A DNA stretch of 38,820 bases. It comes from a virus. Location: positions 1-38,820 of the IMG/VR virus record IMGVR_UViG_3300024351_000451. One strand, given 5' to 3'. Below are positions 1 to 38,820 of the stretch, in pieces. The position numbers were made by a program, and so were the translations under genes. The notes beneath the pieces were generated by a model. It was not told the origin of the DNA. It searched no databases and was given only the letters and a program-made list of their open reading frames with translations. Each line of letters starts with the position of its first letter. Positions within the stretch are counted from its first letter, which is position 1.

Positions 1-2068
1 AAGGAGCAGTAAACGAACTAGTGTGTCTAGCAGTTCCTTTGCTCACTCGGACATCGTCTACATATCCAACAAAATTTGCAGATCCGCTACCATCAGAACC
101 TATTCTAAATGAACCATTATTGCCTACATCTCCTGCAACAGTATCAGTTGTTCCTAATAAAGTTCCGTTGACAAATGCTCTGATAGTTGAACCACTTCGT
201 GTAAATGCGATGTGTGTCCATGTGTTAATAGATATTGTGCCGCCAAAAGTAACAGTACTGCTTCCGTAAAAGTTTCCTTTTAGTGTACCGTTTTCAATCA
301 TTGTGGTGTATCTGTCGGCTGCTTCACCACCGATGGTAAACAATGAAAATGTGCCAGTTACGTTTGTTGGATAGAACCAACCTTCTAATGCGAAATCTGC
401 ATCGAATACAAAGTCAGTTAAACTGTTTACAGTTACATAATCGCCTGTACCGTCTAGATACAGACTAGCAGTTCCAAATTTTTTCTGTGCTGTTTTAAGT
501 TGTGCATCTCCATTGGCTGTAATAGTTTTACCGCCACGTTCTGACTGTGTTTCTAATCCTGTAACTTTACCTGTTAGATAAATTTTACCGTCTGTACCAA
601 CTTCGTCGATTGTACCTGAGCCTAGAACAGTAACTCCGTCTGTGTCATAGTAACTTAGTGTGTTGCCCACAGCAAATGTACCGGAGTTGCCAGTAACTCT
701 AACTTCTGTTCTACCCTGTCCAGCAAATCCTTCGCTACTGCTGTACAAATACATACCTTTATCAGCAAAGTATGTAAACGAGTTTAACCATTCAATTCTT
801 GCACCGTTTGTAGCAATTAATGTTTCAGCCGCTGGTGTGATAAATGTCACTGCGTGGAATAACATGGCCGCTTCAATGCTGTTTGCATTGACAATGCTAC
901 CGTCTAAGAATGCACCGTGACCTGCATCACCTGCGGCATATCCGCGAGGGTCATCTGCTGTGGCTGTACCCAGTCTTACACTACTACCAAAGGTTAAAAC
1001 TGTAATATTTTTTACATAAGGACTGCGTGTACTAACAGTCATACCTGGAGCAAATGTAAATGCGTGTCCAGTGTTGCCAATTGGCTCGTGCTCAAAACCT
1101 GTAATTGTAAAGTCTTGAATGGTAGTTTCGCCATTCATCTTGAAACAGTCTTGTTGACGTGTTGCCGCTGTAGGACGAATTGTTACAGAACGCAGGTTAG
1201 CACCAACAATCGCAACGCCCTGTGGTACTGTTAGTGGAAAAATTTCTTCGTAATCGCCAGGGTACACATAAACAGTATCGCCTGTAGTTGCTTGGCTAAG
1301 AGCATGTTTGATTGTTAAGAACGGATCGTTTTGGTGTGTGCCGCTGTAACTGTCACTGCCGTTTACAGCAACGTACCAAATGTTCCCCTGACGTAGGTTT
1401 AAGTTAATGTTATCTACAACTAAATCACCAGTATCGATTACATCAGCAAATAAGTTGTTAGTCCATACGTCTGCCCAACGTTTGCCACTTTCACCTAATG
1501 TGTAAGTATCGTCTTGATCTGGAACAATGTTGCTGGCTACATCTGCGGCAAAAGTAATATTATCTGTATTGGCATCACCTAATGTAATATTGCCGTCTGC
1601 TGTGATATTTCCAGTAGCATGAATATTTCCGTAAACATTAGTGTCGGCAAATACTTCTACTGTGCCTGTGCCATTTGGACGTAGTTCAAGATTGGTGTTT
1701 GTGCTGTTTGTGCTGATAACATTGTTTTCTATGTCAATGTCGTCAACACGTAATTTTGCTTGATATACTACTGGACTTGCACCGCTAGGTAGCAAGGATA
1801 ATACATCTTGTGTTGTGGAAATTGTTGTAGCAGAAATGCTAATGTCTGCAATTTCTGCTAGAGTATCTACTAGTAAGTTAGTAGTTCTAGTTGTACCATT
1901 TACGTGTAAAGTATGTGTAGGGTCGTTAGTCTTTATACCAACTCTGTGGTTGGCGGAGTCTGGATCAGTAACTTTTAAGTAAACAAGGTCAGTCTCAAAG
2001 GCTAAATCCACACCCTGGCGTAGAAGGTTGGCCTTTAAGAGCGGACCGGAAATTCGACCAACGGCCAT
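1..2068 (-). CDS. Tail fibre-like protein with beta-helix and LamG-like domain (partial, C-terminus beyond window)
   Basis: About 689 residues are visible and the frame is open to the window edge, so the C-terminus is missing. It starts at ATG 2066-2068, preceded by AGGAG. The N-terminus (MAVGRISGPLLKANLLRQGV, then FETDL) closely matches the next gene, which suggests a shared attachment domain for the virion. Residues about 228-505 begin WYVAVNGSDS and contain GDTVYVYPGDY and ADDPRGYAAGDAG; they match the parallel beta-helix-like domain of the neighbour. From about residue 511 the sequence reads like a LamG/concanavalin fold: LYLDGTGDYV, ALEGWFYP, TWTHIAFTRSG, then VDDVRVSKGTAR near the edge. 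LamG domains commonly bind glycans, so a host-surface recognition role is inferred. It has its own late-type promoter and a leader with hairpins. Confidence 0.85.
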   Translation of the reverse strand, partial: MAVGRISGPLLKANLLRQGVDLAFETDLVYLKVTDPDSANHRVGIKTNDPTHTLHVNGTTRTTNLLVDTLAEIADISISATTISTTQDVLSLLPSGASPVVYQAKLRVDDIDIENNVISTNSTNTNLELRPNGTGTVEVFADTNVYGNIHATGNITADGNITLGDANTDNITFAADVASNIVPDQDDTYTLGESGKRWADVWTNNLFADVIDTGDLVVDNINLNLRQGNIWYVAVNGSDSYSGTHQNDPFLTIKHALSQATTGDTVYVYPGDYEEIFPLTVPQGVAIVGANLRSVTIRPTAATRQQDCFKMNGETTIQDFTITGFEHEPIGNTGHAFTFAPGMTVSTRSPYVKNITVLTFGSSVRLGTATADDPRGYAAGDAGHGAFLDGSIVNANSIEAAMLFHAVTFITPAAETLIATNGARIEWLNSFTYFADKGMYLYSSSEGFAGQGRTEVRVTGNSGTFAVGNTLSYYDTDGVTVLGSGTIDEVGTDGKIYLTGKVTGLETQSERGGKTITANGDAQLKTAQKKFGTASLYLDGTGDYVTVNSLTDFVFDADFALEGWFYPTNVTGTFSLFTIGGEAADRYTTMIENGTLKGNFYGSSTVTFGGTISINTWTHIAFTRSGSTIRAFVNGTLLGTTDTVAGDVGNNGSFRIGSDGSGSANFVGYVDDVRVSKGTARHTSSFTAP

Positions 2069-2186
2069 ATATCACTCCTGATAACCCCGTGTTTCACGGT
2101 TAACCAAGTTCTCATCCCTTGCGGGCTCTTTGCTGGTTTACCACAGTTTAATCATACAAGAAATTGGTCGTTCCTTGTAATCAGTA
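2069..2186 (-). promoter_or_regulatory. Leader of the left fibre gene with two short hairpins
   Basis: If transcription starts just after the late-type box at 2187-2196, the fibre mRNA has a leader of about 115 bases. On the minus strand it contains CCC-GCAA-GGG (2116-2125, a GNRA-type tetraloop) and CCGTG-AAA-CACGG (2087-2099). The second hairpin lies just upstream of the AGGAG ribosome binding site at about 2076-2080. A role in mRNA stability or translation is inference. Confidence 0.4.
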
Positions 2187-2196
2187 GTATTTAGCC
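2187..2196 (-). promoter_or_regulatory. Late-type promoter box GGCTAAATAC
   Basis: The minus strand reads GGCTAAATAC, sharing TAAATA with the T4 late promoter TATAAATA. The identical 10-mer occurs at 8297-8306, also upstream of a virion gene. It lies between the stop of the larger fibre gene (2207) and the start of the left fibre gene (2068). Recognition by a gp55-type sigma factor is inferred. Confidence 0.6.
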
Positions 2197-2206
2197 GTTT
2201 GTATTT

Positions 2207-5200
2207 TTAACCTAGTATTAGGTTCCAAAGATAGGAAATGTCTTCCATATATTGTTGCGTAACAGTTTCGCCCTCACCGCCAGCATTACCCCATTTTGTA
2301 CCAGTCCACACTTCAACAACACTTTCTTCAATGTTGTATCTAGTTTCACCGACTTCTGGGGATGAAGGTTGTTCTGCTGTAGTTCCGTAGGGAATTACTA
2401 GACCATTAGTTCCAGTAAATTTAATATATCCTAGCCCTGTAGATCCAAGTGTTATTGCAGAATTTAACTCGTTTCTAATATCAGATCCATCTGGGGTAAT
2501 ATTTTCAATTCTATTAAGTCCGGTTCCATTGGGTGCAAATGTTAGATCATTGTTAGTTGTAGTAACTGTGTTAACATCAAATAATGTATTGTCTACTAGT
2601 AATCCGTTAGTACGTAATCTTGTGGAAGTAATATCCATTGTTAGGATATTATCTGCTTTAAAGTTTATTTCTTCACTAGAACCAGCAGTTACAGATGTTT
2701 GTCTATCTGCTGAATATACTCCGCCAAATGCCGCGCCATAGCCTTCAAAAATTCCAGTTGTGGTATTAAATCTAACATCACCTTGTTGGAATGTTGGGCG
2801 ATTTGCCGTGGTACCTTTTGGAACTATTAATGCCGCAGTAGTATCAAATTTTAAATTTTTACCAGTGTTGGGCTGTAGTACAATGTCATCTGCATTAGAA
2901 ACAGTACTTCCAGTAAATTTTGTAGTTTCTAAAAATACTCCGCCTGCAGAGTTTCCTCTTAATTCTAAATTTGAGTTACTGGTAGTTGTAGAAATGTAGT
3001 TGTCTTTGATTAAGATATCTGCATTATAAAATTCTTCAGCAGTATATCTATTGCTGGCTGTGATATTTGTTGTGTAATAATCACCAGAAATGCTAAGACT
3101 TCGTGTAATGCTAACATTATCTACTGGAATTTGTATAATGCCGGAAGCGTGTGCGCTTAGTTCTAAATCACTGTTTGAATCACTGGTGAAAATTCTATTA
3201 TTAACTATCTGAACATTGTCAAAATATGCGCTAGATCCTACAGTTAATGTTCCGCTAATGTCTAAAAATCCTGTGTTAGATTTATCACCAGCGAGTACTA
3301 CTGCACCGGTATGATTTAAAGTTCCTATAACATTTACAGATTTTACAGTAGTTAATCCGCTGACAGTAAGATTTTGGTCGAACGCCGCATAATCTTTTAA
3401 GTTTACGATTCCTGCAGAATTAGCACGTAGTTCTAAGTCACTGTTTGACACAGTAGTTTCTATTACATTTCCTCTAATTCTAATATCGTTAATATTTGCT
3501 TCTGATGTATAAGTATCTCGCCATACTTTTGTACTTGAACCTAAGTTGTAGGTTTCTGTTACATCTGGTTCAAAATTTTGATTTAATGTTTGTTTGAATG
3601 TTACGGTATCTACTGTTTGATTACCTAAAATTAATTGTCCACCTAGACTAAAATCTCCGGTGATATCTAAATTCTTAGCAACATTAACATCTAAAGTTAG
3701 GTTAGTTTCTCCGCTGGCTGATAAAATGTTTACTTCGCCAAATAAAGATTCAATTGTATTTCCTGCTATTTTTAAATTGCCTGTATTAACAAAATCTTTT
3801 GTAATTGTTGTTACGTCTGCGCCCGTGGTAATAGTCAAACCAGTTGCACCTGTTGATGCTAATCCGCTGGCGTCAAAACTAACTGTACCATTTTCAAAAT
3901 CGACATAAAATTGATCGCCTACACGGAATGTACCTTTGTGATCCTGACTTTGATAGTAAACTCTACCGCTGTTTAATTCTACTGTTTCGTTAGTTTGTAC
4001 AACTAGTGTGTCATCATTAGTAGCATCTTTGCCTGTACCTATATAGGCAAAGTTGTGCTGAATTAGATACATTAATGTATCTGCACCGTCTGCTACTGCT
4101 CCATAATTTCCGTAAACGTTTGCTGAACCAATACTACGAACTTCTGCACCATAGGCCAGTGTGCTACCATCTTCAGTTAATCTACCTGTGCCTTGTATAG
4201 CATATAGAGCTCTATTAGCAAAATATGTAAATGAATTTAACCATTCAACACGCACACCGTTGGTCATTGTCAATGCATCTACACCAGGTGTGATAAATGT
4301 CACAGCATGGAACAACATACTTGCTTCTTTAGTTAAGTAGTTTGTTTCACTACCGTCTACTAGGGCACCTTTACCCGCATCGCCACTGGCAAAACCTCTT
4401 GGATCATCGGCTGTAGTTGTTGTACCTTGTGTTATAACTGATACATTTTGAATGTAAGGACTGCGACTAGTTACCTGCGCATTTGGAGCAAAACGGAAAG
4501 CATAACCTTTGTCGTTAATACTGTCATAGTAAAAGTCTTTGATTGTTAAGTTATTAACTGTGGTTTCACCATTTAAATGAAATACGTCTTCGCTTTGACT
4601 GGCTGTGTCTGGAACAATGGTAACGCTTCTTAATTCTAATCCACTTACAGCAACACCTGCCGGAACAACTAATGGTAATAGTTCTGCATAAGTTCCTGGA
4701 TATATTTTAATTGTGTCACCGGCAGTGGCCACGCTTAATGCTTTTTCAATAGTAGCATACGGTGCGTTTTCGTGATTACCTTGATTTAAGTTATCGCCAT
4801 TTTCAGCAACAAACCATGTTTTGCCCGGACGAAGAGCATAGTTAACTCCACTAGGAGTTGATAAACTGCTAGTAGTTACTTGTTGCCCGTTGACTAGATT
4901 TGTGTACAGGCCGTTCCATCTATTAGATGATGATGTTCCTAAACTATAAAATGCATCTGTATCTGGAACAATGTTACTGGCTATGTCTGCATTAAAATCT
5001 ACAGCATCGTTTTGATCTGAACCAAATGTAATCGTGCCGTCTAAGGTAATATCGCCGGTAGAGTGTAAATTACCAGTAATATTAAACTCGTTGTAAACTT
5101 CTAACGTGCCTGATCCGTTTGGTCTAATTTCTAAGTTAGTATTAGATGAACTTGCTGTCAAGGCGGCATCGCCCAAATCGATAACATCATCAAATGTTGT

Positions 5201-5626
5201 TGTAGATGCTAGTCCTAAGTCTAAGAAGAAATCCTGTCCGCCGCTGGCTGGACCACCGTCTAATTGATCTAATAAAATACTGCTAGTAGTGGCAATAATA
5301 TTATTGTTAATAAAAATATCGTCTGTAGATATAGCAGATGCAACTACACGATTAACTGCGGTAATGTTTAACGATCCTAATGCTGTAGTAATTCTAGAGA
5401 AATCTACAGTAATATCGTTATTAGTAAAATTTGTTGATAGTGTATTGGTACTGCGTGTTGTACCTAATACTTCTAATTCTGTGTTGGGAGAATTAGTTTT
5501 AATGCCCAAGCGGCTAGTGCCAACATCGAAGTATATTAAATCGGTTTCAAAGGAAAGATCAACACCGTCTCGCAACAGGTTGTCTTTAAGCATTCCACCG
5601 GAAATTCGGCCAATATCTACAGGCAT
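2207..5626 (-). CDS. Large tail fibre-like protein with beta-helix domain and beta-repeat modules
   Basis: A 1139-residue protein. The ATG at 5624-5626 (MPVDIGRISGG) is preferred over an in-frame ATG five codons upstream because GGAG sits about 9 bases before it and the neighbouring paralogue starts the same way (MAVGRISG). Domains in order: a short N-terminal region; repeats of the type SNxxLELRxNxxG; a beta-helix-like block starting GKTWFVAENGD and including ADDPRGFASGDAGKGALVDG; further repeats (SNSDLELRANSAG, SNSDLELSAHASG, SNSNLELRGNSAG); two modules of the type LVIPKGTTANRP...VRFNTTTG; and a C-terminus ending MEDISYLWNLILG. No peptidase or lyase catalytic set was recognised. A fibre or whisker role on the tail is inferred from the repeats and the virion-gene context. 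Confidence 0.88.
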   Translation of the reverse strand: MPVDIGRISGGMLKDNLLRDGVDLSFETDLIYFDVGTSRLGIKTNSPNTELEVLGTTRSTNTLSTNFTNNDITVDFSRITTALGSLNITAVNRVVASAISTDDIFINNNIIATTSSILLDQLDGGPASGGQDFFLDLGLASTTTFDDVIDLGDAALTASSSNTNLEIRPNGSGTLEVYNEFNITGNLHSTGDITLDGTITFGSDQNDAVDFNADIASNIVPDTDAFYSLGTSSSNRWNGLYTNLVNGQQVTTSSLSTPSGVNYALRPGKTWFVAENGDNLNQGNHENAPYATIEKALSVATAGDTIKIYPGTYAELLPLVVPAGVAVSGLELRSVTIVPDTASQSEDVFHLNGETTVNNLTIKDFYYDSINDKGYAFRFAPNAQVTSRSPYIQNVSVITQGTTTTADDPRGFASGDAGKGALVDGSETNYLTKEASMLFHAVTFITPGVDALTMTNGVRVEWLNSFTYFANRALYAIQGTGRLTEDGSTLAYGAEVRSIGSANVYGNYGAVADGADTLMYLIQHNFAYIGTGKDATNDDTLVVQTNETVELNSGRVYYQSQDHKGTFRVGDQFYVDFENGTVSFDASGLASTGATGLTITTGADVTTITKDFVNTGNLKIAGNTIESLFGEVNILSASGETNLTLDVNVAKNLDITGDFSLGGQLILGNQTVDTVTFKQTLNQNFEPDVTETYNLGSSTKVWRDTYTSEANINDIRIRGNVIETTVSNSDLELRANSAGIVNLKDYAAFDQNLTVSGLTTVKSVNVIGTLNHTGAVVLAGDKSNTGFLDISGTLTVGSSAYFDNVQIVNNRIFTSDSNSDLELSAHASGIIQIPVDNVSITRSLSISGDYYTTNITASNRYTAEEFYNADILIKDNYISTTTSNSNLELRGNSAGGVFLETTKFTGSTVSNADDIVLQPNTGKNLKFDTTAALIVPKGTTANRPTFQQGDVRFNTTTGIFEGYGAAFGGVYSADRQTSVTAGSSEEINFKADNILTMDITSTRLRTNGLLVDNTLFDVNTVTTTNNDLTFAPNGTGLNRIENITPDGSDIRNELNSAITLGSTGLGYIKFTGTNGLVIPYGTTAEQPSSPEVGETRYNIEESVVEVWTGTKWGNAGGEGETVTQQYMEDISYLWNLILG

Positions 5627-5637
5627 GTGATTAGTCT

Positions 5638-5654
5638 CCAATAATATTTATTGG
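5638..5654. repeat. Perfect 7-bp inverted repeat containing the fibre promoter box
   Basis: The sequence CCAATAA-TAT-TTATTGG is a perfect 7-bp inverted repeat with a 3-base centre. The minus-strand late-type box AATAAATA (5645-5652) lies within it. It may form a hairpin at the mRNA 5' end or bind a symmetrical protein; the sequence alone does not decide. Confidence 0.7.
5645..5652 (-). promoter_or_regulatory. Late-type promoter box AATAAATA
   Basis: The minus strand reads CCAATAAATATT, 18 bases before the start codon of the large fibre gene. It is one base from the T4 late consensus TATAAATA. Initiation about 6 bases downstream would leave a leader of roughly 10-13 bases that barely contains the GGAG. 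Confidence 0.55.
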
Positions 5655-5680
5655 ATCCTGAATTATTAAAAGTGTTGAGA

Positions 5681-6394
5681 TTAACGGTCGAAGCCGTGAA
5701 TGACAGTGACTGGTTTACCGTAAGGAACAGCACTTGTGAACTCTACAAAACGTCCAACTCTTGTTACAGTAACGCTAACAGTTCCAGATCCGCTAGCATT
5801 TGTGTTTAGTGTTAAACTTACGCCAGGACTTACACCTGTTACAGTCCCAGAAACACCAGATCCAGATACAGTTGCACCGATCATACTGTCAGTGGCTTCT
5901 GAAGTAATTAATGTTGGGTTTCCGTCTGTCTTTGCTACAGAAATAGTACTTGCGGGCGCATCTACTAGTGTGTAGTTTGTTGTAGAAATTTGATAAACGT
6001 TTTCAATTAATACGAATAAGTTCTGTGGGTTTGTTAGTTCTGGATATGGATAATCAGCATACCCCGAATCCAACGGGCCAAAATAAACTTCGGCAGCGTC
6101 ACCGTTACCTAGATTTTGTTGTGTAATTAGTGCTGGTTCTTTAAATCTAAATTTGCGCCATGCCGCTGGAGTTCCTTGACGTCCTTCAAATTCTTGGTCC
6201 GTTGTGTTATAACGAATATGTCCTTCGACTGGACTAGTTACTGTGCCAGATTCGCCAGGACGACTAGTAGTAGGTCCGTTGGGAATTAACAATACGTTTT
6301 CAGTATCTAACTTAACTTCGTCTGTAATTTCAACCGCAATACGATTGTCTTTTACATTACGACTGTTTAATTGATTACGTTTTAAAAACTTCAT
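5681..6394 (-). CDS. Probable virion/fibre-associated protein with IPxGPTTxRP module
   Basis: A 237-residue protein. The start MKFLKRNQLNSRN at 6392-6394 is preferred over an upstream in-frame ATG (6457): it follows GAGAG and overlaps the stop of the upstream gene by one base (TAATG), which suggests translational coupling. Residues about 36-70 contain LLIPNGPTTSRPG then GHIRYNTTDQEFEG, a module also found twice in the large fibre protein. Further on, VSGSGVSGTVTGV and VTVTRVGRF look like beta strands, and the C-terminus is VTVIHGFDR. No enzymatic motif was recognised. Its place between fibre-type and small virion genes suggests a tail-fibre accessory or baseplate-peripheral protein, which is inference. 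Confidence 0.75.
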   Translation of the reverse strand: MKFLKRNQLNSRNVKDNRIAVEITDEVKLDTENVLLIPNGPTTSRPGESGTVTSPVEGHIRYNTTDQEFEGRQGTPAAWRKFRFKEPALITQQNLGNGDAAEVYFGPLDSGYADYPYPELTNPQNLFVLIENVYQISTTNYTLVDAPASTISVAKTDGNPTLITSEATDSMIGATVSGSGVSGTVTGVSPGVSLTLNTNASGSGTVSVTVTRVGRFVEFTSAVPYGKPVTVIHGFDR

Positions 6395-6729
6395 TAACTT
6401 ACTCTCATTGAAGTTAGAGATACACTTAGTCGTGTATTTGCATCTGCTGTTGCCCAAATTCTTTCTTCTGAACCTAGTACAATTTTTTCTGTATCAAATG
6501 TAAATGTTTCACCTGCTGGTATTGTTAAGTTATGAATAACTTTAGTAGTGTTAGCAATAGTAGCCGGTAAAGGTGCTAATAACCAAAGATTTAAAACAAC
6601 ATCCGATGTTGAATAATTGCAAAACATCATGCAGGTCACAGCATATTCTCTGTCATCAGAACCAACAGTGCCAGGGGCAGTATAAATTGCACTGCCTAGT
6701 GTAGTTACTAAATTGCTTGTGATTGCCAT
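6394..6729 (-). CDS. Small probable virion protein (111 aa)
   Basis: A 111-residue protein starting MAITSNLVTTLGSAIY, with AAGGATAG upstream. It is rich in hydrophobic and beta-branched residues, with alternation suggesting one small beta-sandwich (YAVTCMMFCNYST, VVLNLWLLAP, HNLTIPAGETFTFDT). It has no signal peptide or membrane segment. Its 3' end is coupled by one base to the following gene. I do not recognise a named T4 homologue; small beta proteins of this kind occur in the fibre regions of marine T4-like phages. The function is unknown. Confidence 0.72.
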   Translation of the reverse strand: MAITSNLVTTLGSAIYTAPGTVGSDDREYAVTCMMFCNYSTSDVVLNLWLLAPLPATIANTTKVIHNLTIPAGETFTFDTEKIVLGSEERIWATADANTRLSVSLTSMRVS

Positions 6730-6738
6730 GTTCTATCC

Positions 6739-7755
6739 TTAAAATATCATACTGTAAACGATTGCTTTACGTTTACTTATTAATTCATCTTGCTTGTTCT
6801 CTGAGTTTACAAAGAACAATCCTGTGCCACCTTGGGCTTCATTCTTAGCATAAAGTTTTACACCATCGGCTACGCTTCCTGGATCTTCTGTTTGTAGGTA
6901 TAATTTAAAATGGTCATCGACACCTACGCAACCTGTACCGTCACTGCGTAAAACTAAATCTTCGTTACTTAATCTACTTTCAATAGTAGCATTATAAAAC
7001 TTTAAATTCTGTACTTCAAATCTGTCTACAAACCAAGCGGCATTAATTACATTATCTAAAGTTAATGTTAAATTACTTGGGCCACCATCTGCTTCAAAGT
7101 CACTAATTTCCAAATAAGAATCATACAATACTGTTACGCCGCCAATCTTAGCACTATCTTGTAATTTGTAAGGCGGATTTAATGTAAAGTAACTACCTAC
7201 ATAATCTGTAACTGCTTGAATGTTAGGAATAATATCTGGATCAATCGGAGGAAGGCCAGGTGCTGTATAATCTAAAACTTGTTCTTCATAGTTTACTGTG
7301 CCAGTAACGTTAACTACAGCCGTTCCTGTTCCTAACAAGTTTAAATTATATCCAGCAGTAGTAATGGAATTAGTCTGTATTCCAATTAAATCATCAGTTT
7401 CATTTTTAGCAACAAACAGTCCGCTACGTGTTGTACCAGATTGTGTATCTAACCAGTTTTTTGATTCATCAAAAACTAAAAAAACATCAGGTCTTGATCC
7501 GCGAGATATTTGAATACCCGCTTCTCCTAGTCCTGTTGGACTAATACCTGCGCCGCTTTCGCCTCTGTTTAATAGAATAATTTTATCTTCTATTTCAACG
7601 TTGACTGTTTGTATGGATGTTGTATTACCTAATACAGTTAAATCACCGGTGACAAGAACCGTACCAATTTGATCACCAGTATTCAGCGTAATTGTTCCGC
7701 CAGAATTAACTGATATCTTATAATCGGTGTCTTGTACTTTAACTATTCTTGCCAT
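6739..7755 (-). CDS. Probable virion structural protein with fibre-type beta repeats (338 aa)
   Basis: A 338-residue protein starting MARIVKVQDTDYKI after AAGGA. Near the N-terminus, VLVTGDLTVLGNTTSIQ followed by EIEDKIILLNRGE is a pattern I associate with fibre and neck-whisker-like proteins of marine T4-like phages. The middle carries another copy of the repeat seen in both large fibre proteins (SNEDLVLRSDGTG). The C-terminus ends SKRKAIVYSMIF, a hydrophobic tail resembling the ends of other virion proteins of this type. It is probably co-transcribed with the 140-residue gene before it, although a strong hairpin separates the two. No catalytic residues are evident. Confidence 0.75.
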   Translation of the reverse strand: MARIVKVQDTDYKISVNSGGTITLNTGDQIGTVLVTGDLTVLGNTTSIQTVNVEIEDKIILLNRGESGAGISPTGLGEAGIQISRGSRPDVFLVFDESKNWLDTQSGTTRSGLFVAKNETDDLIGIQTNSITTAGYNLNLLGTGTAVVNVTGTVNYEEQVLDYTAPGLPPIDPDIIPNIQAVTDYVGSYFTLNPPYKLQDSAKIGGVTVLYDSYLEISDFEADGGPSNLTLTLDNVINAAWFVDRFEVQNLKFYNATIESRLSNEDLVLRSDGTGCVGVDDHFKLYLQTEDPGSVADGVKLYAKNEAQGGTGLFFVNSENKQDELISKRKAIVYSMIF

Positions 7756-7767
7756 GTGTAATCCTTA

Positions 7768-7789
7768 ATAAGGGACCTAAGTCCCTTAT
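7768..7789. other. Strong intergenic hairpin
   Basis: ATAAGGGAC-CTAA-GTCCCTTAT is a perfect 9-bp stem with a 4-base loop. It lies between the stop of the 140-residue gene (7791) and the ribosome binding site of the next gene. No clear T-tract follows on either strand, so a weak terminator or an mRNA processing/stability element is more likely than a full intrinsic terminator. Confidence 0.6.
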
Positions 7790-7790
7790 A

Positions 7791-8213
7791 TTAAACTGCA
7801 ATCAATACTAATACGTCTGCTGACGAATCGTTATCTAAATACCACTTGTACTTGTTACCGCTAAAGTCATAAGCAAGGCGCTTAGTTAATTTAGCAATAG
7901 CAGTAGTACCAGGAGTTTGACCAGTTGTAGAACCTAAAATACGAATTTCACCATTGGCTGCTGGTGTTCCAGAAACTAGTTTACCAACTTTTAAGTTAGT
8001 ACCTGTAATAGAACTGATGCTTTCTGCTTCAGTAAATGCATCATCGGATGTTTTTAAAACAACGTATGTGCTCTTGCCACGTTGTTTAACAATTTGATAG
8101 TCACTGGCTAATGAACCGCCGAAGTAACCTTGAACTAAAATACCTGCTTGTGATGTAGTAAATGAACGAGTAACTTTAGTACCGTATACATCTTTCTTTA
8201 ATGGACGTCCCAT
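7791..8213 (-). CDS. Small probable virion protein next to the capsid gene (140 aa)
   Basis: A 140-residue protein starting MGRPLKKDVYGTKV with AAGGAG 7 bases upstream. The N-terminus is basic. The rest is predicted beta rich, with YFGGSLASDYQIVKQRG, a Gly/Thr-rich middle (LGSTTGQTPGTTAIAK) and a C-terminus KWYLDNDSSADVLVLIAV. It is the first gene after the capsid terminator and has its own late-type promoter and a hairpin-rich leader, so strong late expression is expected. Head decoration or another abundant virion protein is a guess from position; I do not recognise a T4 counterpart. Confidence 0.72.
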   Translation of the reverse strand: MGRPLKKDVYGTKVTRSFTTSQAGILVQGYFGGSLASDYQIVKQRGKSTYVVLKTSDDAFTEAESISSITGTNLKVGKLVSGTPAANGEIRILGSTTGQTPGTTAIAKLTKRLAYDFSGNKYKWYLDNDSSADVLVLIAV

Positions 8214-8245
8214 TTGTTTTCTCCTTATGTTGACGTTTTAGGTCT

Positions 8246-8281
8246 ACGCAGAGGGATTCTGCATAAGTTCGCTAATGCGAA
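8246..8281 (-). promoter_or_regulatory. Two adjacent hairpins in the mRNA leader of the 140-aa gene
   Basis: On the minus strand the leader contains TTCGC-ATTA-GCGAA (8268-8281) followed by ATGCAGA-ATCCC-TCTGCGT (8246-8264, one G-T pair). Both lie between the late-type box (8297-8306) and the AAGGAG ribosome binding site. Paired hairpins at the 5' end of a phage late message could stabilise it; this is inference. Confidence 0.5.
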
Positions 8282-8296
8282 TATAATTTAGACATT

Positions 8297-8306
8297 GTAT
8301 TTAGCC
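8297..8306 (-). promoter_or_regulatory. Late-type promoter box GGCTAAATAC
   Basis: The minus strand reads GGCTAAATAC, identical to the box at 2187-2196 upstream of the left fibre gene. It lies just after the capsid gene terminator and 84 bases before the 140-residue gene. It shares TAAATA with the T4 late consensus. Confidence 0.6.
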
Positions 8307-8311
8307 ACAAA

Positions 8312-8341
8312 AGAAAAAGGACTCCGAAGAGTCCTTTTCTT
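8312..8341 (-). terminator. Intrinsic terminator after the capsid gene, UUCG loop
   Basis: Read on the minus strand, AAAAGGACTC-TTCG-GAGTCC is followed by TTTTTCTTTT. The stem is closed by the very stable C(UUCG)G tetraloop. It sits about 20 bases beyond the gp23 stop codon and is the best terminator in the window. It separates the head operon from the following virion genes. Confidence 0.9.
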
Positions 8342-8362
8342 GTTACACTTGTTAAGTGTTGA

Positions 8363-9538
8363 TTACTGGAATGTAGCGTTAGAGATACTAACTGTACCTA
8401 AGTAATCAGCCGCGTTACCAAGAGATGATGCTGTGTTGTTCAACTCAACATATCCATAACGAGTCATGAAAGACACGACTGGTTCGAATGATGTTGGGTC
8501 TAATACAACGCCAGAGCTCATCAATGGAACGTATGGGCAGTAGAAAGCGGCTGCGTCAGATTCGCTAGAACCTTTGTAACCAACTAATACTGATGCGCTG
8601 TCAGATGCGTATGTGTTAACATAGATCTTCATAGCATTGTTCAATGTACCAACAAACTTAGTGTTTGTAGGTGCTTCGAAAGTACCTTCTGTTGTTCTTG
8701 CGAACGCAGAAGTTGTTGCACTTTGAAGGATTGTTAATGCGTATGGGCTAACAACGGCCCAGTTACCAGCACCACGACGTGTACGTTGTGCGATAACGTT
8801 AGCGGCACGGTTGATTAGAACTGCCAAAGCGGCGTGTTCGTCACCAACGAATGTTGCTGTACCAGATACTGTTGCCTGGTCAAATGCTTGGTTGTTACCG
8901 TTAGATGTTGCAAGAGTTGCTAGGGAACCTAGAACTTCTTGGTCGATTTCAGCAGTGATTTCTTGAGCAAGAGCAGCCATGATTTCTGCTTCGATGTCAA
9001 TACCTTGTTGGGCTTGTGCATCTTGAGCAGCCTCGAATGTCCAACGTGCAGACAATTTACGAGTCTTGGCTTCAACTGTTTGCTTCAAGATTTGGATGCT
9101 CATACGCTTACCAGCAACACCTTCTAATGCGGCAGTTGCGGCGGCTGTAGTAGCAGATCCGTTATTTGCAGAATAACCTTCTGCAATCTTGAATGGGCTT
9201 AGAGCCTCTTCACCAGCGGTAGCACCATATGTACCACTTAGTGTATCGCTGTAGCGAACACGTAGAGTATGGATTTGACCAACTGGACCAGTCATTGGTT
9301 GTACACCAACTAATTCGTTGGCAATAACTGTTGGCATAACACGACGGATCACTGGAAGGATCACGCGGTTAAGGGTTGCGACGTTACCGGCAGAAGTAGC
9401 ACCAGTTGACGCAGATTCTGAAAGATACTTACGAGTATTCTCTAAAGTAACTCCCATTACGCTACGCTTGGTACCTTGAAGGCCTTCTAATAGTGCCTCT
9501 TTAGTTTCTTGCCAGCGGCTTTCTAGTAGTTCTGACAT
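8363..9538 (-). CDS. 23: Major capsid protein gp23
   Basis: A 391-residue major head protein that forms the hexamers of the capsid. The T4 gp23 family is recognised by NVATLNRVILPVIRRVMP, ANELVGVQPMTGPVGQIHT and the later QRTRRGAGNWAVVSP, GVVLDPTSFEPV and MTRYGYVEL. T4 gp23 is 521 residues, so this is a compact form. The N-terminal region (MSELLESRWQETKEALLEG, then KYLSESASTGATS) has LxE sites of the kind cut by the gp21 protease; the LSE/S site near residues 39-42 is a plausible maturation point. AAGGAG precedes the start. It is last in the operon gp68-21-22-23, before a strong terminator. Confidence 0.97.
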   Translation of the reverse strand: MSELLESRWQETKEALLEGLQGTKRSVMGVTLENTRKYLSESASTGATSAGNVATLNRVILPVIRRVMPTVIANELVGVQPMTGPVGQIHTLRVRYSDTLSGTYGATAGEEALSPFKIAEGYSANNGSATTAAATAALEGVAGKRMSIQILKQTVEAKTRKLSARWTFEAAQDAQAQQGIDIEAEIMAALAQEITAEIDQEVLGSLATLATSNGNNQAFDQATVSGTATFVGDEHAALAVLINRAANVIAQRTRRGAGNWAVVSPYALTILQSATTSAFARTTEGTFEAPTNTKFVGTLNNAMKIYVNTYASDSASVLVGYKGSSESDAAAFYCPYVPLMSSGVVLDPTSFEPVVSFMTRYGYVELNNTASSLGNAADYLGTVSISNATFQ

Positions 9539-9549
9539 TTAAATTCTCC

Positions 9550-10641
9550 TTATTTTAATCCAGCAAGGCGACGGATGTCAATTACATCGGCCTGGCTATT
9601 AGCACTACTAATGCTATGGGTTTCTTTGTTGCCTGTGATTTCTTTTGCCTCTACAAGAGCCTTCTTCTTCTCCGGTGTGCTACCACTCAATACTGCTGGT
9701 AAGTACTTGTCGAAACTAGTACGTAGTTTTGCAGTTTGCACACTTTCTAGTAACTCGCTCATGATGTCTTTTTGGTCCTTGTTTAGAGGATTTAGAAGTT
9801 CACTCATTACTTCTTTACGTTCAGCGGCTTCTTGTGCGCGAGCAACTTCTTGCTCTTTGCTTTCTACCAACTGTTGCTTTTCAGAAATAATGCTCTGTGC
9901 TTCTGCGAGTTTTTGTTCTTTTTCTGCGATTACTTTGAGTAACTTGCTTGTCTCTGATTTCTCGTTCAACAAACTAGATTGATACTCAGTTGTAAATGCT
10001 TCAAAAATCTTACGTCCAAAGTCGTTTTGACGAGCTTGGTCGATATCTTCTTTAAGTTGAGTAATCTCTTTCTCAAGACCTTGTTTTACAACAGATTCAA
10101 CTAATTCTGCTGAAGTCTTTACAAACTTGCTCTTAAGTTGAGCAAATTGTTCTTTTGCTTCTTTAACAAGTTTAACTTTGGTTTCTGCCAAGTCTTTCTT
10201 GTCATCATAGAAGTCTGCAATTTCCTTAGCCAATGCTTCGACTACAAACTGCTCTAACTTACTAAAATTCTCAGCCATTACTTTCTGATCTTCGTGAAGT
10301 TCAGAAATTTCTCTAGCAAGAGAAGTCAATACAAACTCGTTAAGTTTACTTGAGTGTTCGCGAATAGCAACAGCATACTTGGCTTTCGCCTCTGCTAGTT
10401 GTGCGCGATCTTCTGTAAACTCTTGGATTTCGACAGATAAACGATCTTCAATCATGTTATTGATTGCGTCGACCATTACTTGTTTGTCATGTTCGTATTT
10501 TTGCGCGAATTCTTCGCGTAGTTGTTGAGTAGCCTGTTCGCGGTTTTCAGCGATTCTGGCGTTCCAAGCAGACTCGATGTCTGCTTTGATTTCTTCGGAA
10601 ATCACGTTGTTTTCAAATAATGATTTAAGTGCATCCAACAT
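9550..10641 (-). CDS. 22: Prohead core scaffold protein gp22
   Basis: A 363-residue, highly charged, almost wholly helical protein, matching gp22, the main scaffold of the T4 prohead core. It begins MLDALKSLFENNVISEEIK and has long heptad-like Glu/Lys-rich coiled-coil stretches through residues about 30-290. The C-terminal part (MSELLNPLNKDQKDIMSELL, then RTSFDKYLPAVLSG) is the conserved gp22-type end; the last residues are DVIDIRRLAGLK. It acts inside the prohead and is degraded by gp21 before DNA packaging. GGGAG precedes the start, and it lies between the protease and capsid genes as in T4. Confidence 0.93.
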   Translation of the reverse strand: MLDALKSLFENNVISEEIKADIESAWNARIAENREQATQQLREEFAQKYEHDKQVMVDAINNMIEDRLSVEIQEFTEDRAQLAEAKAKYAVAIREHSSKLNEFVLTSLAREISELHEDQKVMAENFSKLEQFVVEALAKEIADFYDDKKDLAETKVKLVKEAKEQFAQLKSKFVKTSAELVESVVKQGLEKEITQLKEDIDQARQNDFGRKIFEAFTTEYQSSLLNEKSETSKLLKVIAEKEQKLAEAQSIISEKQQLVESKEQEVARAQEAAERKEVMSELLNPLNKDQKDIMSELLESVQTAKLRTSFDKYLPAVLSGSTPEKKKALVEAKEITGNKETHSISSANSQADVIDIRRLAGLK

Positions 10642-10656
10642 TGTGATTCTCCCTTG

Positions 10657-11289
10657 TTATTGGAGTCCGCCTATTATTTTTAATAGGCTTTCTTTTAAGT
10701 ATTGCTGTGCCTTTGCGTCGCCTTGTACTTCTTGTGCTATTCTTAGTGCCTTATATCCGCCCTTACTATTCATGAGATGCTCATAAATGGGCGTTGGATA
10801 CGCACCCGGGGCTGATGGTTGAGCTACTACATCAACTGTAATAATCTCGAAATCTGACACTTCACCGGATCCGTCTTCTTTGACGTTTCCGGATCCGCGC
10901 GAACTAACTCCTAACTTAACACCACTTTCCAACATAGTTTTCACTAATTGTCCCATTGGGGTTGGAAGAATCTTAAGTTTACCGTAACCATTTGGGCCAT
11001 CCATCCACATTTCTGTAATCATATGGCTTACACGGTCTAGGTTAATTTTTAAGTCGTCTGGATGATCTACTTCGCCAAGAACTGAATATCCACCAGTGAT
11101 CTGGTCGTTTAGTGTTTTGACAGCCCTGCCGATTTCGCTCACAGGATACACACGCTGATTTGCGTTACGAATGCCGCCCTGGATACAAATACCCTTCATA
11201 TAAAGGTTTTTGCCTCCGTCGCCATCCGACTCCACAACCATTCGGGCTTGGTCGAATGTTAGGTTCTCACGTAAGTAGAAATTACTCAT
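10657..11289 (-). CDS. 21: Prohead core protease gp21
   Basis: A 210-residue maturation protease of the T4 gp21 family, a serine protease fold related to herpesvirus assemblins. It cleaves scaffold and capsid proteins in the prohead. Visible catalytic features are GEVDHPDD (His76) and VKLGVSSRGSG (Ser129/Ser130); the conserved VVAQPSAPGAYP segment follows at about residues 154-165. The C-terminus is helical. Length is close to T4 gp21 (212). It sits between a gp68-type core protein and gp22, the T4 order. Confidence 0.95.
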   Translation of the reverse strand: MSNFYLRENLTFDQARMVVESDGDGGKNLYMKGICIQGGIRNANQRVYPVSEIGRAVKTLNDQITGGYSVLGEVDHPDDLKINLDRVSHMITEMWMDGPNGYGKLKILPTPMGQLVKTMLESGVKLGVSSRGSGNVKEDGSGEVSDFEIITVDVVAQPSAPGAYPTPIYEHLMNSKGGYKALRIAQEVQGDAKAQQYLKESLLKIIGGLQ

Positions 11290-11305
11290 CTAGATTAGAC
11301 CCTAA

Positions 11306-12088
11306 TTAACCTTTGCTACCAATGATACTCTTGGTATCAGCGCCGCTTTCGCCTGCGCCTTTCTTCTCTGCGCCATGACCTTTGCTTTGAGCATTAAGTT
11401 TTGTCGCATTTTTTGAACCAGGCACATTAACGTTACCTGAATTCAAATCCTTTGTTGATGGATTTGCTAAACCACCTTGTGTACCACCTTTGTTGCTTTC
11501 GCCGCCTTTAGCGATATTAGCAACTGTGCCACCCATATCGTTCTTACCGGCTACGATTGACTTAGTGTTAGCACCGTTGTCACCGTGCTTTGGAGCACTT
11601 ACTTTTTCTACGTATTCTACAACGTAGTCTTCTTTAGTTTCTTCTTCTTCGCCGCCTTCTTCGCCTTCAGGTGCTTCTGGACCTTCTTCTGATCCACCTG
11701 CTGGGAATTCGTCGCCGCCTTCTTCACCTTTGTCACCACCCATCATTTGTTCAAATTCTGCGGTTAGTGCATCGATAATGTCTTGTTTCATTAGGTCTAG
11801 GTCGCCTACAGTTGCTGGCTCTTCATCACCACCTTCGCCACCGTCCATGTCATCTTCTGGTTCATCGGCATCGATATCGCTTAGTAAATCGGCTGCTGGC
11901 TCGTCTTGAGCTTCTAAACCAAATGCTTCTTCTGCTGGTTGATCAAATTGTAGATCATCGTCCAACAAGTTTTCGTAAATTTCGCGAGATTTTGCTACCA
12001 CTAGTTCGTGGAACAATTCTTCGGCTTTTTGTTTGTCTTCATTAATTAGATATTCAAGCATCTGCTCGAACTTTGCGCGATCAGTCAT
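11306..12088 (-). CDS. 68: Prohead core protein, gp68-like, acidic
   Basis: A 260-residue protein. The N-terminal 45 residues (FEQMLEYLINEDKQKAEELF, then HELVVAKSREIYENLL) are helical and resemble the prohead core protein called gp68 in marine T4-like phages. The middle (about residues 45-155) is very acidic and Gly-rich (DEPEDDMDGGEGGDEE). The tail is Gly/Asn/Lys-rich low complexity, and TKSI followed by an AGK or GSK occurs twice (NTKSIVAGK, DTKSIIGSKG). Position first in the gp21-22-23 operon, after its own promoter, supports a core role. T4 gp68 is only 141 residues, so the acidic middle is an expansion. The exact gp67/gp68 assignment is less certain than the core role. Confidence 0.75.
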   Translation of the reverse strand: MTDRAKFEQMLEYLINEDKQKAEELFHELVVAKSREIYENLLDDDLQFDQPAEEAFGLEAQDEPAADLLSDIDADEPEDDMDGGEGGDEEPATVGDLDLMKQDIIDALTAEFEQMMGGDKGEEGGDEFPAGGSEEGPEAPEGEEGGEEEETKEDYVVEYVEKVSAPKHGDNGANTKSIVAGKNDMGGTVANIAKGGESNKGGTQGGLANPSTKDLNSGNVNVPGSKNATKLNAQSKGHGAEKKGAGESGADTKSIIGSKG

Positions 12089-12139
12089 TTATGTTCTCCT
12101 ATATATGTGATGGGGTTATTCACCCGCAAGGCTGTCGAT

Positions 12140-12147
12140 GTATTTAC
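12140..12147 (-). promoter_or_regulatory. Late-type promoter box GTAAATAC for the head operon
   Basis: The minus strand reads CATAGTAAATACATCG, with TAAATAC as in the two GGCTAAATAC boxes. It lies 52 bases before the gp68-like start and directly after the terminator at 12157-12179. It is therefore the likely start of the gp68-21-22-23 transcript. Confidence 0.55.
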
Positions 12148-12156
12148 TATGTATAT

Positions 12157-12179
12157 AAAAAAACCGGTGCAAACCGGTT
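12157..12179 (-). terminator. Intrinsic terminator after the GT42-like accessory gene
   Basis: On the minus strand AACCGGT-TTGC-ACCGGTT is followed by a run of T (TTTTTTT) and then ATATAC. The 7-bp perfect stem plus U-run lies 15 bases after the stop of the 191-residue gene. It closes the portal operon before the head operon promoter. Confidence 0.88.
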
Positions 12180-12193
12180 CAAAATACGAAATT

Positions 12194-12769
12194 TTAATAA
12201 AATATCACAGACTTAAACTCATCATAAGTCATTGTACTATAATTTTTGTATTTCTGCCACCCGAACTCTAATGCACCAGGTTCAGTAATTCTAATGTATT
12301 TAGTATCAGTAAATTCTTTAATAACAGATTCGGTTTGACGTTGCCAGTTACCATGAAATGTAGCAGGTTCTGTACTGCGTCTGTAGTTAGGAGTATCCGA
12401 GTAAACGTTGTTTAGTTTATCGTTGATTCCTTTATAGTCAAAGCCTAGAATATAGATTGTATCGTAGCCGTGTGTACTGGCCAGCCATAGTGCTGTAGGC
12501 CCACTACTCCAGCCTTTTGACGGGTTAAAAAAGTTTAAATCGTAGATATTTTTAAGTTTTGTATTGACGTTAGTCCATACTGGGATACGCCTGTGTACTG
12601 CTTTATCTGTGATTTCCAATACCATTTTGGCATCTACTGCCACTAGATAATCTGGGTCACAGTCCCTGTACAATGCGTTACAGCCGTATAATTTGCCAAG
12701 AGCTTTTAGTCTGTTAGGTTCAATGGCCATACGGCTACGACCATTGCCTAACACAAAGGCGTGATTCAT
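12194..12769 (-). CDS. Accessory protein resembling GT42 sialyltransferase/DUF115-type proteins
   Basis: A 191-residue soluble protein. MNHAFVLGNGRSRMAI at the start, then YGCNALYRDCDPDYLVAVD (residues 28-46) and SSGPTALWLASTHGYDTIYI followed by LGFDYKG (88-114), recall the GNGPS...CN.FY and SG...A...GY..IYL.G.D elements of GT42 glycosyltransferases and DUF115-like proteins. This is a remote, by-eye resemblance. Similar small proteins occur in other marine T4-like phages as hypotheticals. It lies between a gp67-like gene and the head operon and ends at an intrinsic terminator, so it is expressed with the portal. It has no T4 head-gene counterpart at this place. It could modify a surface or nucleotide-sugar substrate, or be a degenerate Rossmann-type fold; function unproven. 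Confidence 0.7.
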   Translation of the reverse strand: MNHAFVLGNGRSRMAIEPNRLKALGKLYGCNALYRDCDPDYLVAVDAKMVLEITDKAVHRRIPVWTNVNTKLKNIYDLNFFNPSKGWSSGPTALWLASTHGYDTIYILGFDYKGINDKLNNVYSDTPNYRRSTEPATFHGNWQRQTESVIKEFTDTKYIRITEPGALEFGWQKYKNYSTMTYDEFKSVIFY

Positions 12770-12780
12770 GTATTAATTTA

Positions 12781-13020
12781 TCAAGCGGCTGGTGGAGGTG
12801 CCGCGTACATTCGAGCGATAAATTCTAGCTCTGCTTGAGTTTCTTTGACGTGTTGGTCGGATGCTCTACGTAACTCGTTGATTTGACCAAGAGTTAAACG
12901 AGTCTTGCGTGTGTCTTCTAAACCATTAAGGACATCAGTATCACGTTTAGCCATGTACTTGTCGTCCTGCTCTAGTTCAGCAGTTTCACGATTAAAATAA
13001 AATAGTTCGCGTAGGATCAT
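12781..13020 (-). CDS. 67: Small protein at the gp67 position
   Basis: A 79-residue protein that starts MILRELFYFNRETAELEQDD. It has a helical, charged middle (TRKTRLTLGQINELRRASDQ) and ends in a Pro/Ala tail (YAAPPPAA) like the C-terminus of the adjacent portal. Length and position directly after gp20 fit gp67, the prohead core internal protein precursor (80 residues in T4), and I associate this type of sequence with gp67 annotations in marine T4-like phages. It is less acidic than T4 gp67, so the assignment rests mainly on position and size. Confidence 0.6.
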   Translation of the reverse strand: MILRELFYFNRETAELEQDDKYMAKRDTDVLNGLEDTRKTRLTLGQINELRRASDQHVKETQAELEFIARMYAAPPPAA

Positions 13021-13028
13021 ATTATTAT

Positions 13029-14738
13029 TTATGCTGGTGGAGCGGCTGGCGCGGGAGCGGCACCTGGTGCTGGCGCACCGCCTTCTGCTCCTGCTTCAGG
13101 TGCCATACCTTCGGGTGCTGGTGTTTCTCCTGCCATAGCACTAGCATCTGCGGCAATGCCCGTTGGGCTTACACCTGCTGTACGCAATTCTCCTGCGGCA
13201 TCCATTGCGTTAGACTTGGCCATACCGCTTTCTTCTTTCCACAGACGTTCGTTTTCTGCTAAGTCTTCGTCTGTCATACCTAAGAAACGTTTTAGTGCAA
13301 ACCGTTTAGCAATAAATGGCAATGCTACTACCTGTGCAAAAGTACTGATACGTTGATTGTCTAACTCTGCTTGACGATATGCGGCAAAGTTTTGTGGACT
13401 TTGGAAACGAATATCAAACAAACTAAAGTCAATGTTTACACCTTTGTTATACAAGAATAATTTAAATTCTGTATCAAATGTACTGATCATTAACGTTTGT
13501 AAACGCTCGCAATATTTGTTAAAACGTAGTTCTTGAATGTATGCTGTACCTACACGTCCATCATTAAATGCCGCTTGACTGTCATCTGCGCCTGTAGGCA
13601 AGTAACTGCTAGGAATACGTAGAGCTCGCATTAACTTGTTAGTAAAATACTTTAAGTCGTCGATTTCGCCCAGGTTAGTACCGCCCGGTAGCGTTTCAAC
13701 TTTACTTCCACGACCTTCTGCTGTCTGTGGAAAGAAGTAGTCTTCATTGATAGACAACGGATTGTAAGCACTATCAATAGCACTGCCACCGCCTGTACTA
13801 CTAGGAATACGTCTTTGATGAATCTCATTTTTAACTCTTTCAACAAAGCTCATGGCCAAGTGACTAGGCATATTGCCTACGTCAATGTAGAAAATTCTAC
13901 GCTCTGGAGCACGTTGAATACGATAGATAATAATAGCATCTTCCAGTAATTCTTTCTGTTTGTAAACTTTAAAAACAGATTCTAACAGCGAATTACCAAA
14001 AGGATAATTGTTGTCTAAGCCTTCACTTAGACTAAGATGTACAACGTGTTTAGCATCAATAGCAAATTCATTTTGACTTTTGCTAAAACGTGTTCCTGAC
14101 TGCTGAGGATATGATCCTGTCATACCGCGAGCACCGCTGCCGCCTTGTGTATAAGCGGCACCACCAGGCTGTTGATTTTGTGTATTAGGATTAATCTGTG
14201 TTACAACTAAATCCTGTAAATTAATGTTTAAGTCGCGGATAACGTATTGTTCTGGCTTCTTGCCTTCGCTTTCGTTAACAATAATCTTTACAACTTTACC
14301 CGGATCAACGTAATACCATTTTTGTGTTTCTGGATCGCGTACAAAGAATCCGTCGCCGTATTTGAACAAGTTACGTGCAATACGGAACATACGTGTATCA
14401 AGTTTTTGTAACTTAGTCCACTGTTGTAGGTATTCCTTTAAAATTTTAATTTCAGAATTTGTAGCACGATTTCTAAATTGTAATGTAAACGGTGTACCGT
14501 TTTCTTTATTTTTCTGTGTGCAAAACTCTGCTAGAATGTCCAATGCGGCATTAACTTCGCTGTCCCAATCCATGGTGTCGTACTGCATATAACGCTCAAC
14601 ACGATTTGGACTACCAGTGTAAACATCTGGAAGATAGGAACTATAGTTGGATCGTGCAGGACCAGGCTTTCCGCCTGCGCCGGATATCGGGCTAACGTTG
14701 CCTGTTGTTACTGGAGAGAAATGTCTTTTCCAACTCAT
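13029..14738 (-). CDS. 20: Portal vertex protein gp20
   Basis: A 569-residue portal protein, the dodecameric channel at the head vertex used for DNA packaging. T4 gp20 family features include VERYMQYDTMDWDSEVNAAL, NLFKYGDGFFVRDP, APERRIFYIDVGNMP, NPLSINEDYFFPQTAEGRGS, VETLPGGTNLGEIDDLKYF and RALRIPSSYLP. T4 gp20 is 524 residues; the excess lies mainly in a Gly/Gln-rich insert at about residues 183-215 (NPNTQNQQPGGAAYTQGGSG) and an Ala/Pro-rich C-terminal tail. It is preceded on the same strand by the tape measure gene and followed by the gp67-like gene. Confidence 0.97.
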   Translation of the reverse strand: MSWKRHFSPVTTGNVSPISGAGGKPGPARSNYSSYLPDVYTGSPNRVERYMQYDTMDWDSEVNAALDILAEFCTQKNKENGTPFTLQFRNRATNSEIKILKEYLQQWTKLQKLDTRMFRIARNLFKYGDGFFVRDPETQKWYYVDPGKVVKIIVNESEGKKPEQYVIRDLNINLQDLVVTQINPNTQNQQPGGAAYTQGGSGARGMTGSYPQQSGTRFSKSQNEFAIDAKHVVHLSLSEGLDNNYPFGNSLLESVFKVYKQKELLEDAIIIYRIQRAPERRIFYIDVGNMPSHLAMSFVERVKNEIHQRRIPSSTGGGSAIDSAYNPLSINEDYFFPQTAEGRGSKVETLPGGTNLGEIDDLKYFTNKLMRALRIPSSYLPTGADDSQAAFNDGRVGTAYIQELRFNKYCERLQTLMISTFDTEFKLFLYNKGVNIDFSLFDIRFQSPQNFAAYRQAELDNQRISTFAQVVALPFIAKRFALKRFLGMTDEDLAENERLWKEESGMAKSNAMDAAGELRTAGVSPTGIAADASAMAGETPAPEGMAPEAGAEGGAPAPGAAPAPAAPPA

Positions 14739-14750
14739 TATTAATTCCTA

Positions 14751-17120
14751 TTATGCACTATTATTTGAAGTTTGTCTAGTGTATTTGGCTGTCTTGCTCA
14801 AATAATCCACAGCGTCTGATTGATGTGAGACTAATTGACTCATATTCATATTTAACTGATTTAACAGGTCTACCATCTCTTTGCTGGACGCATCGGATAC
14901 TTTTACGTTTCCAGGTGCTCCTTCTTTTTGCTCAGACTTCATAGAGCTCTTGATGGTTTCGCTTAATTTATTAATGTTATTATTCAGTTGATCTAAATTA
15001 GTGTTATTCAAATCTTTAAATGCACTAGTTGTTGTAGTAATTTCTTCTCTAAGATTTTTTAATTTAATAACACCTGCATCGATACTTGAACCCACTGCCT
15101 CTGGGAACATTAATTTTGAATAATCTACATCCTTTAATGCCGTTTTAAGTGCATTAACTTCTTGATTTAACTTTGCTACAGGTTCGGCAGCATTTGTCTC
15201 TGGAGGTTTTGGTGCATTTGCTTTTGGTATTTCTGCACCAGGTACTGTATTTTTAGTATTTTCCGTTTGTGCATTAGCGGCCGCATTTGTTTTTGTCTTT
15301 AAAAAGTCTGGAGTTAGAAAATCAACAACTTCATCTTTATAAATGATTAATCCTGCTGTTGTTGCTATTGCCCAGGCCCATGGATTCTTTATAGTGGAAA
15401 CAATTTTTTCTAGTTTTCCGGCTTTTGCAACATCTTCTGCGGCTTCTGCGGCTGCTCCTGGCTTAACTGGTTCTCCTTTAGGAGTTTTAGGTTCACCACC
15501 TTTAGGTTCACCGCCACCTTTTTTCATTTCTTCATATTTTTTATAATCCATGCCAGCGGCTTTTGCACCAGCATAACCTATTGCAGTACCTACACCAGCC
15601 TTAATAAGAGCATCTGCAATCTCTTTACCTAGTGCGGCTCCAAACAATACTGGAATTCTTGCGGCTGGATCTAACTTAGCAAATTTTTCAGCGGCTGCTT
15701 CTGCACCACTTGCCGCCGATTTTAATCCAGTTGCGGTTAAATCTAGTACGCCACTTTCAATAAATGACTTCTTAAATGAATTTTGTACATTAGTTAATGT
15801 CTGATCTAAACCTGCTACTGCTCTTGTTGGGTCTGTCTTAGATGCAGCCAGACGTTTTTCTTGTTCTTCCTTGGCCATTGCGGCTGCTTTTTGCGAGTCG
15901 CCCATGCCTTGTAATACTGCTTTACCTAACATTGGAGTCATTTGACCCATAGTTGCCATTGCGGCGGCTGTTCTTCTTTCGCCTTCGCTGATATTTTCGC
16001 TGGCTTTGGCGGCTTTACTAAATCCAGCGTTCATATCGTCGACAGCAGACTTAGATCCGTTAAAAATTTCTCGGCCCATTTTACTAGCATCAACGCCTGC
16101 ACTTTGCATTGTCAATGCAAATTGTCTTGCTTCAGCAGTTACAGCAACACCACCGCCAGCAATAATATCTTTAAAGCCTGCGGCCATTTTACCAGTTGGA
16201 TCTAGTTGTTCTAACTGTTTAATTTTAGCATTAACTGCCGCCTGTTGGTCTGCATCTAATTTGCCTAATGCTAATTTCATTCTAGCATCACGTTGAGATG
16301 ATTTATTGGCTTCATCTATCTGTTGTCTAGATAATCCTGTTGCCTTTGATAGTCTGTCTAGTTCTTCGTTATATTTTTCTTGACCTGCAACAATTTCATC
16401 AGTGCTCATCTTTGACAAGCGACCGTTGCGTTGTTGTTGTTCCATGTAACTAGCATTATATGTTGCTAGTTCATCCATACTAAATCCAAGCGCGGCAAAT
16501 TTTTGACCGCTCTGTGCCATAAACTTGCCTTGTGTTTCAGCAAACTTAGTAGCACCAGCAGTGGCAGATCCAAACGCCATAGCCAGCGATTGGCTGTTTT
16601 CTTTTACAGTTTTTCCAAAAATTTCTAAAGGAAGTCTTGCTTCACCTGCTGATAGTTGTGCTTGTAACAATGAATCACCTAAGTCAATACCAGATCCACT
16701 TAGTGTTCTAAAAATTTGTATTTGATCTTCTAATGTTCCGCCAAATTGCTGAACTACATCGCTAACGCCCTTGATGTTTGCGCCGGGCATTTGTGCCAGT
16801 ACACCAGAAAAATCTTTAATTGTAGGAGTAGTATTTGAAAATGTTTTAGCAAATGAGTCTGCACCAAGAGATACAGCATCTCCTGCTAGTTTCATTCGTG
16901 CCTTATATTCTTTTTCAGTTTCAGCACCTTTTCGCATTTGCTCAGCCCGAGCATCATTGTCTCCTGCGCCACCGCCACCGCCGGGCGTGGCACCAGGTTT
17001 TCCGCCTGCAGGTATTCCGCTTTTATTAATTGCCGCAAGTATCTGTCTAAGAGTCGAGTCTTCGGCAGCGTTTTCTACAATAACTGTTCCTACTCCAGGA
17101 ACTATGGCTTTTACTGACAT
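14751..17120 (-). CDS. Probable tail tape measure protein (gp29 counterpart)
   Basis: A 789-residue, Ala/Lys/Glu-rich, mostly helical protein. It starts MSVKAIVPGVGTVIVENAAE, then a Gly/Pro linker (residues 36-55), long helical segments (about 60-480), two hydrophobic stretches (about 485-523 and 578-595, the latter NPWAWAIATTAGLIIY) and a helical C-terminus. Long helices with internal hydrophobic segments are typical of tape measure proteins, which set tail length and pass through the tube. It is divergent from gp26, which with its frameshift extension looks like a tail assembly chaperone pair; such chaperones act on the tape measure. T4 gp29 is 590 residues. No close sequence match was recognised, so the role rests on architecture and context. 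Confidence 0.65.
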   Translation of the reverse strand: MSVKAIVPGVGTVIVENAAEDSTLRQILAAINKSGIPAGGKPGATPGGGGGAGDNDARAEQMRKGAETEKEYKARMKLAGDAVSLGADSFAKTFSNTTPTIKDFSGVLAQMPGANIKGVSDVVQQFGGTLEDQIQIFRTLSGSGIDLGDSLLQAQLSAGEARLPLEIFGKTVKENSQSLAMAFGSATAGATKFAETQGKFMAQSGQKFAALGFSMDELATYNASYMEQQQRNGRLSKMSTDEIVAGQEKYNEELDRLSKATGLSRQQIDEANKSSQRDARMKLALGKLDADQQAAVNAKIKQLEQLDPTGKMAAGFKDIIAGGGVAVTAEARQFALTMQSAGVDASKMGREIFNGSKSAVDDMNAGFSKAAKASENISEGERRTAAAMATMGQMTPMLGKAVLQGMGDSQKAAAMAKEEQEKRLAASKTDPTRAVAGLDQTLTNVQNSFKKSFIESGVLDLTATGLKSAASGAEAAAEKFAKLDPAARIPVLFGAALGKEIADALIKAGVGTAIGYAGAKAAGMDYKKYEEMKKGGGEPKGGEPKTPKGEPVKPGAAAEAAEDVAKAGKLEKIVSTIKNPWAWAIATTAGLIIYKDEVVDFLTPDFLKTKTNAAANAQTENTKNTVPGAEIPKANAPKPPETNAAEPVAKLNQEVNALKTALKDVDYSKLMFPEAVGSSIDAGVIKLKNLREEITTTTSAFKDLNNTNLDQLNNNINKLSETIKSSMKSEQKEGAPGNVKVSDASSKEMVDLLNQLNMNMSQLVSHQSDAVDYLSKTAKYTRQTSNNSA

Positions 17121-17144
17121 AATTTTTCCGTCAAAAACTGCGTA

Positions 17145-17152
17145 TATAAATA
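17145..17152 (+). promoter_or_regulatory. Late promoter TATAAATA for gp26
   Basis: A perfect match to the T4 late promoter core TATAAATA, followed by TAATG, 41 bases before the gp26 start codon. It is the only exact consensus copy noted in the window. Confidence 0.75.
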
Positions 17153-17170
17153 TAATGACACAGCAGTATA

Positions 17171-17178
17171 TTATTTAG
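17171..17178 (-). promoter_or_regulatory. Possible late-type promoter box CTAAATAA for the tape measure/portal operon
   Basis: The minus strand reads AACTAAATAATATAC, sharing CTAAATA with the boxes at 2187 and 8297. It lies 50 bases before the tape measure start and overlaps the gp26 leader on the other strand. It is weaker than the others (A instead of C after the core). Confidence 0.35.
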
Positions 17179-17193
17179 TTGGAGTAAAAACAC

Positions 17194-18060
17194 ATGGAAA
17201 ATCAAGTAGCAGTACCGCAAAACCCGTTGAAGAAGTACTTTAGACAACCGAAGCTCTATGTTCGTTTGCCTAGTTCTGGTAATTTTTATCCACCAGGCAC
17301 GTTAGAACCTACACAAAATATGGAGTTTCCAGTTTATGCTATGACTGCTAGAGATGAAATTTCTATTAAAACACCAGACGCATTGTTAAATGGTCAAAGT
17401 ACTGTTGATGTTATTCAAAGTTGTATGCCTAATATTAAAAATGCCTGGGCAATTCCTAGTATTGATATTGATGCTATATTAATTGCTATTCGTATTGCAA
17501 CATATGGCGAACAAATTGATGTAGATATTGCTATTCCAAACATATCAGAAACAAAAACGTATACTACTGACCTACGATTAGCGTTAGATAAACTGTTAGA
17601 TGCTACATTTGATCCAGAAGTTCGAATTAATGATGAATTAACTGCATTTTTACGTCCATTATCCTATGAAGAATTTACTAAAAGTTCTTTAAAAAGTTTA
17701 GAAGAACAACGAATTTTTACTATTGTTAACAGTCAAGAACTAACAGAAGAACAAAAGATTGCTCAATTTAATAAGAGTTTTAAAGCATTAACTGAAATTA
17801 CCATGAGATCAGTGGCCAATGGATTAGTCAAAGTTGTTACGCCTGAAGGCGAAGTAAGTGATCCAGCATTTATTAAAGAGTTTATCGATAATGCTGACAA
17901 AGAATTTTATACTAAAATCATCGATCACTTGGAAAAACAACGCATTAAGTTTCAAATGCCGTCGTTTAAAATTCAAACTACAGCAGAAGAGCAAGCTCAA
18001 GGTGCTCCTGCTGAATTTGAAACTCCTATAGGACTAGACGCTTCAAATTTTTTCGCGTAA
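17194..18060 (+). CDS. 26: Baseplate hub/tail assembly chaperone gp26 (zero-frame product)
   Basis: A 288-residue protein of the T4 baseplate gp26 type. Recognisable parts are KKYFRQPKLYVRLPSSGNFY (residues 12-31), PVYAMTARDEISIKTPDALL, QSCMPNIKNAWAIPSIDIDA and LRPLSYEEFTKSSLKSLEEQ. These resemble the surface/chaperone-type proteins that act on hub and tape measure assembly. T4 gp26 is 208 residues. GGAG lies 9 bases before the ATG and a perfect late promoter lies upstream. The last codons are AAT TTT TTC GCG TAA, which include the slippery heptamer T TTT TTC at 18048-18054. A -1 slip there bypasses the stop and joins a 76-codon continuation. The gene is divergent from the tape measure gene. 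Confidence 0.85.
   Translation: MENQVAVPQNPLKKYFRQPKLYVRLPSSGNFYPPGTLEPTQNMEFPVYAMTARDEISIKTPDALLNGQSTVDVIQSCMPNIKNAWAIPSIDIDAILIAIRIATYGEQIDVDIAIPNISETKTYTTDLRLALDKLLDATFDPEVRINDELTAFLRPLSYEEFTKSSLKSLEEQRIFTIVNSQELTEEQKIAQFNKSFKALTEITMRSVANGLVKVVTPEGEVSDPAFIKEFIDNADKEFYTKIIDHLEKQRIKFQMPSFKIQTTAEEQAQGAPAEFETPIGLDASNFFA
18048..18054 (+). promoter_or_regulatory. Programmed -1 frameshift slippery site T TTT TTC
   Basis: The heptamer T TTT TTC is in the zero frame of gp26, two codons before its TAA. It fits X XXY YYZ, and the overlapping A AAT TTT at 18045-18051 fits as well. A possible stimulatory stem pairs CTCTT (18063-18067) with AAGAG (18092-18096), 8 bases after the slip site. A -1 shift gives a 363-residue product (287 zero-frame residues plus 76). 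Confidence 0.7.
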
Positions 18061-18284
18061 AGCTCTTCAGCCTAACACTCGAAGACGCACTAAGAGTAGT
18101 TGAGGGGCTAGATAAAGAAGCAAAGTCCATAAGAACCGAATTGTTTAAATTGTGCTGGTATATGAGAGGTAGCATCACCATAGATGACGCATTTGCATTA
18201 TCCTATGAAGATCGTGAAATCATATCGAATATTATCAAAGAGAATTTAGAAACTACTAAGAAATCAGGATTACCCTTTTTCTAA
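18054..18284 (+). CDS. 51: gp51-like frame, expressed as a -1 extension of gp26
   Basis: A 76-codon open frame in the -1 phase that begins right at the slip site and ends at TAA 18282-18284. It reads RVKLFSLTLEDALRVVEGLD at the start and YMRGSITIDDAFALSYEDRE then ETTKKSGLPFF at the end. The latter resembles the end of gp51 (hub assembly catalyst) in marine T4-like phages, from memory. No ATG/GTG with a ribosome binding site lies at its beginning; the first ATG is internal (WYM). Expression as a fusion by -1 frameshifting, like the lambda GT protein, therefore explains it best. A sequencing error is the main alternative, but the slippery heptamer at exactly this point argues against one. Confidence 0.75.
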   Translation, partial: RVKLFSLTLEDALRVVEGLDKEAKSIRTELFKLCWYMRGSITIDDAFALSYEDREIISNIIKENLETTKKSGLPFF

Positions 18285-18362
18285 TACTTCAAGATTCACT
18301 GCGTTCATCTGTTCATCGCTTCGCTCGAACTATTTGTTTTATTTTAATTATAGAGCATTATT

Positions 18363-18377
18363 AAGTGCGAAGCACTT
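18363..18377. other. Perfect hairpin AAGTGC-GAA-GCACTT downstream of gp51 frame
   Basis: A 6-bp perfect stem with a GAA triloop, 79 bases after the end of the gp51-like frame. Only TTAG follows on the plus strand, and AATAATG on the minus strand, so there is no proper U-run. It may protect the 3' end of the gp26/51 message or form part of the larger structured region. Confidence 0.45.
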
Positions 18378-18380
18378 TAG

Positions 18381-18459
18381 CATTATCCAGATTGTTCAGT
18401 CACACTTCGCCCGCACAGGGCAAAGTTAAAAACATTATCCGAGTTGCACAATGTCACAC
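18381..18459 (+). repeat. Two imperfect direct repeats in the GC-rich intergenic region
   Basis: CATTATCC followed 18-20 bases later by GTCACAC occurs at 18381-18405 and again at 18433-18459, with related sequence between (AGATTGTTCA versus GAGTTGCACAAT). TAGAGCATTA also occurs twice, at 18351-18360 and 18465-18474, flanking the pair. This may be a duplicated binding or structural unit. Confidence 0.5.
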
Positions 18460-18727
18460 AGCGTTAGAGCATTACAGTGGCGGTTGTCCGGTACCACGAG
18501 CTCCGTCTTATCACAACGGCGGTAAACAAATATACGCTATCATACTTGCTTACGTGAGGTTTTTCTCCTCTCCTTGAGCCTTTTCTTCTTAAAACAGCAA
18601 AACCGCGGCAATTTGCGATCCTCGTCCTGTTAAGGATAGTTGCTGAGTACTCTTAACGGCAAGAGAATTCCGTCCCTGCGACCCGAGGTCCAGGTATAGA
18701 GCGCACGAATTTAGCCTGCGCTAGCCA

Positions 18728-19171
18728 TTAACCGTTTGATTTTGCCTGTGCTTGTTCTAATAAACGCTGTCTTAGTATATTTGATCCGCCTACTCTAACA
18801 TTAATAATACCGTTATAGTAGTCGTCAGTTTCTAAAACCCTACGTTCGAACTGCTCTCTTGCCTCTAGATAAGACATTTCTGCCTTGGATTTGCAAAAAT
18901 AAAGTATTTCTCTTGTGAATTTTTCTGGACCTAGTGCGTGGACGTCTGCTTGTAATCTCTCAGATGAGCCCCAATATTCGCGCCAATCGCTTTCTACTGT
19001 GCTACGTCTTTTGAGTTTTTTGCCTTTGAGTGGTGGTTTTGTACGCTTAAACTGTGCTAGTTTTTTGCCTATATATTTCTGTCCAGATTGGTTGTTAGTG
19101 ATGAGATAAACAAAGCCTATAACGCCTTCGGGTATTTCTTCAACTAATACATTTTGATAGTGCCACGACAT
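18728..19171 (-). CDS. GIY-YIG-type nuclease-like protein
   Basis: A 147-residue protein if started at the second ATG (MSWHYQNVLVEEIPEG); an ATG two codons earlier (19177) is also possible, and neither has a clear ribosome binding site. GFVYLITNNQSGQKYIGKK (residues about 17-35) is a GIY-YIG motif with the first element as FVY. The Lys/Arg-rich KRTKPPLKGKKLKRR, then DWREYWGSS and the TREILYF region follow. Similar proteins are common beside gp46 in marine T4-like phages and are usually annotated as putative endonucleases; no intron or inserted-gene context is visible here. A catalytic Glu is plausible in YLEAREQFE. DNA cleavage is inferred, not shown. Confidence 0.7.
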   Translation of the reverse strand: MSWHYQNVLVEEIPEGVIGFVYLITNNQSGQKYIGKKLAQFKRTKPPLKGKKLKRRSTVESDWREYWGSSERLQADVHALGPEKFTREILYFCKSKAEMSYLEAREQFERRVLETDDYYNGIINVRVGGSNILRQRLLEQAQAKSNG

Positions 19172-19186
19172 GCACATATATACCAG

Positions 19187-19414
19187 TTACTCTGAATCAT
19201 CTTGTGTCGTTTTGGCCTTTTTGTTTAATCGCCGCTGTGCCTGTATTTCCATTCGCCTTTTTGTGCATAAATCGCGTATGTCTCGCAGATATTCGCGAGC
19301 CTGTTGACTGGATGCAAAGTATCCATAACGTTCAAATCGTTCGTTCCAGCGTGAATATTCGATAAACGCTTTAACTAACTGGTCGTGAGTGTCGTCTTTG
19401 ATGTCGTCAGTCAT
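19187..19414 (-). CDS. Small conserved-looking protein following gp46
   Basis: A 75-residue hydrophilic helical protein (MTDDIKDDTHDQLVKAFIEY..., then YLRDIRDLCTKRRMEIQAQR, ending KKAKTTQDDSE). It overlaps the gp46 stop by 8 bases (ATGACTGA), so it is translationally coupled to gp46. The acidic N-terminus and basic C-terminal helix suggest nucleic-acid or protein binding. I recall comparable short proteins after gp46 in marine T4-like phages with no assigned function. No motif supports a specific role. Confidence 0.72.
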   Translation of the reverse strand: MTDDIKDDTHDQLVKAFIEYSRWNERFERYGYFASSQQAREYLRDIRDLCTKRRMEIQAQRRLNKKAKTTQDDSE

Positions 19415-21188
19415 AAACTTCTATGTCGTTAGCATAACTTGTGAACCCGTTTTCTTTTATTACCTTGAGCACGTTGTTCACTCGACCCACTAATTCATCC
19501 CTATGAGAAATTAGATAGATGTTCTTATTACGTTCTCTGCCCATTTTCTTCAAAACACCCAGAGAGTTTTCAACGCCATTGGCGTCCATACCGCTATCGA
19601 TAAGTTCATCTATGAATAAGAGATTAATGTTCTGGTATAATGATTCCCAGACATCGCGGAACGCCCACGACAATCCTAAGATTAAGCGATTCCTTTCTCC
19701 TCGTGACAGGTTATCAAAATCTAAGTCCTGCCCGAGTTGGGTTATTTCTACCGTTAGGTCATTTTGGAATACAACGGTGTGAGGTAGACCCACCTTATCA
19801 AGGTAATAAGTCAGACGGTTATTCAAGTAAGCAAGATTTTGATCTATAATCTTCTTACGAATAAACGAATCTTTTGAAGTTAACAGTTTTAATAAAAACT
19901 CTTGATGCTCTTTCATTAGATTTAAACTGTTAACAGAGTCCCACGCTACTTCTTGAAGTGCAGTATTCTCTAATTCAGTAATCTGCTCTTGGTAAGTATC
20001 GCGTTCTTCTTGTTTATTTTTTAATTGTACAGCAAGGCTATCTAAATTAGACCTATGATTATAGGCTTCGTTTAGTGTGTCATAGAAAGTCTGTGGACGA
20101 CCGTTGATGTCTCCAATAGACTCAAGTTCCTTTATAATCAACTCGAGATCTCCCGCTACCTTGGACAAGTATGTATCTGCATCAGCGAGATTTTTCTCTG
20201 CCGCTTTAATCATTTCTTCATGTTTATGATCGTGCAGTTCTTGTTCACACGCAGGACAAGTCTTGTGTTCTAGTCGTTCTACTTCTTTCTGATACTTTCG
20301 TACAGTTTTATCAGCCTGCATCACAGCAGTTTCTAAGGTAGCCTTTTCTTTGTTAAGACTTTTAATTCTAGCCGCTTGTTCGTCATATACTTTTAACTTT
20401 TCATGCTGTGCAATTTCTGCATCAATATCCACGCCAGCCAGCTCATCTATGGCTTTTTGTATTTTACTAATGTCTGCATCTTTACTACGTTGCCAAGCCG
20501 CTTGTTTTAATTTTAAACTGTCGATGCTTTCTTGAATTTTATCATTGCTTTTCTTTACAGCATCAATTCTAGCACTTTCCTGTGTAATTTCTTCTTTAGT
20601 AATACGTACTTGCTCTTTGAGAGTTTCTGCTTTTTCACTTAAAAGTGTAATACCTAGTAATTGTTCAATAATTACACGCTGGTCGTTGGCCCGCATACTA
20701 AGAAATGGCTCAGTATAAGTGTTCAATGCAACAATGTGCTTGAACATATCATGACTCATGCCTAGTAATTCATCAATATCTTTCTGTGTTTCTCGACTAT
20801 CGCCTTGACCTTCGTCATCTACATCTGCATTTTCTTGTTCTTGCTCGTCGACATAGAATTTTAATATGTTAGGTTTGCGCCCACGTTCGATTCTGTATAA
20901 ACGTCCGTCTTTTTCAAACTCAACAGTAACTAACATATTCTTAGAATTAATCTTGTTAATAAGATTATCCTTCTTAATGTTAGTCAACGCCTGTCCGTAA
21001 AGCCCATAACTTAGTGCATTTACGATAGTGGTCTTACCCGTGCCGTTTCGAGAGCCGGAATCGTCACCTCCTTGGTCCAAGTTCTCGCCTAAGACGAGGG
21101 TAAGTTGTTCTTTACCAAAATCTACTGCCTGTGTAGCATTACCTACACTCATGAAATTTTTAACTGTTAAGTCTTTTATTCTAATCAT
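19407..21188 (-). CDS. 46: Recombination endonuclease subunit gp46 (Rad50/SbcC-like)
   Basis: A 593-residue SMC-type ATPase that works with gp47 in DNA end resection, recombination-dependent replication and host DNA breakdown. Walker A is GSRNGTGKT (residues 45-53). Coiled-coil arms flank a zinc-hook CPAC (311-314). The ABC signature is LSRGERNRLI (494-503), Walker B LLFIDEL (523-529) and the switch ISHRDE (561-566). T4 gp46 is 560 residues. It overlaps gp47 by 4 bases (ATGA) and the next gene by 8, forming a tight coupled operon. Confidence 0.97.
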   Translation of the reverse strand: MIRIKDLTVKNFMSVGNATQAVDFGKEQLTLVLGENLDQGGDDSGSRNGTGKTTIVNALSYGLYGQALTNIKKDNLINKINSKNMLVTVEFEKDGRLYRIERGRKPNILKFYVDEQEQENADVDDEGQGDSRETQKDIDELLGMSHDMFKHIVALNTYTEPFLSMRANDQRVIIEQLLGITLLSEKAETLKEQVRITKEEITQESARIDAVKKSNDKIQESIDSLKLKQAAWQRSKDADISKIQKAIDELAGVDIDAEIAQHEKLKVYDEQAARIKSLNKEKATLETAVMQADKTVRKYQKEVERLEHKTCPACEQELHDHKHEEMIKAAEKNLADADTYLSKVAGDLELIIKELESIGDINGRPQTFYDTLNEAYNHRSNLDSLAVQLKNKQEERDTYQEQITELENTALQEVAWDSVNSLNLMKEHQEFLLKLLTSKDSFIRKKIIDQNLAYLNNRLTYYLDKVGLPHTVVFQNDLTVEITQLGQDLDFDNLSRGERNRLILGLSWAFRDVWESLYQNINLLFIDELIDSGMDANGVENSLGVLKKMGRERNKNIYLISHRDELVGRVNNVLKVIKENGFTSYANDIEVYD

Positions 21189-22189
21189 AGGTTATTATAA
21201 ATCGCGAGTAATACTTTAGGATCGTATGTGTCGCTTTGTATGCTGGCAATTTGATTACTAACAATTTGATCTACACTTTCAAACTGTTGGACATCAAGGT
21301 TAGTGTTAATTTCTACGTCTTTCTTCTCAGGAATTAATGTAAGTTCTCTGATATTTTCCTGAGCCATAAATGTTTCTTTAATAAAACTGGCTTCTTCGAA
21401 ACTAATATCAATATCAATACCTACACGTAGATATGTTTTAGGAAGAATTAGTGTTTCGGATTCGTCAATAAGTTGACTCAGTTTTACAGTCTTAAACTTA
21501 GGAGCATCGTTCCAAACTTTATACACAGGCTTCTTTCCGTGTTCTAAAATCATCATGCCTCTGTCGTCGTCCCAAGCATCTGCATAGTTGTGCGGAAACG
21601 CATTACCAATGTAAACAATATTTTCTTTTGCTTGGCGTTTATGAAAGTGCCCGCTGAATACATATTCAGGGTTCTTAAAGTTGCTGGCCTGTAACTCACC
21701 GTGGTCCGGCATCTGCACCATTGCGTTCATCATAAACAACGGAAGTTCAAAGTGTCCAAACACATAACGACTTTTTAACTTTTCCATCTTTTTCCACTCA
21801 TCGCCTACTAACCAAGGAACTAGTGTAACATCATCTATGGTAGTAATTTCGCTGATAACAGTTACTCCTGGAATATGTCTGCCCCAGTCAACTGAGTGTA
21901 CATCACGCTTATCCTTATAGTATAAGTCGTGATTGCCTGGAAAGAAGTAAAACTGATCAAATGCCTTGCCCAGTTTTTCTAAACAGCGGATTGAACTGTG
22001 CATAGTCAACATATTAAGACTGTTTCGATTGTGATGCCAATCGCCTAGGAAGATGCCAGTATCACATCCTTCCTTTTTAGCCTCAGCAATAAACCAATCT
22101 ACGAATTCTTCGCAGTCCTGATTATGTGTACTAGAGTTCGATTTTAATCCAAAGTGTATGTCTGTAAAACACGCAACTTTTTTAAACAT
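21185..22189 (-). CDS. 47: Recombination endonuclease subunit gp47 (Mre11/SbcD-like)
   Basis: A 334-residue metallophosphoesterase nuclease, partner of gp46. The calcineurin-like metal motifs are in order: CFTDIHFG (Asp10, His12), FLGDWHHNRNS (residues 47-57), PGNHDLYY (84-91), GHFE (145-148) and GHFHKRQ (180-186). Length matches T4 gp47 (339). A consensus sigma70-type promoter lies just upstream, overlapping the gp55 stop codon. AAGGAT precedes the start. It acts in the cytoplasm on DNA ends. Confidence 0.97.
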   Translation of the reverse strand: MFKKVACFTDIHFGLKSNSSTHNQDCEEFVDWFIAEAKKEGCDTGIFLGDWHHNRNSLNMLTMHSSIRCLEKLGKAFDQFYFFPGNHDLYYKDKRDVHSVDWGRHIPGVTVISEITTIDDVTLVPWLVGDEWKKMEKLKSRYVFGHFELPLFMMNAMVQMPDHGELQASNFKNPEYVFSGHFHKRQAKENIVYIGNAFPHNYADAWDDDRGMMILEHGKKPVYKVWNDAPKFKTVKLSQLIDESETLILPKTYLRVGIDIDISFEEASFIKETFMAQENIRELTLIPEKKDVEINTNLDVQQFESVDQIVSNQIASIQSDTYDPKVLLAIYNNL

Positions 22190-22206
22190 TATAATCCTTT
22201 TTGGTT

Positions 22207-22236
22207 ATTATAGCAAAAATACAACAGCCGTGTCAA
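22207..22236 (-). promoter_or_regulatory. Consensus sigma70 promoter for gp47-gp46
   Basis: On the minus strand TTGACA (22231-22236), an 18-base spacer and TATAAT (22207-22212) match both consensus hexamers perfectly. The -35 overlaps the TGA of gp55. The gp47 start is 18 bases past the -10, and the AAGGAT ribosome binding site lies in between. Confidence 0.85.
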
Positions 22237-23063
22237 TCTTCTGCGGCCGGTGTATTCTCTCGTTTCATTGCGTTATCGTATTCTTGATTAATCATACGGG
22301 TGTAACTTGGGTTCATACCATTTTCTTGCAAGATATCGTCTCGGATGTTTTGCATTTTCTTTTCGATATTAATGACACGGACAAACGAATTCGTGACTGC
22401 CGCGGTAAAATATGCGAAAGGGTTATCACTTTTGCTTTCATCAAATTGTAATCCTATTTGTGTAAGTTGAAGGATTGCTTGACCCTTCATTTCGTCATTG
22501 TAAGTATAACCTCTAACGTTACCTCTGGTAGCATATCGTTCGCAGAGTTTGATATACATACGGGCTAGTGTGTCTGTAATTTGACCATGATCTTTACTGA
22601 ACTTGCCCTTAATCATTCCGCCCTTCCAGTGGCTTTTACCTACACATATTAGTTCGTCATTGTCGTCAAATTTCCAGTGCTGGAACGCTGGAAAATTTAC
22701 TTTCTCTCTATGATCCGCCTGACTTTTTGGTGTACGTTTACGCCCAGGTTCTAGCGGAATGTGATCGTAAGTCATAATTCTAAAAACTAAATCAGTTTTT
22801 TCAATTTTCTTATAATCTACTTCAAACTCGGCTACTTTAACTTTGGGGTTTACGGCTTTAGCCGCTTCAAATGCTTGTTGTTGCTGTCGTTTAGCCTTAA
22901 CTCTTTTGGCTTCTGCGATGGTTCTAATGTTAATTTTTTCTAAACTTGGTAGTATTAAGTCGTATTGATGGTACTCTGGCTTAACAAAACTACAGTAAGA
23001 GTTCTTACTTTTGTGTATCTCGGATAACAAATCTTTGTTATTCAGGTAGTTAACTTTTTTCAT
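22233..23063 (-). CDS. 55: Late transcription sigma factor gp55
   Basis: A 276-residue protein that directs host RNA polymerase to late promoters (TATAAATA). The gp55 core is at residues about 170-256: YATRGNVRGYTYNDEMKGQA, NPFAYFTAAVTNSFVRVINI, then EKKMQNIRDDIL and NPSYTR. T4 gp55 has 185 residues. Here about 90 further N-terminal residues include a basic Gln-rich helix (AKRVKAKRQQQQAFEAAKA). FRIMTYDHIPLEPGRKRTP and the FPAFQHWKF region are shared with marine versions, as I recall them. Its own early-type promoter lies upstream. The late-type boxes of this window are its likely targets. Confidence 0.93.
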   Translation of the reverse strand: MKKVNYLNNKDLLSEIHKSKNSYCSFVKPEYHQYDLILPSLEKINIRTIAEAKRVKAKRQQQQAFEAAKAVNPKVKVAEFEVDYKKIEKTDLVFRIMTYDHIPLEPGRKRTPKSQADHREKVNFPAFQHWKFDDNDELICVGKSHWKGGMIKGKFSKDHGQITDTLARMYIKLCERYATRGNVRGYTYNDEMKGQAILQLTQIGLQFDESKSDNPFAYFTAAVTNSFVRVINIEKKMQNIRDDILQENGMNPSYTRMINQEYDNAMKRENTPAAED

Positions 23064-23087
23064 TATAATTATGACTCCTCACTATAA

Positions 23088-23116
23088 ATTATAAACTATG
23101 CACTTAATAAAGTCAA
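23088..23116 (-). promoter_or_regulatory. Sigma70-type promoter for gp55
   Basis: On the minus strand TTGACT (23111-23116), a 17-base spacer and TATAAT (23088-23093). This is one mismatch from consensus. The GAGGAG ribosome binding site of gp55 follows. The -35 hexamer shares two bases with the divergent late box at 23115-23122. Confidence 0.85.
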
Positions 23117-23122
23117 TAAATA
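23115..23122 (+). promoter_or_regulatory. Late-type promoter box AATAAATA for the baseplate operon
   Basis: The plus strand reads TCAATAAATATG, one base from TATAAATA, 22 bases before the gp48-like start. AAGGAT lies between. It overlaps the -35 of the divergent gp55 promoter. Confidence 0.65.
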
Positions 23123-23144
23123 TGTTTAACAAGGATAACCAAAA

Positions 23145-24032
23145 ATGCCATTAGACTTAAACAATTTTGTTAGCGGTGCTAGATCTATTGCTGGCTCTGT
23201 AGCCGGTACATTGGGTACTATCGGGAATACGGTAAACACATTAAAAACGGAAGGGTTTGGCGCGGCATTACGTAGCGTTAATTTACTCCCGGGCGGAGAA
23301 ACAGGCGCAAAAAGTAATCCAGCATCTGCAATTTTTAGTTCATCTGCAAGTAGAGATTGGAGAGTGCGTTTAAGCCTCCCAACTAACCCAGCATATAAAT
23401 CTAGTTCTATTATGCGTCCGTTGATAGAAACCAATGGTATGGTGTTTCCTTTTACGCCCTCAATACAGATGCAACATACGGCAAACTACCAGCCAATGAC
23501 ACCTGTACACAATAATTATCCTTTCTTGTCTTATGAAAACAGCAAAGTTGATGCAATGACAATTACAGGACAGTTTTTCTGCGAAGATGCTGTGGAAGCC
23601 GCATACTGGATTGCCGCAGTACATTATCTAAAATCAGTAACAAAGATGGCATTCGGTTCTGACACAAATGCAGGAGCACCTCCTCCAGTATTAAAACTTA
23701 ACGGATACGGAGATTATGTATTCAAAGATGTGCCTGTGGTAGTTACAAACTTTTCAATAGAATTACCTAATGATTGTGATTATATTTCTACAGGACTATC
23801 TGCCGGCGCACCTAGTGCAGGTGTAGTATCAAAGGCAGCATCTTTAGTTGGAATTAACATTCCAGGATCCAGCGTAGGACAAGGTGTCGCGTGGGCACCA
23901 GTTAAAAGTACAATTACAGTTACAGTACAGCCATTGTACAGTAGAGAACAAGTTAGAAACTTTAGCCTTGATAAGTTTATCAAAGGAGACTATGTACTTG
24001 GTTCAGGTAACAATAAATCAGGATTCATTTAA
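23145..24032 (+). CDS. 48: Baseplate tail-tube-associated protein, gp48-like
   Basis: A 295-residue protein starting MPLDLNNFVSGARSIAGSVA with AAGGATAA upstream. The core (RDWRVRLSLP, GMVFPFTPSIQMQHTANYQP, NSKVDAMTITGQFFCEDAVE, YWIAAVHYLKSVTKMAFG) matches tube-like proteins that cap the baseplate and start tail-tube growth, called gp48 in marine T4-like phages. T4 gp48 (364 residues) and gp54 have related folds, so gp54 is the alternative name. The C-terminal SREQVRNFSLDKFIKGDYV resembles the end of this family. It is first in a coupled operon with gp53, the hub protein and gp5. Confidence 0.8.
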   Translation: MPLDLNNFVSGARSIAGSVAGTLGTIGNTVNTLKTEGFGAALRSVNLLPGGETGAKSNPASAIFSSSASRDWRVRLSLPTNPAYKSSSIMRPLIETNGMVFPFTPSIQMQHTANYQPMTPVHNNYPFLSYENSKVDAMTITGQFFCEDAVEAAYWIAAVHYLKSVTKMAFGSDTNAGAPPPVLKLNGYGDYVFKDVPVVVTNFSIELPNDCDYISTGLSAGAPSAGVVSKAASLVGINIPGSSVGQGVAWAPVKSTITVTVQPLYSREQVRNFSLDKFIKGDYVLGSGNNKSGFI

Positions 24033-24331
24033 TGGTAACGTATAACAATAAAAGCCCGTGGTTTAAAACACAAGAACTTCCAGGATTTCTTGCACCTATC
24101 AATGTGCGCCCAGTTAGTGCAGAGCCAGACGATTGGGTTTATACAATTGAACCGCAGTACAATCACAGACCTGATTTATTAGCATATGACTTGTATGGCT
24201 CTACTAAATTATGGTGGGTGTTCATGCAACGTAATATGGACACTATAAAAGATCCAATTTTTGATTTTAGATCTGGAGTAAAAATTTACATTCCTAAAAA
24301 ATCTAGTTTATTCGATGTGTTAGGATTATAA
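24032..24331 (+). CDS. 53: Baseplate wedge subunit gp53, short form
   Basis: A 99-residue protein overlapping the gp48 stop by one base (TAATG). The conserved gp53 pattern is visible in YTIEPQYNHRPDLLAYDLYG, STKLWWVFMQRNMDTIKDPI and VKIYIPKKSSLFDVLGL; it resembles a LysM-like fold that clamps baseplate wedges. T4 gp53 has 196 residues, so this is about half length and essentially only the core. It is complete at both ends with no sign of truncation, so the short form seems native. Confidence 0.85.
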   Translation: MVTYNNKSPWFKTQELPGFLAPINVRPVSAEPDDWVYTIEPQYNHRPDLLAYDLYGSTKLWWVFMQRNMDTIKDPIFDFRSGVKIYIPKKSSLFDVLGL

Positions 24332-24332
24332 T

Positions 24333-26768
24333 ATGCCTTTAACAGACAGTATCGGTATTAAACGAAATGTACTGGAAAAATTTTCTTCCTATAACAGCAT
24401 TTTTACAATTAGTGCTTTAACTAGTGAACAAATAAATTTTCCAGAATCATCTACAAGTTATAAAAATAATCAACTAGGACAGATTATTTTACGTAGCGGT
24501 GCAGGCAGACCCGACAACAGAGTTATGACTGCATATACTTCAGCGGCAAACCCAACAGGAAAATACGACTTTTATATTGACAACATTGAAATAGGTAGTT
24601 TAATAACCTACGATAAAAGAACTAAAGGAACAAACTCTACAAATATAAGTTTTGAAATATTTGAACCTTATAGTTTAGGAATGTTTTTACAGACATTACA
24701 ATTAGCCGCCGCCGCACAATCGGATCAAGGTATGATGGTTAACTATACAGAAATGCCTTTTTTGTTAACCATAGAATTTATTGGCTATGACAGCGCAGGA
24801 AATATTATTCCTGTAGACGACGTTTTAAATCGACACATTCCTTTTACTTGGGGACAGATAGAAATGGATATTTCTGCCTCTGGTTGTCGATATAAATGCA
24901 CAGCCATTCCTTACAACGAATCTGCACTGTCAGACGAAGTAAACACATTAAAATCAGATATAAAAATCAGCGGCACAACAGTTCAGGAAATATTACAGTC
25001 GGGTACTAATAGTCTGCAAAGATGGGCCAATGAGCGTACAAAAGAAATGGCCAAACAAGGAAGTGAAACAGGCAAAGAAGAATATGTTCCAGACGAAATT
25101 GTTATAATCTTTCCTAAAGACGGCGCACAGATATCATCTACAGAAATTCAAGATGATGCTGGACAATCAGCAACAGTTAATCCATCGTCGGAATCAAAAG
25201 ATAAAAAAGTTCAAGAAAAATTAACATTAAACAAAAGTAGTAACTCTGTGGGCGGCACAGCAGGATCTGTAAAAATGCTCGTGCAGAATTCAGAATCTTT
25301 AAACGATATAGGTAAATCAAAAATGGGATTTGACCTAGACACTGGCGGAGACAGTCAATTAAAACCTAAAGATCAAATACAAAAAGACCCAGACAAGCCT
25401 AACTCTAGAAAAGACAACGTCTACGATCCTAAGGATAAAGTTTTTAAATTTGGCCAAGGCACAACAATAGTTAATGCTATTACAGAAGTATTGTTGATGA
25501 GCGAATTTTGTAAAACAAACACAACGGCGCCTTCAGACAAAATGGGATTTAAAAAATGGTTTAGAATTGAAACACAGGTATTCAATTTAAAGCCACAGCC
25601 TGGAAACAATAACAGGGCAAAGATTCCTAAACTTTATGTTTTTAAAATTGTTGAATATCTTGTACACGAGCACAGATTTAAACCTCCAGGCGCACAGCCA
25701 CAGGGTTACGATGAATTAAAAAAGAATGCAGTTAAAGAATACAATTACATTTACACTGGCAAAAACGTAGATATTCTTACTTTTAATATTCAATTAAAAG
25801 CAGGATTGTTTACAACGGCTTATGCAGATAAAAACGCACTATCCGGCGCGGTGTACCCGCAAATTAATGGCCAAGGCGTAGGTTCCGCAGGACAACCGAC
25901 CAACGACGAAGCAAACAAAAATGCTGTTGAAAAAGGTGCTCCAGTTGTTCCTGTAGGCGAAACATTTAGAAGATATAAAAATGCTGGTGGCGGTCCAAAC
26001 GATGACTATCGTAGTTTAGTTGCTAAAAACTTTTACGAAGCATTACTAAACAGTCAAGCAGATTTAATGACAGCAGACATAGAAATACTAGGAGACCCTT
26101 ACTATATTGCCGATAGTGGTATGGGAAATTTCAGTGACATTCCTGCAAACTTTAATGAAACATCCAGTGGCGCAATGAATTATCAAAGTGGCGAAGTCGA
26201 TGTTATCGTTAATTTTAGAACACCATCGGATTATAATTCTATCACCGGAAACATGGACTTTATGTCTGGTGTTCAAAATGCAGGATTTAGTGGGTTGTAT
26301 AATGTTCAAGAAGTTACAAACGTCTTTAAAGGCGGAAAATTTACACAAACATTAAAAGCAATACGCAGACCAATACAAGAACCAGTTAAAGAAGCACCGG
26401 CTGAAACTAAACAAGATGTTAAAAAACAAGAAGTTCCTGTAGCAGAACAAGCAACAAACAAACCTGAACCTCCAAAACAACAAACGTTTGCACAGGCATT
26501 TGCATCTGCAAGAAAGAGTGCAGGAAATAGCGGCGGCAGATTTACTTGGACAGATCCTAAGACAGGTAATACTGGAGTTTATCATACTGGATATAAAGGT
26601 GAAAATGTATTACCGCCTAACACAGACGAAGGTAAATCATTAACACAACGTCCAGGAGAAACTGCTAAGAAGTCAATCGATTCTGTTTCTAAAGGATCGA
26701 GAGAAAGTCAAGTTGAATACACTAATACAGGAATACCAATTCCAGGAAGACCAAGAGGCGGCGCATAA
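24333..26768 (+). CDS. Large baseplate hub protein (VrlC-like, gp27 position)
   Basis: An 811-residue protein one base after gp53 and overlapping gp5 by one base. The N-terminal part (residues about 1-200: ILRSGAGRPDNRVM, YDFYIDNIEIGSLITYDKRT, FTWGQIEMDISASGCRYKC) is beta-rich and hub-like. It fits the large protein called VrlC beside gp5 in marine T4-like phages, which takes the gp27 hub place. Residues about 230-360 are a hydrophilic Ser/Lys/Asp-rich linker, and 560-690 form another folded domain. The C-terminal 120 residues are low-complexity Pro/Lys/Gln, then FAQAFASARKSAGNSGGRFT followed by W (717-740), a small module found in other phage virion proteins. The hub role is inferred from gene order and N-terminal beta pattern. 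Confidence 0.72.
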   Translation: MPLTDSIGIKRNVLEKFSSYNSIFTISALTSEQINFPESSTSYKNNQLGQIILRSGAGRPDNRVMTAYTSAANPTGKYDFYIDNIEIGSLITYDKRTKGTNSTNISFEIFEPYSLGMFLQTLQLAAAAQSDQGMMVNYTEMPFLLTIEFIGYDSAGNIIPVDDVLNRHIPFTWGQIEMDISASGCRYKCTAIPYNESALSDEVNTLKSDIKISGTTVQEILQSGTNSLQRWANERTKEMAKQGSETGKEEYVPDEIVIIFPKDGAQISSTEIQDDAGQSATVNPSSESKDKKVQEKLTLNKSSNSVGGTAGSVKMLVQNSESLNDIGKSKMGFDLDTGGDSQLKPKDQIQKDPDKPNSRKDNVYDPKDKVFKFGQGTTIVNAITEVLLMSEFCKTNTTAPSDKMGFKKWFRIETQVFNLKPQPGNNNRAKIPKLYVFKIVEYLVHEHRFKPPGAQPQGYDELKKNAVKEYNYIYTGKNVDILTFNIQLKAGLFTTAYADKNALSGAVYPQINGQGVGSAGQPTNDEANKNAVEKGAPVVPVGETFRRYKNAGGGPNDDYRSLVAKNFYEALLNSQADLMTADIEILGDPYYIADSGMGNFSDIPANFNETSSGAMNYQSGEVDVIVNFRTPSDYNSITGNMDFMSGVQNAGFSGLYNVQEVTNVFKGGKFTQTLKAIRRPIQEPVKEAPAETKQDVKKQEVPVAEQATNKPEPPKQQTFAQAFASARKSAGNSGGRFTWTDPKTGNTGVYHTGYKGENVLPPNTDEGKSLTQRPGETAKKSIDSVSKGSRESQVEYTNTGIPIPGRPRGGA

Positions 26769-28162
26769 TGTCTAATGAAAATAATAGAAGTAATGAAGTA
26801 AGCGGTGGAAGAGTTGATCCAGGCCCTCACTTGGCAAGAGTAGTTAGAAATGAAGATAACAAATATATGGGCACACTCCATGTACAGTTATTGCGTGATG
26901 TTGGTAATATACCAAACAGTGAAGGTAGCACATATCCTGTACAGTATCTAAGTCCATTTTATGGTGTTACTAGTTTAGAGCATGTGGGAAAAAATAATAC
27001 CTATGACGACACACAAAAAAGTTACGGTATGTGGATGGTGCCGCCAACTGAAGGAGGAATAGTTGTTGTTATTTTTATTGAAGGCGATACTAGCAAAGGT
27101 TTCTGGCTAGGCTGTGTTCAGGATGAATACATGAATTTTATGATTCCTGGAATTGCCGCAACGGAATTGAATACAAAAATTCCTCCAGCAAAAGAACCTG
27201 TAGCAGAATACAATAAAAAACTTAATACAGGAAATCAACCTGATGCTACACAAATTAAAAAACCTGTACATCCGTTTACAGGAGTATTAAGCACACAAGG
27301 TTTACTAACAGATGAAATTAGAGGCATAACAACTAGCTCTGCTCGCAGAGAAAGCCCAAGTAATGTATTTGGTATTAGTACCCCAGGGCCTGTAGATAGA
27401 TTATCTGGACAGGCACGCGGTACAGTTGGAACAAAAGAAAATCCTGTTAAAGGAGCCTTTGTTAGTCGTTTAGGCGGCACAACTTTAGTAATGGATGACG
27501 GCGATGAAAATTATCTACGAACAGGACATGCTTCAGAAACTGCTTCTAATTATGTGTCTGTAGATGACAAAGGCGGCAGCAAAGATATACCTCACAATGA
27601 ATTATTTCGTATTAGGACAAGAACTGGACATCAGATTCTTTTACACAATAGTGAAGATTTAATTTACATAGGTAATGCTCGAGGTACTACTTGGATCGAA
27701 TTGACTAGCAACGGAAAGATAGATATTTTTGCCGAAGACAGCATTAGTATCCATACTAAAAACGACCTAAATATTACAGCAGACAGAGATATTAATATGA
27801 AAGCCGGTAGAAATATAAATTTAATTGCCGGAGAAAAAATGCACACGGAAACGGGTGCAGACTGGTTAGTGTCTGTAGGTGCAGACAGCAAATTAACAGT
27901 TAGCGGACAGAGCAATATCAGTGCCGGCGGCAACCATGTTGAAACAGCCAGCCAAATTCATATGAACGGCCCTGCGGCATCGACCTGCGGATCGGCTAGT
28001 GCGCCCAAGCGAATTCCACAGCACGAACCGTGGTCAGGACATGAAAATTTAAATCCAGCAGGCCATACTCCTGCTAAAACAGACTCTAGTTCTAGTGCAA
28101 GTGTAACAGATGGAACACAGTCTAAAATCGTTGATACCTTCAAAAAGATATCAAAAAAATAA
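26768..28162 (+). CDS. 5: Baseplate central spike protein gp5, without lysozyme domain
   Basis: A 464-residue gp5/VgrG-type spike. The OB-fold is at residues about 20-120 (PHLARVVRNEDNKYMGTLHV, MVPPTEGGIVVVIFIEGDTS). A middle region follows with GGTTLVMDDGDENYLRTGH and RIRTRTGHQILLHNSEDLIY, as in VgrG/gp5 spikes. Residues 315-400 are short beta-helix repeats (IDIFAEDSISIHTKND, DLNITADRDINMKAGRNINL). T4 gp5 (575 residues) has a lysozyme domain between OB and helix; no such catalytic stretch is visible here. The spike must pierce without its own muramidase, or another protein supplies it. Confidence 0.88.
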   Translation: MSNENNRSNEVSGGRVDPGPHLARVVRNEDNKYMGTLHVQLLRDVGNIPNSEGSTYPVQYLSPFYGVTSLEHVGKNNTYDDTQKSYGMWMVPPTEGGIVVVIFIEGDTSKGFWLGCVQDEYMNFMIPGIAATELNTKIPPAKEPVAEYNKKLNTGNQPDATQIKKPVHPFTGVLSTQGLLTDEIRGITTSSARRESPSNVFGISTPGPVDRLSGQARGTVGTKENPVKGAFVSRLGGTTLVMDDGDENYLRTGHASETASNYVSVDDKGGSKDIPHNELFRIRTRTGHQILLHNSEDLIYIGNARGTTWIELTSNGKIDIFAEDSISIHTKNDLNITADRDINMKAGRNINLIAGEKMHTETGADWLVSVGADSKLTVSGQSNISAGGNHVETASQIHMNGPAASTCGSASAPKRIPQHEPWSGHENLNPAGHTPAKTDSSSSASVTDGTQSKIVDTFKKISKK

Positions 28163-28164
28163 GA

Positions 28165-28172
28165 AATAAATA
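28165..28172 (+). promoter_or_regulatory. Late-type promoter box AATAAATA before gp25
   Basis: GAAATAAATATTAAAC lies 7 bases before the gp25 ATG. One mismatch from TATAAATA. Because T4 late transcripts begin a few bases after the box, the gp25 message from here would be nearly leaderless. Confidence 0.45.
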
Positions 28173-28179
28173 TTAAACT

Positions 28180-28623
28180 ATGGCAACTTATAACTCAGTC
28201 TCAGGTAGAAGTGTAATCCCTCAAAACGGAATACCAGATGCCGTTCCAACGGGCCGAGCGTACCGCGGACTAAGCACAATTAGCAACCCAACAGGTAGTT
28301 TTACACTATATGATTTAAGTCTAATCAAGCAGGATATTGTGAATCATCTACATATTAGACAGGGTGAAAAATTAGAAAATCCTGAGTTTGGTTGTATTAT
28401 TTGGGACCTTTTATTCGATCCTTTAACAGAAGAATTAAAAGATATTATTGCAGAAAACGTTACACAGATAATGAACTACGACCCTAGAGTTAAAGTAGAT
28501 AGCCTTATAGTAAGCCAATATGAAAGCGGCATTCAAGTAGAATGTAACTTAACTTATTTGCCTTATAATATTTCTGAACAACTACGCTTCAGATTTGACG
28601 AAGAAAATAACATCCTCAGTTAA
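28180..28623 (+). CDS. 25: Baseplate wedge subunit gp25
   Basis: A 147-residue protein of the gp25/GpW-like wedge family, which forms the inner baseplate ring and starts the sheath. The hallmarks are DLSLIKQDIVNHLHIRQGE, then LENPEFGCIIWDLLFDPL (the gp25 ENPxFG signature) and IMNYDPRVKVDSLIV. T4 gp25 is 132 residues. No ribosome binding site is seen before the ATG; it follows gp5 by 17 bases, so it may be translated by coupling or from a short leader after the adjacent late-type box. Confidence 0.95.
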   Translation: MATYNSVSGRSVIPQNGIPDAVPTGRAYRGLSTISNPTGSFTLYDLSLIKQDIVNHLHIRQGEKLENPEFGCIIWDLLFDPLTEELKDIIAENVTQIMNYDPRVKVDSLIVSQYESGIQVECNLTYLPYNISEQLRFRFDEENNILS

Positions 28624-28646
28624 TAATCTACCCACTTTTTAGACTT

Positions 28647-28654
28647 GATAAATA
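28647..28654 (+). promoter_or_regulatory. Late-type promoter box GATAAATA before gp6
   Basis: TTGATAAATATAATAT lies 19 bases before the gp6 ATG, with GAGGG between as ribosome binding site. One mismatch from TATAAATA; the downstream TATAAT extension also follows the consensus gp26 box. Confidence 0.55.
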
Positions 28655-28672
28655 TAATATCGAGGGCTGATT

Positions 28673-31600
28673 ATGGCAAGTGTAGATAGACAAAATAAAC
28701 TAATAGCGGCAGAAGACTGGAAACGAGTATACCAGAGCTTTAAAAACGCAGACTTTAAATCGTACGACTTTGACAACCTTCGTCGTACTATGATCACGTA
28801 TCTACGTGAAAATTATCCAGAAGATTTTAACGATTATATTGAGTCAAGTGAATACTTGGCCCTTATTGACCTTATTGCTTTCTTGGGACAAAACCTAGCA
28901 TTTAGATTTGATTTAAACGCTCGTGATAACTTCCTTGAACTAGCAGAACGTCGTGAAAGTGTGCTACGTCTAGCACGTTTACTATCCTACAACCCTAAGC
29001 GCAATCAGCCAGCCAACGGACTTTTAAAGTTCACTTCTATATCTACAACAGAATCTGTTATTGACAGCAACGGCAGAGATTTATCCAATCAGACTATTGT
29101 ATGGAATGACAGTGCTAACAGCAATTGGTACGAGCAGTTTATTAAAGTAATCAATGCTTCGTTGCCAGAAACCAGCCAATTTGGAAAACCAACAGACAGC
29201 GCAACAATTAGTGGTGTTCCTTGCGAACAATATCGATTCAACGCATCAAATACTGAAGTGCCTATCTACGGATTTAGCAAAAATATTGATGGTAGAAATA
29301 TTGATTTCGAAGTAGTATCTACATCATTTTCTGGAGCAAACTTTATCTATGAAGAACCTCCGTTTCCAACAAACAGTCTAGCATTCTTATACAGAGATGA
29401 TGGCGGCGGTCCTCCTAGTAGTAACACAGGTTTCTTTGTACATTTCCGTCAAGGTACATTACAAGAAAGTACATTTACAATTGAACGACCAAGCACTAGT
29501 GAAACATTAGACATTGACAGTCCTAACGTAAACAACACAGACGTGTGGTTATACGGACTTGACAGTATTGGTTTTGAATCCACACTATGGACTAAAGTTG
29601 ATTCTGTTGAAGGCAACAACATCATTTACAATAGTCTTTCTAAGAATATTAGAGATGTTTACTCTGTGCTTACACGTTCATTGGATCGTATTAGATTAAT
29701 CTTTTCTGATGGAACTTTTGGAAATTTACCACAAGGTAATTTTAAAGTTTATTACAGAACAAGTAATGGACAGTCTTATTCTATTAATCCAGCAGATATT
29801 AAAAACGTTACCATTGATATTCCTTACATCAGTCGCTCAGGAAAGAAGGAAGTTGTAACCGTTGCATTAGGATTAAAATATACAGTTACTAATGCGACTA
29901 TTGCAGAAACATCTGACGAAATTAAAAACAATGCTCCTGCAACTTATTATACACAGAGTCGAATGATCACCGGTGAAGATTATAATATTCTTCCACTAAG
30001 TGTTAATCAAGAAGTTGTTAAAATTAAATCTGTTAACAGAGTTAGCAGTGGTATTAGCCGTTATTTTGACCTAAAAGATTCTACAGGAAAATACAGCACG
30101 ACTAATTTGTTTGGTACAGATGGAGTTATCTATAAAGAACCGATAGTAGATATTTTTACCTTTAGCGTAAGCACACGTTCTGATATCGAAAATGTAGTAT
30201 TAAATCAAATAGAGCCTATACTTGCTCTTAGAAAAACTATTGATTTTTATCTTGACAGATATCCAACAGTTACACTAGCACCTAATTATAGTGCATTTTA
30301 TCAAAAGACTAATGCAGTTAATTTGTCTACAGGTTATGTAGGCGACATTGAAAATGCAGCCACAAAGAAGTTAGGATCTTTTACCAGTTCTAATTTGAGA
30401 TACTTAATTCCAGGTGCCCTTGCAAAATTTATTCCACCGACAGGAAAAGTATTTGATGCAGATAATAATATTATAGATGCAACAGCGGCAGATGAAAATT
30501 CAAAAACATACATTTGGAGCAAAGTAATTAATGTTATTTCTGATGGTACTGCTTCAAATACAGGACAATTAACTGACGGAACCGGACCGGTTATCCTTAA
30601 CGATGTTATTGCTACCGGATCATACATAGATTCTATATTACCTAAATTTGTAACAGGTTTAGAATCTAGCGTAATTACCAGAATGGTTGATTTAATATTT
30701 GCTAATAAAGAATTTGGTTTACGTTACGATGCTAATCTTACTACATGGAAAATTGTTACAGACACCAACGTCGATAAGAAAAACGATTTTAGTTTAGGTA
30801 AAGCAGGAGATGTAAGTAACCAACAATTAGACGCCAGTTGGATTATTTTATTTGAAACTAACGGTGAAACTTATACTGTTACAAGTCGCGGCACTCGCTA
30901 CGTTTTTGAAAGCGAAAAAGAAATTAGATTTTTCTTTGATAGTTCAGACAAAGTATACGACACTAGTACAGGAAAAATTGTTAGAGACAAAATTTCTGTA
31001 TTAGGAATCAACCCAGAACCAGATGCCACAACACCGATTAATCAAGATGTTAATTGGGAAATTGTTGACGAATATAAAGGATCTGACGGCTACATCGATA
31101 GTAAAAAGATTTCAATTAGTTTTTACGATCAGGACGAAGACGGTGTAGTTGACAACCCAGAAATTTTTGATGTTATTGTTGCACCAGATGTTAACCCAGA
31201 ACAAAAATTTATTTTTCAAAAGAGCAGAGTTAGTATCGATGGTATAACAGATTACTATTATATTAAGAATGAAAATAATCTAATTAAAATTTTTACGACA
31301 CAGGGTGTAGTAGACAGCAATCTGTTAGACAACCAACAATTAATCTATATTATGGATGAAAACGTTGTTAAAGTTTTCTATAAAGAAAGTGTAAGTTTTG
31401 TAATCACTACAGAGTACAGAGCATTTGTGGGCAGAGACATGTTAAAATTCCAATACGTACACGCCGCAGATGAAAGTGCAAGAATAGATCCGGCAGCAAC
31501 AAATATTATTGATGTATTCATGTTAACAAAAAACTATGACACGCAATATCGCTTGTGGCTAAACGGTGACATAACAACCAAGCCACTGCCTCCAAGCAGT

Positions 31601-32104
31601 GATGCACTATTCATTAATTTTGGTGCAGAGTTAGGAAAAATTAAAGCAATTAGCGACGAAGTAATCTATCATCCTGTAAAATATAAAAATTTATTTGGAT
31701 CTAAAGCAGATATTAGTCTACAGGCAACATTTAAAGTTGTTAAAAATAGTTCATTAGTAGTCAGCGACAATGATATTAAGACTGGAGTTGTTAGCGCAAT
31801 TAAGGAATTCTTTTCTATAGATAACTGGGACTTTGGAGATACATTCTACTTTGGAGAATTAGCAACCTATATCATGAACAGAATGAGTCCAAGAATTGCA
31901 AATATTGTTTTAGTTCCTAAAAATCAAAACTTGTCATTTGGCAGTCTTTATGAAATTAAAGCAAATCCGGATGAAATATTTGCCAGTTCTGTGTCTGTAG
32001 ATAATGTTGAAATTATTTCAGAAATTACAGCGGCAAGATTAAACACAACAGGAGTTGTGCTAACATCTAGCACCACTTCAGCAAACGGCATAGTAAGTAA
32101 CTAA
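28673..32104 (+). CDS. 6: Baseplate wedge subunit gp6, enlarged
   Basis: A 1143-residue baseplate wedge protein (Mu gp47/baseplate J-like family). The N-terminus is typical: VYQSFKNADFKSYDFDNLRR, then NYPEDFNDYIESSEYLALID, LGQNLAFRFDLNARDNFLEL and RLARLLSYNPKRNQPANG. The core continues with LDRIRLIFSDGTFGNLPQGN and ITGEDYNILPLSVNQEVVKI. The C-terminal VISAIKEFFSIDNWDFGDTF-type stretch (starting VVSAIKEFF) and RMSPRIANIVLVP are as in gp6. T4 gp6 is 660 residues; the surplus is mainly an inserted beta-rich region at about residues 590-960. gp6 forms the inner baseplate ring with gp7 and gp53. Confidence 0.94.
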   Translation: MASVDRQNKLIAAEDWKRVYQSFKNADFKSYDFDNLRRTMITYLRENYPEDFNDYIESSEYLALIDLIAFLGQNLAFRFDLNARDNFLELAERRESVLRLARLLSYNPKRNQPANGLLKFTSISTTESVIDSNGRDLSNQTIVWNDSANSNWYEQFIKVINASLPETSQFGKPTDSATISGVPCEQYRFNASNTEVPIYGFSKNIDGRNIDFEVVSTSFSGANFIYEEPPFPTNSLAFLYRDDGGGPPSSNTGFFVHFRQGTLQESTFTIERPSTSETLDIDSPNVNNTDVWLYGLDSIGFESTLWTKVDSVEGNNIIYNSLSKNIRDVYSVLTRSLDRIRLIFSDGTFGNLPQGNFKVYYRTSNGQSYSINPADIKNVTIDIPYISRSGKKEVVTVALGLKYTVTNATIAETSDEIKNNAPATYYTQSRMITGEDYNILPLSVNQEVVKIKSVNRVSSGISRYFDLKDSTGKYSTTNLFGTDGVIYKEPIVDIFTFSVSTRSDIENVVLNQIEPILALRKTIDFYLDRYPTVTLAPNYSAFYQKTNAVNLSTGYVGDIENAATKKLGSFTSSNLRYLIPGALAKFIPPTGKVFDADNNIIDATAADENSKTYIWSKVINVISDGTASNTGQLTDGTGPVILNDVIATGSYIDSILPKFVTGLESSVITRMVDLIFANKEFGLRYDANLTTWKIVTDTNVDKKNDFSLGKAGDVSNQQLDASWIILFETNGETYTVTSRGTRYVFESEKEIRFFFDSSDKVYDTSTGKIVRDKISVLGINPEPDATTPINQDVNWEIVDEYKGSDGYIDSKKISISFYDQDEDGVVDNPEIFDVIVAPDVNPEQKFIFQKSRVSIDGITDYYYIKNENNLIKIFTTQGVVDSNLLDNQQLIYIMDENVVKVFYKESVSFVITTEYRAFVGRDMLKFQYVHAADESARIDPAATNIIDVFMLTKNYDTQYRLWLNGDITTKPLPPSSDALFINFGAELGKIKAISDEVIYHPVKYKNLFGSKADISLQATFKVVKNSSLVVSDNDIKTGVVSAIKEFFSIDNWDFGDTFYFGELATYIMNRMSPRIANIVLVPKNQNLSFGSLYEIKANPDEIFASSVSVDNVEIISEITAARLNTTGVVLTSSTTSANGIVSN

Positions 32105-32114
32105 AGGACAGTAA

Positions 32115-35100
32115 ATGGCATTTACTAAAGATCAAAAAGAACCAAGTCTGCCAATCGGTACAGATACAACTAGAAGCGCGGTTAATTTTTTACCTAGATA
32201 TTTTAGAACTAGTACCAATCAGAAATTTTTAAACGGAACATTAGATCAGTTAATTTCTGTTGGCAATGTTGATAAAATTAATGCGTATATTGGTAGAAAA
32301 AATAGCAAAGCCTATGTGCCTTCGGACAACTATGTTGATGAAATATCTGTAGAACGTTCTGCCTACCAACTTGAGCCAGCAATTATTGTCAAAGATAGTT
32401 TAGAGAATGTAACATTCTTCAGTGATTATAACGACTATATCAACCAACTTGTATATTTTAATTCTTCTGCGGTAGACCATAGCAAGATTAACAGTCAAGA
32501 GTTTTATAGTTGGAATCCTAATATAGATTGGGACAAATTTGTTAACTATAGAGAATATTACTGGCTACCAAAAGGTCCGCAGTCTATTGCAGTTAAAGGA
32601 CAATCTCGTAGTATTATTAGCACATATACTGTGACTACTGTCAGCGATGTTGACAATATTGCCTATGTTTTCAGTCCAGACGGATTAACTCGCAACCCAA
32701 GTCTAAAATTGTATAGAGGTCAAACTTATAAGTTTGATATTAATTGTCCAGGTAATGCAATCGCATTTAAGACAATCAGAGATATGGCCGATTCTTATAT
32801 CTACACTGATGGGGTTATCAGCGATACTCCTTATGTAGAAGTGGGAACTATTACTTTTACAGTTCCAGACGATGCACCAGATTTATTATATTACGTTAGT
32901 GCTAACAATATTAATACATCTGGATTCTTTAAAATTTATGATATTGCCGAGAATACATTTATCGATGTCGAAAAAGAAATACTAGGAAAGAAAACATATA
33001 ATATTGACGGTACAACAGAGTTGTCCAACGGTATGAAAGTTTATTTTATAGGTAATGTTACTCCGGCGAAGTATGCTACAGACAACTGGTATGTTGAAGG
33101 TGTAGGTGATAAAATTAGATTAATTGCAGAGTTTGATTTACAAACTCCATCATCTTTTGCCTTAGACAGCGACATCGAATTTGATACAGAAAACTTTGAT
33201 ACACAAGGTTTTGATGTTAATAGTAACTATCCTGCGGAAAAAGATTATATCACTATCAGCAGAGCAAGCAGAGATAGAAATCACTGGTCGAGATATAACC
33301 GCTGGTTCCATCGTTCAGTCATAGAAGCCAGTGCAACATATAATAATCAACCTGTTGAAATAGATCAGACTGCTAGAGCTAAACGACCTATTATTGAATT
33401 TAAACCAGACTTACAATTATGGAATTTTGGACGTCAGGCAAAGCGTAGCGTTGATTTAGTTGACTTGTATACTAAAGATGCGTTTTCGACTGTTGAAGGT
33501 AGTATAGGTTATAATATTGACGGTGTATTATTACTAGAAGGCATGCGTGTTCTGTTTGCCGCTGATACTGATGCCATTGTAAATGGTCGTATTTTTAAAA
33601 TTGGATTTATTACACACCTTGGTGTTAAGAGAATTACACTATTAGAAGAAACAGATACTACTCCTATTGACGGTGAAACTGTACTAGTTACAGACGGCGA
33701 CAATTTTAAAGGAAAAATGTTCCACTATTCTAGTGGTGCGTGGGTAGAGAGTCAGGACAAAACAGCAGTTAATGTTGCACCATTGTTTGATGTAGTTGAT
33801 GTAAACGCCACAAGTTTTGGAGATAGAACAACTTATATTGGTTCTTCATTTATCGGATCTAAAGTTTTTAGTTACCAGCCAGGCGACACATATGATAATA
33901 TTTTAACACAAAATATTTCTTATAGAAACATTGGTAATATTGGAGATATTGTTTTTGACTTCAATTTACAAAAAGATTCATTTACCTATCAAGGCGAAGT
34001 TGAACTTATCACACGAGTGCTTGACCGAGGGTATCTTCGAATTAATGATAGTCTTTCAGACTATAGACTTGTTAATGGATGGGTCAAATCTGAGTTTCAA
34101 ACAAAACAACCGGTTATACGACAAATCAATGTCCAGGCAGATTTGTTAAATTTATTCCCTATTGACGTCTATGCAAAGAGCGGAATGTTAGACGACTTAG
34201 ATGTTAAGGTTTTTGTTAACAATAAGAAACGTACAGATTATGAAATTTACAGACAAAATAGTATTGCTTACATTCAGTTTACCGCAGATTTAACTGTAGA
34301 CGATGTTGTAGTTATAGAAACAATGTCTTCTGCTACTAAATTAGATAACATCGGATATTATAAATTCCCAAGTAATCTTGAAAGCAACCCGCAAAATTTA
34401 AGTTTAGAAGATTTGACCTTAGGTCAAATTTCTAATCATTTAAAAACTATTTCAGAAAATTTTGTTAAGTTTGAAGGTAACATTCCAGGCATTAGTAATC
34501 TGCGCGACCTAGGAAACATATCAGGATATGGTACACAGATAGTTCAGCATTCTGGACCTTTAGCACCAATCATGTATAGTTTTACAAATAAAAACGTTAA
34601 CATTATTAAGAGTTTGCGTTATGCCAGAGACGAATATTCTAAATTCAAACGTAATTTAATTAGAACTGCAACTACATATGGTTACGATGGTATAACTCGT
34701 ACACATTTAGATTTGGTGCTTAAAGAAGTAACCAAAGATAAAACAGTCGAGTCTCCATTTTATCTAAGCGACATGGTTCCGTTTGGAGTTAATTTTGTCT
34801 ATGAACAAGAAGTTATTGATAATTCCTTCACTGATTATCCACTGACATTCGATTTTAATTTAGACGAAGCAAGTTCTAAAGCAGTAATGGTATATGTCAA
34901 CGATGATCTTTTACTGCACGGCAGAGATTACATTTTCGTCAATACAAGTTTTGTTAGAATATTATCTGCAATACAAACTGGCGATATATTAAAAATTTAT
35001 CAATACGATCAAACTGCGGGCTGTTGTGTTCCACCGACTCCTACTAAGTTAGGATTGTATCCATTGTTTGAACCAAAGATTTTTGTCGATAACACTTATG

Positions 35101-38100
35101 TTACTCCTACAAAAGTTATACAAGGTCACGACGGTAGTATTACTGTTGCATTTTCAAAACCAGATGAGCCAAATGAATTTAGAGACGAGTTATTACTAGA
35201 ATTAGAAACACGTATCTATAATAATATTAAAATTCGTTACAATCCAGAATTGTTTAATCTTGATACATTAATGACTGGATATTTTAGAAATGCCGATATT
35301 ACTGTTGACGAATTGAATTCTACACTAAGACAAGAGTTCTTAAACTGGACTAGTTTAATCAACGACGATTATACTAAACACAGTTTCTTTGATAGAAACG
35401 AGCCGTTTACTTATAACTATAAGTCATTTGCTGACCCGCAAGGAAATCCGTTGCCAGGTTTCTGGAGAGGAATATACAAATATTTCTACGATACAGATCG
35501 TCCGCACACACATCCATGGGAGATGTTAGGATTCAGTATTAAACCAAAATGGTGGGAGACTACCTACGGTCCAGCACCTTATACTAAAGATAATTTATTA
35601 CTATGGAATGACCTAGCAGAAGGCCTTGTAAGAGCTCCGGGTCAGTTACCAACACGAAACAGTTTATATGCTAGACCTGAATTGTTAAAATATGTACCTG
35701 TTAATGCGTCAGGAGAATTAATTGACCCACTAACTGTTGGACTAGTTTCAGATTTTGTTTCAGTCTTTACAGAAAAAGAATTCACTTTTGGCGATCAAAC
35801 ACCTATTGAAACAGCGTGGAGACGTAGCAGTCATTACGCATTTTCTTTAATTACTGCACTTACTCTATTACGTCCTGCAAAAATGTTTGCTTTAGGATTT
35901 GATAGAATTCGCCAGTACAGAGATCAAACAGGACAAATTGTTTATAAACTTCCTACAGGTAACTTGAGATTTAATACCACAAATATGGTATTCCCAAGTA
36001 CTGTTAAAGACAGCACAAGAGTGTTTACCAGCGGACTAGTAAACTATTTGTCAGACTATGGTATTAGCAAATCGTTTGCAATACTTGACAATTTTAAATC
36101 AGACTTAACTTCTTTACAAGTAAAAATTTCCAGCAAATTAGCCGGCTTTACTACTAAAGAAAAATTTAAATTAATTTTAGATAGTCGTAGTCCTTTGAAT
36201 GAAGGCAATGTATTCATTCCTCAGGAAAACTATAACATTATTTTAAACTCTAGCACACCAGTTACTACTATTAACTATAGCGGTGTAATTATTGAAAAAA
36301 CAACCAGCGGCTTTGTTATTAAAGGTTACGATAAATCTATACCAGAATTTAAGTATAAAAAAGCTCTGGATACAGTATCGGACCCGATAATCAATGTGGG
36401 CGGAATCTCTGAAACTTATATTGACTGGAATTCAAATAAATTCTACAGCAAAGGTCAAATTGTTAAGACAGATCAAAACTATTTTAGAGTTACTGTAGCG
36501 CATACAAGTACTACGGCATTTGAATCAAAGTATTTTGTTAAACTGCCATATCTACCAATTGTTGGCGGACGTCAGATTGTAATAAGAAGAAATTTTGAAA
36601 AATCTGTAAGCACATTACACTACGGCGCAGAATTAAGAACAGTACAAGAAGTCGTTGATTTCTTATTAGGTTACGGAAAATATCTAACAGATGCAGGTTT
36701 CACATTTGAATATTTTAATCCTAATTTAAAAACAGTCACAGACTGGCAAACCAGTGCCAAAGAGTTTGCGTTTTGGACTACACAAAACTGGGCCGAAGGT
36801 TCGATTATTACTGTAAGTCCTGCCGCAGAAGAATTGATTTACAGACAAGATTATGCTGTAGTTGACAGCATTTACGATCCTTTCTATGAATATAGCCTAT
36901 TCAAACAAGACGGCGTAGAATTAGAACCAAGTTTTACTAATAGCATTCGTGAAAATAATAGTTTTAGTCTGCGACCAAAAAATACAGCAGACGGTTTATA
37001 TCATGCTACATTGAATCTTGTACAAAAAGAACACGTTTTAATTTTAGATGACACTACAATTTTTAATGACATTATCTACGATCAAGTACAGGGCTATAGA
37101 CAAGAACGTATTAAAGTAGTTGGATATAAAATTAGCGACTGGACAGGCGACTTTAGTATTCCAGGGTTTGTCTACGACCGTGCAGTTGTTTCAGAATGGA
37201 CAGCATGGAAAGACTATGCCTTAGGTGAAACTGTAAAATACAAAGAATTTTATTATAGTGCCAGAACAAATGTTCCAGGTACAGAATTGTTTGACGACAA
37301 TAATTGGTACAGACTAGATGGAAGACCACAAAGTAAATTAATTCCTAACTGGGATTATCGTGCTACACAGTTTGAAGATTTTTATGATTTAGATACAGAT
37401 AGTTTTGATGTTGACCAACAAAAGTTTGCTCAACATTTAATCGGCTATCAAAAGCGCCAATACCTTGAGAATATTATTAATGATGATGTAAGTCAGTACA
37501 AGTTCTATCAAGGTATGATTCAAGAAAAGGGTACACAAAACAGTTTATCTAAATTGTTTGACGCACTAAACTATGCAAACACAGATAGTTTAGAATTCTT
37601 TGAAGAGTGGGCAATTCGCTTAGGACAATACGGTGCCAGCGGTGGCTACGAGGAAGTAGAATATATTCTTAATGAAGAAAAATTCTTAATTAACCCACAG
37701 CCAATTGAATTAGTAAATGCAGTTCCGTTTGGAGTGAACGATTTTGTTTATAGAATTACTCAGGATCAAGTTTACTTAAAACCTGACGACTATACACACG
37801 AGCCGTTCCCAGTACTAGCATCTCAGAAAGAATATATTAGAACTGCGGGCTATGTTAACTATGAAGACGTTGACTACATTATTTCTTCTAAAGATGAATT
37901 CGCCAACTACAATATTAAAAATCTTGTAGAAGGTACATATTTCTGGTTAGGATTTGATAACAGTTCTTGGAATGTTTATAGATTTACTAATTTCGCTAAG
38001 TCTGTTAAGAGTGTATCAGAAGGTACTAACTTAAGAATTACTCTTAATACTAAACTACCTGTAGATATAGAAGTTGGATCTTATATTGGAATTAATAATA

Positions 38101-38820
38101 CTAATGCTTCGTTAGAAGGCATTAAACAAGTATTAGATACAGGCTTAAACTGGTTTGAAATAACCATGCCTGCTAATTTAGATACTGCGGCAATTGCAGA
38201 AATTAATTTATTTTTAAACATTAATTTGTTTAAATTTACTCCACAACGACTATCGTCAATTAACGATTTAAATTCCTTGCCTGTTTCTGCTAAGAAAAAT
38301 AATGAAATAGTATGGACAGACGGAGTCAACAATGCTTGGAGTGTCTGGAAGTTTGCTAAAACATACACTAGCACAAAAATCACTAGTGAAGAAAATTATT
38401 TTGGAAAAGTTATTGCGGTTGATAACACAGAAACAGTATTGGCAGCAACATCAACAAATGCAGTTTTGTTCTACAGCAGACCTACATCGACATTTGGATG
38501 GGCGTTCCAGGATTCTATTTTCCCATTATCGACAGAAACATTTACCGACACTAACGGAAGTTTCGGTGATAGTTTATGCTTTAATGCCGACGGATCTTAC
38601 TTATTTGTAGGCGCACCGCGTTACGGTATTACATCTGAACCAGGTGCTCTACCAACAGATCCTCCAATCATTACAGAAGTGGATATTGGTTATGTGGCAC
38701 AGTACACAAAAAATATCTACGGCAGTTACGAATTTACAAGAGTAATTCAAAGTGCTACACCAACACAGTTCCAATATTTTGGACAGAAGATACAGGTAAA
38801 TGGAAATGTATTATACATTG
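32115..38820 (+). CDS. 7: Giant baseplate wedge protein gp7-like (partial, C-terminus beyond window)
   Basis: An open frame of at least 2235 residues starting MAFTKDQKEPSLPIGTDTTR 10 bases after gp6, with AAGGAC upstream. The N-terminal AVNFLPRYFRTSTNQKFLNG, then QLISVGNVDKINAYIGRK and FYSWNPNIDWDKFVNYREYY, fits the large gp7 of marine T4-like phages; T4 gp7 is 1032 residues. Middle segments include FWRGIYKYFYDTDRPHTHPW and FSIKPKWWETTYGP. From about nucleotide 38400 the sequence changes to repeats of the type YFGKVIAVD, FGDSLCFNADGSYLFVGAPR and YFGQKIQVNG, resembling FG-GAP beta-propeller blades, cut by the edge. gp7 bridges the wedge periphery; the propeller may be a surface or fibre-contact domain (inference). 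Confidence 0.85.
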   Translation, partial: MAFTKDQKEPSLPIGTDTTRSAVNFLPRYFRTSTNQKFLNGTLDQLISVGNVDKINAYIGRKNSKAYVPSDNYVDEISVERSAYQLEPAIIVKDSLENVTFFSDYNDYINQLVYFNSSAVDHSKINSQEFYSWNPNIDWDKFVNYREYYWLPKGPQSIAVKGQSRSIISTYTVTTVSDVDNIAYVFSPDGLTRNPSLKLYRGQTYKFDINCPGNAIAFKTIRDMADSYIYTDGVISDTPYVEVGTITFTVPDDAPDLLYYVSANNINTSGFFKIYDIAENTFIDVEKEILGKKTYNIDGTTELSNGMKVYFIGNVTPAKYATDNWYVEGVGDKIRLIAEFDLQTPSSFALDSDIEFDTENFDTQGFDVNSNYPAEKDYITISRASRDRNHWSRYNRWFHRSVIEASATYNNQPVEIDQTARAKRPIIEFKPDLQLWNFGRQAKRSVDLVDLYTKDAFSTVEGSIGYNIDGVLLLEGMRVLFAADTDAIVNGRIFKIGFITHLGVKRITLLEETDTTPIDGETVLVTDGDNFKGKMFHYSSGAWVESQDKTAVNVAPLFDVVDVNATSFGDRTTYIGSSFIGSKVFSYQPGDTYDNILTQNISYRNIGNIGDIVFDFNLQKDSFTYQGEVELITRVLDRGYLRINDSLSDYRLVNGWVKSEFQTKQPVIRQINVQADLLNLFPIDVYAKSGMLDDLDVKVFVNNKKRTDYEIYRQNSIAYIQFTADLTVDDVVVIETMSSATKLDNIGYYKFPSNLESNPQNLSLEDLTLGQISNHLKTISENFVKFEGNIPGISNLRDLGNISGYGTQIVQHSGPLAPIMYSFTNKNVNIIKSLRYARDEYSKFKRNLIRTATTYGYDGITRTHLDLVLKEVTKDKTVESPFYLSDMVPFGVNFVYEQEVIDNSFTDYPLTFDFNLDEASSKAVMVYVNDDLLLHGRDYIFVNTSFVRILSAIQTGDILKIYQYDQTAGCCVPPTPTKLGLYPLFEPKIFVDNTYVTPTKVIQGHDGSITVAFSKPDEPNEFRDELLLELETRIYNNIKIRYNPELFNLDTLMTGYFRNADITVDELNSTLRQEFLNWTSLINDDYTKHSFFDRNEPFTYNYKSFADPQGNPLPGFWRGIYKYFYDTDRPHTHPWEMLGFSIKPKWWETTYGPAPYTKDNLLLWNDLAEGLVRAPGQLPTRNSLYARPELLKYVPVNASGELIDPLTVGLVSDFVSVFTEKEFTFGDQTPIETAWRRSSHYAFSLITALTLLRPAKMFALGFDRIRQYRDQTGQIVYKLPTGNLRFNTTNMVFPSTVKDSTRVFTSGLVNYLSDYGISKSFAILDNFKSDLTSLQVKISSKLAGFTTKEKFKLILDSRSPLNEGNVFIPQENYNIILNSSTPVTTINYSGVIIEKTTSGFVIKGYDKSIPEFKYKKALDTVSDPIINVGGISETYIDWNSNKFYSKGQIVKTDQNYFRVTVAHTSTTAFESKYFVKLPYLPIVGGRQIVIRRNFEKSVSTLHYGAELRTVQEVVDFLLGYGKYLTDAGFTFEYFNPNLKTVTDWQTSAKEFAFWTTQNWAEGSIITVSPAAEELIYRQDYAVVDSIYDPFYEYSLFKQDGVELEPSFTNSIRENNSFSLRPKNTADGLYHATLNLVQKEHVLILDDTTIFNDIIYDQVQGYRQERIKVVGYKISDWTGDFSIPGFVYDRAVVSEWTAWKDYALGETVKYKEFYYSARTNVPGTELFDDNNWYRLDGRPQSKLIPNWDYRATQFEDFYDLDTDSFDVDQQKFAQHLIGYQKRQYLENIINDDVSQYKFYQGMIQEKGTQNSLSKLFDALNYANTDSLEFFEEWAIRLGQYGASGGYEEVEYILNEEKFLINPQPIELVNAVPFGVNDFVYRITQDQVYLKPDDYTHEPFPVLASQKEYIRTAGYVNYEDVDYIISSKDEFANYNIKNLVEGTYFWLGFDNSSWNVYRFTNFAKSVKSVSEGTNLRITLNTKLPVDIEVGSYIGINNTNASLEGIKQVLDTGLNWFEITMPANLDTAAIAEINLFLNINLFKFTPQRLSSINDLNSLPVSAKKNNEIVWTDGVNNAWSVWKFAKTYTSTKITSEENYFGKVIAVDNTETVLAATSTNAVLFYSRPTSTFGWAFQDSIFPLSTETFTDTNGSFGDSLCFNADGSYLFVGAPRYGITSEPGALPTDPPIITEVDIGYVAQYTKNIYGSYEFTRVIQSATPTQFQYFGQKIQVNGNVLYI

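Follow-up and report, generated by a model that had tools for sequence, protein, structure and literature searches.

Tail assembly chaperones and frameshifting in tailed phages

The tail assembly chaperones gpG and gpGT of phage lambda, a short and a long protein, are produced through a programmed -1 frameshift. Frameshifting of this type is described as widely conserved in long-tailed phages, with T4 as the exception (Atkins 2016, PMC5009743, available text). In T4, gp26 and gp51 are both termed hub assembly chaperones (T4 review, PMC3004832, accessible part), and Vladimirov, Gautam and Davidson (2022) are reported to have identified the tail assembly chaperones (TACs) of T4-like phages, with gp26 as the short and gp51 as the long form. 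On the account of Vladimirov 2022 given in the available text of the PRFect paper, some T4-like phages do not frameshift but use one short gene and a second gene for the long fusion. The paper on phage Adele (2025, PMC12846349, available text) credits the same study with poly-T -1 signals in T4-like TAC-N genes. It also proposes, for the TAC of Adele-type phages (Vandenendeviridae/Andersonviridae), a -1 shift at a T-rich site that ends TAC-N, followed by an open -1 frame of more than 200 bp. Among the matches listed in a search of the open literature, covering titles and abstract openings, no paper was concerned with frameshifting between gp26 and gp51 in either jumbo phages or cyanophages, a negative of limited weight. 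The remark in a first-pass annotation of this DNA that no published description was known is at best partly right, given the poly-T sites already credited to Vladimirov 2022 in that part of the Adele paper. Judging from what these papers attribute to it, Vladimirov 2022 may already cover part, or even most, of the finding presented here.

The window, i.e. the whole 38,820-nucleotide stretch of the IMG/VR virus record IMGVR_UViG_3300024351_000451, comes from a giant phage related to T4 and contains a locus that shares with lambda the signature of a -1 frameshift yielding a short and a long chaperone. It differs from lambda in that the short form is a 288-aa gp26-like protein, in that the slip site is T TTT TTC, and in that the candidate tape measure gene is divergent and not downstream. 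The Adele-type TAC likewise differs, as it is found in other families, has a GTTTTT motif and lies upstream of the tape measure gene. T4 contains two divergent genes, 26 and 51, and no heptamer, whereas the window contains one gene with a slip site.

We consider it highly probable (about 0.92), from comparison of the reading frames and their relatives, that a programmed -1 ribosomal frameshift yields two tail assembly chaperones from this one gene. Most ribosomes would terminate at the TAA at 18058 and release the 288-aa TAC-N (gp26). The stem-loop 6 nt downstream would stall the ribosome at T TTT TTC, where a minority would slip back by one base, the two Phe tRNAs re-pairing in tandem from TTT TTC to TTT TTT. 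Translation of the -1 frame would then produce a 363-aa TAC-NC as a minority product beside TAC-N. By analogy with lambda gpG/gpGT, many copies of TAC-N would coat the tape measure protein, while the C-domain of the few TAC-NC copies would recruit the tail tube protein. The slipping itself, its efficiency, the TAC-N/TAC-NC ratio, the partners, the role and the absence from virions are what we infer, with ratio, binding and absence taken from lambda (PMC5009743, available text).

Organisation of the locus

The positions of the relevant features are listed in Table 1. The zero-frame ORF terminates with TCA AAT TTT TTC GCG TAA, and a frame scan found the -1 phase open over 18021-18284. Counted from the heptamer, the -1 frame has the translation FFRVKLFSLTLEDALRVVEGLDKEAKSIRTELFKLCWYMRGSITIDDAFALSYEDREIISNIIKENLETTKKSGLPFF, and the predicted fusion, join(17194..18054,18054..18284), comprises 363 aa. 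Recomputation from the sequence reproduced the end of the gp26 frame, the -1 phase, the heptamer coordinates and the fusion length given by the first-pass annotation. Its second frame of 76 codons does begin at the heptamer, but contains 78 codons from there, 76 being the number of new residues that follow FF. The claim that this frame lacks a start site of its own holds as well, the earliest ATG, GTG or TTG being the TTG at 18141, 93 nt into the frame.

Table 1. Coordinates of the chaperone locus and its neighbours in the window
Feature	Position	Strand	Basis or remark
Portal protein	13029..14738	-	phrog_213, E 4.5e-113
Divergent 789-aa gene next to gp26, candidate tape measure	14751..17120	-	Gene order, weak similarity
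TATAAATA, T4 late-promoter-like motif	17145..17152	+	41 nt 5' of gp26; weak
GGAG, Shine-Dalgarno-like	17181..17184	+	9 nt 5' of gp26 ATG; window sequence
Putative TAC-N, 288-aa chaperone resembling T4 gp26, zero frame	17194..18060	+	PF12322, phrog_150
Slippery heptamer T TTT TTC	18048..18054	+	X XXY YYZ phase of the gp26 ORF
-1 frame ORF, predicted C-part of TAC-NC, gp51 C-terminal-like, 78 codons + stop	18048..18284	+	
Predicted stimulatory stem-loop, 11-bp outer stem	18061..18109	+	6-nt spacer (18055-18060), -18.0 kcal/mol

The identification of the first frame as gp26 is confirmed by a match to PF12322 (T4_baseplate; E 4.4e-8, 33.5 bits, above the curated Pfam cut-off of 24.5), and the ORF also matches phrog_150, labelled 'baseplate hub' (E 3.5e-11). 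Searched on its own, the second frame (18021-18281) yielded nothing in Pfam up to E 1 and just two PHROG matches, with E 0.14 and 0.27. The motif TATAAATA 5' of gp26 presumably resembles the T4 late-promoter motif; its single copy in the window, against 4.3 expected by chance, means that it is not enriched. Slippery heptamers in phase are common by chance in the ORFs of the window (47 per 11,149 codons in 21 ORFs, with three in-phase T6 runs), and the heptamer by itself is therefore unremarkable.

Conservation of the slip site

Relatives were gathered by gp26 homology, and the presence of a heptamer was no criterion. The first set consists of 102 loci, namely the window, 80 IMG/VR loci (the best 80 of 126 jumbo-type matches) and 21 named phages, while the second set holds 80 cyanophage-type IMG/VR loci (the best 80 of at least 598 confirmed matches). 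A search for gp26 matches listed 59 records of jumbo phages, and the junctions of 14 of these were read. Removal of loci that were at least 95% alike left 79 loci of the first set and 150 non-redundant loci over both sets.

All 102 loci of the first set carry the heptamer in phase, 101 as T TTT TTC and one, XacN1, as T TTT TTT, and T TTT TTC is present in all 80 cyanophage-type loci (best 80 of at least 598). Thus, heptamer and frame phase, which the first-pass annotation had proposed to follow across related phages, are kept throughout both sets. Taking all gp26 loci examined, and counting near copies, the heptamer occurs in 182 of 197. Its conservation, unlike its mere presence, is remarkable because the T run has a length of exactly six in 149 of the 150 non-redundant loci and of seven in the other. 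At the codon 5' of the Phe pair, eight residues occur (N, T, D, S, H, Y, A and R), and the third base of this codon is T in every one of the 79 loci, compared with a mean fraction of 0.53 for comparable codons of the same genes. This invariance indicates a constraint on the bases and not on the protein alone; no P-value is given, since the loci are related. The gp26 stop lies at one of eight distances, between 7 and 40 nt, from the first base of the heptamer (10 nt in 57/79 loci, 37-40 nt in 5/79). Despite this shifting stop, the -1 frame runs on from the heptamer for 59 to 81 codons in the 79 loci, except for one contig that ends at 44.

These data also bear on two alternatives to ribosomal slippage. 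A sequencing error or recent frameshift mutation as the cause of two broken genes has a negligible probability and no observation in its favour, and is refuted by the recurrence of this arrangement across numerous assemblies and named phages (182 loci with near copies counted). A miscalled T run, named in the first-pass annotation as a finding that would overturn the proposal, is excluded in the same way, as many independent assemblies and named phages share the run. Transcriptional slippage on the T run could likewise give a fused product, and the homopolymer does sit at the junction; yet such slippage usually requires longer runs, the length of six is nearly invariant, and the run stands in X XXY YYZ phase, often with a stem downstream, which makes this explanation very improbable.

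Coding constraint on the -1 frame

Selection on the -1 frame was estimated from codons 15-78 in the 59 non-redundant loci whose second frame has 78 codons, using 51 pairs of 70-97% identity. The median dN/dS is 0.135 in the -1 frame (45 unsaturated of 51 pairs) compared with 1.14 and 1.93 in the other frames, and the same codons contain no in-frame stop in the -1 frame, as opposed to 5.8 and 6.5 per locus in the others. In the cyanophage-type loci, the pooled pN/pS is 0.15 versus 1.16 and 2.46 (1824 pairs). By its substitution pattern, the -1 frame downstream of the heptamer is evolving as a protein. In jumbo loci that are startless up to codon 15, codons 5-14 show a modest reduction in pN/pS (0.54 vs 0.85 and 1.41; 14 loci, 62 pairs), and this weaker signal points to translation entering from gp26.

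The second frame could instead be a separate gene, translated by termination-coupled reinitiation or from a non-ATG start. Nearby start codons make separate initiation possible at a number of loci. Phosso, Atu_ph07, 121Q, VH7D and two further loci (L027 and L043) have an ATG immediately next to, or overlapping, the gp26 stop, and RC-2014, K369 and Cygsa01 show TAATG there and no heptamer. The -1 frame has an ATG, GTG or TTG within 45 nt past the heptamer in 52/79 loci (in 38 of them a TTG at +18) and among its first 15 codons in 70 of 71 cyanophage-type loci. Annotation is also in line with a separate gene, as 18 of the 21 named phage records with the heptamer list a separate short ORF, three list none (Paride, RaK2 and VH7D), and a joined gene is annotated in none of the 21. 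Against this stand the 27/79 loci without a start codon up to 45 nt past the heptamer and the window itself, where the -1 frame has no ATG, GTG or TTG before 18141. Reinitiation also leaves unexplained that the in-phase T run is invariant while any of eight residues may precede it, and that in five loci the gp26 stop lies 37-40 nt from the heptamer start. A separate gene is therefore unlikely, and programmed frameshifting is the preferred reading.

RNA structure downstream of the heptamer

In the predicted fold of the window, positions 18061-18071 pair with 18099-18109, with an inner hairpin inside this stem. The first-pass annotation had described a short stem 8 bases downstream; a stem is indeed predicted, but it is longer and closer, being 11 bp after a 6-nt spacer. 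Over 79 loci, the mean folding z of the 60 nt 3' of the heptamer is -1.49, compared with -0.15 upstream and -0.31 further downstream. A helix of at least 6 bp beginning 5-11 nt past the heptamer is predicted in 51/79 loci versus 146/632 control positions in gp26, and the predicted fold of the other 28 loci contains no matching helix. The exact register of the stem is not universal: among 59 loci, register 0 has a mean of 7.10 of 12 pairs and register -1 a mean of 7.46, versus 3.78-5.44 at eleven other slides. Nine or more pairs are formed by nine loci at register 0 and by 13 at register -1, counts that are confounded by coding constraint.

Homology to T4 gp26 and gp51

The window system is homologous to T4 gp26 and gp51 via cyanophage-type proteins. 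The cyanophage-type profile used for hhalign contains 85 sequences, i.e. 78 of the 80 IMG/VR loci and seven named phages, three of which (VH7D, phiAS5 and IC12) fall outside the cyanophages. T4 gp26 aligns with the cyanophage-type gp26 to the end of the gp26 part (99.6%), and T4 gp51 aligns with the cyanophage-type fusion over nearly the full gp51 length (99.0%, E 5e-18), its 'DVFKLLVNPDE' pairing with 'SFFRVALSHMS' at the junction. The jumbo fusion in turn matches the cyanophage-type fusion in an alignment that also spans the junction (98.7%, E 2e-16), and T4 gp51 and T4 gp26 are paralogues of each other (98.7%). In direct hhalign comparisons, jumbo-only profiles gave no significant match to either T4 gp51 (5.0%) or T4 gp26 (14.3%). 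When 79 fusions, 72 from jumbo phages and seven others, were combined into one profile and run on a 20-sequence test, the values were 8e-10 for T4 gp26, 1.7e-5 for the C-end of Aes508 gp51 and 0.0015 for Aes508 gp26, against 0.16 for the best shuffled control; the value for T4 gp51, 0.016, lies near that of the unrelated T4 gp25 (0.043).

The alignment of T4 gp51 across the junction of the cyanophage-type fusion suggests that gp26 resembles TAC-N and the 363-aa product TAC-NC. Thus, T4 gp51 looks like the counterpart of the long form and T4 gp26 like that of the short form, most clearly via the cyanophage-type intermediates. Since T4 gp51 has its own gp26-like N-domain, the small -1 frame would correspond to the C-part of T4 gp51. 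The description of the second frame as gp51-like accordingly stands through these intermediates (98.7%, 99.0%), but needs the correction that the frame matches the C-part only, gp51 being a complete long form.

The AlphaFold2 model of gp26 has a mean pLDDT of 85.1. It has 43 matches among viral models (BFVD, E<=0.001), several of which are named baseplate hub, and none in the PDB at E<=0.001 by Foldseek; a profile search of PDB sequences was likewise empty. Comparison with the HK97 tail assembly chaperone 2OB9 by VIA-align gave a Z of 6.0 over 100/107 residues (rmsd 4.8, rank 34), with other rows reaching Z 7.9, a similarity that is no more than suggestive. The second frame folded alone, without an alignment, reached a pLDDT of 52.4, and this model was discarded. 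The BFVD matches of gp26 also include uncharacterised proteins of about 500-550 aa from Erwinia Special G, Ralstonia RSF1 and RP12, possibly unrecognised tail chaperones.

A lambda-type signature and the exception of T4

The sequence evidence strongly supports reading this highly conserved signature as a lambda G/GT-type programmed -1 frameshift among phages of the T4 superfamily, and the interest lies in its wide distribution together with the T4 exception. The first-pass annotation had proposed the lambda G/GT design; its short/long signature is supported by the conserved heptamer and the gp51 homology of the fusion, and its tape measure part is suggestive. The arrangement suggests TAC-N and TAC-NC roles for the 'baseplate hub' gp26 and the small cyanophage 'baseplate hub assembly catalyst', and TAC roles for many short or unannotated ORFs, and it offers a natural experiment on how gene duplication replaces a frameshift.

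The heptamer is absent in 15 loci, of which 11 are of the T4 type (T4, Aes508 and nine more) and the others belong to Cygsa01, K369, SH19 and RC-2014. All 11 T4-type loci carry a separate full-length gene 51; the nine besides T4 and Aes508 come from ten loci (L109-L118) picked for the presence of gp51. In these ten, the last 36 nt of gene 26 were read; the gene end was recovered in 9/10, the cut-off gene 26 of one locus (L111) being uncounted, and lacks the heptamer in all nine, some of which are near copies of T4. The FF dipeptide persists in these genes and in T4 itself, spelled TTC TTT in 6/9 and in T4, which is consistent with the slip site disappearing after the long form gained a separate gene. 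The condition that the first-pass annotation had named as a refutation, related phages in which the two genes are separate and a slippery run is absent, does occur among T4-type phages, but the second gene there is the whole long form.

Cygsa01, K369, SH19 and RC-2014 have a short ORF in the -1 phase after gp26, and the TAATG at the gp26 stop seen in the other three is missing from SH19. In these four (L106, L107, L104 and L099), two Ackermannviridae and two other phages, gp26 has a TTTTC-type end in place of the heptamer.

As cyanophages and giant phages with homology to T4 show this signature too, T4 may be the derived case, in which the paralogues 26 (short form) and 51 (long form) would have taken over from the frameshift, an order of events proposed from unrooted comparisons. 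In its widest form, this scenario makes the T TTT TTC frameshift the ancestral and general route to the TAC pair in the T4 superfamily (cyanophages, Schizotequatrovirus, phiAS5-like, rhizobial and RaK2/121Q-type jumbo phages), not yet laid out in print, with T4 derived through duplication into 26 and 51 in place of frameshifting and the Ackermannviridae type as another loss. We regard this wide form as tentative and rather doubtful.

A search for further gp26 copies returned a single match each in a 270-kb contig of the window's lineage, in Phosso and in Atu_ph07. As this search missed both T4 homologues, a diverged second copy may exist in jumbo genomes.

Neighbouring genes and other features of the window

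The first-pass annotation had placed a divergent tape measure gene beside gp26. A large divergent gene does adjoin gp26, and its gene order is shared, but the 789-aa protein has no tape-measure match of its own in Pfam or PHROG. Of the 14 jumbo relatives whose annotation was read, nine list portal, large gene and gp26 in this order; the layout in Munch is the same but goes by a different name, Atu_ph07, Vibrio 2.275 and XacN1 are arranged differently, and SCTP-2 has no portal in view. The 789-aa protein is weakly similar to RaK2 ORF088 (E 4e-4) and a Phosso protein (E 8e-4), and more weakly to its SNUABM47 counterpart (0.015), which is labelled putative tape measure and has weak tape-measure PHROG matches (best 2.7e-6). 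Gene order and similarity are thus suggestive of a tape measure protein.

On the 3' side of the chaperone locus, a Polynucleobacter-1 RNA (RF01718, 119.3 bits) is located at 18592-18726 (-), and the same RNA occurs in 9 of 17 related loci scanned, on the same strand and at a distance of roughly 0.5 to 2.8 kb on the 3' side of gp26. The neighbouring small ORF at 18728-19177 (-) appears GIY-YIG-like by eye; its best PHROG match is phrog_447 (2.5e-37, labelled NAD synthetase), followed by homing endonuclease families from 1.2e-12. A freshwater-2 RNA (RF02980, 55.2 bits, typed as cis-regulatory) is found at 8211-8282 (-), directly 5' of a 140-aa ORF (7791-8213) and after an ORF at 8363-9538 that perhaps encodes a capsid protein. 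At the far end, an ORF of at least 2235 aa (32115-38819, +) runs past the end of the window.
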